Shown here piece after piece: positions 1 through 64,000 of a DNA stretch of 64,000 nt (its first letter is position 1; the number at the start of each line of letters is the position of its first letter). Origin of the DNA: Haloarcula rubra (GTDB taxonomy: Archaea; Halobacteriota; Halobacteria; Halobacteriales; Haloarculaceae); the NCBI RefSeq assembly GCF_019599465.1, contig NZ_RKLR01000003.1, positions 558,001 to 622,000 on the forward strand, in the 5' to 3' direction. Under the pieces are notes generated by a model that saw nothing but the letters and a program-made list of their open reading frames with translations, did no database searches and was not told where the DNA came from. The position numbers and the translations under genes were made by a program.

Positions 1-813
1 GCTCACCGTCTCGGACGAGTCGTCGGCGGCCTCGGTCGGGGGCTGGGTGTCCGCGTCGTCTGCCGGCCCGCCGAAGATTTCGTCGGGTGACGCCGACGAG
101 TCGTCCCCCTCGGTCTCCGAACTGGGCGCTGGTTCCGCCGCCGGTTCGGGCACGGACTCGTCCTCGCGTTCGGGGCGCTCTTCCGCCGGGTCGTCGGCCG
201 CGATAAGGTCCGCGTCGTCCCGACCCGTGTCGTCCTCGGCAGGCGTCGCCGTCTCCGCTACGTCCTCGGACGGCGACGCCTCGGCGACTGCGTCGGTCTC
301 GGCCGCCTCGCCGTCGGGGTCCGTCTCGGCCGACGTGGCCGTCTCTGCCGTCGGTTCGAGCGGGTCGCCGTCCGTCGTCTCGTCGGACTCTCCGTCCGCC
401 GTCTCGGTCCGGCCTTCGTCGGGAGATTCCGCGGTCGCACCGGCGGCCGCTACGCCAGCGGCCGCCCCGTCCTCGCCCGCCTCTCGGGACTCGCTGTCGG
501 GTGCCGCTGATTGGGCCGGCACGGTCCCGTCGTCCGTCTTCGCGACGGCCGCGGCCGTCCCGACCATCGTCGCGTCGGCGACGAGTTTGTGCAGGAGTCC
601 GAACACGCCCGAGAGCGTGAGCAGGACCCCGATGGCGGCGACGGCGACGCCGAGCATGGCTCGGTTCGTCGTGACGGAGGGCGACGCACTGGGCGAGGCA
701 CCGAGGACCACGCCGATGCCGACGAACAACCCACCGACGATAGCGACGACGAGGACGTACCCGACGTACCGAGCACCGTAGCGGTAGACGTCGGGCAAGC
801 TAACAGCAGACAT
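1..813 (-). CDS. Membrane protein with acidic tail, 3' end off window
   Basis: The reading frame opens at the ATG at 813-811 and stays open to the window edge (271 codons), so the C-terminus is missing. The N-terminus (MSAVSLPDVYRYGARYVGYV) leads into two hydrophobic segments at about residues 15-38 and 50-75, and the rest is a long low-complexity tail rich in Asp, Glu, Ala, Ser and Thr. This is a common layout of haloarchaeal membrane proteins with a disordered acidic extension. I recognise no domain. The plus-strand ORF over the same bases is a Ser/Ala-rich shadow of the acidic tail. It lies downstream of the isopentenyl phosphate kinase gene on the same strand, about 43 bases away, so it may be co-transcribed. 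Confidence 0.7.
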   Translation of the reverse strand, partial: MSAVSLPDVYRYGARYVGYVLVVAIVGGLFVGIGVVLGASPSASPSVTTNRAMLGVAVAAIGVLLTLSGVFGLLHKLVADATMVGTAAAVAKTDDGTVPAQSAAPDSESREAGEDGAAAGVAAAGATAESPDEGRTETADGESDETTDGDPLEPTAETATSAETDPDGEAAETDAVAEASPSEDVAETATPAEDDTGRDDADLIAADDPAEERPEREDESVPEPAAEPAPSSETEGDDSSASPDEIFGGPADDADTQPPTEAADDSSETVS

Positions 814-856
814 GAATTTACAATCAGCAACAGCGGTCAAATAGGTTACGACGGGG

Positions 857-1603
857 TCACACTCGCTGTTGGGACCCGATAGTCGTCCCCGGCGCGTCTC
901 CGTCGAGGAACGCCGACAGCGCGTCGGGACCGAACACCGAGGCGGGGCTCTCGAGTTCGAGCAGGGCACGCACTTTCGCGGCCATCCCGCCGGAGACGTC
1001 CGTTGTGTCGCTGCCGCCGAGCGCCGCCGCGACGTCCTCGAAGGCGTCGATACGGTCGATTACCTCGCCTTCCTCGTCTAACACGCCGGGTACCGTCGAG
1101 CAGACGCCGACCCGGTCGGCGTCGATGGCCGGGGCCAGTTCGACCACCAGTTCGTCGCCGCTGAGGACCGTCACCCCTTCTCCCGCGTGGGCGACGAGGT
1201 CGCCGTGCAACACCGGCACGAACCCCTCTGCGAGGAGCGTCCGCACCTGCCCGGTCGGGAGCGTGAGCGCCCCGTCGGCGTCGCGGTGGGCCGCCGAGAA
1301 GGGGTGAACCGGGACGGCGGGGACGCCGCGCTCGGTCAGCGCCGCCACGACGGCGTCGTTCAGTCGCGTCATCGCACCGTGGATGGCCTGTACGCCGGCC
1401 ACGTCGTGGGTGCCCTCGGTAGTACTGACCCCGTACTCGGCGGCGTGGTGGTGGCCGAAGCTCCCGCCGCCGTGAACCACGACGACGTCGTCGTCGCCGG
1501 CCGCGACGGCGTCCGCGGCGGCGGCGAGTGCGTCCTCGTCGACCGTCTCCGGCGTGTCCTTCTCAGTGACGACGCTCCCGCCGAGTTTGAGGACGACGGT
1601 CAT
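857..1603 (-). CDS. ipk: Isopentenyl phosphate kinase
   Basis: This enzyme phosphorylates isopentenyl phosphate with ATP to isopentenyl diphosphate, the last step of the archaeal mevalonate routes to lipid isoprenoids. The 248 residues are a full-length amino-acid-kinase fold. KLGGSV with Lys6 is near the N-terminus. The glycine loop HGGGSFGHHH at 44-53 carries the His that marks IPK within the fold, and VSGGMAAKV near residue 205 is the nucleotide-side loop. Its ATG overlaps the stop of the mevalonate kinase gene by 4 bases, so the two kinases of the same pathway are translated together. Confidence 0.93.
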   Translation of the reverse strand: MTVVLKLGGSVVTEKDTPETVDEDALAAAADAVAAGDDDVVVVHGGGSFGHHHAAEYGVSTTEGTHDVAGVQAIHGAMTRLNDAVVAALTERGVPAVPVHPFSAAHRDADGALTLPTGQVRTLLAEGFVPVLHGDLVAHAGEGVTVLSGDELVVELAPAIDADRVGVCSTVPGVLDEEGEVIDRIDAFEDVAAALGGSDTTDVSGGMAAKVRALLELESPASVFGPDALSAFLDGDAPGTTIGSQQRV

Positions 1604-2583
1604 TCCTGCCGGACTCCGTCAGTGTCCAGTTCGGCACGGAAGACCGACTCACAGCCCGGCGTGTACTTCAGTGCGGTGAGCGCGTCCTCGGTGTCGTCCA
1701 GCGCGACGATACACCCACCGCCGCCGGCCCCGGTGAGTTTCGCGCCCATCGCCCCGGCGTCGCGGGCGGCCCAGACCATTGAGTCCAGCGACCGGGAGGA
1801 GACACCCAGCGCCGACAGCAGGCCGTGGTTGAAGTCCATCAGGTCGCCCAGCGTCTCGTAGTCGTCGGTCCCGAGCACCGACTCGCCCTCGCGGACGACG
1901 TCGCCGATGGCGCGAACCGTGTCGGCCGCGAAGTCGTACTCCTCGCGGAGACTCCTGACGCCCGCGACCAGTGTCCCGGTGTCGCCGGCGCCGCCGTCGT
2001 AGCCGATGACGAACGGGAGGTTGCCGACGCCGTCGACGGTGCGACAGTCCTCCCCCTCGACGCGGACGGCCCCGCCCACCGCCGAGCAGAAGGTGTCGGC
2101 TCGGGAGGCTTCGCCGTCCTGTACGGCCGCCTCCACCTGATAGGCCCGCTCCGCAATCGCTTCGGGGGAGAGTTCGACGCCAAGTTCCCGGGTGGCGGCG
2201 TCGATGGCGGCGACGACGACGGCCGCCGAGGACCCGAGTCCCGCTCCGAGCGGGATGTCACTCTCGATGCGAATCTCGAACCCGGCGCCGGGCGCGTCGG
2301 CCGCGTCCCGCACCTGTGCCACCGCCTCGTTGACGTACCCCATCGCCGCTTCGAGGAGAGGTTCCGACGCGTCGACGTCGGGTCGTCCCTCCCCGTCTCC
2401 CTCGTACTCGACGGTGAACCCGTCGAGTTGGAGGTCCTCAGAGTGGATTCGGAGCCCCTCGTCTATCTCCCTCGCCGTCACGCGGGCCCGGCGCTCGATG
2501 GCGCACGGGACCGCTGGCTCACCGTAGACGACTGCGTGCTCCCCGAACAGGTACACCTTGCCGGGAGCGCTCGACGTGACCAT
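1600..2583 (-). CDS. mvk: Mevalonate kinase
   Basis: This GHMP-family kinase converts mevalonate to 5-phosphomevalonate. Three GHMP motifs are visible in the 327-residue protein: PGKVYLFGEH near residues 7-16, the ATP loop PLGAGLGSSA at 111-120, and the C-terminal AKLTGAGGGGC at 281-291. It is the first gene of a pair with isopentenyl phosphate kinase (ATGA overlap). In many haloarchaea these two genes follow the S2 ribosomal gene directly. Here about 3.3 kb with a P450, a lipoprotein and two membrane genes lies between them. Confidence 0.93.
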   Translation of the reverse strand: MVTSSAPGKVYLFGEHAVVYGEPAVPCAIERRARVTAREIDEGLRIHSEDLQLDGFTVEYEGDGEGRPDVDASEPLLEAAMGYVNEAVAQVRDAADAPGAGFEIRIESDIPLGAGLGSSAAVVVAAIDAATRELGVELSPEAIAERAYQVEAAVQDGEASRADTFCSAVGGAVRVEGEDCRTVDGVGNLPFVIGYDGGAGDTGTLVAGVRSLREEYDFAADTVRAIGDVVREGESVLGTDDYETLGDLMDFNHGLLSALGVSSRSLDSMVWAARDAGAMGAKLTGAGGGGCIVALDDTEDALTALKYTPGCESVFRAELDTDGVRQE

Positions 2584-2738
2584 ACCCGCCCGTGTGGCGC
2601 GAGGGGGTTAGGCGTTTTCGGAGCCAATCTCTTGCACGTGGACACGCCCGTCCCGTGGGCGGAGCACGCCGAGCGAACGGTACGATTGAGTTTTGAGCCA
2701 TCTGAAAGCACTTTCTGGTGCGCGGAGAACGGAGGTGT

Positions 2739-3569
2739 ATGAACCGCCGACGCGTACTCGCCGCCCTCGGGACCGGCCTCGCTGGTCTCGCGGGGTGCCA
2801 ATCGGAACCGCCGTCGACGCCGGGCGAGACGTCCGGGACGGCCACCGACGACCAGCGGACCGACTCGCCGACGTCGTCCCGGACGGACGTGCCCGTCACC
2901 GTCGAGGACGTCGTCGTCAGGAAGGCCATCACCTACGAATCGTCGATGGGGTCCGGCGGCGTCCTGACCGGCGACGACAGACAGTACGTCGTGGGCTCGG
3001 TTCGGGGCGTGGACGACGGCCGTGACGTGACGTTCACGTTCGAGACGGACGACGGCTCGTGGGAGCAGGGGCTGCCCGTGACGATGGGCGCGCGGAACCA
3101 CGCCATCGCCGGGCACGAGCGACCGTACGTCGCCTTCACGGTTCCGTCCCCGTTGTCGGCGTCGAACCCCCGGATTCGTCGCTCGGAGGACGGCACCACG
3201 TGGCCGCTTTCCCAGCGCGCACGCGAGACGCTCGCGGCACCGGCACCACGGTTCGAACTCGATACTCTGACCGCGCCGGAGAACGTCTCGCAGGGCGAGC
3301 AGTTGTCGGTGTCGCTGACGGCGACGAACGTCTCCGAGACGGACGGCCGCTTCCTCGCGGCGGTCTACTGGCCGACGAAGGGGATTGCCGACGACGACGA
3401 GTCCCACGTCGTCGAGCGGTCGGTCGCCGCTGGCGACAGCATCACGGCCTCGCTCGACATCGACACGGAGTATACGGCCTACGAAGACGGGGCCGTCACG
3501 CTGTCTGTCGCGGGCCACGTCACGGCCGAGCGCGAAATTCGGGTCGAAGACACCTCGACACCTACCTAA
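2739..3569 (+). CDS. Putative Tat-exported lipoprotein
   Basis: The start chosen is the second in-frame Met, because it gives MNRRRVLAALGTGLAGLAGC, a twin-arginine signal followed by a lipobox whose Cys20 would be lipid-modified. The 276-residue product then has a Thr/Ser/Asp-rich linker to about residue 55 and a body that looks like beta-sandwich extracellular domains, with a second half (from about residue 175) resembling CARDB/Ig-like stalk domains. I do not recognise a specific family. It runs convergently into the P450 gene, with the last 4 bases shared. It is probably a cell-surface protein; no substrate can be inferred. Confidence 0.7.
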   Translation: MNRRRVLAALGTGLAGLAGCQSEPPSTPGETSGTATDDQRTDSPTSSRTDVPVTVEDVVVRKAITYESSMGSGGVLTGDDRQYVVGSVRGVDDGRDVTFTFETDDGSWEQGLPVTMGARNHAIAGHERPYVAFTVPSPLSASNPRIRRSEDGTTWPLSQRARETLAAPAPRFELDTLTAPENVSQGEQLSVSLTATNVSETDGRFLAAVYWPTKGIADDDESHVVERSVAAGDSITASLDIDTEYTAYEDGAVTLSVAGHVTAEREIRVEDTSTPT

Positions 3570-4903
3570 CGCTCCCGGACCCGCATCGACATCTCCTGTC
3601 GCGGGTGCGCGGTCAGCGACGGCATGAGTTCCAGCGGCGTCTCGCCCATGAACTCCAGACGGTACTGCTGGGCCGTCGTCGCGACGATGAGTTGGGCCTC
3701 CAGCATGGCGAGGTGCTTGCCGATGCAGTGCCGTGGGCCGCCGCCGAAGGGGAAGTACGCGAACCGGGGCCGCTCTTTGGCCCGCTCGGGTTTCCAGCGC
3801 TCGGGGTCGAACGTCTCCGGGTCGTCGTAGAACCGCTCGGAGCGGTGGACGCCCCACTGTGGCAGCATCAGCGTCGTCCCCGCGTCGACGGGGTACTCCG
3901 ACAGTTCCACGTCCTCTGTCGGCTCTCTGAATATCGTGTACACCGGGGGATAGAGGCGCATCGCCTCCTGAATCACCCACTCCAGATAGTCGAGTTCGCG
4001 GACGTGTTCCATCCCGGGTCGCTCGTCGCCGACCACCGCCTCCAGTTCCTCGTGGACTCTGCGTTCGGCCTCGGGGTTCTCCGAGAGGAGGAACCACGTG
4101 TAGGTGAGCGTCAGCGCCGTCGTGTCGTGGCCCGCAAGCAGCATCGTCATCATCTCGTCGCGCAACTGCTCGGGCGACTGCTCGCCGTCGTCGCGGGCCC
4201 GGAGGAGGACCGACAGGAAGTCCATCGGCCCGTCTTCGTCGGTCCCCACCGTCTCCTCGCGGACCTCGATGATGTCGTCCAACACCTCGTCGAGCGTCGC
4301 GACAGCGCTGTCGAACGCCGCGTCGTCTGGCATCGGCATCCACTCCGGCGCGGCGAACCGGAGCGGGTCGGGTTCGAACCGCTGACCCAGCGGTATCAGT
4401 TGCTCCTCGATGGTCTGCACGCGCTGTTCGGACAGTTCGACCCCCATCATCAGGTCGAGGATGACGTCGAGCGTCGTCCGCGTCATCGCCTGTTCGACGT
4501 CGACGACGTCGTCCGCTCGCCAGTCCGCGATACGGTCCTCGGCGTGGCCGGTGATGCGGTCGGCCATCCCCGAGAGTCGCGCCATCGAGAACGCGGGGTT
4601 GGCCAGTCGCCGCTGTCGCTCCCACGTCTCGCCCTCGCTCAACAGGAGGCCCTCGCCCAGCAAGTCGCCGAGCGCGTCCCCCTGGAAGTCCGGCTTGCGG
4701 AACCGGGCGCTCTCCGAGACCAGTACGCGCTCGATAGCCGTCGGGTCACACAGCATGACCGTATCCATCGGCCCCATGTCGAAGCGGGCGACGTCACCGT
4801 AGGCGCTCTCCAGCGTCGAGATGAACCGGAAGGGGTCGTCGGCGTAGGTCCTGCTACTGCCGAACAGCGGTTCGCCTTTCGGTCCGGGCGGCGTCTCTGC
4901 CAT
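3566..4903 (-). CDS. Cytochrome P450
   Basis: A heme-thiolate monooxygenase of 445 residues. Diagnostic motifs are the oxygen-binding I-helix AGHDTT at 257-262, the K-helix ExxR (E313, R316) and the heme loop FPFGGGPRHCIG with the iron-ligand Cys393. The N-terminus MAETPPGPKGEPLFGS is the proline-rich entry typical of P450s and has no membrane anchor, so the enzyme is probably cytosolic. An upstream ATG at 4939 would add 12 basic residues; I prefer 4903. The substrate is unknown. No ferredoxin or ferredoxin reductase gene is adjacent, so redox partners must be encoded elsewhere. Confidence 0.93.
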   Translation of the reverse strand: MAETPPGPKGEPLFGSSRTYADDPFRFISTLESAYGDVARFDMGPMDTVMLCDPTAIERVLVSESARFRKPDFQGDALGDLLGEGLLLSEGETWERQRRLANPAFSMARLSGMADRITGHAEDRIADWRADDVVDVEQAMTRTTLDVILDLMMGVELSEQRVQTIEEQLIPLGQRFEPDPLRFAAPEWMPMPDDAAFDSAVATLDEVLDDIIEVREETVGTDEDGPMDFLSVLLRARDDGEQSPEQLRDEMMTMLLAGHDTTALTLTYTWFLLSENPEAERRVHEELEAVVGDERPGMEHVRELDYLEWVIQEAMRLYPPVYTIFREPTEDVELSEYPVDAGTTLMLPQWGVHRSERFYDDPETFDPERWKPERAKERPRFAYFPFGGGPRHCIGKHLAMLEAQLIVATTAQQYRLEFMGETPLELMPSLTAHPRQEMSMRVRER

Positions 4904-4961
4904 CGGTCGTCGTTGGGGCTGGACACGCTTGAATCGCATGCCAAACCAGTCGGTAGCGGCC

Positions 4962-5342
4962 TCAGAGCCAGCGACTGGGGTCGAGGTTCCACGCCGTGTG
5001 TCGCGCTGCCCACGTCCCGCCGAGGCCACCCACGGCGCTCAACCCGACGGTGTAGGCGAGGAAGAACGCGAACACGAGCGCGAGGAAGAGCCCGTAGGCC
5101 GGCGAGGACGGGGCGATTCCGAACCCGAGCGCCCCGGCGAGGTACAGCGCTGGGAGGAACAGTGCCAACAGCGGCACCGTGGCGCCGACGCCGGCCAGCA
5201 GGCCGAGCCACAGGCCGCTGGCGTACCCCCCGCCGTGTCTGTTGGCGGCGACGGCACCGCCGACCAGCGACGAGAACGGGACGAACGAGAGGCCGACGGT
5301 GACCAGCGCACCCCATCCGGCGTCCCGCAGCGTCTCGCGCAT
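4962..5342 (-). CDS. DUF5518-type membrane protein
   Basis: A 126-residue, very hydrophobic protein with about four predicted membrane segments. The pattern SFVPFSSLVGGAVAA near residues 19-33 and the C-terminal YTVGLSAVGGLGGTW resemble the haloarchaeal DUF5518 family. It is a paralogue of the next gene to the right (5397-5774): both share the FVPF..-..GGA start and the VGLSA-GG end. Function is unknown. It sits upstream of the P450 gene on the same strand, with 58 bases between them. Confidence 0.72.
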   Translation of the reverse strand: MRETLRDAGWGALVTVGLSFVPFSSLVGGAVAANRHGGGYASGLWLGLLAGVGATVPLLALFLPALYLAGALGFGIAPSSPAYGLFLALVFAFFLAYTVGLSAVGGLGGTWAARHTAWNLDPSRWL

Positions 5343-5396
5343 CTCGTCTGGTTCTGTCGACAGCCGGTGTTATATAAGTGCGTGCGCCGACGTCGG

Positions 5397-5774
5397 TCAG
5401 GTACCGATGTCGGTGTCGTACTTCACGTAGTTGCCCAGCCAGCCGCCGAGCGCGCTCAGCCCCACGACGTAGACGGCGGCGAACACCGCCGCCACGACGA
5501 AGAAGAGGAGGCCGAACGCCCCCATCCGCATCGGCATCCCACCGAGGAGGAAGCCGAGGAAGACCACGCCCACGAGGGCGAACACCAGCAACGTGAACAC
5601 GAGCCCGATGACGCCGGAGATGGCGCCCACACGGAGCCCGTTGTCTCTGTCTCCGCCTTCGAGATAGCCGGCGAGTGCGCCGCCGAACACCGGTGCGAAG
5701 GGGACGAAACCACTCAGGACGGCCGTCGCGACGGCCCCGATGACCGCGTTGAGGAGGGTGTCTCGTTCTGCCAT
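5397..5774 (-). CDS. DUF5518-type membrane protein
   Basis: A 125-residue integral membrane protein with four hydrophobic stretches and the shared paralogue signature FVPFAPVFGGALAGYLEGG early and VVGLSALGGWLGNYV at the end. I chose the ATG at 5774 (MAERDTLLNAVIG) over an upstream start at 5789, which would add only MYRLP. It forms a tandem duplicate with the gene at 4962-5342, separated by 54 bases. The role is unknown. A cluster of small haloarchaeal membrane paralogues of this kind may affect envelope properties, but that is a guess. Confidence 0.72.
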   Translation of the reverse strand: MAERDTLLNAVIGAVATAVLSGFVPFAPVFGGALAGYLEGGDRDNGLRVGAISGVIGLVFTLLVFALVGVVFLGFLLGGMPMRMGAFGLLFFVVAAVFAAVYVVGLSALGGWLGNYVKYDTDIGT

Positions 5775-5882
5775 CGGCAACCGGTACACCGCGGGCTGTC
5801 CTATGTCTTGTGCCGTCTGTCGACGGCGAGCGTCGTCACTGGCGAGCGGTCCGGCGAGAAAGTGAAGAATCGAACGCCCGCG

Positions 5883-6665
5883 TCAGAGTTCGGACTCGAA
5901 GTCCTCGAGTCCGTAGGACGGTTCGGCACCGCGACGGTCGAGCGTCTCGTTGGCCAGCAGCCAGTAGACGACCGACAGCGCCTTGCGACCCTTGTTGTTC
6001 GTGGGCACCACGAGGTCGACGTTCGACGTGGTGTTGTTGGAGTCACACATCGCGATGACCGGGATGCCGACGGTGATGGCCTCCTTGACGGCCTGGGAGT
6101 CACCGATGGGGTCGGTGACGACCACGACGTCAGGTTCGATGTAGCCGTCGTAGTCCGGGTTCGTCAGCGTGCCGGGGATGAACCGGCCCGTGCGGGCACG
6201 GGCGCCGACGGCGTCGGCGAACTTCTCGGCCGGGAACCGACCGTACTGGCGGGACGACGCCACGAGAATCTGCTCGGGGTCGTAGTTGGCCAGGAAGTCC
6301 GCGGCGGTGCGGATGCGCTGGTCGGTCATCGAGACGTCCAGTACGTAGAGCCCGTCGTCACGGACGCGGTGGATGAACCGTTCCATGTCCTGGGTCTTCT
6401 GCTGGGTCCCGATGTGAACACCGGCGCCGAGGTAGTCCTCGACGGGGATGAGGAGGTCGGCCTCGGACTGCTCGTCGGGCATGACGTCCTCGTCGAGCTG
6501 GGGTCCGGCGTCCTCGTCCTCGGTTGTCTCTGCCTCGGCCTCCGCGGCCTCGGCGGGCTGTTCGGCTGCCGTCTCGGCCTCTGCGTCGGCCGCTTCGTCG
6601 TCCTCCTCGGACGGGTCGAAGTCGGACTCGGACGCGTCGAGACCCTCTTTTTCGTTGCCGCTCAT
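5883..6665 (-). CDS. rps2: 30S ribosomal protein S2
   Basis: Small-subunit ribosomal protein uS2 (260 residues). The first 65 or so residues are a haloarchaeal acidic extension (Glu/Asp/Ala-rich). The conserved core begins around [19 protein letters not shown] and includes [16 protein letters not shown] and the ending region [11 protein letters not shown]. Its ATG overlaps the enolase stop by 4 bases (ATGA). It is the last gene of the L18e-L13-S9-RpoN-RpoK-Eno-S2 set, an order conserved in archaea. Confidence 0.96.
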
Positions 6666-7867
6666 ACTGCGTTGTCCTCGATACGGATGAGTTCGTTCAG
6701 CTTGGCTGTGCGCTCGCCGCCGACCGCGCCCGTCTTGATGAACGGGGCGTCGGTCGCCACAGCGAGGTGTGCGATAGTGGTGTCCTCCGTCTCGCCGCTC
6801 CGGTGAGAGACCACGGATTCGTAGCCGTTCCGGGTCGCCAGTTCGATGGCGTCCACCGCGTCGGTGAGCGTCCCGATCTGGTTGGGCTTGATGAGGATGG
6901 AGTTGCCTGCGCCGACGCTGATGCCGGCTTCGAGTCGCTCGACGTTCGTGACGAACAGGTCGTCACCGCAGACGAGCGTCTGGTCGCCGACGCGGTCGGT
7001 CAGGTCGGCGAAGGCCTCGTAGTCGTTCTCGTCGAGGGGGTCCTCGACGTAGACGAGGTCGTACTCCTCGACCTTCTCGGCGATGTACTCGATCTGCTCC
7101 TCGGTGGACTTCACGCCGTCGTCGTAGACGTAGCCGTCCTCGTCCTCGTCGTACAGTTCGGCGCCGGCGACGTCGAGGCCGAAGGCGATGGCGAAGCCGA
7201 AGTCGTCGGCGACCGTCTCGACGGCCTCGTCCATGATCTCGAACGCTTCGTCGTCCGAGACGGAGGGCGCCCACGCGCCCTCGTCGCCCTTGCCCGCGGG
7301 CAGGTCGCGGTCGGCCAGGATGTCGTGGACCTCCTGGTGGACCGCGGCGTTGGCGAAGACGGCCTCCTCGACGCTCGGTGCGCCGACCGGAGCCGCGAGG
7401 AACTCCTGGATGTTGGTGGCGTCCGCGGCGTGTTCGCCGCCGCCGATGATGTTACCCAGCGGCGTCGGGTACTCGTTGCCCCGGAAGGTACCGCCGAGGT
7501 GCTGGAACAGCGGTGCGCCCAGCACGTCGGCACCGGCCTTCGCGGCCGCCATCGAGATGGCGACGGCGGAGTTGGCACCGATACCGGAGAAGTCGTCCGT
7601 GCCGTCGGCGGCGTGGAGCGCCGCGTCGACGTCACGCTGGTTCCCGGCGTGGACTTCACCGATGAGGCGCGGAAGCGCGTCGTCGCGAGCGTTCGCGATT
7701 GCTTCCTGAGCCGGCAGTTCGATGGCCTCGTACTCGCCGGTGCTTGCGCCGCTCGGTGCCTTGCCACGACCGAAGCCCCCACTCTCGGTGAGGACGTCGG
7801 CTTCCACGGTCGCGTTCCCACGCGAGTCGAGGACGCGGCGGAGTCGTACGTCGGTGATTAGCGTCAT
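6662..7867 (-). CDS. eno: Enolase
   Basis: Phosphopyruvate hydratase, converting 2-phosphoglycerate to phosphoenolpyruvate in glycolysis and gluconeogenesis. The 401-residue protein shows the N-terminal [14 protein letters not shown], the loop [13 protein letters not shown]-type sequence near residue 38, metal-binding acidic residues in [11 protein letters not shown] and CGDDLFVT, the catalytic Lys region [10 protein letters not shown], and the SHRSGETED signature. It sits in the ribosomal/RNA polymerase cluster, as usual in archaea, with overlaps to rpoK upstream and rps2 downstream, so glycolytic flux and translation capacity share a transcript. Confidence 0.97.
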
Positions 7868-8043
7868 TTGTGGTCACCTCGCCTGACGGTGAACGGGAGC
7901 ACGCCAGCGTCGTACTCCTCGGCCGCGATGAGGATGGGCTGGGTGTGCTCCGTCTCGATGAGCACGGGTGCGCCGTGGGCCAACTGCAGCGCTCGCGCGC
8001 CGAGTTTGCGGGCCTTCTCGTATCGGCTTTCCTGTGCGTTCAT
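7864..8043 (-). CDS. rpoK: DNA-directed RNA polymerase subunit K
   Basis: A 59-residue polymerase subunit homologous to eukaryotic Rpb6 and bacterial omega, which latches onto the largest subunit. I read it directly as [20 protein letters not shown] and onward, with the family hallmarks [22 protein letters not shown] and the ILIAAEE segment. It overlaps the rpoN stop by 4 bases at its start and the enolase ATG by 4 bases at its end (both ATGA). Confidence 0.94.
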
Positions 8044-8240
8044 TGGTAGGGAGCGACGATGTCGACGAGGTCTTTGTGCGAGACGAGCATCCGGCGACAG
8101 CAGTGCCGCTCGACGCCGAGTTCGTCGAGGACCATCTCGGGGTCCTCTGGCTCCTCGGCTTCGCGCGTGCGGGCCTTGAACTCCTCCCAGTGCTCGCCGA
8201 CGACGTTACCACAGGTGAAACACCGGACCGGTACCATCAT
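8040..8240 (-). CDS. rpoN: DNA-directed RNA polymerase subunit N
   Basis: A 66-residue zinc-binding polymerase subunit, homologous to eukaryotic Rpb10, needed for assembly of the D/L/N/P platform. The ligands are visible: CFTCG with Cys7 and Cys10, and the ERHCCRRML motif with Cys47 and Cys48. Two tandem ATGs (MM) at the start make the exact first residue uncertain by one codon. It is translationally coupled to rpoK. It is unrelated to bacterial sigma-54, which shares the gene name. Confidence 0.95.
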
Positions 8241-8252
8241 ACGTGAATCACC

Positions 8253-8651
8253 TCAGCGGTAGGACTTCTGGTAGCGGGCCCGAGCGCCGGGGCCGCCCCA
8301 CTTCTTGGGTTCGGACTGGCGAACGTCGTTGACCAGCAGCGAGCGGTCGAACTCCATGAACGCGTCGCGGAGCTCCGCGTCGTTCGTGAAGTCGACGAGG
8401 CCGCGAGCGATGGCGGTTCGGGCGGCGTCGGCCTGCCCCATGACACCGCCACCCTCGACGGACACCTCGACGTCGACGTCGTCACGGAGGTCGTCCTCCG
8501 CGATGCGGAACGGCTCCAGCATCTTCAGCTGGGCCAGTTCCGGGTCGACCAGTTCGACCGGCTGGGAGTCGATACGCACGCGGCCCTCGCCCTCGCGGAT
8601 AGTCGCGCGGGCGACGGCAGTCTTCTTCTTGCCAGACGTGTTCGTTACCAT
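8253..8651 (-). CDS. rps9: 30S ribosomal protein S9
   Basis: Small-subunit protein uS9 (132 residues). The N-terminal [14 protein letters not shown], the middle [19 protein letters not shown] and the C-terminal tail [13 protein letters not shown] are family hallmarks; the terminal Lys-Ser-Tyr-Arg reaches the decoding-site tRNA. It overlaps the end of L13 by 7 bases, which places translation of the two in direct sequence. Confidence 0.96.
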
Positions 8652-9082
8652 GTCTTGTTCGCTCCGAGTGCCTCGCTCACGTCGCCGAGCGAGACGAACT
8701 TGATGTTCGACAGTCGGTCCAGCGAGGTCCCTTCGAGGACGTCGCCGTCCTCGTCGTGTGGGTTCCCGACGTACACGCGGACGTTCTCGAACGCCTCGCG
8801 GCCGCGCTGCTTCTTGTGGGGCAGCATGCCGCGGATGGCGCGCTTGAAGATACCGTCCGGGCGCTTCGGGTAGAAGTACGAGTTGTCGGCGCCGATGTCG
8901 ACGCGCTTCTTGTACTTCTCGGTGATCTGCTCTTCGCGGCCGGTGATGACCGCGCGTTCGGCGTTGACGACGGCGACGGACTGCCCGTCGAGTGCCTTCT
9001 CGGCCACTTCGGATGCCACGCGGCCCATGATACAGTCACGGGCGTCGACGACGACGTCGGCGTCGAACTCTGCGAGGCTCAT
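8645..9082 (-). CDS. rpl13: 50S ribosomal protein L13
   Basis: Large-subunit protein uL13 (145 residues). Core features are [20 protein letters not shown] and the basic segment [18 protein letters not shown]. The ATG overlaps the L18e stop by 4 bases. Order L18e-L13-S9 is the standard archaeal arrangement. Confidence 0.96.
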
Positions 9083-9429
9083 CGGATCACCCGCACGTGG
9101 GAGCCTTCCGGATTGTTTTCGATTGCCTGTTCGAGTGATACAGCCTCTCCGACCTGGTCGATCTTCTTCTCGGCGGTTCCGGAGAAGTCGACTGCGGCGA
9201 CGGTGATGTCCTTCTGCAGGACACCGGAGCCGAGCACCTTGCCCGGCACAACCACGGTCTCGTCTTCCTGTGCGTATCGTTCGATACGCCCGAGGTTGAC
9301 TTCCGCGTGTGTGCGCCGTGGCTTCTCGAGGCGCTCGGCGACGTCGCCCCAGACGTTGCCGCCCGCGTTGCGGGCGGCCGACTTCAGGTCGGCGATGAGA
9401 CTACTGAGTCTCGGGTTCGTCTTGCTCAT
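9079..9429 (-). CDS. rpl18e: 50S ribosomal protein L18e
   Basis: Archaeal/eukaryotic-type large-subunit protein eL18 (116 residues), recognised from the N-terminus [20 protein letters not shown], the block [13 protein letters not shown] and the ending [12 protein letters not shown]. It lies 24 bases downstream of the tRNA-Leu gene on the same strand, so tRNA and ribosomal genes probably share a transcript and are separated by tRNA processing. A GGAGGAAC Shine-Dalgarno-like sequence sits just before the ATG. Confidence 0.96.
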
Positions 9430-9453
9430 AGAGTTCCTCCTTTGTAGGAAAAG

Positions 9454-9538
9454 TGCAGGGAGCAGGATTTGAACCTGCGGACCCCTACGGGACAGCGCCC
9501 TGAACGCTGCGCCGTTGGCCAGACTTGGCTATCCCTGC
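9454..9538 (-). tRNA. tRNA-Leu (anticodon CAG)
   Basis: An 85-nt type II tRNA. The acceptor stem GCAGGGA pairs with TCCCTGC. The anticodon stem CAGCG/CGCTG encloses the loop TTCAGGG with anticodon CAG, which reads CUG leucine codons. A long variable arm follows, and the T-arm is GCAGG-TTCAAAT-CCTGC. CCA is not encoded and no intron is seen. It lies between rpoD and rpl18e, as in other haloarchaea. Confidence 0.95.
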
Positions 9539-9564
9539 TCGCATTGTTGCGTTTCGCGTGCCCC

Positions 9565-9573
9565 GTAAAAACC
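9565..9573 (-). promoter_or_regulatory. Probable TATA element for tRNA-Leu / L18e operon
   Basis: The minus strand reads GGTTTTTACGG here, an AT-rich run in an otherwise GC-rich gap, centred about 30 bases upstream of the tRNA-Leu 5' end. That spacing fits an archaeal TATA box with transcription starting a few bases before the tRNA. Confidence 0.5.
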
Positions 9574-9641
9574 CCTTCGGTCCTCGCGCTCGGGGGGCGG
9601 GCGGTCATCGGCGTCGAAGGGGTGTTTCGGAGCATGTGGCG

Positions 9642-10421
9642 TTACAGTTGGACCGCGTCTTTCAGTTCGGTCGCGCGGTCACGCAGCGTCTCGACCGCGC
9701 GCAGGACCAGTTCGTCGGTGGTGAACGAGCCGTCGGTCTCGACGTGGAACACGAAGGCGTTCTCGACGTCGGTGACCTCGACCTCCTTGCCCGGGTAGCG
9801 CTGGGCGAGGTCGTTGCCGAACTCGTCGGTCGACACGAGGTCGCCGTCCGTCGCGTCGACGGCGGCGTGTTCGGCCGCACCCTCCTTGATGACACCGCGG
9901 AGGATGTTCGGCTCCTCGTCCTCGAACTCGCCCTTCTCGCCGACGACCTCGGTTCGCTGGAGGTGTCGGTAGCCGACGGCCACGCCGCCCTGATGTTTGG
10001 CGTGTTCCTTCCCCGTATCGAGGACGGCGTCGGCCTCGACTTCGAGGCGCTGGCCGTCTTTGAGGTCGATGATGGGGACGTTGTCGTCGGCCGGTTCGAC
10101 GAGTCCGTCACTGGAGACGAGGTCGCTGGAGTAGGCCGTCGCCGGCCCGTCCACCGAGAGCGACAGCGTGACCTCGTCGCCGACCTCGAAGTCGTCGAGG
10201 TCGGTCGTGAGCGGGACCAGCCCCAGTCGGAGGCCGATCTGCTCGTTGAACATCACGCTCGTGTTCTCGATGACGCGGACCGTGTCGATACTGAACGTGG
10301 GGACGTCGGCGATCATCGCCCGGCGGATGCCGTTGGCAAAGGCCGGCGTGATGCCCCGAATCAGTACGAGCGACTCCCGCTCGCCGCGTTCGACGAACTC
10401 GACCTCGTAGTCCTGTGTCAT
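9642..10421 (-). CDS. rpoD: DNA-directed RNA polymerase subunit D
   Basis: Polymerase assembly subunit homologous to bacterial alpha N-terminal domain and eukaryotic Rpb3 (259 residues). The conserved start is followed by [20 protein letters not shown], the alpha motif that contacts the L subunit. The inserted middle domain is present, but the whole protein contains no cysteine, so the Fe-S cluster found in some archaeal D subunits cannot be bound. It ends the S13-S4-S11-D gene set and starts 3 bases after rps11. Confidence 0.95.
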
Positions 10422-10424
10422 TGG

Positions 10425-10817
10425 TTAGAATCCGGAGTTTTTCGGTGCGCGAGTGCCGTCGTGCGGCGTCGGCGTGACGTCCTCGATGCGACCGATTTCG
10501 AGGCCGGCACGTGCCAGCGCTCGGATGGTCGCCTGCGCGCCCGGCCCGGGGGAGGTCTGCTGGTTCCCACCGGGACCACGGACGCGGACGTCGACGCCTT
10601 CGACGCCGCGGTCGAGGGCCTTCTCGGCGACGACTTCGGCCATCTGCATGGCGGCGTACGGCGACGCCTCGTCGCGGTTCTGCTTGACGACCGTCCCGCC
10701 GGAGCTCTTCGCGAGCGTCTCCGCGCCGGTCTGGTCGGTGATGGTGATGATGGTGTTGTTGAACGATGCGTGGACGTGTGCGACGCCCCAGATGCCGTCG
10801 TTTTCTGCTTCGCTCAT
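10425..10817 (-). CDS. rps11: 30S ribosomal protein S11
   Basis: Small-subunit platform protein uS11 (130 residues). Hallmarks are [20 protein letters not shown] near the N-terminus and the C-terminal [14 protein letters not shown] with the basic end. Its start overlaps the rps4 stop by 4 bases, and rpoD follows at once. Confidence 0.96.
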
Positions 10818-11326
10818 TCTTGGGCCTCCGCGCGCTCAGGGTGCAGTTCGTCCGCAAGCGAGCTGTTCTCGTCGAAGCCGACCGTGTCCTCGACGGCGAC
10901 TTCCACCTTCATCGACGGGCGCGTGACGCGCTGGCCGCCCAGCACGATGTGGCCGTGGACGATGAACTGACGGGCCTGCTCGGGCGTGTTCGCGTAGCCC
11001 TTGCGGTAGACGACCGTCTGGAGCCGGCGTTCGAGGACGTCGGTGACGTCGAGCGACAGGACGTCGTCCAGCGTGTCCTGTTCGCTGAGGATGCCGTAGC
11101 GCTTCAGGCGGGCGAGGAACTCGTCGGCCTCGTCCGTCTCGACCGTCTGGCCGAGCAGTTTCCGGGCCTCGCGGCGGTAGCCACGGAGCTCGGACTGGGC
11201 ACGCCAGAGCTCTTCTTTGTTCTTCAGGCCGTAGCGGCCGAGGAGATTGCTCTCGTCGGCGATACGCTCGCCCTGGAACGGGTGGTTCGGCGTCTCGTAG
11301 AACTTCGTGTTGGAGCCGAGTGCCAT
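10814..11326 (-). CDS. rps4: 30S ribosomal protein S4
   Basis: Small-subunit assembly protein uS4 (170 residues) with the S4 RNA-binding domain around residues 103-155 ([14 protein letters not shown], then [14 protein letters not shown]). The basic N-terminal region includes [19 protein letters not shown]. Its ATG overlaps the stop of rps13 by one base (TAATG), indicating coupled translation. Confidence 0.96.
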
Positions 11327-11856
11327 TATTCCTCATCCCCCGCAGCTTCCTCAGCCTGCTCTTCCTTGATGGCCTCCACGTTGACGCCGATGGTCCCCTC
11401 GGTACGACCGGTGGACTTCGTGCGCTGGCCGCGGACCTTCTGGCCGCGCTTGTGACGGACCCCACGGTAGGAGTCTATCATCTTCATGCGGTTGATGTCC
11501 TGCCGGCGGGTGAGCTGGAGGTCGTTCCCGGTCTCGTGGGTGGTCTCACCGGAGAAGTAGTCCTTCTGGTGGTTGGTCATCCACTCGGGGACCTCGTCGG
11601 CGTAGTTCTCGACGGCGTCGACGACGGAGTCGATGACGTCGTCGTCGAGCTTCCCGAACACCGCGCGGCGGTCCACATCAGCCTGCTGGGCGATGATGCG
11701 GGCGGCGCGGTGGCCGATGCCGTTCAGTTCTGTCAGTGCTCGCTCGACGGACTTGGTACCGTCGAGGTCGGTCTGTCCGATACGGACGAAATAGCGGATG
11801 TCCTCCTCTTCTTCGGCATCCGCGTCGTCGCCCGCGTTGGGGTCTTCTGCACTCAT
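11326..11856 (-). CDS. rps13: 30S ribosomal protein S13
   Basis: Small-subunit head protein uS13 (176 residues). I start it at the ATG at 11856 ([17 protein letters not shown], a haloarchaeal acidic extension) because the longer frame runs back into the tRNA-Ser gene. The core includes [20 protein letters not shown], the helix-two-turn-helix, and the basic tail [20 protein letters not shown]. It opens the S13-S4-S11-RpoD gene set. Confidence 0.95.
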
Positions 11857-11879
11857 ATATGGGTAATCGGTTGGGTGAG

Positions 11880-11964
11880 CGTCGTGGCTGGGATTCGAAC
11901 CCAGGAGGCTGTACGCCACAGAGTTAGCAACCCTGCGCCTTGGGCCAGGCTTGGCTACCACGAC
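11880..11964 (-). tRNA. tRNA-Ser (anticodon GCT)
   Basis: An 85-nt type II tRNA immediately upstream of rps13. The acceptor GTCGTGG pairs with CCACGAC, and the discriminator is G as expected for serine. The anticodon stem CAGGG/CTCTG encloses TTGCTAA with anticodon GCT, reading AGC and AGU. A serine-type long variable arm follows, and the T-arm is CTGGG-TTCGAAT-CCCAG. No intron and no encoded CCA. Confidence 0.95.
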
Positions 11965-12051
11965 ACGTGCTTGCTGATACTCGCGCCCGCGGCATCGCGG
12001 ACTCGGGGGCCGGTCCCCCTACACGAGTCTGTCCGTGACTATTCCGGGGTT

Positions 12052-12060
12052 GTATTTAAA
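12052..12060 (-). promoter_or_regulatory. TATA box for tRNA-Ser / S13 operon
   Basis: The minus strand reads TTTAAATAC, a near-consensus haloarchaeal TATA box. Transcription would start near 12028, giving a leader of about 60 bases before tRNA-Ser and a transcript into S13-S4-S11-RpoD. Confidence 0.6.
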
Positions 12061-12161
12061 CGCAACGGAAGGCTCTGGCCCCGTGACGGCGCCGCATACG
12101 TGATTGGCCCGCACGGAGCGGTGGCGTAACTGCTTCCCAACTGGCGTGCGTACCGGGCTAC

Positions 12162-12473
12162 ATGACGAACACTTCGCGCGCGGACGGCGGGACCACGGTC
12201 GACCCGACCGACCGCGAGGCCGTCCGGCGCCACCTCGAACGGTTCGCCGGTCCGGAGAACGTCACCGAACGCGACGACGGGAGCCTGAGTGCCGAGTTCA
12301 GCCGGTCGACGTACGTCTCCGTCGGCGCAGACGGCCACGTCGCCACGGGGATGCCACTGCACGCCTTCGACGCACCGGCCGACCGCCTCGTCTTCGACCA
12401 CGACGCCGGCGAACTGCACGTCGAGGGCGGGTCAGGCGAGGAGACGGTCGCGTACACGTTCCGGCGACCGTGA
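12162..12473 (+). CDS. Small acidic hypothetical protein
   Basis: A 103-residue acidic protein of unknown function. Its composition (many Asp/Glu, few Lys) is typical of a real haloarchaeal protein. The sequence reads as alternating beta strands, including STYVSVGADGHVATGMPLHA and FDHDAGELHVEG, and suggests a small beta-rich fold. It lies 61 bases before the Mrp ATPase gene on the same strand, but a TATA-like element just before that gene suggests separate transcription. Confidence 0.7.
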   Translation: MTNTSRADGGTTVDPTDREAVRRHLERFAGPENVTERDDGSLSAEFSRSTYVSVGADGHVATGMPLHAFDAPADRLVFDHDAGELHVEGGSGEETVAYTFRRP

Positions 12474-12534
12474 CCGTCGTCGAACGGCAGTTCTGTCACA
12501 ATCCTTATCGCACTTCGGGGGCCTACCCGGTGGT

Positions 12535-13602
12535 ATGAACGAAGACGACGTCCGTGAGCGGCTCCGGACCGTCCAGGACCCGGACCTCGGCGACGACATC
12601 GTGTCGCTGGGTCTCATCAACAGCATCGAGGTCACAGACGACGAGGTTCGTATCGACCTCGCGCTCGGCGCGCCGTACTCCCCGACGGAGACGAGCATCG
12701 CAAACGAGGTCCGGGAGGCGCTCTCGGACGTCGACCGCGAGGTGGCCCTCTCGGCCAGCGTCGACCGCGGCGTGCCCGAGGACGAGGACCCGCTCCCCGA
12801 GGTGAAGAACGTCATCGCCGTCGCCTCGGGGAAGGGCGGCGTCGGGAAGTCGACCGTCGCCGTCAACCTCGCGGCCGGCCTCTCCCGACTCGGCGCGCGG
12901 GTGGGCCTATTCGACGCCGACATCTACGGGCCGAACGTCCCGCGGATGCTGAACGCCGACGAGTCGCCCCGTGCCACCGAGGACGAGGAGATAATCCCCG
13001 TCGAGAAGCACGGGCTGAAACTGATGAGTATGGACTTCCTCGTCGGGAAGGACGACCCGGTCATCTTCCGTGGCCCGATGGTCGACAACGTGCTCACCCA
13101 ACTGTGGGACGACGTGCTGTGGGGGTCGCTCGACTACATGGTCGTGGACCTCCCGCCGGGGACCGGCGACACGCAACTGACGATGCTCCAGCGCGTCCCC
13201 GTCTCCGGGGCCGTCATCGTCACCACCCCGCAGGAAGTCGCCCTCGACGACGCTCGCAAGGGCCTGCGGATGTTCGGCCGTCACGAGACGCCCGTGCTGG
13301 GCATCGTCGAGAACATGTCGACGTTCGTCTGTCCGGACTGTGGCGGCGAGCACGACATCTTCGGGAGCGGCGGCGGCCGGCGGTTCGCCGACGAGAACGA
13401 GATGCCGTTCCTCGGCGAGATTCCGCTGGACCCGGACGTGCGCGAGGGCGGCGACAGCGGGCAACCACTCGTGCTGGACGAGGACGACGAGACGGGCGAG
13501 GCCTTCCGCGACATCGCCGCTCGCACGGCGAACATGCAGGGCGTCATCCACCGCAAGCGGCAGGCCGATTCCCGGGCCGCCGAAGCCGAGCCGGAACGCT
13601 AG
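12535..13602 (+). CDS. mrp: Mrp/NBP35-type Fe-S cluster carrier ATPase
   Basis: A 355-residue P-loop ATPase that is thought to bind and hand on iron-sulfur clusters. Residues 1-80 form a MIP18/DUF59-like domain (QDPDLGDDIVSLGLI). The deviant Walker A GKGGVGKST is at 99-107, and the Mrp cluster motif CPDCGG (CxxC) is near residue 263. I start at the ATG at 12535; the longer upstream frame is non-coding. The sequence CCTTATCG at 12503-12510, about 30 bases upstream, could be the promoter of a leaderless mRNA. The C-terminal 30 residues are a charged tail. Confidence 0.92.
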   Translation: MNEDDVRERLRTVQDPDLGDDIVSLGLINSIEVTDDEVRIDLALGAPYSPTETSIANEVREALSDVDREVALSASVDRGVPEDEDPLPEVKNVIAVASGKGGVGKSTVAVNLAAGLSRLGARVGLFDADIYGPNVPRMLNADESPRATEDEEIIPVEKHGLKLMSMDFLVGKDDPVIFRGPMVDNVLTQLWDDVLWGSLDYMVVDLPPGTGDTQLTMLQRVPVSGAVIVTTPQEVALDDARKGLRMFGRHETPVLGIVENMSTFVCPDCGGEHDIFGSGGGRRFADENEMPFLGEIPLDPDVREGGDSGQPLVLDEDDETGEAFRDIAARTANMQGVIHRKRQADSRAAEAEPER

Positions 13603-13650
13603 GAGAGTGCTGCCGCTGTCCGAACGGGCAGTAGAGAGAGAAAGACCGTG

Positions 13651-13842
13651 TTACGCTTCGACGGGGTTGTTGTACTTGCGCGTGACGTAGCCGGCGATAC
13701 GGTTGCGCACGCCCTTGGACTCGATGTTCGTGACCTCCTCGACGACGTCCTTGTTGTGCTCGAAGTCGGCACCGAACGCGTCGGGGTATCGCTCCATCAG
13801 TAGTGTCCCGGTCTTCTTGACGTAGGCGGGTTTGATTGCCAT
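13651..13842 (-). CDS. rps17e: 30S ribosomal protein S17e
   Basis: Archaeal/eukaryotic small-subunit protein eS17 (63 residues), recognised from MAIKPAYVKKTGTLLMERYP, then FGADFEHNKDVV and the end IAGYVTRKYN. It is convergent with the Mrp gene and is transcribed alone. Confidence 0.93.
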   Translation of the reverse strand: MAIKPAYVKKTGTLLMERYPDAFGADFEHNKDVVEEVTNIESKGVRNRIAGYVTRKYNNPVEA

Positions 13843-13984
13843 GCGCGTTTCTTGCTAGGTGGCGTTCAAAAAGGGTTCGACTTCCACGCCGGGACGCGAA
13901 CGGTTATCACTCGGACGGGTCCCAGCGGTCCGTTCGAGCGTGTTCGGCCGAGGTGGCTGGCGATTTCGTCGGGTCACGCACCCG

Positions 13985-14569
13985 TCACCACTCGGCGTCG
14001 ACGAGGGCACGGACCCGCTCGAACGCCACTCGCTCGCGCTCGCTCCCGGCCGTCTCGACGACGGACTCGAAGTACGCCAGCCTATCGAGCAACGTCTCGC
14101 GGTCGTAAGCCGGGACGTCCAGTCGTGAGGCGGCGACGGTCGCCTCGACCACCGCGGCGTGGCCCCGGTTCGTCGTCGGCACGACGCGTCGCTCGACGGC
14201 GCTCTCCGCGGGACGGAGCGCCCACTCGACCCACTGCGTGTCACCGTCTTCGCCCTCGTCGAGACGGTCGACGTCGACCCGGACCCACGCGTCGGCGCTG
14301 TCCAACACGGGGTCGTCTTCCTCGCGGACCGACAGGGCGGCCTCCGCGAAGTCGACCGGGTCCCGCGTGAACTGGACGTACCCCTCGCCGCGGTCCCGGA
14401 AGTTCCGCCACGTCCGGGTCCGTCCCCACGTCGTCGCCGTCACCGGGTAGTCGCCGTCGGGCGCCTGCACCCCGAGCGCCGCGACGTTCCACAGGTCGTT
14501 CGGCCCGAGCGTCGTCACGACGCTCTCGGTGACCCCGCCGAGAGCGACCGGCCAGTCCGTCTCGCCCAT
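13985..14569 (-). CDS. DUF447 family protein
   Basis: A 194-residue protein matching the archaeal DUF447 family, which has a flavin-reductase-like split-barrel fold. Visible blocks are LGPNDLWNVAALGVQAPDG, then TATTWGRTRTWRNFRDRGEG, typical of the FMN-binding barrel with a TWG..RT..N phosphate-contact pattern. The ATG overlaps the stop of the CitG-like gene upstream. It is last in a four-gene minus-strand set that starts with cofD, so a link to F420 or a related cofactor is plausible but unproven. Confidence 0.8.
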   Translation of the reverse strand: MGETDWPVALGGVTESVVTTLGPNDLWNVAALGVQAPDGDYPVTATTWGRTRTWRNFRDRGEGYVQFTRDPVDFAEAALSVREEDDPVLDSADAWVRVDVDRLDEGEDGDTQWVEWALRPAESAVERRVVPTTNRGHAAVVEATVAASRLDVPAYDRETLLDRLAYFESVVETAGSERERVAFERVRALVDAEW

Positions 14570-15408
14570 CAGACGACCAGCCCCCGTTCCAGCGCGACGA
14601 ACAGCGCCCCGGCCACGAGGTCCGCCGTGGTTCCTGGGTTCACGTCGCGGGCGACGAACTCCTCGGCCAGTTCCGTCGCGTCCTCCTCGCCGTCCAGCAC
14701 CGCCTGCGCTCGTCGCTGGACCTCCGCGGCCGTCTCGCGGTCGTTCCGCGTGACGACGAAGGTGTCCACCTCCTCGGCCAGCAACCGGAGGAAGGCCCGC
14801 GATGCACGGTCCGCGACGGGCCCCTCGCCGGCCAGTATCCCTTCGGCGGCGTCGAAGACGCGCTCGAACCCACTCGTCCACTCGGCGGCGACGCCGTCCA
14901 CGTCGGCACTCTCGGCCATCACGTCGGACAGCGTCAGTCCCCGCTCCTCCAGGGTCGGTATCGCGTCGCTCCCGCGGCGCACGTCCAGCGGTTCCAGTCC
15001 CTCGGGCGGGTCGTCGACGGCCACGTCGACGTGTTCGAAGGCACGGTAGAAGTCGGCGGCGTCGGCCACGGTCGTGTCACCGACGACGTCCGCGACCCCT
15101 TCCGGCGTCGGATCGCCCTCGCTCGCGGCCGCGACCAGCGGTGTCAGCACCAAGAGCGCGCCGAACTGGGTGTTGCCGCCCGACTGGCCGGCCATGCCGT
15201 CGACCGCCCGCTCGAACGCGCGGCCCACTCGCTCGCCGTCGGCCGCGCGGTCGAGGCCCGGCCGCGCACCCACCGCGCCCGCGAGAAAGTGCTCGAACCG
15301 CAAATCGTCGTACTCCCGTTCCCGGTCGACGTTCCCGGGTTTCGGCGTCCCGCTGACCTCCAGCAGGAGCGCCAGTTCGGCGTTCTGGGCCGTCGACCGC
15401 TCGCTCAT
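14569..15408 (-). CDS. CitG/MdcB-like triphosphoribosyl-dephospho-CoA synthase family
   Basis: A 279-residue member of the CitG family, whose bacterial members make the prosthetic group of citrate lyase from dephospho-CoA and ATP. Characteristic segments are LLLEVSGTPKPGNVDRE near residue 14 (with the invariant PKPGNVDR), FEHFLAGAV, GGNTQFGALL near 80 and the C-terminal DVNPGTTADLVAGALFV. No citrate lyase genes are nearby. Archaeal family members occur beside cofactor genes, so the true substrate is likely something else. Overlaps both neighbours by a few bases. Confidence 0.85.
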   Translation of the reverse strand: MSERSTAQNAELALLLEVSGTPKPGNVDREREYDDLRFEHFLAGAVGARPGLDRAADGERVGRAFERAVDGMAGQSGGNTQFGALLVLTPLVAAASEGDPTPEGVADVVGDTTVADAADFYRAFEHVDVAVDDPPEGLEPLDVRRGSDAIPTLEERGLTLSDVMAESADVDGVAAEWTSGFERVFDAAEGILAGEGPVADRASRAFLRLLAEEVDTFVVTRNDRETAAEVQRRAQAVLDGEEDATELAEEFVARDVNPGTTADLVAGALFVALERGLVV

Positions 15409-16151
15409 CGGACCACCTCGCGGCCGAACCAGTCGTCTGCGGTCGCCCTGACCGCCCGCAGGACGTCGGGGTCGTCACTCGCCCGCCCGACGCTTACCGC
15501 GTCGGCGCCGTACTCGAAGTACTCCGTGGCCGTCGCACGGTCACGGACGCCGTTGTTCGCGACGACGAAGCAGTCGGTGGCCTCGGCCACCTCGGCGACG
15601 ACCGCCTCCGAGTCCATCGCGTCGACGTGGACGGCGTCTGCGCCAGCGTCCTCGACGCGGCGAGCCACCTCGGCGAGGTCGACCCCCTCGACTTCCGTCC
15701 TGACTTTCACGGAGACGTCGGCCCCCGCCTCGCTCGCGGCGGCGACCTGTCCGGCGAGTCGGTCGGTGTCCCGGAGGAGCGACTCGCCGGCACCGGCAGT
15801 ACACATCTCGTCCTGCCGGCAGTGGGCGTTCACTTCGAGGACGGCGTCGTGGGCCCGACAGACGCGGGCCGCACGCGCTATCGGGTCGGGCGACGCACTC
15901 CGAACGTTGAACGCCGGACGGAGCGGCGCGTCCGAGAGCGCCGCGAGTTGGGCGTCGACGAACGCAATCGGGTCGTCGGGGAGGAACTCGGATCGGTCCC
16001 GGTCGACCATCTCGCGGGCGGCCGCCCGCGTTGGCCCGTCGAGTGAGATACCACCGAGGAAGGCACAGCCGACGTGCGCTTCGACGGCGCGTGCCCACGC
16101 GGCGTCCGCCTCACCGCTGAGACTCGCCAGCGCGACCCGCGGTCGGAACAT
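15405..16151 (-). CDS. Dihydrouridine synthase-like TIM-barrel flavoprotein
   Basis: A 248-residue TIM-barrel protein similar to tRNA-dihydrouridine synthases and dihydroorotate dehydrogenases. The motif VNAHCRQDEMCTAGAGESLL corresponds to the catalytic-Cys loop of the family. VSVKVRTEVEGVDL and the end IANNG-like VVANNGVRDRATATEYF and GADAVSVGRAS are FMN phosphate-binding barrel segments. The protein is shorter than true Dus enzymes and lacks an obvious C-terminal tRNA-binding domain, so a small-molecule reductase role is equally possible. Start at 16151 overlaps the cofD stop (TGATG). Confidence 0.82.
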   Translation of the reverse strand: MFRPRVALASLSGEADAAWARAVEAHVGCAFLGGISLDGPTRAAAREMVDRDRSEFLPDDPIAFVDAQLAALSDAPLRPAFNVRSASPDPIARAARVCRAHDAVLEVNAHCRQDEMCTAGAGESLLRDTDRLAGQVAAASEAGADVSVKVRTEVEGVDLAEVARRVEDAGADAVHVDAMDSEAVVAEVAEATDCFVVANNGVRDRATATEYFEYGADAVSVGRASDDPDVLRAVRATADDWFGREVVR

Positions 16152-17143
16152 CAGGCCACCTCCGCGAGAGCGTCCGCGACGGCGCGGGCGACTCTGTCGG
16201 CGTCTTCGGGGCCGTCTAGGGTCGTGTCCGTGCGGACCACCGGCCTGTCGAGGTCGGTGCCGTCCTCGGTGTCGAGGACGAACGCGTCCGCGAAGGGGTA
16301 GCTCTCGGCGACGCCGGCGGTACTGGCCTCGCGGCCGACGCCCGCCAGCAGGTCCGCGGCCGGGCCGGAGAACACCTCGTCCTCGACGAACGGCGAGACG
16401 GCGACCACCGGCGTCTCGGCGAGTGCGTCGCGGATGCCGTCGACGGCGAGCATCGGTCCGAGCGACGTGACGGGGTTCGACGGACCGACGACCACCGGGT
16501 CCGAGAGGGCCGTCAGGACGGCGTCGGTGGCCGCCGCCGTCTCGCCGCCGCGGAACTCGACGTCTTCGACCGTCGGGTCGCCGTTCCGACCGACCCACCA
16601 CTCCTGGAAGTGCATCGGGCCCCGTGGCGTGTGGACGATGGTCGCGACGGGTTCGTCACTCATCGGCAGCAGCGTCCGGTCGAGGTCGAAGGCGTCAGCG
16701 AGGATACGCGTCACCTCTGTCAGCGAGTGGCCCGCGTCCAGTAGCGAGGTCCGCGTGACGTGGACCGCACGGTCCCGGTCGCCGATGTGCATGAACTCGG
16801 CGACGCCGGAGAATCGACGCCAGCGAGCGATGTCGCGGCCCGACGTCTGCGCGTCGGGAGGGAGGTACTGGGGACCCGTCGGGAGGTCGGCGGCCTCGGC
16901 GAGGTGGTGGAGTTCGTCGTGTGTCTCGGCGGTGTCGTCGGCGATGCCCCACCACGTCTCCCGGTCGAGTTCGCCGCCGTCGAGAAAGAGGACGGTATCG
17001 AGGTCCGGACAGACGAGGTGACCGCCCAACTCCACGTCGTCGCCCGTGTTGGCGACGACCGTCGTGGCCGCGGGTTCGAACACGTCGTCGGCGCCGGCGA
17101 GGAGTTTCGGCGTGCCCGTCCCGCCGGCGAGGAACGTCACCAT
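16151..17143 (-). CDS. cofD: 2-phospho-L-lactate transferase (F420 biosynthesis)
   Basis: CofD joins an activated 2-phospholactate-type group to the deazaflavin Fo to form F420-0, the precursor of coenzyme F420. The 330-residue protein has the N-terminal nucleotide motif [14 protein letters not shown], then [19 protein letters not shown], and [13 protein letters not shown] near residue 235, all typical of CofD. It is first in a compact set of four genes with overlapping ends, followed by the Dus-like, CitG-like and DUF447 proteins. Confidence 0.94.
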
Positions 17144-17303
17144 ACGGCGACGTAGGGGTGAGCGACCCTATAAACGTGGCCCTGCCCCCGAGAGCACCCG
17201 GCGAACGGCCCGGCCAGTCGTATCAACCGACTGAGAATCAGTCGTGAGAACCGAGGGGGGACACTGAAGTTCGTGGCCGGAGAGAGGACGGATACCTGCA
17301 GTC

Positions 17304-17843
17304 ATGCGTAAGCTTCACGCCCACAGGTTCGCCCCCGCTGCCCCCGACGAAGAGTACGTCTTCGGTGCCTGCGCCCCCGGGTGGCACACTGCTGCCGGCC
17401 ACGATGCGGCCCTCTCGGACTGGATACAGTCGGTTCGTGACTGCCAGGTGGAGCGGGTCTGCTGTCTCCTCGCCGGCCACCAGCTGGACGAGCCCGGGTC
17501 GAACGTCGCGCGGTACGTCGACGAGTTCGGTGAGTCGAACGTCCTCCACGTTCCCGTCCCCGACCAGCAACTCGTCGGGACAGACGCCCTCCACGAGGAC
17601 GTCGTCCCGTTTCTGGCGGCGTCCATCGACGCCGAGGCCCGCACCGTCGTCCACTGTCTGGCCGGCATCGGTCGGACGGGACAGGTACTGGCCGCGTGGC
17701 TCGTCTACAACCGTGACTACGGTCCGAGGCGGGCCATCAAGACGGTCCAGCAGATGGGTCGGGACCCGATGGACGCCGTCGAACACGGCGACGCCACCGA
17801 GGAGGAACTCCTCGAACTGCTCGGGTCGGTAGCGCGGCTCTGA
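17304..17843 (+). CDS. Dual-specificity/tyrosine protein phosphatase
   Basis: A 179-residue cysteine phosphatase. The signature HCxxGxxRT is present as HCLAGIGRTG, with catalytic Cys118 and phosphate-binding Arg124. Upstream VPVPDQQL holds the usual general-acid Asp region. Length and layout fit the small archaeal PTP/DSP class. The N-terminus (MRKLHAHRFAPAAPDEEYVFGACAPGW) also resembles the diphosphatase-like entry strand of this family. A cytosolic enzyme, substrate unknown; it may act on phosphotyrosine or on phosphorylated sugars or nucleotides. Confidence 0.85.
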   Translation: MRKLHAHRFAPAAPDEEYVFGACAPGWHTAAGHDAALSDWIQSVRDCQVERVCCLLAGHQLDEPGSNVARYVDEFGESNVLHVPVPDQQLVGTDALHEDVVPFLAASIDAEARTVVHCLAGIGRTGQVLAAWLVYNRDYGPRRAIKTVQQMGRDPMDAVEHGDATEEELLELLGSVARL

Positions 17844-17915
17844 CCCGCTCTGCGGGTCGAATCGGACTCGACACCGGCAGTACCGTTTTGCCGACGGCTC
17901 CCGAACCCGCAAGCG

Positions 17916-19139
17916 ATGACCACCATCAAGGACAGCGTCCACGACCACATCGCGGTCGAGGGCGTCGCCGCCGACTTGCTGGAGACCCCGCCCGTCCAGC
18001 GCCTCCGCGGGGTCAAACAACTGGGGACCGTGACGCTGGTCTATCCGTCGGCCAACCACACCCGCTTCGAGCACTCGCTGGGCGTCTACCACCTGGCCGA
18101 CCGTGCGCTCTCGCACCTCGGCATCGAGGGCCAGCAGGCCGAGCGGGTCCGTGCCGCCGCCCTCCTCCACGACGTGGGCCACTCCCCGTACAGTCACAAC
18201 GTCGAGTCGGTCATCCACCGGAAGACGGGGAAGTACCACGACGACGTCCACGACCTGCTGGACCGCGGCGAGGTGGCGCGCGTACTCACCGACCACGGTC
18301 TGAACCCCGACCGTGTGGCCGACCTCGTCGCCGGCGACGGCGAACTGGGCCAACTGGTCTCGGGCGAACTCGACGTCGACCGGATGGACTACCTCGTCCG
18401 GGACGCCCACCACACCGGCGTCCCCTACGGCACCATCGACCACGAGCGACTGGTCCGCGAGTTGCGCTTCGTCGACGGCGAACTCGTCTTAGACGAGGGG
18501 AACGTCCAGACCGCCGAGTCGCTGTTGCTCGCGCGGGCCCTGATGAACCCGACCGTCTACGCCCACCACGTCGCCCGCATCGCGAAGTCGATGCTCCGCC
18601 GCGGGGCCGAACGGCTCCTCACCGCGACGAACGTGACGGCCTCGGACCTGCGTCGCTGGGACGACGCCGACCTGCTCGTCCGCCTGCGCCAGTGCGACGA
18701 GACGGCCGAGTACGCCCGTCGCCTGAGCGAGCGCGACCTCTACAAGCGGTCCGTGTGGGCCGAACGGACCGCCGTCCCCGACGAGTTGGTCGGGGCCGAC
18801 CACCGCGACGTCCGGGCGTGGGAACACGCTATCGCCGACAGCGCGAACGTCGACCCCGACTCGGTGGTCCTCGACGTCCCCTCGGAGCCGTCGATGACCG
18901 AGTCGAGCAGTCGCGTCCTCGTCAACGGCGAGGTGCGCCGCCTCGGCGAACAGTCGACGCTCGTCAACGCCATCCGGGCCGCCCAGCGAGACCAGTGGCG
19001 GCTGGGAGTCTACGCGCCCGAGTCCGACAGCGAACGCGTCGGCGACGTCGCTATCCGGGAACTCGGCCTCGACTTAGACGGGGCGCGGGTGCGGGACGTC
19101 CGACCCGGCATCCACGCGACCCTCGACGAATTTAACTGA
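17916..19139 (+). CDS. HD-domain phosphohydrolase
   Basis: A 407-residue HD-superfamily protein similar to dNTPase-like and dGTPase-like archaeal enzymes. The opening IKDSVHDHIAVEGVAADLL and PVQRLRGVKQLG are typical. Metal ligands are visible as RFEHSLG (His53), LLHDVGHSPYSH (HD at 85-86) and DVDRMDYLVRDAHHTG near residue 158. The C-terminal third is less conserved. It probably hydrolyses a nucleotide, perhaps dNTPs, but the substrate is inferred. TACCGTTTTG at 17880-17889, about 30 bases before the ATG, could be a promoter for a leaderless mRNA. Confidence 0.85.
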   Translation: MTTIKDSVHDHIAVEGVAADLLETPPVQRLRGVKQLGTVTLVYPSANHTRFEHSLGVYHLADRALSHLGIEGQQAERVRAAALLHDVGHSPYSHNVESVIHRKTGKYHDDVHDLLDRGEVARVLTDHGLNPDRVADLVAGDGELGQLVSGELDVDRMDYLVRDAHHTGVPYGTIDHERLVRELRFVDGELVLDEGNVQTAESLLLARALMNPTVYAHHVARIAKSMLRRGAERLLTATNVTASDLRRWDDADLLVRLRQCDETAEYARRLSERDLYKRSVWAERTAVPDELVGADHRDVRAWEHAIADSANVDPDSVVLDVPSEPSMTESSSRVLVNGEVRRLGEQSTLVNAIRAAQRDQWRLGVYAPESDSERVGDVAIRELGLDLDGARVRDVRPGIHATLDEFN

Positions 19140-19160
19140 GCATCGAGTGGAGGGGAGTAC

Positions 19161-20183
19161 ATGATACTCGAAGGGACGATTCTCCGCGGCCGCGCGTTCG
19201 AACCCATCGAGGGGCGAGTCGTCGTCGAAGACGGCGACATCGCCGCTATCGAGGAGGACAGCGTCGACAGCGACGCCATCGTCTGCCCGGCGTTCGTCAA
19301 CGCCCACACCCACATCGGGGACTCCATCGCGAAGGAAGCGGGCGAGGGGCTCTCACTGGAGGAACTGGTCGCGCCGCCCGACGGCCTGAAACACCGCCTC
19401 CTCCGGCAGGCCGACCGGTCCGAACTCGTCGAGGGGATGGTCCGGTCGCTGTCGTACATGTACCGGTCCGGCACCGGCGCGTTCGTCGAGTTCCGCGAGG
19501 GCGGCGTCGAGGGCGTGCGGGCCATCCGCGCCGCGCTGGCCGACTCGCCGCTCCGGAGCGTCGTCCTCGGTCGCGAGACGGTCGAGGCGATGGAGATGGC
19601 CGACGGATTCGGGGCCAGCGGCGCCAACGACGCCGAGTTCGGTCGGGAACGCCGGGCGACCCGCGAGGCCGGCAAACTGTTCGGCATCCACGCCGGCGAG
19701 GTGGACAGTTCGGACATCAACCCGGCGCTGGACCTCGACCCGGATTTCCTCGTCCACATGGTCCACGCGAAGCGCCTCCACCTCGAACGCGTCGCCGACA
19801 GCGAGATTCCGGTCGCCGTCTGCCCCCGGTCGAACCTCGTCACCGGCGTCGGAAAGCCGCCGGTCGAGGAACTGGCCGAGCGGACGACGGTGGCACTGGG
19901 GACGGACAACGTCTTCCTCAACAGTCCGTCGATGTTCCGGGAGATGGAGTTCACCGCGAAACTGTACGACGTCTCGGCGCGGGACGTCCTCCGGATGGCG
20001 ACGGTCAACGGCGCCGAACTGGCCGGCCTCGACTGCGGCCTCGTCGAGGAGGGGCGACCGGCCAGTCTCCTCGTCTTAGACGGCGACTCGGACAACCTCG
20101 CGGGGGCACAGAACCCCATCCGGGCGGTCGTCCGCCGCGCCGAGACGGCCGACGTGGAACAGGTGGTCGTCCCCGAGGCGTGA
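19161..20183 (+). CDS. Amidohydrolase family protein
   Basis: A 340-residue metal-dependent hydrolase of the amidohydrolase superfamily, closest in pattern to cytosine-deaminase/chlorohydrolase-like proteins. Metal-binding motifs are NAHTHIGDS near residue 50, GIHAGE (near 175), HMVHA and the late Asp in LGTDNVFLN. The short beta-sandwich portion is formed by the N-terminus and by GRPASLLVLDGDSDN at the C-terminal end. The substrate is unknown. It follows the HD gene by 21 bases, so the two are probably co-transcribed. Confidence 0.82.
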   Translation: MILEGTILRGRAFEPIEGRVVVEDGDIAAIEEDSVDSDAIVCPAFVNAHTHIGDSIAKEAGEGLSLEELVAPPDGLKHRLLRQADRSELVEGMVRSLSYMYRSGTGAFVEFREGGVEGVRAIRAALADSPLRSVVLGRETVEAMEMADGFGASGANDAEFGRERRATREAGKLFGIHAGEVDSSDINPALDLDPDFLVHMVHAKRLHLERVADSEIPVAVCPRSNLVTGVGKPPVEELAERTTVALGTDNVFLNSPSMFREMEFTAKLYDVSARDVLRMATVNGAELAGLDCGLVEEGRPASLLVLDGDSDNLAGAQNPIRAVVRRAETADVEQVVVPEA

Positions 20184-20219
20184 CCACGTTTATCGGTCAC
20201 GGACCGCAAGGGCAACGTG

Positions 20220-20621
20220 ATGTCCGCCACCACTGACCGCGCCCTCGGCACACTCGGTCGGGTGCTCCTCGGCGGTGTCGCACTGCTCTTCGCTCTCGGC
20301 GTCGCCGCCGCAGTGCTCGCCGTCCTCCAGAACCTGCTCGCGGCGCTCCTGTCCCTGCTGGTGACCGCCCTCCTCGTCGTCGGCGTCGGCTACGCGCTCT
20401 ACTGGGCCGGGTCTACCCTCCTCGGCGGCGAGGCGACGCCGGAACCGGTCGAATCGTCCGAGTACGGCCCCGCCGCCGACGAGGACGCCGTCGACCGACT
20501 GACGGAGAAGTACCGGGACGGCGCGCTCACCGAGGCGGAGTTAGAGCGTGAACTGGAGCGAGTGATGGACGAGACGGCCGACGACACCGGTGACCCGGAG
20601 CGCGAGTCCGAACCGAACTGA
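20220..20621 (+). CDS. SHOCT-domain membrane protein
   Basis: A 133-residue protein. Residues 10-70 form two hydrophobic helices, and the C-terminal half holds a SHOCT motif: DAVDRLTEKYRDGALTEAEL, the short helix pair common at the end of haloarchaeal membrane proteins. The ATG at 20220 is preceded directly by an in-frame GTG. The sequence GTTTATC at 20188-20194, about 28 bases upstream, fits a TATA box for a leaderless mRNA. Function unknown. Confidence 0.75.
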   Translation: MSATTDRALGTLGRVLLGGVALLFALGVAAAVLAVLQNLLAALLSLLVTALLVVGVGYALYWAGSTLLGGEATPEPVESSEYGPAADEDAVDRLTEKYRDGALTEAELERELERVMDETADDTGDPERESEPN

Positions 20622-20680
20622 CCCTGTTCCGTGGTACCAGTTGGCAAATAACTAAGCGCACAGCCACCGTCTCTCTAGAC

Positions 20681-21157
20681 ATGTACGACCGGATACTGGT
20701 ACCGACAGACGGGTCCGAGGGGATGTCACGGGTCGTGGCGCACGCCGTCGAACTCGCTCAGTTCCACGACGCGGAGGTCCACGGCCTCTACGTCGTCGAT
20801 ACGGGGAGCTACGCCACGCTCCCCGTCAAGACGACGTGGGACGGCGTCACCGAGATGCTCCGGGAGGAAGGAGAACTCGCACTGGAGTCCCTCGAGACGA
20901 CGACCGGTGACCTCGACGTGGTGACGGCTATCGAGGAGGGGTCACCGAGCAAGCGAATCGTCGAGTACGCCCGCGAGAACGACTGTGACACCGTCGTGAT
21001 GGGGACTCACGGCCGCGGTGGCATCGACCGACTCCTGCTCGGCAGCGTCGCCGAACGCGTCGTCCGGTCGTCGCCGGTGCCGGTCGTGACGGTGCCGGTC
21101 GGCGACACCGACGCCGACGGCGGCGACCGCGAACCGGAAGCCAGCGTCACGAACTGA
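20681..21157 (+). CDS. Universal stress protein UspA family
   Basis: A 158-residue single UspA domain. MYDRILVPTDGSEGMSR is the classic start, and MGTHGRGGIDRLLLGSVAER contains the G-2x-G-9x-G ATP-binding loop, so this member probably binds ATP. The last 18 residues are a charged tail. It is preceded by an AT-rich CAAATAACTAAG stretch at 20644-20655 that could be its promoter. Cytosolic. Confidence 0.92.
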   Translation: MYDRILVPTDGSEGMSRVVAHAVELAQFHDAEVHGLYVVDTGSYATLPVKTTWDGVTEMLREEGELALESLETTTGDLDVVTAIEEGSPSKRIVEYARENDCDTVVMGTHGRGGIDRLLLGSVAERVVRSSPVPVVTVPVGDTDADGGDREPEASVTN

Positions 21158-21178
21158 CCGCCGCGTCGGCCCCGACGC

Positions 21179-22120
21179 CTACACCCGTCTGAGGTGCTCG
21201 CAGTCGCCAGCCGAGACCGTCTCCCGCCCGTCGTCGGTCCGAACGACCAGTCGCCCCGGGAACTCCACGTCGACGGCCTCGCCTTCGACGACACCCCTCG
21301 GCGTCTCAACCCGGACGTCTCTGCCCAGCGTCGTCGCGTACTCGCGCCACGCGTCCAGTACGGAGTCCGGGGATTGGCGGAGCGTGTCGAACGTCTCGAC
21401 GAGGCGCTGTGTGAACAGGCGCCTGTCGACCGGCGCTCCGCGGACCGCTTCGAGGCTCGTCGGGTTCGCCTCGCTCGGCAGCGACTCCGGGTCGACGTTG
21501 GCGTTGACGCCGATGCCGACGACGACCCACGAGACGCGGTCGGCCTCGCCCTCCATCTCCGTGAGGATGCCGACGAGTTTCCGCTCCTCGCCGTCGACAT
21601 CGACGAGCACGTCGTTGGGCCACTTGATACCCGCCTCGACGCCCGCTTCACGGGCGGCACGCGTCGCCGCGACGGCGGCGGCCAGCGTGTACACCGGCGC
21701 GTGGGCCATCGGTACGTCGGGTCTGAAGAGGAGCGAGAGCCAGATACCGCCGCTCGGCGAGGCCCAGTCCCGGTCCAGTCGCCCCCGGCCACCGGTCTGT
21801 TCGTCCGCGAGGACGACCACGTCCGAAGCACCTTCCGCGGCGAGGTCGCGCGCCCGAGCGTTCGTACTCGGGATGCTGTCGTGGTACTCGACGTCGAAGG
21901 GAGCGTCGAGTCCGTACTCGACGGCCGGCCCACCGAACTCGGGAATCTCGACGAGTTCGTACCCGGCGTCGTCGCTGGCAATCGTGAACCCCGCCTCCCG
22001 GAGCGCCTCGACGTGTTTCCACACCGCGGACCGCGAGATACCGAGGTCCTCGGCCATCGCCGGTCCCGAGACGGGACCCGCCGAGAGCGCGTCGAGGACC
22101 CGGTGTCGTGTCTCGTTCAT
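21179..22120 (-). CDS. birA: Biotin--[acetyl-CoA carboxylase] ligase with HTH domain
   Basis: A 313-residue bifunctional-type BirA. Residues 1-60 are a winged helix-turn-helix (MAEDLGISRSAVWKHVEALR), which suggests transcriptional repression as well as ligation. The catalytic core has the biotinyl-AMP motif GGRGRLDRDWASPSGGIW near residue 108 and the KWPNDVLVD segment near 163. The C-terminal 45 residues are an SH3-like domain. It biotinylates BCCP proteins, and its likely target, the biotin-carrier domain encoded at 22192-24045, is the adjacent gene on the same strand. It could control the carboxylase genes here. Confidence 0.93.
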   Translation of the reverse strand: MNETRHRVLDALSAGPVSGPAMAEDLGISRSAVWKHVEALREAGFTIASDDAGYELVEIPEFGGPAVEYGLDAPFDVEYHDSIPSTNARARDLAAEGASDVVVLADEQTGGRGRLDRDWASPSGGIWLSLLFRPDVPMAHAPVYTLAAAVAATRAAREAGVEAGIKWPNDVLVDVDGEERKLVGILTEMEGEADRVSWVVVGIGVNANVDPESLPSEANPTSLEAVRGAPVDRRLFTQRLVETFDTLRQSPDSVLDAWREYATTLGRDVRVETPRGVVEGEAVDVEFPGRLVVRTDDGRETVSAGDCEHLRRV

Positions 22121-22191
22121 GCCAGTCGGTTCGACGGCGACCGAGAAAAAGGCGTCACTCGGGCGGGTCGCCGACGGGTCGGCGACTGGGA

Positions 22192-24045
22192 CTACTCGGA
22201 CCCGATGACGAACAGGAGGTCGCCCATGTCGACGGAGTCACCCTCGCCGATGGCGACGTCGTTGATGACGCCGCCGCGTTCGGCGACGATGTCGTTCTCC
22301 ATCTTCATCGCCTCCAGCACACAGAGCACGTCGCTCGCCTCCACCTCGTCGCCCTCGTCGACGGATACTTCGAGGATGGTCCCCTGCATCTCGGCGGTCA
22401 CTTCCTGCCCCTCGGCGCTGGACCCGCCGCCGCCACCGCCGTCGGAATCGCCGCCACTACCCGGGCGCTGTGGTCGGTCGCCGCCGCCGGCGGCGTCGAC
22501 GTCGCCGACGTCGATAGGTGGCGCACCGCGCTCTTCGAGGTCGACTTCGAACCGCTTCCCGTTGACCTCGACGGTGAACTCGCGTTCGACGACCTCCTCG
22601 TCCTCGTCGGCCGCGGCCTCGGTTTCGCTGCCCCAGCGCTCCTGGGCCTCCTCGATGCGGGACTTCTCCAGCGTCTCGTCGAGGTACTTCGTCGTGTGTG
22701 TGCCACCGACGAACTCCTCGTCGGTGAGCATCAGCCGGTGGAACGGGATGACCGTCGGGAACCCTTCGATTTCGTACTCCGCGAGCGCGCGCTTCCCGCG
22801 TTCGATGACCTCGTCCCGGTCGGACCCGTAGACGATGAGCTTCGCTATCATCGAGTCGTAGTCGGTGACGAGGTCGTCGCCCTGCCGGAGCGCGTCGTCC
22901 ATCCGGACGCCGATGCCGCCCGGCGGGTCGTACGTCTCCAGCGTCCCGCTGTTGGCCGGTGCGAAGTCCTTCGCGGCGTTCTCTGCGTTGATGCGGAACT
23001 CCATCGCGTGGCCGTCTATCTCGACGTCGTCCTGCTCGAAAGAGAGTTCCTCGTCCTGTGCGACCCGAATCTGCCACTTGACGATGTCGATGCCCGTAAT
23101 CTCCTCGGTGACGCAGTGTTCGACCTGAATCCGCGTGTTCACTTCGAGGAAGTAGAAGTTCGTCTCCGGCCCCAGCACCTCACCAGGTTCGCGGTCGGTG
23201 TCTTCCTCGACGAGGAACTCGACGGTCCCGGCGTTGTAGTAGTCCGCCTCGCTGACGCCGCGGCGCGCGGCCTCGCCGATTTCCTCGCGGAGCTCGTCGG
23301 AGAGCGCGGGCGACGGGCCCTCTTCGATGACCTTCTGGTGGCGACGCTGGAGCGAGCAGTCACGCTCGCCGAGGTGGCGGACGTTGCCCTCGTGGTCCGC
23401 GATTATCTGCATCTCGATGTGACGGGGGTTCTCGAGGAACCGTTCGAGGTAGACGGAGTCGTTCGAGAAGTACGCCTCGCCCTCGCGTTTGGCGGACTCG
23501 AGTTGCTCCGCTATCTCGTCGGGGTCGTGGACGATTTTCATCCCGCGGCCACCGCCGCCCCCTTCGGCCTTGATAGCGACCGGGAAGCCGTGCTCCTCGC
23601 CGAACTCGGCGACTTCGTCGGGGTCGTCGACTGGGTCGGTGGTCCCGGGAACTATCGGCACGTCCGCGGACTGCATTATCTTCCGGGCCTTCGTCTTCTC
23701 GCCCAGTTTCTCCATCGCGTCGCCGGCCGGGCCGATCCACTGTACCCCCTCGGTCTGTTCGACCTTGCGGGCGAAGTCGGCGTTCTCCGCGAGGAACCCG
23801 TAGCCCGGGTGGATGGCGTCGGCGCCGGACTGTTTCGCGGCGTCGACGATAGCGTCCTGGTCGAGATACGAGTCGGCCGCTCTGGCCGGCCCCACGTTGT
23901 ACGCCTCGTCGGCGTAACGGACGTGGCCGGAGTGCTTGTCGGCCTCAGAGTAGACTGCAACAGTGCCGATGCCCAACTCCTCGCACGCGCGCATAACCCG
24001 GACCGCGATTTCCCCGCGGTTGGCGACGAGTACTTTGTCGAACAT
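22192..24045 (-). CDS. pccA: Acyl-CoA carboxylase: biotin carboxylase fused to BCCP
   Basis: The ATP-dependent biotin-carboxylating subunit of an acetyl-/propionyl-CoA carboxylase (617 residues). It starts [20 protein letters not shown] at the ATG at 24045; the upstream frame is non-coding. Biotin carboxylase motifs include GGGGRGMK (ATP-grasp loop), [16 protein letters not shown] and [11 protein letters not shown] Gly/Ser-rich linker (about residues 505-545) joins the C-terminal biotinyl domain, where EAMKMEN carries the biotinylated Lys581. Archaea lack fatty-acid synthesis of the bacterial type, so propionyl-CoA or another acyl-CoA is the likelier substrate. birA is directly downstream. 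Confidence 0.94.
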
Positions 24046-24136
24046 ATCCCCCCATACCGAGAGTTGGCCCATAAAACTATGCGGAGCGGCGAATCGGCCG
24101 ACGATTCTTTTCTGAGCGGCGTGCGAATGTACGGGC

Positions 24137-25057
24137 ATGGACGAACAGACCGCTCGGGGAGTGGTCGTCGGCCTCGCCTGCGGCGACGCACTCGGACGAC
24201 CGGTCGAGGGCTGGTCCGCCGACCGTATCCGCCGTCGTCACGGCACCGTCGACGCGATGCTGGGCGACGGCGCCCACGGCCTCCCGGCGGGCGCCGTCAC
24301 CGACGACACCGAGATGGCGCGCTGTCTGGCCCGGTCACTGACCGAGAGAGACGGGTGGGACCCTGACGACGCCGCCGACCGCTTCGTCGCGTGGTTCCGC
24401 GACGACCCCACCGGTATCGGCGGGATGACCTACCGCGTCCTCTCGCGCGTCGCCGCCGGCGAGGACTGGGAACGGGCCGCACGCGACGTGTGGGAGCGGA
24501 GCCCCGAAGGCCGCAACGCGGGCAACGGGAGTCTGATGCGGTGTGCGCCGGTCGGTATCGCCTTCGCAGACGACCCGCCCCGCCTCGTCGACGTGAGTAT
24601 GGCGTCCTCGCGGCTCACCCACTGGGACCCGCGCTGTACACACGCCTGTGCCGCGCTGAACCTCGCGATAGCGGCCGCGGCGGCCGGCGACCCACCCGTC
24701 GAGACGGCACGGGACCACCTGCTCGAACACACCACGGACCCCCCAGATACCGTCCTCGGGGCACTCTCGGATGCGGCCGACGCCGACCGCGACCCGGGGA
24801 CGCTCCCCGTGAGCGGGTACGTGGTCGACACGCTGGAGGCGGGACTGGGACACGCGCTCGCGGCCGACTCGTTCCGCGAGGCCGTCGTCTCTGCCGTCAA
24901 CAACGGCGGCGACGCAGACACCGTCGGCGCGGTGGCCGGGGCCGTCGCTGGCGCCCGCTTCGGCGTCGACGAGATTCCGGCGGCGTGGCTCGACGCCCTC
25001 GAAGGAAGCGAAACACTCTCGCGATTGGCCGTCGGTCTGACGGCGGTGGACGGGTGA
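24137..25057 (+). CDS. ADP-ribosylglycohydrolase (DraG/ARH family)
   Basis: A 306-residue hydrolase that removes ADP-ribose from proteins or small molecules. Two di-Mg2+ motifs are clear: the N-terminal [10 protein letters not shown] (54-63) and the C-terminal [19 protein letters not shown] near residue 255. The family start [15 protein letters not shown] is also intact. It is transcribed divergently from pccA and lies between the carboxylase genes. A link to carboxylase control by ADP-ribosylation is only speculation; family members also act in general metabolism. Confidence 0.92.
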
Positions 25058-25063
25058 GCGCCG

Positions 25064-25366
25064 TCACATCCGGTCGGTGCGACCGGCCGCACTCCACGGG
25101 TCCGTCGGCGCCTCGTCGCGGACCCTGACGTGGCGCTTCTGCGTGCCCTCGACGCGTTCGGAGAACGCCCACTCCTTGCCGTCCCACGATTCGCCGCCCG
25201 CGGCGGCCGCGGCCGCTGCGGCGGCGGCGGCCCGCTGACGGTCGGTGAGGTGTGCGCCGACGGCGACGGCGATAGCCGCCGCCTCGTCTACCGAAGCGTC
25301 CGGGAGTTGGGCCGCAATCTCTGCCACCAGCGCGCCGTCGACGGTATCTGCGGTATCGGTAGCCAT
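25064..25366 (-). CDS. pccX: PccX-like small subunit of acyl-CoA carboxylase
   Basis: A 100-residue small acidic protein that begins 3 bases after the carboxyltransferase gene ends. Its layout (short N-terminal helical part with [20 protein letters not shown], then an alanine run, then [14 protein letters not shown]) matches the small third subunit of haloarchaeal propionyl-CoA carboxylase (PccX), needed for activity in Haloferax mediterranei. A run of 11 alanines at about residues 46-56 is odd and might vary between strains. The SWDGKEWAF-type motif is probably the part that contacts the carboxyltransferase. Confidence 0.8.
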
Positions 25367-25368
25367 GG

Positions 25369-26919
25369 TTACAGTGGGATGTTCCCGTGTTTGCGGTCCG
25401 GTTGGTCGCTTCGCTTGCCTCGAAGCAGGTCGAGGTCCTCGACGAGTCGCGGCCGCGTGTCCTGCGGTTCTAACACGTCGTCGACGAAGCCGCGCTCGGC
25501 TGCCGTGTACGGGTTCGCGAAGGCGTCGCGGTACTCGTCGATGAGTTCCTGCCGGCGGGCCTCAACGTCGTCGGCGTCGGCCAGTTCGTCGTCGTAGAGG
25601 ACGTTCACGGCGCCCTGTGGCCCCATCACGGCGATTTCGGCGGTCGGCCACGCGTAGTTGGCGTCGGCACCGATGTGCTTCGAGGCCATCACGTCGTAGG
25701 CGCCGCCGTAGGCCTTCCGCGTGATGACCGTCAACAGCGGCACCGTCGCCTCGCTGTAGGCGTACAGCAGTTTCGCGCCGTGGTTGATGATGGCGTTGCG
25801 CTCCTGGTCCTTGCCGGGCATGAACCCCGGCACGTCGACGAACGTGAGGATGGGGATGTTGAAGGCGTCACAGAAGCGGACGAACCGCGCCCCCTTCCGC
25901 GAGGCGTCGATGTCTAGCGTCCCGGCGTTCACTCGGGGTTGGTTGCCGACGACGCCGACCGAGTGGCCGTCGAGCCGGGCGAACCCGGTGACGATGTTGC
26001 GGGCGAAGCCCTCGGCCACCTCGAAGAAGGAGCCCTCGTCCAACACCCCGTCTATCACGTCCACCATGTCGTACGGTTTCTGTGGCTCGTCGGGCACCGT
26101 CTCCACGAGCGTCTCGTCGCGTCGCTCCGGGTCGTCCCACGGGTCGACGCGCGGGGGGTCCGCGACGTTGTTCTGCGGGAGGTACGAGAGCAGATAGCGG
26201 ATGTCGTCCATCGCCGCCTTCTCGTCGGCCGCCGTGAAGTGGGCGACGCCCGACTCGGTGGCGTGGGTCTTCGCCCCGCCCAGTTCGTCGAAGCCGACCT
26301 CCTCGCCGGTGACCGTCTCGATGACGTCCGGGCCGGTGATGAACATGTGGCTCGTCTCCTCGACCATGTAGACGAAGTCCGTGATGGCCGGCGAGTAGAC
26401 GGCACCGCCGGCACACGGCCCCATGATGGCCGAAATCTGCGGGACGACGCCGCTCGCCTGCTGGTTGCGGTGGAAGATGTCGGCGTACCCCGCGAGCGAG
26501 TCGATGCCCTCCTGGATGCGCGCCCCCGCCGAGTCGTTCAGTCCGATGATGGGCGCACCGTTCTCGATGGCCTTGTCCATCACCTTACAGACCTTCTGGG
26601 CGAAGGCCTCACCCAGCGACCCGCCGAAGACGGTGAAGTCGTGGGCGAAGACGTACACTCGCTCGCCGTCGACCTCGCCGTAGCCGACGACGACGCCGTC
26701 GCCGGGGACGTGCTTCTCGTCCATATCGAAGTTGGTCGAGCGGTGTTCCCGCAGCGCGTCTATCTCGACGAACGTGCCGTCGTCGAGGAAGTAGTCGATG
26801 CGCTCGCGGGCGGTGAGTTTCCCCTTCTCGTGTTGGGCCTCGATGCGCTCTTCGCCACCGCCACGTTCGGCCTCCGCCTTCCGTTCGCGGAGGTCCTCGA
26901 CGCGGTCGTCGTGGCTCAC
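25369..26919 (-). CDS. pccB: Acyl-CoA carboxylase carboxyltransferase subunit
   Basis: The 516-residue carboxyltransferase that moves carboxylate from biotin to acyl-CoA. Both crotonase-like halves are present: [20 protein letters not shown] and [12 protein letters not shown], then the oxyanion-hole regions [14 protein letters not shown] and [24 protein letters not shown] and the ending RKHGNIPL are typical of propionyl-CoA carboxylase beta. It is followed by pccX (3 bases). pccA is a separate unit about 1.3 kb further, with the ADP-ribosylglycohydrolase gene in between on the other strand. Confidence 0.94.
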
Positions 26920-27032
26920 GCGACATCACGGCTCCCGGACCTGAGCATACCCGTCCCGTGGAGGGCATCCGAAAAAAGCGTTGCCCGCCCGAGACCGTCG
27001 GAGTTTTGCCGACCTGTGCCCAGGCTCCCCTC

Positions 27033-27656
27033 GTGAAGAACATCACGGCAACGCAGCACAACCCGTTTGGCTTCCAGCCGCCGTGTGAGCCGTTCGTTCC
27101 GGGGTACGGTGACGCGAACGCGGACTTCCACGTCATCGGCGACCACCCCGGCGTCCACGGCGGCAGCGAGTCGGGCATCCCTTTCACCGGGACCCCTGCC
27201 GCCGAGCGACTCCAGCGCGCGCTCGTCGACGGGGGCCTCCTGACGGAAGCCGGGACGCCGCCGACCGTCGACAAGACGTACCTCTCGTACCTGTTCCTCT
27301 GTGGCGACCGGGTGCCGGACGAGGAGGACTACGCGGACCACGAACCGATGTTCGATACGGAGGTCCGGGCCATCACCTCCCACGTCCTGCTCCCGGTCGG
27401 CGAACGCGCGACGAAGCACGTCTTCGCGAACATGACCGCCGAACCGGCCGACGACGTGGACATGGAGGCGCTCCACGCGACGGAGGTCCGGGGGAGCGGG
27501 TGGCTCGTCTACCCCATCAAGGACCCCGTCGAGTGGACCGACGAGGACGAGTCCGAACTCGTCGCCTCGCTCATGGCCCTCCTCGCGACGGACTACCGGC
27601 AGGAAGCGGAACTCGGACGGTTCCTGCCCGGCGACGACGTCTGGCGCGTCCGCTGA
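27033..27656 (+). CDS. Uracil-DNA glycosylase superfamily protein
   Basis: A 207-residue protein of the UDG fold. The active-site loop HVIGDHPGVHGGSESGIPFTG corresponds to the GExPGxxE...G.PF.G motif of family 4/5-like enzymes, although the first motif reads GDHPG instead of GEAPG. The second half has VLLPVGERATKHVF and a short HPS-equivalent region near YPIKDP. I start at the GTG at 27033 (VKNITATQHNPFGFQPPC), since the longer upstream frame overlaps the promoter region. It may remove uracil or other lesions, or act on a different substrate; the motif differences leave that open. Confidence 0.78.
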   Translation: MKNITATQHNPFGFQPPCEPFVPGYGDANADFHVIGDHPGVHGGSESGIPFTGTPAAERLQRALVDGGLLTEAGTPPTVDKTYLSYLFLCGDRVPDEEDYADHEPMFDTEVRAITSHVLLPVGERATKHVFANMTAEPADDVDMEALHATEVRGSGWLVYPIKDPVEWTDEDESELVASLMALLATDYRQEAELGRFLPGDDVWRVR

Positions 27657-27661
27657 GCGGG

Positions 27662-28444
27662 TCAGACGTCGGTCGGTTCGAGCGGTGTGGACGCCTCGCG
27701 GTACGACTCGAAGCGGGCCTCGGCCCACGAGTGGACCGCCGGATGGTCGGTGTCGACGGCCGCCTGCAACACCCCGCGCTCGTCCCGGACGAGGAGGTTC
27801 ACCACGTCGTCGACAATCGTCACCGCGAGCGGTATCTCGCCGTCGTAGACGCCGACAGACGCCGTCTCCGTCTCGAGGAGCGCGCGGAGGCGACCGCGGA
27901 GCGTCTCGTCGCCGGTGAGTGCGTCGACGGCGTTGCGCGACAGTATGGCGCGGAACTGCTGGTCGCCCGCCCGGTCGGCCGCGACAGAGAGGCTCTGGTC
28001 GTTGAACGCGTGAGAGAACGCCGTCACCGCGTCCGCCGCGCGCATCAGCGACAGCAGCCGTTGTAGGGGTGCGTTCGGTCGCGTCTGGGTCGGAGTCGTA
28101 ATCGTGGCGTCCGCGAGGTGTCGCAGGTCGAAGTCCATCGCGTCGGTCGGCAGATAGTCGACGATGTCCCGCAGGTCCCGCTCCGTCTCCAGAATGTCCA
28201 GCAGGTCTCTGAACCCCTCGGCGACGAGGCGCCCCGTAGCCGTCGCCACGTAGCCACCCTCTGTCCGGCGGACCCACTTGCGGTCCTCGAAGTCACCGAG
28301 GATGCGGCCCAGCGTCGCCTGTGACGCGCCCGTCTCGGCGGCGAGCTCCGACCGGGTGTGCCAGTCGTCGGCGAGGAGTTCCAGCACCGCGACCCGGTTC
28401 GGCGAGAGCGCGAGGAACTCTATCTCGGAAAGTGTGGCGTCCAT
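27662..28444 (-). CDS. Winged-helix regulator with DUF1724/FilR1-like domain
   Basis: A 260-residue regulator. Residues 1-75 form a winged helix-turn-helix (ELAAETGASQATLGRILGDF is the recognition region), and about 90-255 is the haloarchaeal DUF1724 domain, related to the middle domain of methanogenesis regulator FilR1. No metal or ligand motif is obvious. It lies convergently with the UDG gene and divergently from the EamA transporter. The divergent pair may mean that it controls the transporter. Confidence 0.82.
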   Translation of the reverse strand: MDATLSEIEFLALSPNRVAVLELLADDWHTRSELAAETGASQATLGRILGDFEDRKWVRRTEGGYVATATGRLVAEGFRDLLDILETERDLRDIVDYLPTDAMDFDLRHLADATITTPTQTRPNAPLQRLLSLMRAADAVTAFSHAFNDQSLSVAADRAGDQQFRAILSRNAVDALTGDETLRGRLRALLETETASVGVYDGEIPLAVTIVDDVVNLLVRDERGVLQAAVDTDHPAVHSWAEARFESYREASTPLEPTDV

Positions 28445-28561
28445 ACCGGCGTTTGCCGGGCCGCACTGATACCGGTTTCGCGACGTGAAAGAATTGCAAC
28501 CCGTGAAAGAGCGCCACGGCGCGTGGCGGTTTTCCCGTCGTGTAAGATTTTCTGAACGAGA

Positions 28562-28568
28562 CTATAAG
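28562..28568 (+). promoter_or_regulatory. Probable TATA box upstream of EamA transporter
   Basis: CTATAAG lies in an AT-rich pocket between the divergent regulator and transporter genes. Transcription would begin near 28588, a few bases before the ATG of a 24-codon leader ORF. Confidence 0.5.
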
Positions 28569-28593
28569 CCCCTCTCCCGTACCCGATAGTAAG

Positions 28594-28668
28594 ATGATAC
28601 AGCCGCTCTGTGCGATTTTCCTGCGTGTCTCGGCCCCCGGTCGTTCCGTCGACGAGGTGGTGGTGTAA
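28594..28668 (+). CDS. Possible 24-residue leader ORF before EamA transporter
   Basis: An ORF too short for standard gene calling begins MIQPLCAIFLRV and stops TAA two bases before the transporter's ATG. It starts about 6 bases after the predicted transcription start, so it would be translated as a leaderless message. Its last codons contain the purine-rich GAGGTGGTGG that could serve as the Shine-Dalgarno site for the next gene. Coupled translation or an attenuating leader peptide are both possible. It could also be chance; conservation has not been checked. Confidence 0.35.
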   Translation: MIQPLCAIFLRVSAPGRSVDEVVV

Positions 28669-28670
28669 CG

Positions 28671-29651
28671 ATGGTGTCACGACGTACGCTCGCCCTGGGC
28701 GTGGCCGCCAGCCTCCTCTTCGGCGGCACCTTCGTCGCGGCGAAGGCCGGCCTCGACCACTTCCCGCCGCTCCTGTTCGTCGCGCTCCGGTTCGACGTCG
28801 CCGCCGTGGCACTGCTCGGCTACGTGACGCTCACCCGCTCTCGGGACGACCTACTCCCGACGAGCCGTAGTGACGCGCTGGGCGTCCTCTCGACGGGACT
28901 GCTCGCACTCGGACTCACGAACGCGTTCCTGTTCGTCGGACAGCAGGACGCTACGAGCGCCGTCGGCGCCATCGTGTTCAGCCTCAACCCCATCCTGACG
29001 CCCGTGTTCGCGGCGCTCCTGCTGGCCGACGAGCGCCTCTCGAAGCGGGGCGCGACCGGTCTGCTCGTCGGCCTGCTCGGCGTCGGACTGGTCGTCAACC
29101 CCGACCCCGCGATGCTGTTCGGGGGCGGCGGTGGCAAACTGCTCCTGTTCGGCGGGGCGGTCAGCGGGGCGCTCGGAAGCGTCCTCGTCCGCTGGAGCGA
29201 CAGCGACCTCTCCAGCACCGTCCGGACGGCGTGGGCCCTGCCCGTCGCGGCGGGTCTGTGTCACACGCTCAGCTGGCAGGCCGGCGAGTCCGTCGCCGCC
29301 GTTAGCTGGGGCCCTGCGGCCCTCGTCGCGCTCCTCTACGTCGGCGTCTTCGCCGGGGCCATCGCCTACGTGGCCTACTTCGGCCTGCTCGACAACGCGG
29401 GGGCGACCCACGCGAACCTCGTGTTCTACGTGGTTCCCGTCGTCTCGACGCTCGGCGGGTGGGCGTTACTGGGCGAGTCCATCTCCGAGTTCACCGTCGT
29501 CGGGTTCCTGACCGTCTTCGCCGGGTTCGTCGTGCTGGGCAGCGAGTCCCTCTCCCTGCCGGCACTCGGTACCAGCCTTCCCCGGGAGGCCGCCGCGTCG
29601 ACCGACGCCCTCGGTGTCGGCGAGGACGCGACCGGGTTCGAGTCCGATTGA
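28671..29651 (+). CDS. EamA/DMT-family transporter
   Basis: A 326-residue drug/metabolite transporter with two EamA repeats of about five membrane segments each. Repeat 1 includes LFGGTFVAAKAGLDHFPPL, then QDATSAVGAIVFSLNPILTP. Repeat 2 ends VVSTLGGWALLGESISEFTV. The C-terminal 35 residues are an acidic soluble tail. Substrate unknown; relatives export amino acids or other metabolites. The start ATG (28671, MVSRRTLALGVAAS) is preceded by a leader ORF. Confidence 0.88.
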   Translation: MVSRRTLALGVAASLLFGGTFVAAKAGLDHFPPLLFVALRFDVAAVALLGYVTLTRSRDDLLPTSRSDALGVLSTGLLALGLTNAFLFVGQQDATSAVGAIVFSLNPILTPVFAALLLADERLSKRGATGLLVGLLGVGLVVNPDPAMLFGGGGGKLLLFGGAVSGALGSVLVRWSDSDLSSTVRTAWALPVAAGLCHTLSWQAGESVAAVSWGPAALVALLYVGVFAGAIAYVAYFGLLDNAGATHANLVFYVVPVVSTLGGWALLGESISEFTVVGFLTVFAGFVVLGSESLSLPALGTSLPREAAASTDALGVGEDATGFESD

Positions 29652-29670
29652 GGACCCGGGCTAACCTTCA

Positions 29671-29677
29671 TTATATA
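29671..29677 (+). promoter_or_regulatory. TATA box of DUF555 gene (leaderless mRNA)
   Basis: TTATATA is a strong archaeal TATA box in a GC-rich setting. It is centred 23 bases before the ATG of the DUF555 gene, so the transcript starts at or beside the start codon. Confidence 0.65.
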
Positions 29678-29696
29678 GGCTAGCAAACATACCTGT

Positions 29697-30140
29697 ATGG
29701 ACTGCAGAGTTGTCGTCGAGGCAGCCGTCCCCGTCTACGACGTAGCCACAGCCGACGAAGCGGTCCGAATCGCCATCTCGAAGACCGGCGACATGCTCAA
29801 CCCGGACCTCAACTACGTCGAAATCAACATGGGCGAGCGGAGCTGTCCACACTGCGGTGAGGAGTTGGAACCTGCGTTCATCGCCGCCGACGAGAGCCTC
29901 GTCGCGCTCGAACTGGAGATGACCGTGTTCAACGTAGAGCGTGACGAACACGCGGCCCGCATCGCGCGCAAGGAGATAGGTCAGCGACTGGAGAACATCC
30001 CGCTGGACGTCGTCGAGATAGAGGAGATTCCCGACGAGGACGAGGACGACGAAACCGAGGACGCGGAATCGACAGCGGACGACGAGGAGACGGGCGACGA
30101 CGAGATACTGCCCGAGTTCGAGGAACTCATCGACGAGTAG
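29697..30140 (+). CDS. DUF555 / UPF0212 family protein
   Basis: A 147-residue member of an archaea-specific family of unknown function. The conserved part (residues 1-108) includes AVPVYDVATADEAVRIAISK, then SCPHCGEEL (a CxxC half-knuckle that may bind metal) and IARKEIGQRLENIPL. The last 38 residues are an extremely acidic tail (Asp/Glu). Broad conservation in archaea suggests a housekeeping function. A perfect TATA box lies just upstream. Confidence 0.9.
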   Translation: MDCRVVVEAAVPVYDVATADEAVRIAISKTGDMLNPDLNYVEINMGERSCPHCGEELEPAFIAADESLVALELEMTVFNVERDEHAARIARKEIGQRLENIPLDVVEIEEIPDEDEDDETEDAESTADDEETGDDEILPEFEELIDE

Positions 30141-30215
30141 ACGGCGACGTACGGAGTCCGTTTTCGAGCGACGCGACTACCGGGTATAGGTGTCGCTGGA
30201 GGAAGAGTAAGAGAT

Positions 30216-30452
30216 TCAGTCGGCGGCGGCAGAAACGGGCTCTTTCTCCTCGGTGGTCATCTCCGAGGTGATTCCGTCGGCGATAGCGAAGACAGCGGCC
30301 TTGTGGTCTGTCTTCGACTTGTGAATCGACGTCGGCTTCACGCCGAGTTCGGCGTACTCGTCGTGTTCGACTGTCGAGCCGGTGTCCTGTTCGTAGTGGT
30401 TCTGTACTTGTGCAAGCAGGCCGTGAAGGTGAATGAGCTCCTGCTTCTTCAT
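30216..30452 (-). CDS. UPF0058 family protein
   Basis: A 78-residue small protein (MKKQELIHLHGLLAQVQNHY start) of the archaeal UPF0058 family. The helical hallmark is followed by YAELGVKPTSIHKSKTDHKA. An upstream GTG at 30458 would add two residues. TATAA-like sequence at 30479-30486 (minus strand CTATAACC), about 30 bases upstream, suggests a leaderless mRNA. Function unknown; family members are small and helical. Confidence 0.85.
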   Translation of the reverse strand: MKKQELIHLHGLLAQVQNHYEQDTGSTVEHDEYAELGVKPTSIHKSKTDHKAAVFAIADGITSEMTTEEKEPVSAAAD

Positions 30453-30640
30453 GGTCACCCGTTGCTAGAAACCGGAGGGTTATAGTACTACTCTGACGCT
30501 GGTTAACACACCACCCCGACATGATAAAACGTGAGGATAGAGGCCACAGACGGCCGAATTCGCGTCCCGGGTGTCGACTGTCCGGTACCGGCGTCGGTGG
30601 GTTTGAAAGATTTTTGACGCCGGGTCGTCCACTGTGACGT

Positions 30641-31045
30641 ATGGACTACGACGATATGCTCGACCGGGCGATTTCCGAGACGCCCGACATAGAGGGGTCG
30701 TCAGAACGGTTCGAGGTACCGGACCCGGAGGTCCGACAGGAGGGGAACGTCTCCGTCGTGGAGAACTTCCAGTCGCTGTGTAACCGACTCGGACGTGACC
30801 CGGACCACGTCCTGCAGTTCCTCCAGACGGAGATGGGGACGAGCGCACACATCGACGAGAGCGGCCGGGCGCGACTCACCGGGTCCTTCGACGCCGACAG
30901 ACTGGGGGCGGCCGTCGACGAGTACGTCGAGGAGTTCGTCCGCTGTTCGGAGTGTGGCCTGCCGGACACGCGACTCGAACGGGAGGGCGACGCACTGCTG
31001 TTGCGCTGTGAGGCGTGCGGTGCGCGCTCGGCCACCAGCGGCTGA
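30641..31045 (+). CDS. Translation initiation factor aIF2 beta-type protein
   Basis: A 134-residue aIF2-beta/eIF5-like protein that would join aIF2 alpha and gamma to bring initiator tRNA to the ribosome. The N-terminal helix-rich part is followed by the core (NRLGRDPDHVLQFLQTEMGT) and a zinc ribbon with Cys102, Cys105, Cys123 and Cys126 (RCSECG ... RCEACG). The N-terminal gamma-binding helix looks present (MDYDDMLDRAISETPD). An AT-rich GATTTTTGAC at 30608-30617 just upstream may be the promoter. The alternative is an eIF5-like paralogue; length supports aIF2 beta. Confidence 0.85.
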   Translation: MDYDDMLDRAISETPDIEGSSERFEVPDPEVRQEGNVSVVENFQSLCNRLGRDPDHVLQFLQTEMGTSAHIDESGRARLTGSFDADRLGAAVDEYVEEFVRCSECGLPDTRLEREGDALLLRCEACGARSATSG

Positions 31046-31225
31046 CTACTGGAGGCCTTTCAGCGTCTGCAGGTCGCGGTCGGTTCGTGTGAACTCGGCG
31101 AGCCGTCGGCTCGCGTGACAGTTCGGGCAGTGAAACAGCGTGTCGTGTGTCGGCAACTCGCTCGGCGTCGACTCCCAGTCTTTCGTACACTCGGGACAGA
31201 GCAACCGGACGTACGCTTCCTCCAT
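31046..31225 (-). CDS. Small zinc-finger protein
   Basis: A 59-residue protein starting MEEAYVRLLCPECTKDW. Two Cys pairs are visible (CPEC and CPNC near residue 34), giving one zinc ribbon. The rest is charged helix. Such mini zinc-finger proteins are frequent in haloarchaea and are often regulators or RNA-binding. It ends directly against the aIF2-beta-type stop. The ATG at 31240 would add five residues; the second start is more likely because the first lies in a poor context. Confidence 0.75.
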   Translation of the reverse strand: MEEAYVRLLCPECTKDWESTPSELPTHDTLFHCPNCHASRRLAEFTRTDRDLQTLKGLQ

Positions 31226-31323
31226 GTGTGATATTGACACACGCTGTGGGTGGAAAAAGGTTGGCGTCTCCCCACTCCCCTGCCTCGGACTGGGACGGCG
31301 TGTCAGGGGGCCGCACGGGCCGT

Positions 31324-32295
31324 CTACGCCGGGACGCTCTCGGCTTCGAGCAGTTCCTTGTAGCGGTTGCGGATGGTGACTTCGGAGATGTTCGCGACGT
31401 CGCCGACTTCGCTCTGGGTGACCTTCTCGTTGGTCAGGAGCGCGGCGGCGTACACCGCGGCGGCCGCGAGACCGACCGGCGACTTCCCGGAGAGGAGCCC
31501 CGCGTCACGGGCGCCTTCGATGAGTTCGCGGGCCTGCCGCTCCGTCTCGTCACTCAGGTCGAGGTCCGAGACGAACCGCGGGAGGTACTGCTCCGGGTCG
31601 GCCGGCTGGACTTCGAGGTTGAGTTCGCGGACGATGTAGCGGTAGGTCCGGGTCAGTTCCATCTTGTCGACCCGGGAGACCACTGCCATCTCGTCGAGCG
31701 ACCGGGGACTCCCCGCCATGCGGGCCGACGCGTACAGCGCCGACGTCGCGACGCCCTCGATGGACCGGCCGGGCAGGAGGTCCTCGTCCAGTGCGCGGCG
31801 GTAGATGACGCTCGCCGTCTCCCGGACGTTCTGCGGGAGGCCGAGCGCGGAGGCCATGCGGTCTATCTCGCCGAGTGCCTGCTTGAGATTGCGCTCCTTA
31901 GAGTCGCGGGTGCGGAACCGCTCGTTCCACGTGCGCAGGCGCTGCATCTTCTGGCGCTGGCTGGACGACAGCGACCGTCCGTAGGCGTCCTTGTTCTGCC
32001 AGCCGATGTTGGTCGAGAGGCCTTTGTCGTGCATCATGTTCGTCGTGGGCGCGCCCACGCGGGACTTCGAGTCCCGTTCCGAGGAGTCGAACGCGCGCCA
32101 CTCGGGGCCGCGGTCGATGCTGTCCTCCTCGACGACGAGGCCACAGTCCTGACAGACCGTCTCGCCGTGTTCCGTGTCCGTCGTGACGTTCCCGCCACAC
32201 TCCGGGCAGACGTCCTGCTGTTCGGTCGTCTCCTCGTCGAACTCTCGCTCCTGAACCTGTTCCTCCGTCGAATTTCGTATCGTTGTTTCGCTCAT
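31324..32295 (-). CDS. tfb: Transcription initiation factor TFB
   Basis: Archaeal TFIIB homologue (323 residues) that bridges TBP-DNA and RNA polymerase. The zinc ribbon uses Cys30, Cys33, Cys48 and Cys51 (VCPECGG and VCQDCG). The B-finger/reader includes RGPEWRAFDSSERDSKSRVG, followed by two cyclin-fold repeats (LGLPQNVRETASVIYRRA, then PVGLAAAAVYAAALLTNEKV) and a C-terminal helix-turn-helix that binds BRE (EVGDVANISEVTIRNRYKEL). I start at 32295, not the in-frame ATG at 32361, because that lies about where transcription should begin. Haloarchaea carry several TFBs; which one this is cannot be told. Confidence 0.95.
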   Translation of the reverse strand: MSETTIRNSTEEQVQEREFDEETTEQQDVCPECGGNVTTDTEHGETVCQDCGLVVEEDSIDRGPEWRAFDSSERDSKSRVGAPTTNMMHDKGLSTNIGWQNKDAYGRSLSSSQRQKMQRLRTWNERFRTRDSKERNLKQALGEIDRMASALGLPQNVRETASVIYRRALDEDLLPGRSIEGVATSALYASARMAGSPRSLDEMAVVSRVDKMELTRTYRYIVRELNLEVQPADPEQYLPRFVSDLDLSDETERQARELIEGARDAGLLSGKSPVGLAAAAVYAAALLTNEKVTQSEVGDVANISEVTIRNRYKELLEAESVPA

Positions 32296-32377
32296 GGTTG
32301 GGGTGTCCCTGACTGCCGGGTGCGTAATGTTGAAGAACCCTTGCCGGGTATCTCTTACCAATAGTTAGTTCGACAAG

Positions 32378-32386
32378 TATATAAAT
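32378..32386 (-). promoter_or_regulatory. TATA box of tfb
   Basis: The minus strand reads ATTTATATA, a strong TATA box. Transcription would start near 32355, leaving a leader of about 60 bases before the tfb ATG at 32295. Confidence 0.6.
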
Positions 32387-32459
32387 GTGTCGCCATTCTT
32401 GGTACCTAATCGCACGAAGGAGTCGTGATAGGTCGTGACACGGGCGAATCCTCGTGTAC

Positions 32460-34493
32460 TTAAGCCTGCCGGCGCGCGAGGAGTGCTGTCGCGACCAGCG
32501 CCACCAGTGCGACGGCGGCGGTGAACCCGGGACCGGACCCGCCGGTCGTGGACGTCTCTTCCATCTCCGTCGCCGTCGGCTCCTCGGTCATCGCGTCCTC
32601 GGTCGCCGACTCGTCGTCCATCGTCGCCGACTCGACCGAGAGGTCGCCCACGGCCACGACGGCACTGCCGGCGGCGACGTAGGGCCCGTCGGCGCTGCCC
32701 TCGCTCTCGGCGAAGGTGTAGGCCTCGTCACCGTCGGTGTCACGGTGGGCCATCGGGACCAGCGTCGTGTTCTCGGTGACCGGGTCCGAGAGCGTCACGG
32801 TGACGTTCTCGTGCGTGCCCGGTGCGAGGTACGCCGAGGTGCCGCGGATGCTCTCGAACACCGCGCCCTCCGTGACCGACGCGTCGTGGACCGTCACGAA
32901 GCCCCCGTCCTGCAGCGTCACGGCGTCGACGGTGACCGTCTCACCGTCGGTGGTCTGGGACTCGAAGGCGAGGCTGGCCTCGATGGTCGTCTGGGCCGTG
33001 TCCACGACGGCGTCACCGCCGGCGGTGTACGGGCCGTCGGCGTCGCCCTCGCTCTCGACGAAGGTGTAGGCCTCGTCGCCGTCGCTGTCGACGTGGGGCA
33101 TGGCGACGAGCGTCTGGCCGCTGGCGAGTCGGTCGTCCAGCGTCACGGTGACGTTCTCGTGGACGCCCGGTTCGAGGTACTCGGAGTGACCGACGACGCT
33201 GTCGAAGACGGCGCCGTCGAGCAGCGTCGCGTCGTGGACGGCGACGAAGCCACCCTCCGAGACGTCGACCCGGTCGACGACGACGGTGGTCCCGTCGCTC
33301 GACTGGTCGGCTATCGTCACGGCCGCGGAGACGGTGACCGCACCGCTGTCGGTGACGGCGCTCCCCATCTCCGTGTAGGGGCCGTCGTCCTCGCCGCTCG
33401 TCTCGACGAAGTCGTACGTCTCGTCGTCGTCGGTGTCGCGGTGGGGCATCGCCACCAGCGTCGTGTCGTTCTCGACCGGCGTGTCGAGAGTGACGACGAC
33501 GTCGGTGTGGTAGCCCGGTTCGAGGTGCGTCGAGGTGCCGCGGACGCTGTCGAAGACCGCGCCCTCCGCGACGGTGCCGTCGTGAATCGTCACGAACCCG
33601 CCGTCGGGGACGAAGACGCTCTCGACGACGACGGCGTGGCCGCCGGTGGCCTGCGCGTCGAGGGTCGTCCGTGCGGTGTCCGTGACCGTCGCGGCCGCGG
33701 TGTCGACGACGGCGCTCCCGTCAGCGGTCGCGTAGGGGCCGTCTGCCTCCCCCTCGCTCTCCTCGAAGGTGTAGGCCTCGTCGCCGTTCGTGTCCACGTG
33801 CGCCATCGGGACCAGCGTCGCGTTCTCGGTCAGCGGTTCGTCCAGCAGGACGCGAACGTCCTCGTGGACGCCCGGCCCCAGATACGTCGAGGTGCCGCGG
33901 ATGCTCTCGAACACCGCACCCTCCGTGACCGACGCGTCGTGGACCGTCACGAACCCGCCCTCGGAGAGGACGACGCGGTCGACGACGACGCTGTCGCCGG
34001 TGGTCGGCTGGTCGCTCATCGAGACGCTGGCCGAGACGGTCACGTCCGCGCCGTCCAGCACGATGTCTCCGTCCGTCGTGTAGGGGCCGTCGGTCTGGCC
34101 GTTCGAGGCGACGAACTCGTAGGTCCGGTCGCCGTCGGTCTCCTCGTGGGCCATCGCGACGTACGACCCGTCGCTCACGTCGTCGGTGAGCGTCACGGTG
34201 ACGTTCTCGTGCGTGCCCGGGCCGAGGTAGGTCGACGTCCCGGCGACGCTGCCGAGGACCGCCCCGTCGTTCAGCGAGGCGTCGTGGACCGTGACGTACC
34301 CGCCGTCGGGTAGCGTCACCGAGTCCACCGTGACCGTGTCGCCGCCGCTCGTCTGGTTCGCGAACGTGACGCTCGCCCCGTTAGCGGTCTGTGCCAGTTC
34401 GGAATCGGTGTCAGTCTCGGCCGCCGCGACGCCGGCGATACCGGACGTCAGGACGGTGAGCGCTATCAGCGCAGTCAGGATGCGTTGCCGCAT
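32460..34493 (-). CDS. Exported five-repeat DUF7282-type protein with PGF-CTERM-like anchor
   Basis: A 677-residue secreted protein. A Sec-type signal (MRQRILTALIALTVLTSGIA) precedes five tandem repeats of about 115-120 residues. Each has a VxVDxVxLxxGGFVTVHDAS block, then a GTSTYLGPGxHENVTVTL block and a VAMAHxDTDGDEAYTF-type block. This matches the haloarchaeal DUF7282 repeat. The C-terminus has a Thr/Glu-rich stalk, GSGPGF, a hydrophobic helix and RRQA, which fits archaeosortase-type PGF-CTERM processing and attachment to the cell surface. Function of the repeats is unknown. The DNA is repetitive, and the plus-strand ORF across it is a shadow. Confidence 0.85.
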   Translation of the reverse strand: MRQRILTALIALTVLTSGIAGVAAAETDTDSELAQTANGASVTFANQTSGGDTVTVDSVTLPDGGYVTVHDASLNDGAVLGSVAGTSTYLGPGTHENVTVTLTDDVSDGSYVAMAHEETDGDRTYEFVASNGQTDGPYTTDGDIVLDGADVTVSASVSMSDQPTTGDSVVVDRVVLSEGGFVTVHDASVTEGAVFESIRGTSTYLGPGVHEDVRVLLDEPLTENATLVPMAHVDTNGDEAYTFEESEGEADGPYATADGSAVVDTAAATVTDTARTTLDAQATGGHAVVVESVFVPDGGFVTIHDGTVAEGAVFDSVRGTSTHLEPGYHTDVVVTLDTPVENDTTLVAMPHRDTDDDETYDFVETSGEDDGPYTEMGSAVTDSGAVTVSAAVTIADQSSDGTTVVVDRVDVSEGGFVAVHDATLLDGAVFDSVVGHSEYLEPGVHENVTVTLDDRLASGQTLVAMPHVDSDGDEAYTFVESEGDADGPYTAGGDAVVDTAQTTIEASLAFESQTTDGETVTVDAVTLQDGGFVTVHDASVTEGAVFESIRGTSAYLAPGTHENVTVTLSDPVTENTTLVPMAHRDTDGDEAYTFAESEGSADGPYVAAGSAVVAVGDLSVESATMDDESATEDAMTEEPTATEMEETSTTGGSGPGFTAAVALVALVATALLARRQA

Positions 34494-34672
34494 ACCCGGT
34501 CAGACCGGAGACGTACGAAAAGGGATTTTCCGAACTGCGACCGGACTGTCACCCAATTTGCACCCCACTCCCGCCCACGTGTAGCGGTTTGTCGGCTCGG
34601 CGGTGGACGCTGGCGAGAACAGGAGAGGCGGGGGTACTTGTAAAAACCGCGACGCCGACGGCCACTCGGGTC

Positions 34673-34978
34673 TCAGTCCCAGGTCGTCCACGTGAGCACT
34701 GCGAGGCCGACGGCTTCCAGTACGTGTAGGACGACCATCGCCTGCCACGCCGGGTCGGGAACCGCCGTACTGAACCACTCCGCCAGAAGCGGGTCGAGCA
34801 GGTAGAAGTACAGCGCGAAGGCGTTCTCGCCGAAGAGGAACAGGGCGAACACGAGGGGGCCGAGCGTGTGCTTCGAACGGAGTTCGTAGTAGTTGCGCCC
34901 CCAGACGTAGACGAGTCCCGCCAGTAACAGCATGTTGACGGCCACCGCGACGCGTGCGACGTCAATCCAACCGACCAT
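34673..34978 (-). CDS. Three-helix membrane protein
   Basis: A 101-residue membrane protein with about three hydrophobic helices: VAVAVNMLLLAGLVYVWG (11-28), LVFALFLFGENAFALYFYLL (42-61) and VVLHVLEAVGLAVLTW (82-97). It belongs to a type of small haloarchaeal membrane protein often next to winged-helix genes; the next gene on the right, 55 bases upstream, is exactly that. The pair may be a simple sensor/regulator unit, but no function is known. Confidence 0.75.
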   Translation of the reverse strand: MVGWIDVARVAVAVNMLLLAGLVYVWGRNYYELRSKHTLGPLVFALFLFGENAFALYFYLLDPLLAEWFSTAVPDPAWQAMVVLHVLEAVGLAVLTWTTWD

Positions 34979-35032
34979 TGCTCCACCCTTTCAGATTGCC
35001 GCTGATATACTCTTTCCCAATTTCAGCCATAG

Positions 35033-35308
35033 TCACTCTGCGGTCTCCATTATCTCCTCGACTGTGTCCCAGTACTTGCGTGTGCGGTCGGTCGGCAGGT
35101 ACACCGCGCCGTAGTCGTCCCCGCTGTCGGTGACGATGTCGTTCTCCTCCAGAACGTCGAGGTGGTGCCGGACCGTCTTGTAGTCGAGGTCGAGCGTCTC
35201 TGCCAGTCTGTTCGCGTTCCGAGGCCGGTCGTCGAGCGCACGGAGGATGCGGATACGGTTCGCTCCGCCCCGCGTACTCGTCAAGACGTACCACAACACG
35301 GCCTCCAT
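35033..35308 (-). CDS. Winged helix-turn-helix (ArsR-like) regulator
   Basis: A 91-residue DNA-binding protein. NRIRILRALDDRPRNANRLA and ETLDLDYKTVRHHLDVLEEN form the winged helix-turn-helix of the ArsR/HTH_20 class, with the wing at DIVTDSGDDYGAVY. I start at the ATG at 35308 (MEAVLWYVLTSTRGG); a start at 35344 is possible but less conserved-looking. It probably regulates the neighbouring membrane gene and itself. No metal-binding cysteines are seen. Confidence 0.82.
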   Translation of the reverse strand: MEAVLWYVLTSTRGGANRIRILRALDDRPRNANRLAETLDLDYKTVRHHLDVLEENDIVTDSGDDYGAVYLPTDRTRKYWDTVEEIMETAE

Positions 35309-35421
35309 CGTCGTGTCCAACTCTTGGGGCCTACGTATAACCACCGACCCGTGAGGGCAGAAACGCCGGTCACGGCACCGACAGCGGTGTGGGGGGTACT
35401 CTGGCGGCCCCCGAAAGCCAG

Positions 35422-36366
35422 TCAGTCGTCGCCTCGACCGTACCCGCGTCCGGCGTCGGCCGGTTTCCCGCGTCCGGCGTCGTCCGCTTCCTCCGCGTCG
35501 TCTTCGCCTTCCTCGTCTTCATCCTCATCGTCGTCGTCCGCTTCATCTTCTTCATCTTCTTCCTCCTCGTCGCCTTCTGCTTCTCCGTCGCCACCCGGCC
35601 CTCCCCCGAACGGTGCCGCGTCTTCGTAGGCCAGCACCGGTTGGAACTCGGGGTCGGCCGTCAGGAAGCCCTCTGCGAACACCGTCAGGACCTCGCCAGC
35701 ACGCACCTCGACGTCGACGGGGCCGTAGACGGCGCTGTCGAGGGTCTCGTCGGCACCAGCGGGGAACACCGCGACGGAGTAGGTACCGGCCGGTGCCTCG
35801 ACGTTCGCACTGGCCTCGCCGAACTCGATGTCGTCCGCCAGCGTCAGCACCGTGTCGCCGTCGTCGTCCACTACGCGAACGTCGACGGCGGGGGCGTCGG
35901 GCGACGCGTGGACGATTCGGACGCGACCGGTCTCCTCGTCCAGTACGCCGAGCGTGTCTTCGAAGATGGCCGGGCGGAACGACTCGGTACTCACGTCCGG
36001 CGTCAGTTCGCCGATGGCGGCGACGGTGTAGTCGTCGCCTTCGAGAGTGACCTCGCCTCGGAAGGCCACCGTCTCGGCCTCGTCGGGGGCCTCGGCGTCG
36101 CTGGCGGCCGCGATAGTGACCTCGTAGGTGCCCGCCGGCAGTTCGAGGTAGCCGCTGACGGCCGTGAACGGGACGTCTGCGAGGACCTTGTTCTCGCCCA
36201 CGAACACGTCGACGTTCGGGGCATCGGGCGACGCGTGGGCGACCCGCACCTTCGCGTCACCGTCTGCGGTCTCGTCGTCGTCCGCAACTGCGACCCCAGT
36301 ACCGACCGCTACTGCAGCAGTTCCGGCCGCGATACTCCGCAGGACGTTACGTCGTGTTGGCCTCAT
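35422..36366 (-). CDS. Tat-exported protein with two DUF4397 domains
   Basis: A 314-residue surface protein. The twin-arginine signal MRPTRRNVLRSIAAG precedes a first DUF4397 domain (about 40-140, with VRVAHASPDAPNVDVFVGEN) and a second (about 145-245, with VRIVHASPDAPAVDVRVVDD). The last 65 residues are extremely acidic and then Gly/Arg-rich (ending RGYGRGDD). DUF4397 proteins are secreted beta-sandwich proteins with no assigned activity. The run of acidic codons produces the TC-rich plus strand at 35480-35590. Confidence 0.85.
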   Translation of the reverse strand: MRPTRRNVLRSIAAGTAAVAVGTGVAVADDDETADGDAKVRVAHASPDAPNVDVFVGENKVLADVPFTAVSGYLELPAGTYEVTIAAASDAEAPDEAETVAFRGEVTLEGDDYTVAAIGELTPDVSTESFRPAIFEDTLGVLDEETGRVRIVHASPDAPAVDVRVVDDDGDTVLTLADDIEFGEASANVEAPAGTYSVAVFPAGADETLDSAVYGPVDVEVRAGEVLTVFAEGFLTADPEFQPVLAYEDAAPFGGGPGGDGEAEGDEEEEDEEDEADDDDEDEDEEGEDDAEEADDAGRGKPADAGRGYGRGDD

Positions 36367-36445
36367 ACTGTGACCCGGTCAGGGTCGGAGGACTGATACG
36401 TGGTAAATACTTTCCAGAAACTCACCCAATTTCAGTTCCGCCCGG

Positions 36446-36730
36446 TCACTGCGTGAAAAGATGGCCCTCGGTCGGCACGTCGAACAGGCCGATGCGGGCG
36501 CCCGCGTCCAGCCACGCGTGCCCGTAGGAGAACGACGCCAGTGCGTTGACGAGGTCGTCTTCCGAACGGAAGTGCCGGCCGTCCTCGAGATACGACGACG
36601 CCATCTCCTCGCAGTCGAGTGCGGCGTCGTGCATGGGCGTCCCCTCGGGCGGTGCTATCTCGGCGGCGTCCAGTGCCTCCGCGAGCAGTCCCTCGTACCG
36701 GTCGGTCTTCTCCTCGATGTCGGCGGCCAT
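36446..36730 (-). CDS. DUF357 family protein
   Basis: A 94-residue archaeal protein starting MAADIEEKTDRYEGLLAEAL. DUF357 members are small helical proteins, and here the conserved sequence continues CEEMASSYLEDGRHF and LVNALASFSYGHAWLDAGAR. Such proteins often lie near housekeeping genes and may fold as a helical bundle. The long ORF from 36446 to 37753 on this strand is a shadow of thioredoxin reductase beyond this gene's true start at 36730. Confidence 0.85.
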   Translation of the reverse strand: MAADIEEKTDRYEGLLAEALDAAEIAPPEGTPMHDAALDCEEMASSYLEDGRHFRSEDDLVNALASFSYGHAWLDAGARIGLFDVPTEGHLFTQ

Positions 36731-36832
36731 AGCCGGAGCGAGCGACGGCGAGCGTGTAAGCCTGTCGGCGTGACTGTGCGCGCCCGCCACGACAGCGCAA
36801 GGTAAATACGGTCCAATAGAGTAAGACGGGTA

Positions 36833-37879
36833 ATGACAGACACCGAGGAACACCGCCGACTTATCGTCGCCGGGACCGGCATCGCCGGCCTGACAGCAGC
36901 CATCTACGCGGCCCGCAGCAACAACGACCCCCTCGTCCTCGAAGGGGACGAACCGGGCGGCCAGTTGACGCTCACGAGCGAAGTCGAGAACTACCCCGGC
37001 TTCCCCGAGGGCATCTCCGGCCCGGACCTCATCAACGAGATGAAAGCGCAGGCCGAGCAGTTCGGCTCCGAACTGAAACACGGCGTCGTCGAGTCGGTCG
37101 ACGATAGCGAGCGTCCGTTCCGCGTCGAACTCACCAACGGCGACGTCTACACCTGCGACGCGTTCATCGCCGCCTCGGGTGCCAGCGCACGCACGCTGGG
37201 CATCCCCGGCGAGGACGACCTGATGGGCTACGGCGTCTCGACGTGTGCGACCTGTGACGGCGCGTTCTTCCGCGGCGAAGACATGCTGGTGGTCGGCGGT
37301 GGCGACGCCGCCATGGAGGAGGCCCACTTCCTCACGAAGTTCGCCGACACCGTCTACATCGCCCACCGCCGCGAGGAGTTCCGCGCGGAGGACTACTGGA
37401 TAGACAAGGTCCAGAAGAAGGTCGAGTCGGGCGAAATCGAGATCATGCGCAACACCGAGGTGCTGGAGATGCACGGCAGCGCCGAGGAGGGCGTCGACCA
37501 CGTCACCCTCGCCCGCAACGAGTCGGGCTACCCCTCCGAGAAGGTGGACGACGACGAGACGGAGGTGTTCGACTTCGACGTCGGCGCGGTGTTCATCGCC
37601 ATCGGCCACACGCCGAACACGGAGTACCTCGAAGACACCGGCGTCGAACTGGACGAGACGGGCTACATCGTCGCGAAGGGTGGCAAGGGCGGGGGACAGA
37701 CCGCGACCGACGTCGAGGGCCTGTTCGGGGCCGGCGACGTCGTCGACTACCACTACCAGCAGGCCGTCACCGCCGCCGGGATGGGCTGTAAGGCCGCCAT
37801 CGACGCCGACGACTACCTCGAAGACCTCCCCGAAGCGGAGAACGAGGCCGAGGCCGCCGCCGAAGCGGCGGACGACTGA
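36833..37879 (+). CDS. trxB: Thioredoxin reductase
   Basis: A 348-residue FAD/NAD(P)-dependent reductase. FAD-binding IVAGTGIAGLTAAIYAAR is at 11-28. The redox-active disulfide is Cys138 and Cys141 in CATCDGAFFRG, and the second Rossmann motif is VVGGGDAAMEEAHFL near 153-167. It ends with an acidic/Ala-rich extension (EAENEAEAAAEAADD) not found in bacterial TrxB. It would reduce thioredoxin-type proteins in the cytosol. AGTAAGACGGGTAATG immediately upstream gives no clear TATA box. Confidence 0.94.
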   Translation: MTDTEEHRRLIVAGTGIAGLTAAIYAARSNNDPLVLEGDEPGGQLTLTSEVENYPGFPEGISGPDLINEMKAQAEQFGSELKHGVVESVDDSERPFRVELTNGDVYTCDAFIAASGASARTLGIPGEDDLMGYGVSTCATCDGAFFRGEDMLVVGGGDAAMEEAHFLTKFADTVYIAHRREEFRAEDYWIDKVQKKVESGEIEIMRNTEVLEMHGSAEEGVDHVTLARNESGYPSEKVDDDETEVFDFDVGAVFIAIGHTPNTEYLEDTGVELDETGYIVAKGGKGGGQTATDVEGLFGAGDVVDYHYQQAVTAAGMGCKAAIDADDYLEDLPEAENEAEAAAEAADD

Positions 37880-37983
37880 GGACCACCGCTCCCCGACCGA
37901 CTGTGGCTTCCCGTTTTCGAGCCGGCATACGTGCAGACACGTCTCAGTCTGTCTTTATTCCCTCAGCGGTCGTCTCTCCGTCT

Positions 37984-38460
37984 ATGAAGACCGTCACGAC
38001 CACCATCGACGTCGACGCGGGCCCCGAACACGTCTGGGCCACGCTGACCGATTTCGACGCGTACCCGGAGTGGAACCCCTTCGTCACAGCTATCGACGGC
38101 ACCGTCGCGGAGGGTGAGCGCCTCAGCGTCCGCATCGAACCGCCGGAGGGCCGCGGTATGGGGTTCACGCCCCGCGTCACGGCCGCTGTTCCCGGCGAGC
38201 GCCTCGAGTGGCTGGGCAAACTGGGCGTCCGTGGCCTCTTCGACGGCCGTCACGAGTTCCGGCTGGAAGCCCTCGACGACGGTCGCACCCGACTCCACCA
38301 CGGCGAGTCTTTCTCCGGCCTGCTCGTCGGTCTGCTCCTCGATGAGGGAGACATCCAGAGCGGATTCGAGGCGATGAACGAGACACTGAAGGCCCGTGTC
38401 GAATCTGGCGTCACGTCGCCAGTGGGGGCCGGAGACGACGCCGACCGCGCCGCGGCCTGA
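37984..38460 (+). CDS. SRPBCC-family protein
   Basis: A 158-residue START/SRPBCC-fold protein that begins MKTVTTTIDVDAGPEHVWAT. The family signature VDAGPEHVWATLTDFDAYPE is followed by PFVTAIDGTVAEGERL and the LxxxxLLDEGDIQSGFEAMN helix at the end. The C-terminal 15 residues are variable. These proteins hold a hydrophobic ligand in a cavity; the ligand is unknown. The ATG at 37984 was preferred over an upstream start at 37903, which adds non-family sequence. Confidence 0.85.
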   Translation: MKTVTTTIDVDAGPEHVWATLTDFDAYPEWNPFVTAIDGTVAEGERLSVRIEPPEGRGMGFTPRVTAAVPGERLEWLGKLGVRGLFDGRHEFRLEALDDGRTRLHHGESFSGLLVGLLLDEGDIQSGFEAMNETLKARVESGVTSPVGAGDDADRAAA

Positions 38461-38516
38461 CACGCGAGGGACACGAACCCGACAGACCCTTCCGTCGGGT
38501 GGGCGAACGACTCGCT

Positions 38517-38804
38517 ATGGCAAACGACACTGTCACGCTGACTATCGAAGGCGACGACGCGACCGACGAACTGACCGTCCCGAGCGGGCTGCTCGACATC
38601 CTCCGCGAGGAGGCCGACGAGACGGACCCGGAGGTCGTCGGCGACATCGCGATGTTCGGTCTCGCCCAGCGAATCCACGGCGCCGTCCACCACAGTCAGG
38701 GCGAACCCGACGAGGAGATAGCCGCGCTGGAGGAACTCACCCTCGACCTCTTCGAGGAGCGCTTCGGCGCCTCCTTCGGCGAGATGACCGGCCACGACCA
38801 CTGA
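38517..38804 (+). CDS. Small acidic haloarchaeal protein
   Basis: A 95-residue acidic protein starting MANDTVTLTIEGDDATDELT. An N-terminal beta-hairpin is followed by a helical part with RIHGAVHHSQGEPDEEIAAL and an end rich in His/Asp (MTGHDH). I know of similar short proteins in haloarchaea only as uncharacterised. A possible metal-binding end (HDH) is visible. The SRPBCC gene ends 56 bases before it. Confidence 0.75.
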   Translation: MANDTVTLTIEGDDATDELTVPSGLLDILREEADETDPEVVGDIAMFGLAQRIHGAVHHSQGEPDEEIAALEELTLDLFEERFGASFGEMTGHDH

Positions 38805-38810
38805 CTCGTT

Positions 38811-39485
38811 CTACTCGGTTCGACCGTCGACCGACCACGTCAACAGGACGCCGTCGTCGAGTCGTTCGACGCCGGTGAGGTCCAGTTCCGGGAACTTCTC
38901 GACGAACCCGTCGCCGTCGGCGAGCGTCGGCGCGTCCCGACCGCCCAGAATCTTCGGCCCGACGAACACGGAGAGTTCGTCGACCAGTCCCTCCTCGAAC
39001 AGGCCGAAGATGAGTTCCCCGCCGCCCTCGACCATCAACTGGTCGACGCCCTCCCCCTCCAGCTTCGCGAGCGCCGTCGTCAGGTCGACGCGGTCCTCGC
39101 CGGTGGCGACGACGTAGGCTCCCGCGGCCTCCATCTCCTCTACGAAGTCCGTCGGCGCGGCCTCGCTGACGAGCAGGTACGTCTCCGCCGCGCCGTCGAG
39201 TACCTTCGCGTCCGGCGGGGTGCGGACGCGCGAGTCGGCGACGACCCGGGCGGGGTTCGCGGAGTCGCCGCGTTCCGTGCGGGCCTCGCGGCGGTCCGGG
39301 TCGTCGACGGTCAGCGAAGGGTCGTCGGCCAGTACCGTCCCGACGCCGACCATGACCGCGTCGCTGTCGGCCCGTAACTGGTCGACTCTATCGAAGTCGT
39401 CGGGGTCCGAGATAGCAATCTGCTCGCGACGCCGGGTCGAAAGCTTCCCGTCGGCACTCATCGCGGCGTTGACGACCACGTACAT
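38811..39485 (-). CDS. arfC: 2,5-diamino-6-ribosylamino-pyrimidinone 5'-phosphate reductase
   Basis: A 224-residue RibD_C-type reductase of the archaeal riboflavin and deazaflavin (Fo/F420) pathway. It reduces the ribose of the diaminopyrimidine phosphate with NADPH. Conserved segments are VVNAAMSADGKLSTRRREQ, VMVGVGTVLADDPSL, then VEGGGELIFGLFEEGLVDEL, and VGPKILGGRDAPTL. The length fits the single-domain archaeal enzyme without a deaminase part. The naming as arfC rests on family knowledge. Confidence 0.88.
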   Translation of the reverse strand: MYVVVNAAMSADGKLSTRRREQIAISDPDDFDRVDQLRADSDAVMVGVGTVLADDPSLTVDDPDRREARTERGDSANPARVVADSRVRTPPDAKVLDGAAETYLLVSEAAPTDFVEEMEAAGAYVVATGEDRVDLTTALAKLEGEGVDQLMVEGGGELIFGLFEEGLVDELSVFVGPKILGGRDAPTLADGDGFVEKFPELDLTGVERLDDGVLLTWSVDGRTE

Positions 39486-39533
39486 ACGAGACGGCAGGCG
39501 AGTAGAGAGGAAACGGGTTTCGGTTCCGAGGAC

Positions 39534-39992
39534 TCAGGTCACGTTCGCGTCGGGTCTGGTGGCCAGTTTCTCGACGTCGAGCGCCTTCCGGTCGCCGTCT
39601 GCGGTCCGCAGTCTGAGCGTCGTCCCGTCGAGGACGAGTTCGTCGACGTCGACGGTGGTCTCGCTCGTCCACCCCTTCAGACGGACTATCCCCGCCTCGT
39701 CTATCTCGACGAACGTCCGGGGGCGCTCGGCGGCGCCCATCGTCCACGTCTCGCCGCCCAGCGACACTTCCTGCCCGCCGCTCTCGGCCCAGCGGAAGAC
39801 GCAGGCGTACTGTTTCCGGGGTTCGTCGCCGCGGTCGTGGTCGACTCGCTCCCACTCCTCGTAGTCGACGCCGAAGTGGGCCGCCCACAGTTCCAGATAC
39901 TCGAAGTCGAAGCGCTTCTTCCCGTCGTCGTCCCGGCCGCTCCGCCAGACGACGTGTGCGTCGGACGGCTTGGACCCGAAGACGCCACCCAC
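39534..39992 (-). CDS. Conserved-looking haloarchaeal hypothetical protein
   Basis: A 152-residue acidic protein with a GTG start (MGGVFGSKPSDAHVVWRSG). It has a beta-rich pattern: KRFDFEYLELWAAHFGVDYE, QYACVFRWAESGGQEVSLGG and FVEIDEAGIVRLKGWTSE. I cannot place it in a family. The last part (RTADGDRKALDVEKLATRPD) is amphipathic. It is downstream of no obvious operon; the 235-base gap to its right contains an AT-rich patch. Confidence 0.65.
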   Translation of the reverse strand: MGGVFGSKPSDAHVVWRSGRDDDGKKRFDFEYLELWAAHFGVDYEEWERVDHDRGDEPRKQYACVFRWAESGGQEVSLGGETWTMGAAERPRTFVEIDEAGIVRLKGWTSETTVDVDELVLDGTTLRLRTADGDRKALDVEKLATRPDANVT

Positions 39993-40227
39993 GCTACGAA
40001 CCCCCCTGAGCGCCGGTTTCAGAGTCCACGATAGCGGCCGTCGACTGGCCCAAAGATTGTGTAGAATGGCTTTTCAGGCCACACAGACGGCATATTCGAG
40101 ACATATAGACGGAGATGAGCATTATCAGCAATAAAAATAACGGCCGACGTAGTCTCTCGCCGACACGACTGGCGCGACCGCGTCGGCCCACAAACCCTTT
40201 TCAACGCCCCCGCCGAACCCCCGTTCG
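39993..40227. other. Intergenic region with AT-rich patch before rpa1
   Basis: A 235-base gap between two genes that diverge. The middle (about 40060-40142) is much richer in A/T than the rest of the window (GCAATAAAAATAACG at 40129-40143). Short frames on the minus strand read as partly protein-like (MSRICRLCGLKSHSTQS), but they are too short to support. CCTTTTCAACG at 40196-40206, 25 bases before the rpa1 ATG, could be its promoter for a leaderless mRNA. It might be a remnant of foreign DNA. Confidence 0.4.
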
Positions 40228-41511
40228 ATGTCTCTCGAAGACCATGCCGAGGAACTCGCCTCCGACCTCGGCGTCGACAAAGAGGAGGTCAGACGCGACC
40301 TGAAGAACCTCGTGGAGTACTCCGTGCCGATGGACGAGGCCAAACAGAGCCTCCGACGGAAGTACGGCGACGGCGGTGGCGGCGGGAGCGACGGCACCCC
40401 GTCGAGCAAGGCCATCAGCGAGGTCTCCACCGACGACTCGAACGTGACGGTCACCGCCGTGGTGCTCACGTCCGGTCGACGGTCCATCCAGTACAACGGC
40501 GAACAGCACGTCATCCGCGAGGGCGAACTCGCGGACGAGTCGGGCACCATCTCCTACACCGCGTGGGACGGCTTCGGCGCCGACCTCGAACCCGGCCAGA
40601 CCATGCAGTTCGGGAACGCCGGCGTCCGCGAGTGGGACGGCAAGCCCGAACTCAACCTCGGCGACAGCACCCAGACCAGCGTCGTCGACGAGACGCTCGA
40701 CGTCGACGCCGAGGTCGGCGGCGAGGCGTCGCTCAGGGACCTCGAACCCGGCGACCGCGGTATCACCGTCGAGGTGCAGGTCCTCGAGTGCGAGGAGAAG
40801 GTCATCGACGGCCGCGACGGCGAGACGACCATCCTCAGCGGCGTGTTGGGCGACGCGACCGGCCGGCTCCCCTTCACCGACTGGGAGCCACACGACGCCA
40901 TCGAGGAAGGGGCGTCGGTCCGCATCGAGGAGACGTTCGTCCGGGAGTTCCGTGGCGCGCCGTCGGTCAACGTCTCCGAGTTCTCGACCGTGACGCCCCT
41001 CTCGGAGTCGGTCGCAGTCGCCGACGACGCCCCGCGGATGTCGATTCGCGAGGCCGTCGAGAGCGGCGGCCAGTTCGACGTCGAACTCGCAGGCAACGTC
41101 ATCGAGATACGCGACGGATCCGGCCTCATCGAGCGCTGTCCGGAGTGTGGCCGCGTCATCCAGAACGGACAGTGTCGCTCCCACGGCGCCGTCGAGGGCG
41201 AAGACGACCTGCGGACCAAAGCGATACTCGACGACGGCACCGCCACCGTCACCGTCATCTTAGACGACGAACTCACCGCCAGAATCTACGGCGGTGACCT
41301 GGAGGACGCCCGCGAACACGCTCGGGACGCGATGGACAAGGAGGTCGTCGCGGACCGCATCGCCGACCACGTCGTCGGCCTCGAGTACGTCGTCCGTGGG
41401 TCGCTCTCGGTCGACGAGTACGGCGCCAACCTCAACGCCAGCGAGTTCGCCGAGTCCGAGGACGACCCGGCAGAGCGTGCGACCACCCTCCTCCGGGAGG
41501 TGGACGCATGA
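40228..41511 (+). CDS. rpa1: Single-stranded DNA-binding protein RPA (RPA1-type)
   Basis: A 427-residue replication protein A large-subunit homologue. After a helical N-terminus (SLEDHAEELASDLGVDKEE) come three OB-fold domains (about 65-165, 170-275 and 280-400). The third has a zinc knuckle RCPECGRVIQNGQCRSH near residues 303-319 (three Cys and one His). It covers single-stranded DNA in replication and repair. The ATG of the next gene overlaps this stop by 4 bases, and the three-gene order RPA - RPA-associated protein - phosphoesterase matches the haloarchaeal rpa1 operon. Confidence 0.93.
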   Translation: MSLEDHAEELASDLGVDKEEVRRDLKNLVEYSVPMDEAKQSLRRKYGDGGGGGSDGTPSSKAISEVSTDDSNVTVTAVVLTSGRRSIQYNGEQHVIREGELADESGTISYTAWDGFGADLEPGQTMQFGNAGVREWDGKPELNLGDSTQTSVVDETLDVDAEVGGEASLRDLEPGDRGITVEVQVLECEEKVIDGRDGETTILSGVLGDATGRLPFTDWEPHDAIEEGASVRIEETFVREFRGAPSVNVSEFSTVTPLSESVAVADDAPRMSIREAVESGGQFDVELAGNVIEIRDGSGLIERCPECGRVIQNGQCRSHGAVEGEDDLRTKAILDDGTATVTVILDDELTARIYGGDLEDAREHARDAMDKEVVADRIADHVVGLEYVVRGSLSVDEYGANLNASEFAESEDDPAERATTLLREVDA

Positions 41512-43172
41512 GCGAGTCCGAGGACGGTGGCCCCGGACGCCGCGAGGTGGCCCACCGCCTGTTCGCCGCGGAGTTCGACGATTCGGACTTCTCGTACTCC
41601 GAATCCGACGAAGAACGAGCGCCGAACTACGTCGTCACGCCGACCGGCGCGCGGGTCAACCGCCTGTTCGTCGTCGGTGTCCTCACCGAGATAGAACAGG
41701 TCAACGAGGAGGTCCTGCGCGCCCGCATCGTCGACCCGACCGGCCCGTTCGTGGTCTACGCGGGCCAGTACCAACCGGACGCGCTGGCGTTCCTCGAATC
41801 GGCGACCCCGCCGATGTTCGTCGCCGTCACCGGGAAGGCCAGAACGTTCGAACCGGAGGACGGCGACCGCGTGTTCACCTCTATCCGGCCCGAGTCCATC
41901 AGCGAGGTGGACGCGGACACGCGGGACCGCTGGGTCGTGCAGGCCGCCGAGCAGACCATCGACCGCGTGGCGACGACGGCCAGCGCGAAGCAGTCCGGGC
42001 GTTCGGGCGACGAACTCCACGCCTCGCTGGTCGAGTCCAGCGTCGACGAGAGTCTGGCCGCGGGCATCACCCTCGCGCTGGACCACTACGGGACGACCGG
42101 CGACTACCTCGAAGCGGTCCGCGACCTCTCGCTGGACGCGGCCCGGGTCGTCGCCGGCGAACTCGACGAGGCCGAATCGCTGTCGCTGTCGCCCGGCGAC
42201 GGCACCGACGACCCGATTCCGGTGCTCGCGGAGACGGACCTCGACGCCGACAGCGTCGCACCGGAGACGAGCGCCGACGCGGAACCGGCGACGACCGACG
42301 CCACCGTCGGCGAGGAGGCTGACTCGACGGAGGCGACCACCGAGGCCGACACTGAGACGACGACTCCGGCCAGCGAGCCGTCGAGTACCGACACCGAGGC
42401 GTCCGGTGAGCCAGTCGAGGCGACCACCAGCGGTACCGAGGCGTCGCCCGACGTGAGCGCGGACGCCGACGACGAACTCGGCGACTTCGAGACCGAAAGC
42501 GAGAGCGTCGGCACGGCGGACGCGACCACAGACGAGGGTGAGACCGTCGAACCGACCGCCGAGACGGCTCCGACCGACTCGGGGACCACCGACGTCGGGG
42601 CCGACGAGGACGCAGTCGGCGACTTCGACACCGAGTTCGAACTCGACGACGACGAGCGCGAGGAGATAGAACAGGAGTACGGCACCGACTTCCAGAGCGG
42701 GACGGAGGTCGACGACGCCGGCGAGGCCGACATCGACACGCCGGACCCCGACGAACTGGCCGACGCCGCCGAGTCCGGCGCTCCGGCCGGGGCCGCCGAC
42801 GCGGACTCTTCTCCGGACTCGCCCGGTGCGCCGGCGGGCGACGAGGCCGTCGAACCGGGCGCCGAAGCCGCGACGAGCGACGCGCCCGCGGAGACGCCCG
42901 AGACGGCGACCGACGCGGGGGCCGACGAGACGACACCCGACGACTCCGGCGCGGCCGACACACCGGACGCCGAGGACGTCGACCTCGAAGACGCCGTCAT
43001 GGACGTGATGACGGAGTTGAACGACGGGAGCGGCGCGGACCGCGAGACGGTCCGCTCGACCGTCGTCGAGCGGTACGGTGCCGACCCCGACGCCGTCGAG
43101 GACGCGATTCAGGACGCGCTGATGGGCGGTCGCTGTTACGAACCCGACGACGGCAAGCTAACCCCCATCTGA
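41508..43172 (+). CDS. rpap1: RPA-associated protein (RPAP1-type) with long acidic linker
   Basis: A 554-residue partner of RPA (COG3390 type). The N-terminal OB fold (about 40-160) has VNRLFVVGVLTEIEQVNEEV and PTGPFVVYAGQYQPDAL-like strands, followed by a helical region to about 215. Residues 220-485 are an almost uninterrupted Asp/Glu/Thr/Ala-rich disordered linker. The C-terminal 65 residues (DVMTELNDGSGADRETVRST) form a winged-helix of the RPA32-C type, a likely protein-docking module. The overlap with the RPA gene indicates strict co-expression. Confidence 0.88.
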   Translation: MSESEDGGPGRREVAHRLFAAEFDDSDFSYSESDEERAPNYVVTPTGARVNRLFVVGVLTEIEQVNEEVLRARIVDPTGPFVVYAGQYQPDALAFLESATPPMFVAVTGKARTFEPEDGDRVFTSIRPESISEVDADTRDRWVVQAAEQTIDRVATTASAKQSGRSGDELHASLVESSVDESLAAGITLALDHYGTTGDYLEAVRDLSLDAARVVAGELDEAESLSLSPGDGTDDPIPVLAETDLDADSVAPETSADAEPATTDATVGEEADSTEATTEADTETTTPASEPSSTDTEASGEPVEATTSGTEASPDVSADADDELGDFETESESVGTADATTDEGETVEPTAETAPTDSGTTDVGADEDAVGDFDTEFELDDDEREEIEQEYGTDFQSGTEVDDAGEADIDTPDPDELADAAESGAPAGAADADSSPDSPGAPAGDEAVEPGAEAATSDAPAETPETATDAGADETTPDDSGAADTPDAEDVDLEDAVMDVMTELNDGSGADRETVRSTVVERYGADPDAVEDAIQDALMGGRCYEPDDGKLTPI

Positions 43173-43224
43173 ACCGGTCGCCGAGGCGGGCCGCTTTTCT
43201 CCCGTCGTCGCCAACCCGACAGCG

Positions 43225-43974
43225 ATGCGCGTCGAACCGCTCCCCGACGCACCGGCCGCGACCGTCGACACCGACGGGGAGCGACTGCTGGCCGTCGCCG
43301 ACTATCACGCCGGCATCGAGGCCGGCCTCCGCTACGACGGCGTCGAACTCCAGTCCGCCGCCGAGCGCAGGCGCGAGCGACTGCTGTCGCTGCTGGACCG
43401 GTCCCGAGCGGACCGACTGGTCGTGCTCGGCGACCTCGGGCACGCCATCGGGTCGCCGTTCGACGACGAACGCGACGAACTCGCGGCGCTGTTCGAGGCC
43501 GTCGACGTGCCGGTGACGCTCGTGAAGGGGAACCACGACGGCGACCTCGAAGGCGTCCTCGACGACGTCGCACCCGGTGTCGAGGTGACGCCGGGCCACG
43601 GCACCCGCATCGGCGACGTGGGGTTCGCCCACGGCCACACGTGGCCCGCGCCCGACGTGCTGAACGCCGCGGTGGTCTGTATGGGCCACGAACATCCGGT
43701 CGTCCGGTTAGAGGACGAGGTCGGTGGCGCTCGCAAGGAGCAGGCGTGGCTCCGTGGGTCGCTGATCGCCGACCCGTTCGCCGACCACTACGGCGTCGAC
43801 GTCGAGACGAGCGCGGACCTCGTCGTCTTCCCGGCGTTCAACGACCGCTCGGGCGGGACGTGGGTCAACGTCGAGGGCCAGGCGTTCCTCGCGCCGTTCC
43901 TCCCGGAGGGGATGGCCGACACGGAAGCGTTCCTGCTCGACGGGACCCGTCTCGGGCAGTACCGGCGCGTCTGA
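43225..43974 (+). CDS. rpe: Calcineurin-like phosphoesterase (Rpe-type)
   Basis: A 249-residue metallophosphoesterase. Metal-ligand motifs are ADYHAGIEAGL, VVLGDLGHAIG (GDxxH-like) and VKGNHDGDLEG (GNHD). GHGTRIGDVGFAHGHTW and CMGHEHP supply the later His ligands. As the third gene of the RPA operon it may trim or repair ends during DNA metabolism, but that is inferred from gene order. It starts 52 bases after the RPAP1 gene. Confidence 0.88.
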   Translation: MRVEPLPDAPAATVDTDGERLLAVADYHAGIEAGLRYDGVELQSAAERRRERLLSLLDRSRADRLVVLGDLGHAIGSPFDDERDELAALFEAVDVPVTLVKGNHDGDLEGVLDDVAPGVEVTPGHGTRIGDVGFAHGHTWPAPDVLNAAVVCMGHEHPVVRLEDEVGGARKEQAWLRGSLIADPFADHYGVDVETSADLVVFPAFNDRSGGTWVNVEGQAFLAPFLPEGMADTEAFLLDGTRLGQYRRV

Positions 43975-43980
43975 GTCGCC

Positions 43981-44826
43981 CTACTCGCCGAGCGCGTTCT
44001 CTGTCCGCTCGATAAGCTCCGTGTTCCCGAGGAACGTCGGCGTCCGGGCGTGGAGACCGTCGGGGTCGACGTCGAGGAGGGACTGGTGGCCGTCCGTCGA
44101 CCCGCCACCGGCCGCTTCGACGAGGTACGCGAGCGGCGCGGCCTCGAAGTGGACGCGGAGTTTCCCGCCGGGGTAGCTCTCCGTCGCCGGGTAGCCGAAC
44201 AGCCCCCCGTACTCCAGTACCTGCGCGAGGTCCGCGACGGTCGCACCGCCGTACCGGAGTTTGAGCTCCCGTGACAGTTGCTGGGCGAACTCGTTCATCG
44301 AGTCGCTTCGCTCGTTGTACTTCCCGGCGATACCGACCACTTCCGGTTCCTCGGGCAGAGTGAAGGTGCCCCAGCGCTCGCTGTGGCCGTCCCGGAGGAG
44401 GTACTCCTGTACCACGTCGCGGTCCTCGCGCGCGACGGTCATCGTCGTGTACGGACCGTACAGCACCATCGTCGAGGCGACCATGTCGTGCCCGCTCGCG
44501 GGTAACTCGCCGTCGTAGACGCCGACGATGGTCCCGACGGAGTTGTTCGAGGCGAGGTTCGCAGAACCGTCGAGCGGGTCGATAGCGACGGTGTAGCCCT
44601 CGCCGCAGTCGACGACGGCTTCCCGTTCCTCGCTGGCGTAGCCGCCGACGCCGTCGACGTACGAGAGGGCGTCGAAGAACAGGTCGTCGGCCCAGACGTC
44701 GCCCCCGACCTGTTGCTCGCCGCTCGGGTTCTCCGTGCCCGAGCGGCCGGCGTAGTTCGCGAGGTTGCTGCTGACGTAGTGGGCCGTGTCCTTGACCGCG
44801 CGCTCGATGGCGTCCAGCGTGTTCAT
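43981..44826 (-). CDS. fbp: Fructose-1,6-bisphosphatase, class I
   Basis: A 281-residue sugar phosphatase that hydrolyses fructose 1,6-bisphosphate in gluconeogenesis. The metal-site motif [13 protein letters not shown] begins at residue 83, with the earlier acidic pair in SEERE (E67 and E69). Substrate-binding sequence includes [20 protein letters not shown] near residue 225. Class I enzymes are seen in haloarchaea, while many other archaea use a different bifunctional class. It converges with the phosphoesterase gene, with 6 bases between stops. Confidence 0.92.
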
Positions 44827-44895
44827 CGCGCCACCCTCGCACTCTCTGCAGGTTCGATTAGCATGCTTCTACGTCGTCGGGGCAGCGACATAAGC

Positions 44896-45666
44896 CTACA
44901 CGTGGTCTCTCGGTAACAGGTCCTCGAATCGCTGGTCGTCCAGCCACTCACAGAGCCCACAGAGGTTCGAGAGGGCCGCCTCGAACAGTTCCTCGCCCAC
45001 CTCGGCCGAGGCGTCGGTCTGGTCGCCCAGCACGCCGTTCTCGGTGTTGTCGATGGCGTCGTAGAAGGTGCGGGCGCCGTGGACTCGGCCGGTCGACTCG
45101 TCGAACTCGCGGAGGCCGCCGTCCCGTGCATCCTCGATGCGGTCCTCGTGGACCAACTCCGGGGCGAGATACTGGACGAGCGACGTCTCCTTCGGGCCGC
45201 CGTGGGGCCCCGGCGTCTCGAACACCTCCTCGACGAGGTCGGTGATGCTCTCGTCCCACATCCACTCGATGGCGTACATCGTGCCGTCGTCCCGCAGGCG
45301 ACGGCCGACCTCCCGGAGGTGTTCGACGTTGCCGCCGTGGGCGTTGACGAAGATAACGCGGTCGACGCCGTGGTACGCGAGGTTTCTGGTGATGCTCTCG
45401 ACGTAGTCCCGGAACGCGGGCGCGTCGGCCCACATCGTCCCGTGGAACTGGCGGTGGTGGGGGCTGACCCCGACGTTGACGGTCGGCGTACAGAGGTAGC
45501 CGGTGTCCTCGGCGGCGGCCCGCGCGAACGACTCGGCGATGAGGTGGTCCGTCGCCTCGGGGAGGTGCGGGCCGTGCTGTTCGGTCGACCCCAGCGGCAC
45601 CAGCACCAGCGACTCCGACTCGAAGTACGATTCGAGGTCCGGCCACGCCTCGTCGGCGAGATACAT
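44896..45666 (-). CDS. Creatininase-family amidohydrolase (possible ArfB)
   Basis: A 256-residue member of the creatininase family. Zinc/iron ligands appear in GSTEQHGPHLPEATDHLIAE (Glu29, His31, Asp40) and NAHGGNVEHL near residue 117, with a later E at HGGPKETSLVQ. In archaea this family includes ArfB, the formamide hydrolase of riboflavin and F420 synthesis, and the arfC gene in this window would use its product. Without comparison it could also be an orphan creatininase-like protein. I start at the ATG at 45666 (MYLADEAWPDLESYF). Confidence 0.82.
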   Translation of the reverse strand: MYLADEAWPDLESYFESESLVLVPLGSTEQHGPHLPEATDHLIAESFARAAAEDTGYLCTPTVNVGVSPHHRQFHGTMWADAPAFRDYVESITRNLAYHGVDRVIFVNAHGGNVEHLREVGRRLRDDGTMYAIEWMWDESITDLVEEVFETPGPHGGPKETSLVQYLAPELVHEDRIEDARDGGLREFDESTGRVHGARTFYDAIDNTENGVLGDQTDASAEVGEELFEAALSNLCGLCEWLDDQRFEDLLPRDHV

Positions 45667-45720
45667 ACGCGGTAGTGTGCGCCCCGGAGTCTTCAACGTG
45701 TGCGACAGTCCGTGTCACAA

Positions 45721-45729
45721 CGTGTTTAA
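45721..45729 (+). promoter_or_regulatory. Putative TATA element of the Lhr helicase gene
   Basis: GTTTAACC lies about 30 bases before the ATG at 45756 in the short divergent gap with the creatininase gene, fitting a leaderless transcript. No operator is evident. Confidence 0.4.
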
Positions 45730-45755
45730 CCCGATGTAGTCGCTAGACGGCCTCG

Positions 45756-48590
45756 ATGACCGACGGGGTGACACAGGGTCAGGACGCGTTCACTGCGCTG
45801 GGCGACGACGTGCGGGCCGCCCTCTCTGACCGCGGGTTCACGACGCCGACGGAGCCACAGCGGAAGGCCATCCCGACGCTCGCCCGCGGCGACGACGCCC
45901 TCGTGGTCGCCCCCACAGGGACCGGGAAGACGGAGACGGCGATGCTCCCGGTGCTGGACGCACTCGTGCAGGCCGACGACCGGTTCGGCATCGGCGCGCT
46001 GTACATCACGCCGCTCCGGGCGCTCAACCGGGACATGCGCGAACGGTTGGAGTGGTGGGGCGAGACGCTCGGCCTCGACGTCGACGTGCGCCACGGCGAC
46101 ACCACCGACTACCAGCGACAGAAACAGGCGAACGACCCGCCGGATGTGCTGGTGACGACGCCGGAGACGTTGCAGGCGATGCTGACCGGGTCGAAACTCC
46201 GCGTAGCGCTGGAGGACGTCGACCACGTCGTCGTCGACGAGGTGCACGAACTCGCTGCCGCCAAACGTGGCGCGCAGTTGACGGTGGGGATGGAGCGCTT
46301 GCGAGAGGTCGCGGGACGGTTCCAGCGCATCGGCCTCTCGGCGACGGTCGGTGACCCCGACGAGGTGGGCCGGTTCCTCACCGGTGGCGGCCCCTGTTCT
46401 GTCGTCGAGGTGGACATCGGCAGTCGCCTCGAAGTGGAGGTGGTCCGTCCGCAGGTGACCGACCGGGACGAGCGCCTCTCCAGCGAACTCGTCACCGACG
46501 CCGAGACGGCCAGCCACGTCCGCTACATCGACGACCTGATAGCCGAGAAGGAGTCGGTGCTGGTGTTCGTCAATACCCGACAGACAGCGGAGGCGCTGGG
46601 GTCGCGGTTCAAGGAACTCGGGACGAACCTCGGCGTCCACCACGGGTCCCTCTCGAAGGAGGCCCGCATCGACGTCGAGGACCGGTTCAAGGCCGGCGAA
46701 CTCGACGCCCTGCTGTGTACCTCCTCGATGGAACTGGGCATCGACGTGGGCCACGTCGACCACGTCGTCCAGTACGGGAGTCCGCGGCAGGTGTCCCGAC
46801 TGGTCCAACGGGTCGGCCGCGCCGGCCACCGCCGCGACGAGGTGTCCTCGGGCACCGTCGTCACGACCCACGCCGACGACACGCTGGAGGCGCTGGCTAT
46901 CGCCCGGCAGGCCCAGGACGGCGACGTCGAACCCGCGCAGATTCACGACGGGAGCCTCGACACCGTCGCCAACCAGATAGCCGGCCTCGTGATGGACACC
47001 GGCGAGGTCCGCGCGATGGAGGCCTACCACGTCCTCACCCGCGCACACCCGTTCCGTGACCTCGGGGAGGCCGAGTTCAAAGAGGTCGTGCGGGAACTGG
47101 CCGCGAACAACGTCGTCTGGTTGGACGAGGAGCGAGATACGCTGGAGAAACGCCGCGGCACGTGGCAGTACTTCTACCAGAACCTCTCGATGATTCCCGA
47201 CGAAGCCACCTACGAAGTGGAAGACGTGGCGTCGGGCCAGCAGGTCGGGACTCTAGACGAGCGCTTCGTCGTCAACTTCGCCACGCCCGGGGAGGTGTTC
47301 GTCCAGCGCGGCGAGATGTGGCGTATCACCAACATCGACGAGGAGGAGGAAGTGGTGACCGTCTCGCCTATCGAGGACCCGGCCGGCGAGGTGCCGTCGT
47401 GGACCGGGTCCGAGATTCCGGTGCCGCAGGCCGTCGCACAGGAAGTGGGCGAGTTGCGCCGCGTGGCCGGGCGTCAGTTGAAGGACGGTGCACCGGTCGA
47501 CTCGGTCGCCTCGCACGTCGCCGCCCGGTACGACGGCGACCACGAGACGGTCGCCGACGGCCTCTCGCAACTGGAGACCCACGAAGGACCGATTCCCGAC
47601 GACGGGACCGTCCTCGTGGAGTTCCACGGCCGCGAAGTCGTCGTCAACTCGTGTTACGGCCACACGGTCAACGAGACGCTGGGTCGCATCCTCTCTGCAC
47701 TGCTCGGCCAGCGGGCCGGGTCCTCCGTCGCGATGGAGGTGGACCCCTACCGCATCGAACTGGAGGTCCCCCGGCGAATCACCGCCGGCGACGTCGTCGA
47801 AGTGCTGGAGGAGACAGACCCCGACCACATCCCCGCTCTGGTGGAGTTGAGCCTGAAGAACGCCGACGCGCTGAAGTTCAAACTCGCACAGGTCGCCACC
47901 AAGTTCGGGTCGCTCAAGCGCTGGCGCGGCCGCGGGTCGACGGACTTCGGTCGGGACCGACTGCTGGCGGCACTGGAGGACACCCCGATGTACGAGGAGG
48001 CACTGCGAGAGGTTCGACACGAGGACCTCGCTATCGAGGCGACGGCCACGCTACTGGAACGCCTCCAGTCCGGCGAGGTGGCGCTGGAGACGGTGGCCGA
48101 GCGAACGCCCGTCGGCCTCGGCGGTCGCTCGTCGGGCCGGGAACTCCTCTCGCCGGAGAACGCCGACGCCAGCGTCATCCAGACGGTCAAGGAGCGCATC
48201 CAGAGCGACCGGGTCCTCCTCGTCTGTCTGCACTGCAAGGACTGGGACCGAAAGCAGCAGGTCGGCCGGGTTCGCGACCAACCGGAGTGCCCGAAGTGTG
48301 GGTCGACCCGCGTCGCCGCGCTGAACCCGTGGGCCGACGAGGTGGTCTCGGCGGTGCGGGCCGACGAGAAGGACGCGGAACAGGAGAAGATGACCGAACG
48401 CGCCTACCGCGCCGGGTCCCTCGTCCAGACCCACGGCAAGCAGGCCGTCGTCGCCCTCGCCGCGCGCGGCGTCGGGCCGCACAACGCCGCTCGCATCATC
48501 AACCGCCTGCGGGAGGACGAAGACGAGTTCTACCGGGACATCCTCCGACAGGAACGGGAGTACGCCAGAACCCAGTCGTTCTGGGGCTAG
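45756..48590 (+). CDS. lhr: Lhr-type DEAD/DEAH helicase with C-terminal zinc ribbon
   Basis: A 944-residue superfamily 2 helicase. Walker A APTGTGKTE is at 52-60, DEVHEL (DExH) near 162 and the last helicase motif QRVGRAGHRR near 351. After the two RecA domains come the winged-helix and the Lhr-core beta-barrel (FHGREVVVNSCYGHTVNETL). The C-terminal region adds a zinc ribbon with Cys824, Cys827, Cys845 and Cys848 (LVCLHC ... CPKCG) and a helical end. Lhr proteins unwind 3'-tailed duplexes during repair. The zinc ribbon and long C-terminus may be typical of the archaeal branch. Confidence 0.92.
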   Translation: MTDGVTQGQDAFTALGDDVRAALSDRGFTTPTEPQRKAIPTLARGDDALVVAPTGTGKTETAMLPVLDALVQADDRFGIGALYITPLRALNRDMRERLEWWGETLGLDVDVRHGDTTDYQRQKQANDPPDVLVTTPETLQAMLTGSKLRVALEDVDHVVVDEVHELAAAKRGAQLTVGMERLREVAGRFQRIGLSATVGDPDEVGRFLTGGGPCSVVEVDIGSRLEVEVVRPQVTDRDERLSSELVTDAETASHVRYIDDLIAEKESVLVFVNTRQTAEALGSRFKELGTNLGVHHGSLSKEARIDVEDRFKAGELDALLCTSSMELGIDVGHVDHVVQYGSPRQVSRLVQRVGRAGHRRDEVSSGTVVTTHADDTLEALAIARQAQDGDVEPAQIHDGSLDTVANQIAGLVMDTGEVRAMEAYHVLTRAHPFRDLGEAEFKEVVRELAANNVVWLDEERDTLEKRRGTWQYFYQNLSMIPDEATYEVEDVASGQQVGTLDERFVVNFATPGEVFVQRGEMWRITNIDEEEEVVTVSPIEDPAGEVPSWTGSEIPVPQAVAQEVGELRRVAGRQLKDGAPVDSVASHVAARYDGDHETVADGLSQLETHEGPIPDDGTVLVEFHGREVVVNSCYGHTVNETLGRILSALLGQRAGSSVAMEVDPYRIELEVPRRITAGDVVEVLEETDPDHIPALVELSLKNADALKFKLAQVATKFGSLKRWRGRGSTDFGRDRLLAALEDTPMYEEALREVRHEDLAIEATATLLERLQSGEVALETVAERTPVGLGGRSSGRELLSPENADASVIQTVKERIQSDRVLLVCLHCKDWDRKQQVGRVRDQPECPKCGSTRVAALNPWADEVVSAVRADEKDAEQEKMTERAYRAGSLVQTHGKQAVVALAARGVGPHNAARIINRLREDEDEFYRDILRQEREYARTQSFWG

Positions 48591-48594
48591 GCAG

Positions 48595-49332
48595 TTAGCT
48601 CAGGTCGCGTATCGCCTGCGTCAGCGACGGTTCGATAGCCGACGGGTCGGCGTTCTGGACGGTGAAGGAGGTGTGGCGTTCGTCCATGTCCATGGCTTCC
48701 GAGAGCAGACCACCGCGCCGGTCCACTTCCATGTGCACGGTCAGACCGCCCTCGTCGTACACCGGGATTAGCTCGACTTCGTCCACCTCGCCGGCGAACT
48801 CGCCGCGCTGTGGGCGGAACTCGAACTCCTGAACGAAACTCGCCGAGGTGGCGAAGACGCCACCGGGACGAGCCTCACAGGACGAGGACCGAAGCGAGAA
48901 CCCGAGGTTCTTCAGCGCGTCGAAGACGGCCTGCAGGCGCTCGGTCGGCCGGACCTCGATTCGGTCCTCGTCGTCGGGGTCGACGGCCATCGAGATGTCC
49001 AGCCCCGTCTCTATCTCGACGGCGACGGACCCGACGGTCACGGGCGTCCGCCGCGGGACGTCGATGGTCGTCTCGAAGCGCCGTTCCTCGCTAGACTCGA
49101 TAGTGAACGGCTCGGTGAGTTGCCACTTGTCCACGATGGCGTCGGCGTACCCCTCCTCGGTGCGGTACGCCGTCTCCAGCGCGAAGTAGATGGCGTCGAC
49201 GTCCTGATCGGTCGACCCACCCTCGACGTGGACTTCGGCGTCGACTGAGTCGCCGGCGCGGACCGTACTGGAAGGGAGGACTGTATCGACGCGAGCGGAA
49301 CCAATTCCGATGCGGGAGAGCACGTCTTTCAT
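48595..49332 (-). CDS. Spo0M-like sporulation-control-family protein
   Basis: A 245-residue arrestin-like beta-sandwich protein of the Spo0M family. Evidence: MKDVLSRIGIGSARVDTVLP, the block AGDSVDAEVHVEGGSTDQDV, and FTIESSEERRFETTIDVPRR. The family is widespread in non-sporulating bacteria and archaea, so the name says nothing about function. The C-terminal half has VQEFEFRPQRGEFAGEVDEV. It is probably cytosolic. The stop is 4 bases from the Lhr stop on the other strand. Confidence 0.88.
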   Translation of the reverse strand: MKDVLSRIGIGSARVDTVLPSSTVRAGDSVDAEVHVEGGSTDQDVDAIYFALETAYRTEEGYADAIVDKWQLTEPFTIESSEERRFETTIDVPRRTPVTVGSVAVEIETGLDISMAVDPDDEDRIEVRPTERLQAVFDALKNLGFSLRSSSCEARPGGVFATSASFVQEFEFRPQRGEFAGEVDEVELIPVYDEGGLTVHMEVDRRGGLLSEAMDMDERHTSFTVQNADPSAIEPSLTQAIRDLS

Positions 49333-49377
49333 GCCAAGCGAGTGTGGTATCGCCTTCGGGTATAAACTTCGTGGGAG

Positions 49378-50001
49378 TCAGGGGGCGTCGTCGGACTCGT
49401 CGCCGTCGTCCGCTGGTTCGATACCGGCGCGCTCGTGGAACGGTCCGGGTTCGCCGCGGGCCTGTCTCGCGGCCCGGGCCGCGACGCGACGGGCCAGTAG
49501 CACGGCGACGATGGCGGGGATAGCGAGCAGCGTCGCGACCAGCCCGGTTCGCTGGGTGACGAGCGAGGTCCCACCGGTGGACGCGTCGTAGGCGAGGGCG
49601 ACGAGGACGGCCCCGACGCCGGCGACGACGAGGTAGAGGCCGCGGGCGAGCGCCGCGCTGGGCGTGGGGAACCGTCCGAGGTAGGCGGCGGGGAGCAACC
49701 AGCCCGCGAGCGCGAGGCCGACGAGCACGGCGAGCGACAGGCCGCCGACGGCGATGACGGCCGTGTACACCACCAGCGGCGCGATGGCGACGCCGAGTGC
49801 CAGTCCCGTCAGGGCGACCGCCCAGCCCGGTGCGCCGTCCCGTTCGTGTGCGAACGCGGCCGCCATCTGCTCGTCCAGTCGCGTCAGTTGCTCGTCGGTG
49901 AACAGCCGCTCTCCGCAGGACGAACACTCGTCAGTGAGCGTCTCGAGCGGCGCCCCACACGCCGGACATGTCGGTTCGCCGGCCTCGGACCGGTCGGCCA
50001 T
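49378..50001 (-). CDS. Zinc-ribbon membrane protein
   Basis: A 207-residue protein. An N-terminal zinc ribbon (CPACGAPLETLTDECSSCGE, four Cys) is followed by a short soluble helix and then about five hydrophobic helices between residues 60 and 165, and an acidic tail. This is a frequent haloarchaeal type of unknown function. The ATG at 50001 (MADRSEAGEPTC) is clean. It lies downstream of the Spo0M gene on the same strand, 45 bases from its start. Confidence 0.78.
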   Translation of the reverse strand: MADRSEAGEPTCPACGAPLETLTDECSSCGERLFTDEQLTRLDEQMAAAFAHERDGAPGWAVALTGLALGVAIAPLVVYTAVIAVGGLSLAVLVGLALAGWLLPAAYLGRFPTPSAALARGLYLVVAGVGAVLVALAYDASTGGTSLVTQRTGLVATLLAIPAIVAVLLARRVAARAARQARGEPGPFHERAGIEPADDGDESDDAP

Positions 50002-50235
50002 ACGGGTCGCTTACCCCGCGAGGTGCTTGAGTGGTCCGGAGCGGACACCGACCCTCGGCGCTCGTGTGAGTCCGATGACGGACGTGACGGGGCCCGGCTA
50101 TGACGACCCTATCAGGCCAAAGATTGGCTTTCGAGTCGGGCGGTGAACCGAGAGGACTGGGTAACGCGACCTTGTTCTCTGGCTCCTGTCACGGTAGACT
50201 TGGTAACAAAGTACAACGAGTGTGGACGACCGACT

Positions 50236-51060
50236 ATGAGACAGTATCCGACCGACTCCTCGCGGCGAGACGTGATGAAGGCACTCGGTGGCGGTGCGCT
50301 GCTGTCCGGCATCGGTGGGACGGCGACGGCACAGGCCGACGACGGTCAACAGGACGGCGACGGTTCACAGACGGCCGACGGACAGAACAGCGTGCACGAA
50401 GTCCAGACCCGTATCCAGGTACCGGCCACGAACCCGAACCGTCCGCTGGACTTCTTCTATCAGCCGACTGGCCTGCACGTTCAGCCCGGCGACGTGGTGA
50501 AGTTCGTGTTCACGACCCCCGACCACAACGTCGTCGCCTATCACCCTCGCTTCGGGATGCGACGACGAGTGCCGACCGGCGTGGAGGGGTACTCCTCGCC
50601 AGTGCTCGGGTGGCGCCCCGGGTCGATAGCCGACGACCAGATAGCGCCGCCGTCGGAGATGGGTGGCGGCGAGGGTGAGGGTGACGGCGGTGACGATGGT
50701 GAAGGCGGTGGACAGACCGAGACCGGCGGGCAGGGCGACGACCAGCAGGCCGGCCCCCCGGAGCCTGTCTCGGACACGTGGCTACTGGCCTTCGAGACGC
50801 CGGGCGTGTACGACATGCTCTGTTCCCCCCACGAAGGGTTCGGGATGGCGATGCGCGTCGTCGTCGGCGACGTGACCGAAGCGCCCTTCGAGACGTCGAC
50901 CCCGGAGAATCTGGCCGAGCCGCGGGCCGGACCGGTCGGCCTCGCCCGCGTGACGTTGACCGACCCGTCGCTCCGGCCGTCGGACATCGTCGAGGAGGGC
51001 ACCGTCGACTGGCAATCACTCGAAGCCAACCAGACGCAGTCCGGGGAGTCCGAAGGGTGA
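50236..51060 (+). CDS. Cupredoxin-domain (halocyanin-like) protein with internal linker
   Basis: A 274-residue exported blue-copper-like protein. I start at MRQYPTDSSRRDVMKALGG, a Tat signal (SRRDVMK), ignoring an upstream start at 50143. Copper-ligand candidates are His97 (PDHNVVAYH), Cys196, His199 and Met204 (MLCSPHEGFGM). Between the first ligand and the CxxHxxxxM loop lies a Gly/Glu/Asp-rich linker (about 141-176), so the domain is split by an insertion. An extra C-terminal part follows (210-274). It could pass electrons outside the membrane. The gap upstream (50002-50235) has no clear promoter. Confidence 0.82.
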   Translation: MRQYPTDSSRRDVMKALGGGALLSGIGGTATAQADDGQQDGDGSQTADGQNSVHEVQTRIQVPATNPNRPLDFFYQPTGLHVQPGDVVKFVFTTPDHNVVAYHPRFGMRRRVPTGVEGYSSPVLGWRPGSIADDQIAPPSEMGGGEGEGDGGDDGEGGGQTETGGQGDDQQAGPPEPVSDTWLLAFETPGVYDMLCSPHEGFGMAMRVVVGDVTEAPFETSTPENLAEPRAGPVGLARVTLTDPSLRPSDIVEEGTVDWQSLEANQTQSGESEG

Positions 51061-51116
51061 GACGGCCCGGAGAGCCATGATAAACGACTAAATCCGGGCC
51101 GTCCGTCGGCCCGCCT

Positions 51117-52871
51117 ATGCGACTGGAGGAGTACTGGGGCATCGGCCCGAAGACGTCCGACCTGTTGAGCGAGGAACTGGGCGTCGAACGGGCCGTCGAA
51201 GCCATCGAGTCGGCGGACACGCGTACACTCACGGCGGCCGGCCTCTCCAGAGGGCGGGCGACACGCATCCTCCGGCGGGCCACGGGAGCCGAGTCGATGG
51301 ACCTGCTGGCCACCCGGGACACGCGCGACGTGTACAAGGAACTGCTGGACCTCGCCGAGGAGTACGCCGTCACGGCCGACGCGGCCGACAGGATTCGCGT
51401 CCTGACGCCGCTGCCGACCCGGGAAGCGATGACGGACCGCCTCGACGACGTACTGGCGGCCCGCGACACGTGGGCTGACCTCTCGGAGAGCGACCAGCAG
51501 GCCGTCCTCGACGCGTTCGAACGCTACGAGACCGGTGGCGAACGGGCGGCCGTCGAGACGGCGCTCGCACTGAAAGAGACGGGCGTCTCCGAGGGGGTGT
51601 TCGAGGCGGTCGCGAGTCTCGACGGCGACGCGCTCTCTGACGCTCGGGCCGCCCTCGCAGGTCTCGCTGGCGAGGGCGACCGCGTGGGCGAGGGCGCGGA
51701 CGAACAACTCGACCGCCTGCGGACCCAACTCGGCCAGATAGAGGACCTCGCCGCGGCGACGCCCGACGTGGTCGAAGCGGTACAGGAGGGCGCGCGCCGC
51801 CCCGACGAGTTTCAGGACGCGCTGGTCCGGCACGTCACTGACGAGACGGGCGTCGACGGCACGCGGGTCAGGGACGCGATGCCCGGCGGAGCGACCGACG
51901 CACGGGACTTCGTGGACGCCGCCCTCCGGGAACTGCGCGCCTCGCTCCGGACCGCCGTCGAGGAACGGGAGCAGGCGGTCGCCGACAGCCTCGAAGACGA
52001 CCTCGAAGCGGCGCGTGCGGACGTCGACGCCGCCGTCACCGCCGTCGGCGACATCGCACTGTGGGTGTCGCTGGCCCGGTTCGCCATCGCCTACGAACTG
52101 ACCCGGCCGACCTTCGTCGACCGCGAGACCATCGCCGTCCGCAACGCCCGAAACCTCGCGCTCGCCGACACGGACGACGTCCAGCCGGTCACCTACGCGA
52201 TCGGCGACCACACGCTGGAGGTCCACTCGGCGAACGACCCGCCCAGCGGCGACCGGGTGGCCGTCCTCACGGGGGCGAACTCCGGTGGGAAGACCACCCT
52301 GCTGGAGACGCTGTGTCAGGTCCAACTGCTCGCGCAGATGGGGCTCCCCGTCCCGGCCGAGGCCGCCGAGGTCGGACTGGTCGACACCGTCGTCTTCCAC
52401 CGCCGGCACGCGTCGTTCAACGCGGGCGTCCTCGAGTCGACGCTCCGGTCGGTCGTCCCGCCGTTGACCGGCGGCGACCGGGCGCTGATGCTCGTCGACG
52501 AGTTCGAGGCCATCACGGAACCGGGCTCGGCGGCGAACCTGTTGCACGGCCTCGTCACGCTGACGGTCGACCGGGACGCGCTCGGCGTGTTCGTCACCCA
52601 CCTCGCGGCGGACCTCGAGCCACTGCCCGACGAGGCCCGCACCGACGGCATCTTCGCCGAGGGGTTGAGTCAGGACCTCGACCTGCTGGTGGACTACCAA
52701 CCGCGTTTCGGCACCGTCGGGAAGTCCACGCCGGAGTTCATCGTCTCCAGACTCGTCGCGAACGCGAACGACCCCGTCGAGCGGAGCGGGTTCGAGACGC
52801 TGGCCCGTGCCGTCGGCGAGGAGGCCGTCCAGCGGACCCTCTCGGACGCGCTCTGGACCGAGGGTGAGTAG
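51117..52871 (+). CDS. MutS-like ATPase with N-terminal helix-hairpin-helix
   Basis: A 584-residue protein of the MutS superfamily. The first 55 residues contain an HhH-like segment (YWGIGPKTSDLLSEELGVER and AAGLSRGRATRILR). The middle (75-315) is mostly helical and holds the clamp/lever. The ATPase core has Walker A GANSGGKTT at 386-394 and Walker B ALMLVDEFEAI near 455-465. Canonical MutS1 mismatch-recognition domain is absent, so it is closer to the MutS2/MutS5-like branch and may act in recombination or translation quality control. It follows the cupredoxin gene by 56 bases. Confidence 0.85.
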   Translation: MRLEEYWGIGPKTSDLLSEELGVERAVEAIESADTRTLTAAGLSRGRATRILRRATGAESMDLLATRDTRDVYKELLDLAEEYAVTADAADRIRVLTPLPTREAMTDRLDDVLAARDTWADLSESDQQAVLDAFERYETGGERAAVETALALKETGVSEGVFEAVASLDGDALSDARAALAGLAGEGDRVGEGADEQLDRLRTQLGQIEDLAAATPDVVEAVQEGARRPDEFQDALVRHVTDETGVDGTRVRDAMPGGATDARDFVDAALRELRASLRTAVEEREQAVADSLEDDLEAARADVDAAVTAVGDIALWVSLARFAIAYELTRPTFVDRETIAVRNARNLALADTDDVQPVTYAIGDHTLEVHSANDPPSGDRVAVLTGANSGGKTTLLETLCQVQLLAQMGLPVPAEAAEVGLVDTVVFHRRHASFNAGVLESTLRSVVPPLTGGDRALMLVDEFEAITEPGSAANLLHGLVTLTVDRDALGVFVTHLAADLEPLPDEARTDGIFAEGLSQDLDLLVDYQPRFGTVGKSTPEFIVSRLVANANDPVERSGFETLARAVGEEAVQRTLSDALWTEGE

Positions 52872-53345
52872 TCAGGGCGACGCCCGCTCCGCCCGCCGGT
52901 CGACGCTCTCGTCGTCCTCCAGTCGACGCCGGACGTCGGCCAGCAACTGCGCGACCTCTCGCCGGTTGTACCACCTGACGAGGGGCGCGACGACGAACTC
53001 GGGCACCGGCCCCGGCACGTCGTACTCGGCGGCGTAGGTCAGTCTGGTGCCCCCGTCCTCGGGCGTGAAGGTCCACGATATCGTCCCCGTGAGGTCGCCG
53101 CGCATCTCGTAGACGATGCGGTCGTCCGGGTCGTACGTCGTCGCCACCACCTCGCCCTCGAACGAGAGCCCGAACATCCGGTAGACGTAGCGGGCACGGT
53201 TACCGCCGTTGGGACGCCGTTCGATACGTTCGGCCGTCCGGAGACTCGGCGTCACGGCGGCCTGATTGGTCGGTTCGTCCATGAACGCGAACACCTCCGA
53301 CACCGGTGCGGCTATCCAGACGTCGTCGACGGTGCTGACGGCCAT
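52872..53345 (-). CDS. SRPBCC-family protein (polyketide cyclase/dehydrase type)
   Basis: A 157-residue START-fold protein. Evidence is MAVSTVDDVWIAAPVSEVFA, FMDEPTNQAAVTPSLRTAER and DLTGTISWTFTPEDGGTRLT. It is convergent with the MutS-like gene (stops 0 bases apart). It carries the cavity fold; ligand unknown. The C-terminal 20 residues are charged (EDDESVDRRAERASP). Confidence 0.85.
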   Translation of the reverse strand: MAVSTVDDVWIAAPVSEVFAFMDEPTNQAAVTPSLRTAERIERRPNGGNRARYVYRMFGLSFEGEVVATTYDPDDRIVYEMRGDLTGTISWTFTPEDGGTRLTYAAEYDVPGPVPEFVVAPLVRWYNRREVAQLLADVRRRLEDDESVDRRAERASP

Positions 53346-53420
53346 GGGCCAGATACGGTTCCGACGGACAAAACGGCCCCTGCTCGTAGGGGCGGGGGTT
53401 GACGTGGGTGTGGGTCCAAC

Positions 53421-53747
53421 GTGGACCCGATGATACGACGACTCCTCCCACTCAGTTACGCGTGGATGGTCGGCCAGGGACTGCTCGCCGTGTTTCTCCC
53501 GCGGCAGGCCATCAAACTGAACGCGAAGTTCCTCCTCGCAGGCTACGAGAACCCCGGTGACCTCGAACCCAAAGACTGGTACGTCCGAGCGACGCGGATC
53601 GCCGGCGTCGGGATGCTAGTCACCGGCCTCACGGGTCTGCTCGCGGGGGACCTCGACACCGACGAGGATGTCGAGACGGTGGAAATCGAGAGCGAGGACG
53701 AGCGCGGCGACGGTCACCAGGTCGCCGAGTCGGACGAGTCGGTCTGA
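53421..53747 (+). CDS. Small membrane-associated haloarchaeal protein
   Basis: A 108-residue protein with a GTG start at 53421 (an ATG at 53430 is the alternative: MIRRLLPLSYAWM). It has a hydrophobic segment at about residues 10-26, a second at about 62-78 (IAGVGMLVTGLTGLLAG), and a charged Asp/Glu tail. The family is unknown to me. Its last 34 bases overlap the end of the minus-strand gene at 53714-54268, a convergent overlap that would produce antisense RNA if both are read through. Confidence 0.72.
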   Translation: MDPMIRRLLPLSYAWMVGQGLLAVFLPRQAIKLNAKFLLAGYENPGDLEPKDWYVRATRIAGVGMLVTGLTGLLAGDLDTDEDVETVEIESEDERGDGHQVAESDESV

Positions 53748-54268
53748 TACCGGTCCTCGTCCAGTAGCGTCCCGCCGTAGGGTCTGAACTCGAAGCCGTG
53801 CTTCTCGGCGACGAGTTCCAGTTTCTCCTCCCGTTCGGCTATCGTGTCCGTCTCGAACCCCGCGTCCTCGACGGCCCCGACGAGTGCGTCGTCGCCGACG
53901 TGGCCCGACGCGTAGGCGTCGGCGACGGCGTTCCGGAACCCGTCGGCGTTGCGCCGCCGTCGGAGCGCCTCGTCGAATCGCGACTCGGCGTGCGAGCGGT
54001 CCGCGTCGGACGGGATGGACGCCAGAACCTCGACGGTCTCCTCGTCGTAGGCGGCCGCGCGGTCGAGAATCTGCGTGACCTGTGCTCTCGCCGTGAGTTC
54101 GGCCCACGCCTCGCGGTGAGCCGACGGCACGTACGCGTCGACGACGGTCGGCCAGTCGGTCGACCGCTCGGCGTCCTCGAACACCTCGGCGACGAACTCC
54201 GCGGCGTACTCGGGCGGAATCGACAGCGCCACGGACTGCTGTGGCTCCGCCTCGTCGGCCTCGCTCAT
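53714..54268 (-). CDS. Unknown protein ending the molybdoenzyme operon
   Basis: A 184-residue acidic protein starting MSEADEAEPQQSVALSIPPE. Mostly helical: FVAEVFEDAERSTDWPTVVD, then AHREAWAELTARAQVTQILD. The C-terminal motif EKHGFEFRPYGGTLLDEDRY is distinctive. I know of no family. Its ATG overlaps the HEAT-repeat gene by 4 bases (ATGA), so it is the sixth and last gene of the operon and is probably translated with it. No signal peptide, so it is cytosolic and could help maturation of the enzyme. Confidence 0.72.
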   Translation of the reverse strand: MSEADEAEPQQSVALSIPPEYAAEFVAEVFEDAERSTDWPTVVDAYVPSAHREAWAELTARAQVTQILDRAAAYDEETVEVLASIPSDADRSHAESRFDEALRRRRNADGFRNAVADAYASGHVGDDALVGAVEDAGFETDTIAEREEKLELVAEKHGFEFRPYGGTLLDEDRYQTDSSDSATW

Positions 54269-55188
54269 CGCGGCCCACCCCCGTCGTGACCGTACTCACG
54301 ACTCGGGGCCGGCCCGGGACCGCTCGGCGGGTGCTGGTCTCGCCGTCCCTGCTGGTCGTGGTCCGGGCCCGAGCGTGGGTCCGCCGGACTCGGGGCGTCC
54401 GACCCACCGGGGGGAGCGGCCATCGGTGGCGCGGACTCGTCGCCTCCCTGCCCGGGAATATCGATGTCCTCGGGGTCGGTGCCGCGGGCGTTCGCGAGGG
54501 CCACGCGGGCGGTCCGGCGCACGTCGTCGCTCCGGTCGGACAGCCCCTGCCGCTCCAGCGCTTCTTCGGCGCGGTCGGTCGCGAGTTCGCCGAGGCCGTC
54601 GGCGGCTTTCGCCCGGACGTAGGCGTTCGGTTCGCGAGCGAGGAGCGCGGCGAGGATGCGAACCGCCTCGTCGGTGTCCTCGGCCACCTCCGGGAGGAAC
54701 TGTGCGGCGTACTCACGCGCGGCCGGGTGCGGGTCGGTCTTGATACGGTCGACGAGCAGATCGTGGTCGACGGCCCCGAGTTTCCCCAGCGCGATGGTCG
54801 CGTTGCGTCGAACCCACCCGCTGTCGTCGTCCAGCGCCGCCCGGAGCGCGTCGGTGTCGTCGGGAGCTGCACGGGAGAGCGCCACGACGGCCTCCGCGCG
54901 GACCCACTCGTGGTCGTCGCCGAGCGCCCGCCGAATCGCGTCGCCGCCCGCGCCGGCCAACCCGAGTGCCTCGACGGCGAACTGTCTGGTGTCCGGCCCG
55001 CCCGTCTCCGTGACGACGCGGGAGAGTGCGTCGACCGTCTCGTCCGCGAGGCCGTCCCGTTCGGCGACGTCGACCAGCGCGAGTGCGGCGCTGCGCCGCT
55101 GGCTCGGGTCGGTCAGACACTCGCGGAGGGACCGTTCGTCCTCGGCCGGTGCGCCGTCGCGGGCGCTGTGGTAGTCCTCTAAGGTCAT
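54265..55188 (-). CDS. HEAT-repeat protein of the molybdoenzyme operon
   Basis: A 307-residue protein. I start at 55188 (MTLEDYHSARDGAPAEDERS), which gives an ATGA overlap with the gene before. About residues 30-230 are five to six HEAT/PBS-lyase-type repeats (ALVDVAERDGLADETVDALS, VRAEAVVALSRAAPDDTDAL, VRRNATIALGKLG, VRAKAADGLGELATDRAEEA). The last 75 residues are disordered, Pro/Gly/Gln/Asp-rich. It has no signal peptide. Such scaffolds occur in haloarchaeal DMSO-reductase-type operons and might chaperone or assemble the enzyme before Tat export. Confidence 0.82.
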   Translation of the reverse strand: MTLEDYHSARDGAPAEDERSLRECLTDPSQRRSAALALVDVAERDGLADETVDALSRVVTETGGPDTRQFAVEALGLAGAGGDAIRRALGDDHEWVRAEAVVALSRAAPDDTDALRAALDDDSGWVRRNATIALGKLGAVDHDLLVDRIKTDPHPAAREYAAQFLPEVAEDTDEAVRILAALLAREPNAYVRAKAADGLGELATDRAEEALERQGLSDRSDDVRRTARVALANARGTDPEDIDIPGQGGDESAPPMAAPPGGSDAPSPADPRSGPDHDQQGRRDQHPPSGPGPAPSREYGHDGGGPR

Positions 55189-56258
55189 CGTGCGAGCCTC
55201 CAGTAGGCGACGAGCCACGAGGCGACGATGGCGGAGACGGCGGTGCCGAGCATCCCACCGAACTCGCCGAACCCGGAGTCGCCGGCGCCACCGGAACTAC
55301 CGGCGCTTCCGCCACTGTCGCCGGCGCTCGACGCGCCGCTCCCGCCGGAGCCGCTGGAACCGGACCCGCCGCTCTCGGGCGGTCGCAGTTCGCCGCTCTC
55401 GACGTCCAGCGTCGAGTACTGCAACGTGATGGACTTCTTGCCGTTGACCTCGTCGGCGCTACCGTTCCAGACGGCGAAGGCCAGATACACAGTCTCGGAC
55501 CCGTCGAACGACGCGTCGAACTGACCCTCGGTCTGTCGCTTCCGGGTGAACGTCACCGCCCAGCCGTCGTCCGTACGTTCGCCGCGGGCCTGCACTGGCT
55601 GTGTGGGTGCGTGGCTCAGTGACCCGTACCCCTCGGCGTAGTAGTTCTGCGCGTAGTTCTCGTAGGCCGCCCGCGAGAGCGGGTTGCCGGCGGCCCGGCC
55701 GGGCTTGGTCTCGGCGTCCGGGTGCGGGTAGGCGTACATGTCGCCGGACCACTCCGAGGACTTGTTCCCGAACTGCCAACTGGACCGCCAGTACCAGATG
55801 TTGACCGGTTCGCCAGTGGCCCCCATGGTGATGGGCGGTTGGTCGCCGGCGCGGGCCATCACGGCGACGGCGTCGCTGTAGTTGCGCGGCGACCGGATGC
55901 CGTCGTCGCTGGTCGGGTCGACCCACGAGAGGCGGAGGGCGACGTGGCTCTCGTTGGTCGCCACCTGCACGTCCAGTTCGTCGGTCGACCCCCCGCCGTA
56001 GGGGACCGCCATCTGCTGTTTCTGGAGCGAGACGGTCCGAACTGGTGCGTCGTCCCACGTCGCCGCCGACGGCGAGGTCGGCGCGGTCGCGACCTGTGCG
56101 GTCGGTTGCGCACCGCTCGTGACCGCGGCGGCCACCGCGCCCTGCGCGAGGAGGACGCCGGCGGCCACGACGACGGCGACCAGCGTCGAGCGGACCGCCG
56201 CCTCGCCGTCGACGAGTTCGGAGCGGCGGAGTCGCGAGAGCGGGCCGGCGACGCTCAT
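55185..56258 (-). CDS. Heme b-binding gamma subunit (EbdC/DdhC-like)
   Basis: A 357-residue electron-transfer subunit of the ethylbenzene-dehydrogenase-gamma type. An N-terminal membrane segment (about 24-47: STLVAVVVAAGVLLAQGAVA) precedes the EB_dh domain (about 65-280, with NESHVALRLSWVDPTSDD and AGDQPPITMGATGEPVNIWY), where Met and Lys/His side chains are the expected heme b ligands. A Gly/Ser-rich stretch (about 285-325) leads to a C-terminal hydrophobic helix (GGMLGTAVSAIVASWLVAYW). Overlaps torD upstream (ATGA). It should pass electrons between the beta subunit and a membrane or soluble carrier. Confidence 0.85.
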   Translation of the reverse strand: MSVAGPLSRLRRSELVDGEAAVRSTLVAVVVAAGVLLAQGAVAAAVTSGAQPTAQVATAPTSPSAATWDDAPVRTVSLQKQQMAVPYGGGSTDELDVQVATNESHVALRLSWVDPTSDDGIRSPRNYSDAVAVMARAGDQPPITMGATGEPVNIWYWRSSWQFGNKSSEWSGDMYAYPHPDAETKPGRAAGNPLSRAAYENYAQNYYAEGYGSLSHAPTQPVQARGERTDDGWAVTFTRKRQTEGQFDASFDGSETVYLAFAVWNGSADEVNGKKSITLQYSTLDVESGELRPPESGGSGSSGSGGSGASSAGDSGGSAGSSGGAGDSGFGEFGGMLGTAVSAIVASWLVAYWRLAR

Positions 56259-56995
56259 CGCGCCGTCACCCCCGGCGGCGACAGTTCGTCGGGCCGCGTC
56301 GGCGGGTCGGGGTGTACCGCGTCGTCTAGCTCGACGAGGGATTCCGCGAGGTCGGCGGCGGCCAGATACACCTCACAGTCGGTCGTCTCCCGCAGGTCGT
56401 GAGCCATCGCGGGGACGAACGGCGCGAGGTGGTTCGCCAGCGCCGCCGCCTCGATGCCCTGTATCTCCGTGGCCACCTCGTTCTCGCTCGGGTCGTCGGC
56501 CCGGTCGGCGACGACCGCTCGCTGACCGGCGGCGACCTGTAGCAGTTCCAGTTCGGTGACGACGTGGTCCTGCCGTTCGCCGAACGAGTCGCTCGGTTCG
56601 AGACCGACAGTCTCCAGCAGGCCGACGACGGCGGCGATGCGACGCTGTTGCTTGTCTATCTCCTCGCCCGCCGTGTAGTTGCCTTCGTAGGGAACGACCG
56701 GATAGGTCCCCTCGTCCGTCGGCAGGCCGAACAGGTCGGTGTAGGTCGACTGGAGGTCGGACGCGTCGGCGTCGGCGAGGGCCGCGGTGAACCGCGCCGC
56801 CTCGCTCGCGAGTCCGAGTCGGTCCGCGGCCTGCTCGATACCTTCGACGGCATCTTCGCTCTGTAGCTCCCTCAGTGTCTCCTCGTCGGGGTAGACGAAG
56901 GCCCCGGCCGTGGCGGCGTACAGCGCCGCCCGGGCGCTGTGGAACGCCGGGTCGGTCGTGTCGACGTCCGTGTCGGTCATGCTGTCCCCCGTCAT
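56255..56995 (-). CDS. TorD-family molybdoenzyme assembly chaperone
   Basis: A 246-residue helical chaperone of the TorD/DmsD/NarJ type. The start MTGDSMTDTDVDTTD is at 56995, overlapping the beta-subunit stop by 4 bases; a second ATG at 56980 is possible. The family portion includes ARAALYAATAGAFVYPDEET, YTDLFGLPTDEGTYPVVPYE and ALANHLAPFVPAMAHDLRET. It should bind the alpha subunit's signal or apo-protein during cofactor insertion and hold back export until folding is complete. Its position between beta and gamma genes matches the ABDC order of type II enzymes. Confidence 0.85.
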   Translation of the reverse strand: MTGDSMTDTDVDTTDPAFHSARAALYAATAGAFVYPDEETLRELQSEDAVEGIEQAADRLGLASEAARFTAALADADASDLQSTYTDLFGLPTDEGTYPVVPYEGNYTAGEEIDKQQRRIAAVVGLLETVGLEPSDSFGERQDHVVTELELLQVAAGQRAVVADRADDPSENEVATEIQGIEAAALANHLAPFVPAMAHDLRETTDCEVYLAAADLAESLVELDDAVHPDPPTRPDELSPPGVTAR

Positions 56996-58167
56996 GGTTG
57001 GTTCGTCCACTGTTCGCCCTCGCGGACCTCGATGTCCTCGTAGATGGGCATGTCGACGACCTTCTCGCCGTTCTGGTCCCACCCTTTCACGCGGTTCTCC
57101 TTCACGGTGTACGTCTCGACGAGGCGGGTCGTCGCGCCGAACAACTGGAGGATGCCAAGCACGTGGTGGCTCGGGTCTCGAACCCGCTCTTGTACGATTC
57201 GAACGGACTCCTCGTAGGTCGACCCGGGCCAGTCGTTGCGCTTCTGGTCGGTGTTCGGCGTGAACATCTGCGTGAGGAACTCCGGCGGGACGTGGTACGG
57301 CGGCATGTAGAACACCTGTGGCTGGGTCCCGAACTGCGGGTACAGCGGCAGGGCCACCTTCTCGTCGGAGTGGACGAGGTAGTTGATGGGCGACCGGCCG
57401 CCGGGTGCGTTGCCGCCGGGCGACGCCGCGTCGGGCCCGCGGTTGATGTTCCCGTGCAAGCGCGTCTTCCCGATACACGAGGAGACACACCGCGGGACGT
57501 TCCCCTCCTCGATGCGTGGGTAACAGCCGACCGGTTTCTCCGTGATGCCCGTCTCGGGGTTGTACATCGGCTTGTGATACGGACAGGCCTTCACACAGCG
57601 GCGGTAGCCGCGACAGCGTTCCTGGTCCAGCAGGACGATGCCGTCCTCCTCGCGCTTGTAGATGGCCTGTCGCGGACACCCGGCGAGACAGGCGGGGTTC
57701 TTGCAGTGGTTACAGAGGCGCGGGAGGTAGAACTGCCAGATGTCGTGGTACTCGTCGTTCTCCAGGTCGGACTCGACGACGTCGCCCCGGGGGTACTCGC
57801 CGTGGGCCTGGTCGTCGCCCAGCGCCGGGTACTCCCACGCCTCCTTCTGGGCGATGTAGCCCTTGACCTGTTCGTCGGCGTCGGCAGCCTCGAAGATGGT
57901 CTGGTCCTCCTCGAGTTCCGAGAGGAGTTTCATGTCCCATCCCATGGGGTAGCCGCCGTAAGGTTCGGTCTCGACGTTCATCCACCACATGTACTCTTCG
58001 CCCTCGCCGCTGGTCCACGTCGACTTGCAGGCGAACGAGCAGGTGTTACAGTTGATACATCGGTTCGTGTTGATGACCATCCCCCAGTGGTAGTCCCGCT
58101 CTTCCTCGCGATGTTCGTAGGGGTAGGGCTGTTCGCGACCGAGTTGTGGGTTGTAGGTTTTCGCCAT
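56992..58167 (-). CDS. Iron-sulfur beta subunit, NarH/EbdB-like
   Basis: A 391-residue electron-transfer subunit with four Cys groups for four Fe-S clusters. The first is CINCNTCSFACK (C37, C40, C43, C47). Others are CNHCKNPACLAGCP, CRGYRRCVKACP and CYPRIEEGNVPRCVSSCIG. The order is that of NarH/DdhB/EbdB. It starts at 58167 (MAKTYNPQLGREQPYP) and overlaps the alpha stop. With no export signal, it probably rides out with the Tat-signal-bearing alpha subunit. Confidence 0.92.
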   Translation of the reverse strand: MAKTYNPQLGREQPYPYEHREEERDYHWGMVINTNRCINCNTCSFACKSTWTSGEGEEYMWWMNVETEPYGGYPMGWDMKLLSELEEDQTIFEAADADEQVKGYIAQKEAWEYPALGDDQAHGEYPRGDVVESDLENDEYHDIWQFYLPRLCNHCKNPACLAGCPRQAIYKREEDGIVLLDQERCRGYRRCVKACPYHKPMYNPETGITEKPVGCYPRIEEGNVPRCVSSCIGKTRLHGNINRGPDAASPGGNAPGGRSPINYLVHSDEKVALPLYPQFGTQPQVFYMPPYHVPPEFLTQMFTPNTDQKRNDWPGSTYEESVRIVQERVRDPSHHVLGILQLFGATTRLVETYTVKENRVKGWDQNGEKVVDMPIYEDIEVREGEQWTNQP

Positions 58168-61100
58168 CAGTTGCCACCTCCCTGCAGACTGCCGCCGATG
58201 TAGTCCTGCATCAGGTCGTCCCGTCTGGCGTCGCCGGGCCACCAGTCGGCCTCCTCGTACTTCTCGACGGTCACGAGGTCGTCCCTGTTGACGCCCGTCG
58301 GCGCCCACACCGTCTCCTCGTAGCCGTGTTCGAGTTCCGCACCGTGCCACGCGACGTCCTCGTCGACCACGTCGGAGACGTTCGGGTCGCCGAACACGCC
58401 CTTGTGGACGAGGTCGTCGGTCTCCTGACCGGGGTCCAGCCAGATGTTCGTCGTGACGTTGAACCCCTTGATGCCGTCCTCTGACGCCTCGTCGTCGGGG
58501 AAGTGCTGGGGCCACCAGCCGTGCCAGATGGTCAGTTGGCCCATGTCGCCGGCGTCGCCGGGTCGCTGGCGCTCGCTGACCATCACGCGCACGACGGTGT
58601 CGCCCCGGGTGCCGCTGATGCGGACGTAGTCCCCGTTCTCGACGCCGATATCCGCAGCGTCTGAGGGGTGCATCTCCACGAACGCCTCGCCCAGCGGCGG
58701 CGCGTCGCTGGTGTCGCCCTCCCCCTCCGGGAACGAGAAGTCGTCTATCAGGCGTTCGGTCCCCTCGGGGTCGGCGCTGACGCTCCCGAAGTCACGGGCC
58801 GACCAGACGAGGTTCCAGTCGGTCATGCCCCACGACGAGTGGGTCCGGTACTTCGAGTGGGGGGTGTTGTAGTAGAACTGGTACCCCTCCTCGTAGAGGT
58901 CGTTGGACCCCTCGCCGGCCTCGGGCCACTTCGCGTTCGGTTCGTACGGCGTCCCCTCGACGCTCTCGATGTGGTCCAAATCGTCCCGGTCGAGTTCGAC
59001 GAACCGGTCTTCCTCCTTGTGGAACTCCATCCGTCCGGTCTTGGTGTAGAACGGTCGGTCGTCGTGAATCTGCGAGTAGAACGGGACTCGCGGGTAGGTC
59101 TTGAGGTTCAACCGCTCGGGGCCGTCTTCGAGGTCCTCGACGTCGATGTCCTGGGTGGTGATGCCGGCGTCGAACGCCGCCTGAATGTAGTTGGTCACGT
59201 CCCCGTCCTCGTCGAGGAACTCCGCGAAGTACTCGCGGTAGGAGTCGACGCGGCGCTCCTCCGGCGGAATCTTCTCGTCGAGTCGCTCGGCGACCAGCGC
59301 GATTATCTCGCCGTCCTGTTTGGTGTCGTACAGCGGGTCCATCACCCCGTGGTCCATCTGGACGAACGGGTTCTCCGGCCCGACGGTGATGTCCGGGTAG
59401 TCACACTCCAGCCACGAGGGCACCGGGAGCACGATGTCGGCGTGGCGGGCCGAGTAGGTCATGTGCATGTCCGAGACGACGAACAGTTCGTTCTCCGTCT
59501 CGGGGTGTTTCACGAAGTTCTCTATGACGTGCTCCTGGTGTTTCGTCTGGTTCAGGAGGTTGCAGTTCATCGTCCACAGGACCGAGGGCTTCGACATCGT
59601 GTAGGACTCGGCTCCTTTCGGCATCACCGGGTCCTCGGCGTCGCCCTGCGGGACGAGGTCCAGTTCCCGGTCGAAGTCCCCGCGAATCTCGTGGGGGTCC
59701 AGTCGCTCGCCGCCGAAGAAGGCGAGGGCGTAGCCGGGGTACATCCCGTGGGCCGAGTGGCCGTCGGGGTTGACGTACTGCGGATAGCCGTCCAGCAGTT
59801 CTATCTTGTACTGACCGGAGTAGTTGTAGTACCCACACCCCGGCTTGCCGACGTTGCCTAGCATCGACTGGACGAAGAAGATGGAGCGCTGGAGTGCGCT
59901 GTTGCCGTGGAACCAGTGGTTGATGCCCTCGCCGGTGAACCACTGTCCGTTCTCGGCGGCGGCGAACTCCCGGGCCGTCTTCGCCAGCGCGTCCGCGGGC
60001 ACGGTCGTAATCTCCTCGACCTGTTCGGGCGAGTAGTTCTCCAGCACGTTCGTCTTCTGACGGGTGAAGTCCGTCCGGACGCCGACCGTCGACCCGTCGG
60101 CCAGCGAGAGGTCGGTGTCGGCCTCTAGTGTCGGCGTGACGGGCATCTCCTCGCCGACCTCCTCGCGGGAGACGGCGACGGGGTCTCCCGACTGGTCGAG
60201 GACGACGAACTCGCCCCACGCTTCCTCGCCCTCGGGTTCGCTGTGGTCCGGGAACACCTCGTGGGCGCGGAGGTACTTGTCGTCGTCGTCGCGGACCAGC
60301 AACGGCAGACTCGTGAACTGCCGCATGAACGCGGCGTCGTACAGGTCCTGCTGGATGACGACGTGGGCGACGCCGAGCGGTATCGCCGGGTCGGAGCCGG
60401 GCCGGATGGGGAGCCACCGGTCGCACTTCTGGACCGTCGGCGAGTAGTCGGGGTAGATGCCGACCATCTCCCCGCCGCGCTCGCGCATCTCCTGGAACCA
60501 GTGGTTGTCCGCGAGTTTGTTGTGGATGAGGTTCTTCCCCTGGATGATGGTGTAGTCGGACTTGCGCCAGTCGGCCGCGTCGGCGTCGCTCGTCTGGTAG
60601 CCGGTGGTGATGACGTGGCCCGGCGGCAGGTCGGCGTACCAGTCGTACTCCGTCCACTCACACCCGCCGAAGACGGATGCGAGGCGCCGGCCCGCGCCGT
60701 GGCGGGTGAACAGGCCGTCGGCCTTGATGGCGTTGAAGACGTGGAACCGCTTGTTGTCCTCCAGCGAGGCCATCTTCTCGGCCAGTAGGTCGATGGCCTC
60801 GTCCCACGAGACGCGCTCGAACTCGTCCTCGCCGCGGCCCTCGGGGTTCGGGTCGTCCGGGCTCCACCCCTTGCGGACCATCGGGTACTTGATGCGGGAC
60901 GGTTCGAACGTGCGCCGGTGGAGCGTCAGTCCCTTCATACAGCCACGGGGGTTCCAGTTCTGGCTGACGCCGGCGTCCTCGTAGCCCGACGGCCCCACAG
61001 AGGGCTCCTCGTTGTGGTACACCTGCTCGGCGCGTATCGGCACGCCGTTCTTCATGTAGAAGTTCAGCGCACAGGACTGCGTGCAGTTGGGGTGACAGAC

Positions 61101-61295
61101 CGTCCAGTCGACGGCGTCGTAGGCGTAGATGTCGTGGTACACCTGTTCCCAGTCGCGGTTCGGATACGACGTGAGCGGGTTCTCGACGCTCGTCACCGGG
61201 TCCGTCGCTTGCGAGGCACCCCAGCCACTGCCGACGAGTGCGCCGATGGCACCGGCACCGGCCGCACTCAGGAAGTCACGGCGTGACAGTGTCAC
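58167..61295 (-). CDS. Molybdopterin oxidoreductase alpha subunit, type II DMSO-reductase family
   Basis: A catalytic subunit of about 1042 residues starting at a GTG at 61295, with a Tat signal (TLSRRDFLSAAGAGAIGALV). The FS0 cluster ligands are Cys67, Cys71, Cys75 (CHPNCTQSC) and Cys119. YDWYADLPP holds Asp218, the Mo-coordinating residue that marks type II enzymes (NarG, EbdA, DdhA, SerA, ClrA). Later motifs include GEGINHWFHGN and ISGTRGDTVVRVMVSERQRP. It would use bis-MGD molybdenum outside the membrane. The true substrate (nitrate, chlorate, selenate, dimethyl sulfide or other) cannot be set from sequence. A start at 61358 is an alternative. Confidence 0.92.
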   Translation of the reverse strand: MTLSRRDFLSAAGAGAIGALVGSGWGASQATDPVTSVENPLTSYPNRDWEQVYHDIYAYDAVDWTVCHPNCTQSCALNFYMKNGVPIRAEQVYHNEEPSVGPSGYEDAGVSQNWNPRGCMKGLTLHRRTFEPSRIKYPMVRKGWSPDDPNPEGRGEDEFERVSWDEAIDLLAEKMASLEDNKRFHVFNAIKADGLFTRHGAGRRLASVFGGCEWTEYDWYADLPPGHVITTGYQTSDADAADWRKSDYTIIQGKNLIHNKLADNHWFQEMRERGGEMVGIYPDYSPTVQKCDRWLPIRPGSDPAIPLGVAHVVIQQDLYDAAFMRQFTSLPLLVRDDDDKYLRAHEVFPDHSEPEGEEAWGEFVVLDQSGDPVAVSREEVGEEMPVTPTLEADTDLSLADGSTVGVRTDFTRQKTNVLENYSPEQVEEITTVPADALAKTAREFAAAENGQWFTGEGINHWFHGNSALQRSIFFVQSMLGNVGKPGCGYYNYSGQYKIELLDGYPQYVNPDGHSAHGMYPGYALAFFGGERLDPHEIRGDFDRELDLVPQGDAEDPVMPKGAESYTMSKPSVLWTMNCNLLNQTKHQEHVIENFVKHPETENELFVVSDMHMTYSARHADIVLPVPSWLECDYPDITVGPENPFVQMDHGVMDPLYDTKQDGEIIALVAERLDEKIPPEERRVDSYREYFAEFLDEDGDVTNYIQAAFDAGITTQDIDVEDLEDGPERLNLKTYPRVPFYSQIHDDRPFYTKTGRMEFHKEEDRFVELDRDDLDHIESVEGTPYEPNAKWPEAGEGSNDLYEEGYQFYYNTPHSKYRTHSSWGMTDWNLVWSARDFGSVSADPEGTERLIDDFSFPEGEGDTSDAPPLGEAFVEMHPSDAADIGVENGDYVRISGTRGDTVVRVMVSERQRPGDAGDMGQLTIWHGWWPQHFPDDEASEDGIKGFNVTTNIWLDPGQETDDLVHKGVFGDPNVSDVVDEDVAWHGAELEHGYEETVWAPTGVNRDDLVTVEKYEEADWWPGDARRDDLMQDYIGGSLQGGGN

Positions 61296-61576
61296 GGGGC
61301 ACCACCCCAGTTCCGCTGTCGGTGGTGGCGTGTGTACATCACCAGTCGGTACGGACATCGACGTCTTGTATCGAGAGCCGCGTTCCAGCACGCTCGGAAC
61401 GGGTGCGAATACGTCCGGGACAATCGTTTAGGAAGGGTGGAACGACAGTTCACACGGAGCCCCAATGTTGCGGTCGTTTTTCCGCTGGGTCGCGCTACCG
61501 CTCTTGCGGCACGGCGTCGAGCGGCGACGTCTCTCGTATCCGTCGTTTGACTGTGAATACGCAGAAGCCCGCGGGG
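61296..61576. other. Intergenic region upstream of the molybdoenzyme operon
   Basis: About 280 bases with no ORF I can support. It must hold the promoter of the six-gene molybdoenzyme operon on the minus strand, but I see no strong TATA box; the minus-strand sequence CCTAAACG near 61427-61434 is a weak candidate. The small frames on the plus strand here (such as at 61332 and 61465) have poor composition. Confidence 0.4.
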
Positions 61577-61666
61577 TTACCGACGGCGGGTGCGTCGGCG
61601 TCTCTCGTCGCTATCCGTCCGTTCTCGTCGCTGTTCGGCGATGGCGAGTAGGTACGTAGGTCGCAT
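61577..61666 (-). CDS. Possible 29-residue Arg-rich ORF after tRNA-like element
   Basis: A short ORF starting MRPTYLLAIAEQRRERTDSD and ending in an Arg-rich tail, with stop TAA at 61579-61577. A GGAGG Shine-Dalgarno sits just upstream of the ATG, and the ORF follows the 3' end of a tRNA-like element (61676) by 9 bases. The Arg-rich end might bind RNA. It is too short to trust without conservation. It could equally be a leftover of the 3' part of the transcript. Confidence 0.35.
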   Translation of the reverse strand: MRPTYLLAIAEQRRERTDSDERRRRTRRR

Positions 61667-61675
61667 AGTGCCTCC

Positions 61676-61738
61676 GCCCCCGCCGGGAGTCGAACCCGGT
61701 CCCGGACCGTGCCGGTGTCCGCCAGTGGACGCGGGGGC
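61676..61738 (-). ncRNA. tRNA-like element 1 (63 nt, no anticodon arm)
   Basis: Read on the minus strand, the first 7 bases GCCCCCG pair with the last 7, CGGGGGC. A D-arm-like hairpin GTCC-ACTGGC-GGAC follows, then a short ACCG-GCA-CGGT hairpin in place of the anticodon arm, then a perfect T-arm CCGGG-TTCGACT-CCCGG. A true tRNA would need more than 70 nt and a 7-base anticodon loop. It begins about 21 bases after the stop of the ORF at 61760 and ends 9 bases before the next ATG. This fits a processing site for RNase P and tRNase Z; function is inferred. Confidence 0.55.
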
Positions 61739-61759
61739 ACCGAGGGGTGGAGCGACGCG

Positions 61760-62068
61760 TCAGGTCGCCTCGACGGTGAGGTCGCTCACCGAGGTGATGC
61801 CGAACCCGTCGGCGAGTCTGTCGGCTACCGCCGTCTCTGGGTCGGCGTCCGCGGGGACGGCGATGCTGACGGTCAGGTCAGCGTCCACGCGGATGTCGGT
61901 GAACGTCGGTCGGACGCTGGTCACGCGGTCGACGGTGACGGCCGAGACGCCGTCGACGCCCTCGACGACGGCGGCGACGCCGCTCTCCAGGTCTTCGGTC
62001 CCGCCGCGGGGGACCCGGAGCGAGACGTCGGCCGATGCGTCGACGGGGACGGTCGCATGGAGCGACAT
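61760..62068 (-). CDS. Acidic protein between tRNA-like elements
   Basis: A 102-residue acidic protein starting MSLHATVPVDASADVSLRVP. It has 18 acidic and no Lys residues, as for real haloarchaeal proteins. The body (SGVAAVVEGVDGVSAVTVDR, then VDADLTVSIAVPADADPETA) could form a small ferredoxin-like or ACT-like alpha/beta fold. I do not recognise a family. The ATG lies 2 bases after the 3' end of tRNA-like element 2, so cleavage there would give an almost leaderless message. The frame upstream of the ATG is Ser/Thr/Arg-rich and not coding. Confidence 0.6.
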   Translation of the reverse strand: MSLHATVPVDASADVSLRVPRGGTEDLESGVAAVVEGVDGVSAVTVDRVTSVRPTFTDIRVDADLTVSIAVPADADPETAVADRLADGFGITSVSDLTVEAT

Positions 62069-62070
62069 AC

Positions 62071-62129
62071 GCCGACGGCCGGAGTCGAACCGGCCCCGAG
62101 ACGGGGGCTCGCCAATCGAGCACGTCGGG
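62071..62129 (-). ncRNA. tRNA-like element 2 (59 nt, no anticodon arm)
   Basis: On the minus strand, CCCGACG at the 5' end pairs with CGTCGGC (6 of 7, with a C-C mismatch at the end). A D-arm-like hairpin GCTC-GATTGGC-GAGC, a short CCCG-TCT-CGGG hairpin instead of the anticodon arm, and the T-arm GCCGG-TTCGACT-CCGGC follow. It has U8 (TG after the acceptor) like a tRNA. Its 3' end is 2 bases before the ATG of the acidic 102-residue ORF. It shares the TTCGACTCC T-loop and TGGC D-loop with element 1. Confidence 0.55.
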
Positions 62130-62363
62130 AGGAGCGACGGACGCGTCGCTCGGTGGAGACGTGTCTGTGTGACGGTGCGTGACTCCCGACGACCGGCGGC
62201 AGTCGATGGCCGACACCACGTAGATACCGTCGTGGGTATCGGCGAAATCGACGCGACCGTCGAGCCGTTCGACGGCGTCGCCGACGTCGGGATTCGAAAT
62301 CGAGGCTCCACCGCAGTGGGTGTCCGCGCGACCGGACGGCCGTCCCACGGTGGCGCTGTGCCC
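62130..62363 (-). other. Structured region upstream of tRNA-like element 2
   Basis: This stretch has no ORF with clear support. On the minus strand 62308-62353 folds as a long hairpin: CCACCG/CGGTGG at the base, then TGGG/CCCA, then GTCC/GGAC around the loop. In the same frame as the small ORF at 62364-62525, after its TAG stop, a protein-like peptide is seen (SISNPDVGDAVERLDGRVDF), but it runs into element 2. It may be a leader RNA, or a decayed gene. Confidence 0.35.
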
Positions 62364-62525
62364 CTACGCTGCGGGGTGAAGCGGACGGGCGCTCACCCGA
62401 CCACACCAGCCCCCAGCAAGAGACACCGGATACGCGGCAGCGATGCCGCGTCCGGCGGCCCACCCGCCGGCGAACGGCCGGCGTGCGATGGGCGAAGACG
62501 TCGGGGCAGGAGTGGTACGGGTCAT
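62364..62525 (-). CDS. Possible 53-residue ORF at start of tRNA-like-element transcript
   Basis: An ORF starting MTRTTPAPTSSPIARRPFAG and ending with TAG at 62366-62364. Support is a GAGGTG Shine-Dalgarno 6 bases before the ATG and a TATA box (62577-62586) at the right distance. The product is Gly/Ala/Arg-rich and not acidic, unusual for a haloarchaeal cytosolic protein. The DNA also holds strong hairpins (62426-62455 and 62465-62483), so the region may be a structured RNA and not coding. Confidence 0.35.
   Translation of the reverse strand: MTRTTPAPTSSPIARRPFAGGWAAGRGIAAAYPVSLAGGWCGRVSARPLHPAA
62426..62483. repeat. Two strong adjacent hairpins
   Basis: Hairpin A, 62426-62455: CCGGA/TCCGG outer stem, a 2-base bulge, then a 7-bp CGCGGCA/TGCCGCG stem with a GCGA tetraloop (GNRA on the plus strand). 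Hairpin B, 62465-62483: CGCCGGC/GCCGGCG with a 5-base loop. Both could form in RNA from either strand. They fall inside the 53-codon ORF. Confidence 0.5.
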
Positions 62526-62576
62526 GTGAACACCTCGTCGGTCTGCGTGACGTATCTACACCATCAGGAGGTGACA

Positions 62577-62586
62577 TATTAAATCT
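62577..62586 (-). promoter_or_regulatory. TATA box for the tRNA-like element transcript
   Basis: The minus strand reads ATTTAATATG, a good haloarchaeal TATA box. Transcription would start near 62555, about 30 bases before the ATG at 62525. No other AT-rich promoter is visible between here and 61577, so one transcript may include the ORFs and both tRNA-like elements. Confidence 0.55.
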
Positions 62587-62833
62587 ATTGTACGTTCGTG
62601 ACCGATTGACACGGTTTCGTTCCGTCGAGGGAACGATACCGAATCGCCGTGGTCGTCGAATCCCGTGTGGTGTCGGCAGGGGACGCTGGGGCAGTCGCCG
62701 TCTCGAACACCATCGCGCCGGTTCCTACCGGCTGAGAACACCCCTCAGTTTTTACCCCCGTCTGTAACCGACCCACAGACAGGGACGACCGGTCACCGGT
62801 GACCCGGTCGCCGGGTCGTCCAACACCACACCC
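62587..62833. other. Divergent gap before halocyanin gene
   Basis: About 250 bases between the minus-strand transcript and the halocyanin gene. No ORF is supported. AGTTTTTACC at 62744-62753 on the plus strand could be the halocyanin TATA box, giving a leader of about 60 bases. Nothing else is recognised. Confidence 0.4.
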
Positions 62834-63502
62834 ATGACTGGTTCGATGACACGACGACAGTTCGCACAGGCGACTGCCGGTGCGGTCGCACTGGGCGCTA
62901 CGACGGCGACGGTATCGGCACAGCAGGGACCCGACTACGGCGGGTGGTTCGACGGCGTCGGGAACTTCGACGGCACGGTCGACGAGACGGGACAGGACAC
63001 CGTCGAGATAACCGTCGGTGCCGAGGGCAACGGCGGCGCGTTCGCCTTCGACCCGGCGGCGGTCCGCGTCTCGCCCGGGACCGAAGTCGTCTGGACGTGG
63101 ACCGGAGAGGGCGGCGGCCACAACGTCGTCTCCGACGGCGACGGCCCCCTCGACTCCGGCGGCCTCGTCTCGGAGGCGGGCACGACGTACTCGTACACGT
63201 TCGACAGCGAAGGAGTCTACAAGTACGTCTGTGAACCCCACGCAGGGCTCGGGATGAAGGGCGCCGTCGTCGTCGGGTCGGCCTCGGGCGGCAGTAGCGG
63301 TGGCAGTACCGCGACGGCGACAGCGAGCGGCGACAGTGAGAGCAGCCGTGGGAACGCGACGAGCGGTGACGGCGGCCGGACGGGGTCCGCCAGCGGCCCC
63401 GTCACCGCGCTCGCGGCCGTCATCGCGATGGCGTTCCTCTCGCCGCTGGCCTTCGCCGCACTCATGCGGCGCAAGGCGAACCAGATGGACCGACGCCGCT
63501 GA
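62834..63502 (+). CDS. Halocyanin (blue copper protein) with C-terminal membrane anchor
   Basis: A 222-residue electron-transfer protein. The twin-arginine signal (MTRRQFAQATAG from the Met at 62846, with MTGS before it) is followed by a cupredoxin domain (about 48-148). Type 1 copper ligands are His96 (GGGHNVVSD), Cys133, His136 and Met141 (YVCEPHAGLGM). A Ser/Gly-rich stretch leads to a C-terminal helix (about 184-210) that would tether it to the membrane. Being 1.5 kb from the molybdoenzyme operon, it is a candidate electron carrier for that enzyme, which is inference. Confidence 0.9.
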   Translation: MTGSMTRRQFAQATAGAVALGATTATVSAQQGPDYGGWFDGVGNFDGTVDETGQDTVEITVGAEGNGGAFAFDPAAVRVSPGTEVVWTWTGEGGGHNVVSDGDGPLDSGGLVSEAGTTYSYTFDSEGVYKYVCEPHAGLGMKGAVVVGSASGGSSGGSTATATASGDSESSRGNATSGDGGRTGSASGPVTALAAVIAMAFLSPLAFAALMRRKANQMDRRR

Positions 63503-63554
63503 CGGTCTGGTCGAACCCGTACCGCTTTCTCCCCGGCGTCCCGAAAGTCGAGTG

Positions 63555-63965
63555 ATGCCGTTCGACCTCCGAGAACACACGGCGGACGTCGCCGTCGAAG
63601 CGACCGGCCAGACGATAGACGAGACGTTCGCCGCCATCGCCGACGGTCTCGCCGCCGCGATGTGCGACGCGGTCCCCGACGAGGGGAGTCGGTTCGACCT
63701 GACCGTCACCGCCGAGTCGCGCGAGGCGCTGCTGTTCGACTACCTCGACCAGTTGATATACGAGCGAGACGTGCGGAACGTCCTCCCCGTCGACAACGAC
63801 GCGACGGTCGGTGGTAGCGGCGACGAGTGGCGCGTCGCGGCCAGCGCCCGGGGGGTCCCGCTCTCGGCAGTCAGCGCTCGCGAAGTCAAGGCGGTCACGT
63901 ACTCGGAGATGGCCCTCGAAGCGACCGACGACGGCTGGCGGGCGTACGTGGTCTTCGACGTCTAG
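63555..63965 (+). CDS. Archease
   Basis: A 136-residue archease, the cofactor that activates the RNA ligase RtcB in tRNA splicing and RNA repair. Family signature: FDLREHTADVAVEATGQTID (the N-terminal Asp/His region), FDYLDQLIYERDVRNVLPV, VKAVTYSEMALEATDDGW and the final YVVFDV. The calcium-site acidic residues (Asp13 region and the C-terminal Asp) are intact. rtcB is not in this window. The nearby tRNA-like elements make an RNA-processing link tempting. Confidence 0.92.
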   Translation: MPFDLREHTADVAVEATGQTIDETFAAIADGLAAAMCDAVPDEGSRFDLTVTAESREALLFDYLDQLIYERDVRNVLPVDNDATVGGSGDEWRVAASARGVPLSAVSAREVKAVTYSEMALEATDDGWRAYVVFDV

Positions 63966-64000
63966 TCCAGTCGGTCGCCGCAGTTCGGGCAGAACGACAC
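63962..64000 (-). CDS. C-terminus of a zinc-ribbon protein, cut by window edge
   Basis: The last 12 codons of a minus-strand gene: VSFCPNCGDRLD then TAG. CPNCG is half of a zinc ribbon, a common C-terminal tag of haloarchaeal proteins. The stop overlaps the archease stop on the other strand by 3 bases. The rest lies outside the window. Confidence 0.55.
   Translation of the reverse strand: MSFCPNCGDRLD

Follow-up and report, generated by a model that had tools for sequence, protein, structure and literature searches.

tRNA-like elements placed directly before start codons in a conserved haloarchaeal gene unit: candidate signals for the release of leaderless mRNAs

Near one end of a 64,000-nt stretch of the Haloarcula rubra genome (hereafter the window, with positions counted from its first letter), three small ORFs of the minus strand are separated by two tRNA-like elements that lie very close to the start codons behind them, and the question raised by this locus is what purpose such elements might serve there. 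In the direction of reading, the unit begins with a TATA box, TTTAATAT (62576–62583), found at the matching position in nearly all Haloarcula units, and a Shine–Dalgarno-like GAGGTG (62531–62536), which has a similar GGTG counterpart before ORF0 in relatives and is immediately preceded on its 5′ side by a small CGTC/GACG hairpin. The first ORF, ORF0 (62364–62525, 53 codons, C-terminal end ...PAA), has a candidate counterpart in most units of the order; with the TATA box 58 nt upstream and GAGGTG in between, it is not leaderless. It is followed by a hairpin, CCACCG-UGGGAC...CACUG-CGGUGG (62308–62353), compared by eye in relatives, and by element 2 (62070–62129, including the discriminator G at 62070), the 102-codon ORF (61760–62068), element 1 (61675–61738, including the discriminator G at 61675) and a small basic ORF of 29 codons with the pattern M..YLL.I..QRR...RRTRRR (61577–61666), which is conserved after element 1 in Haloarcula. 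The order and coordinates of ORFs and elements given by the first-pass annotation of this DNA all proved correct. Between ORF0 and element 2, a permissive Rfam search revealed no known family.

Genes for a narG-like molybdopterin oxidoreductase and a narH-like Fe-S protein are located downstream (56992–61391, minus strand), and are absent from that place in relatives such as L043. Among the neighbour genes compared, none is conserved through the order and none is kept beyond a part of the 102-codon family; the narG/narH-like genes are therefore not part of the unit, which is self-contained. A search of a plasmid collection found no close DNA match and a single protein match, on a Halorussus plasmid, annotated as hypothetical.

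Both elements can be folded into a small cloverleaf, with a 7-bp acceptor stacked on a 5-bp T arm, a T loop TTCGACT and GG in the D loop, and thus have the acceptor/T-arm stack and TTCRANY loop that define a t-element. The first-pass annotation had described acceptor, D-like and T arms, which were found as described, and had stated that an anticodon arm is missing; a short third arm is in fact present in both, CCGG-CACGGT-CCGG in element 1 (4 bp, 6-nt loop) and CCCG-TCT-CGGG in element 2 (4 bp, 3-nt loop), though it has no 7-nt anticodon loop. With third-arm loops of only 6 and 3 nt, the window elements cannot decode in the way of a normal tRNA. When the elements are folded in isolation, the minimum-energy structure of either is essentially this cloverleaf (−36.3 kcal/mol for the cloverleaf against a minimum of −37.3 kcal/mol for element 1, and −27.0 against −29.5 kcal/mol for element 2), and position 1–72 of element 2 is a C–C mismatch. 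In this GC-rich genome, the folding energy of single elements was not separated from that of shuffled sequences (z about −0.2), so the evidence for the elements is comparative. Within the window, a perfect T arm combined with a strong acceptor occurs only at these two places, besides two real tRNAs.

A covariance search with a model built from relatives returned only the two elements in the 4.67-Mb genome (60.5 and 58.1 bits), the next-best match scoring 27.6 bits. When the same approach was extended to 15 and then to 99 genomes, the better matches were mostly this locus or real tRNAs, and the locus was recovered in genomes outside the training set (L183, L197, L199 and L201); the few weak matches in other genomes look like chance. 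One tRNA-like element (L165:1501–1563, genome G264) ends in C-T-ATG before an ORF of roughly 117 codons for a membrane protein, which is unrelated to the 102-codon family. Neither window element was called by ARAGORN or by Rfam at curated thresholds, and both were absent from the results of a permissive whole-genome tRNA search; the closest Rfam match of element 1 was mascRNA-menRNA, which at 27.1 bits did not reach its threshold of 42.5 bits. Among the relatives' elements, only a minority are classified as tRNAs by ARAGORN, with identities that change by genus (Glu, Asp, Leu, Gly, Arg, Ala or unknown), and this inconsistency argues that selection is not for decoding. The elements also differ from tRNA genes in the anticodon region, most lacking the normal 7-nt loop and the anticodon being inconsistent across genera; the element of L115, with 59.4 bits as a tRNA and the anticodon UUC, is an exception in its score. 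Elements that ARAGORN calls tRNAs (L115, 1823–1897 of the minus strand; L100, L120, L122 and L123) could wrongly appear as additional tRNA genes in the annotation of public genomes.

A search of 31 genomes of the same genus located relatives of the 102-codon ORF in most of them, and a profile search found such relatives in 213 of the 392 sampled genomes of the order, representing 61 of 95 genera; the scan of genome contigs used a narrower profile, the first one (A1) being too diverse. For element placement, 72 units from nine families were read, and a TTCRANY loop with at least four paired T-stem bases was looked for at the exact position before the ATG of the 102-codon ORF. Such a loop was present at the fixed position in 67 of the 72 units, against 33 of 17,136 random or shifted positions of the same loci (0.2%). 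In all 67 units with the element, the ATG lies 1–4 nt past the discriminator, with a spacing of 1 nt in 34 units, 2 nt in 23, 3 nt in six and 4 nt in four. The first base after the discriminator is nearly always U, the discriminator itself is usually C or G, and CCA is encoded in none of the elements, the middle part of which varies from 14 to 60 nt and has no conserved sequence. A search that relies on nothing but the 7-bp acceptor discriminates weakly (31% of the controls with swapped 3′ strands attain the score attained by 85% of the true ones), and the argument therefore rests on the fixed T loop, the spacing and the covariation.

Two of the five units that failed the placement test (L104 and L105) have one altered loop base, and in the other three (L040, L097 and L098, of a Halorussus-like group) the 102-codon gene is present with a degenerate or lost element. 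Since Halorussus-type genomes keep the gene in this state, the element is not indispensable; L097 and L098 (f17 g21) represent a natural loss that is useful for comparison. In Haloarcula, the leader between element 1 and the 29-codon ORF is 3–10 nt long and can carry GAGG. The motif AGAGRYATCNCTG, which lies upstream of element 2 and about 70–270 nt before the 102-codon ORF, was found in 19 of the 72 units and in 11 of 792 control stretches, and is thus enriched, although not general. Visual inspection also showed a hairpin GGGTTCCCCAT..GTGTGGGAATCC in L115 and several units of Haloarcula. In Halomicrobium, HArc-gm2 and a distant family, ORF0 and element 2 are separated by an extra tRNA-like element of larger size (L045:6701–6771, L053:6749–6818, L084, L085, L114 and L115); if both this element and element 2 were cut, a further RNA of about 100–250 nt would be freed.

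The stems are supported by covariation. In an alignment of 54 elements, 90.7% of the cells are paired, compared with 69.1% after shuffling and 38–54% with slid partners; cells changed on both sides number 132 against 39, and the covariation score is 0.583 against 0.188. An absence of compensatory changes in relatives had been named beforehand as the result that would speak against the elements; such changes occur in 11 of the 12 stem pairs, among elements from nine families. The T stem pairs in 95.6% of cells, its position being fixed, though at least four of five pairs were required for inclusion. The acceptor 5′ strand was picked by the finder for pairing, so that the acceptor signal is in part a product of this choice and favours structure, while some misaligned 5′ ends in the alignment count against it. 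The acceptor and T arm are retained in the minimum-energy fold of 38 of 69 isolated elements, and in none of 690 shuffles. The 1–72 pair is non-standard in 21 of 53 sequences.

The ORFs of the unit are coding. A comparison of 14 close relatives within Haloarcula gave an in-frame dN/dS of 0.38 for ORF0 (other frames, 0.89 and 1.81), 0.17 for the 102-codon ORF and, in nine units, 0.37 for the 29-codon ORF (1.11 and 1.56 in the other frames), the other-frame values over all ORFs covering 0.89–2.81; purifying selection thus acts on each of the three ORFs in its own frame. No reading frame that runs through the element is kept between groups, which indicates that translation of the 102-codon ORF starts at the ATG past the element. 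In relatives, ORF0 typically has a small C-terminal residue and often ends in SLAA, SIAA, VRAA or TLAA; the -AA ends resemble ssrA-type degrons. AlphaFold2 modelling predicted a ferredoxin-like fold for the 102-residue protein (pLDDT 86.6). No Pfam match was found for the window protein; EF-1beta models match a few members of the family weakly (best E 0.0012). Searches with the predicted structure by Foldseek and VIA-align revealed no match above background, and in the comparison with DUF211 and EF-1beta the structural matches (Z 5.9–6.7) were within background.

Taken as a whole, the placement and structure of the elements make it likely that the elements are the sites at which tRNase Z, probably together with RNase P, cuts a polycistronic transcript, and that leaderless mRNAs are set free in this way. 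One promoter would give rise to a transcript containing ORF0, the 102-codon ORF and, in Haloarcula, also the 29-codon ORF, and the dedicated tRNA-like elements between the ORFs would act as processing signals, mainly for tRNase Z. This enzyme would recognise the 12-bp acceptor/T-arm stack with the T loop and cut just past the discriminator, the predicted cuts being located between 62070 and 62069 at element 2 and between 61675 and 61674 at element 1. The next ORF would thereby gain a 5′ end 1–4 nt before its AUG, i.e., become a leaderless mRNA, the prevailing kind in haloarchaea, and the 102-codon mRNA would begin with U-AUG. RNase P would probably cut on the 5′ side of the element (predicted between 62130 and 62129 for element 2), trimming the upstream mRNA; this part is less certain than that of tRNase Z, because the 1–72 mismatch is frequent. 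The conserved placement, the covarying stems, the coding ORFs, the lack of a TATA-like box before the 102-codon ORF and the geometry shared with the 5S rRNA t-element can be read from the sequences; that the ORFs are co-transcribed, that these enzymes cut the transcript and that translation depends on it are the parts of the model that we infer.

Several further observations bear on this proposal. Of 72 units, 71 have no TATA-like box 15–45 nt before the 102-codon ATG, because that stretch is occupied by the element; this leaves the ORF0 promoter, some other type of promoter, or processing as the source of the 102-codon mRNA. Leaderless mRNAs, for which the definition is a leader of 0–5 nt, account for 72% of the mRNAs of H. 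volcanii (PMC4983044); the spacing of 1–4 nt fits this range, which is partly exceeded by the 3–10 nt leader after element 1 in Haloarcula. Haloferax tRNase Z is described as making the 5′ end of 5S rRNA at a tRNA-like structure (Holzle 2008, as summarised in PMC3296008), and the same arrangement can be read in the present genome, where ACTCGGC-G of the 5S rRNA t-element is followed by 5S rRNA, and the 5′ end that Rfam assigns to this rRNA coincides with the first base past the discriminator. Engineered t-elements have also been used in H. volcanii, where RNase P and tRNase Z act on them in vivo to give exact RNA ends (PMC4946936).

A different reading of the same placement is that the elements are left uncut and serve as tRNA-mimic operators, to which a tRNA-binding protein, conceivably the 102-residue product itself, attaches and so blocks or promotes translation of the ORF that follows. 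E. coli has an operator of this type in its thrS leader. Such a role would agree with an element touching the start codon and with the ferredoxin-like fold predicted for the protein, a fold common among RNA-binding proteins; the near-exclusive occurrence of the elements with the 102-codon family, which this reading also predicts, is a counterpoint to the processing model. A binding site, however, would not require the exact succession of acceptor, discriminator, U and AUG, neither sequence nor anticodon identity is conserved among the elements, and elements also precede the unrelated 29-codon ORF, another ORF in L165 and 5S rRNA. On this balance, the operator seems rather unlikely.

The first-pass annotation had also allowed that the elements are stable small RNAs in themselves. 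Two-sided cutting would indeed free RNAs of 59–64 nt, and the nearest Rfam match to element 1, albeit below threshold, is the small RNA mascRNA-menRNA; yet a function of the RNAs themselves, with the ORF edges incidental, leaves the strict ATG spacing unexplained, and it is not favoured because the sequence of the elements, including their variable middle part and anticodon region, is not conserved. We regard it as very improbable. Ordinary tRNA genes, or tRNA pseudogenes decaying beside a gene, deserve hardly any credence: a few elements, e.g., that of L115, are near-complete tRNAs, but most have no normal anticodon loop and their identities differ between genera, the L115 genome has two canonical tRNA-Glu D arms elsewhere, and covariation and constant spacing do not arise by decay. 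Next to nothing also speaks for a tmRNA-like device, in which a tRNA-like domain is combined with a short ORF ending in -LAA. The SLAA, SIAA and TLAA ends of ORF0 are like bacterial tag peptides; at the same time, ORF0 has its own promoter, Shine–Dalgarno-like site and AUG and lies outside the element, the element is self-contained rather than built from two ends of one RNA, CCA is not encoded, and ARAGORN finds no tmRNA.

The preferred reading, processing at the elements by tRNase Z and probably RNase P, has partial parallels in known systems. The haloarchaeal 5S rRNA t-element (Holzle 2008, as presented in PMC3296008) shares the acceptor/T-arm stack, the TTCGACT loop and the discriminator followed by U, but it precedes an rRNA and not an ORF, and an 8-nt linker replaces its D and third arms. 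In animal mitochondria, tRNAs between successive ORFs define the mRNA ends (Ojala 1981, as cited in PMC10941002); the punctuation marks there are functional tRNAs, whereas here they are mostly non-decoding elements within one chromosomal unit. Plant mitochondrial t-elements are tRNA-like elements at mRNA ends which are cut by RNase P and RNase Z and are not aminoacylated (PMC11658184); they are organellar and are not part of a conserved unit in which the elements border on start codons. The mascRNA and menRNA of MALAT1 and NEAT1 (RF01684) have a reduced cloverleaf and are cut by RNase P and RNase Z, but they represent the end of a long non-coding RNA, and element 1 scores below the curated cut-off of that family. 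The crRNA cassettes of H. volcanii, in which flanking tRNA-like elements release exact ends in a haloarchaeon (PMC4946936), are engineered. The first-pass annotation knew of no described system with this layout, and no description was found in the open-licence papers searched either.

Elsewhere in the same genome (G000:C34:82462, 84159 and 85819; L009, L010 and L011), three short acceptor/T-arm elements lie between tandem paralogous genes, on the same strand and roughly 20–40 nt before the ATG; the linker is 10–13 nt in two of them, and the paralogues start with M..(F/L)ELSRRKVLGGLG or similar. From its sequence, this locus is possibly a second operon punctuated by t-elements.

As to the biological meaning, the 102-residue protein, and with it the 29-residue basic peptide of Haloarcula, might conceivably be dosed by the free capacity of tRNase Z and RNase P, so that the unit would act as a sensor of tRNA maturation throughout the order; we hold this suggestion to be doubtful. 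The unit, order-wide and with three ORFs, adds a protein family without a known domain. If the processing model is true, it would, as far as could be found, be the first case among the chromosomal operons of free-living prokaryotes of dedicated tRNA-like punctuation that makes internal cistrons leaderless; it would provide a conserved mRNA target for tRNase Z outside organelles, and would show how an internal ORF can gain a leaderless mRNA without a promoter of its own.
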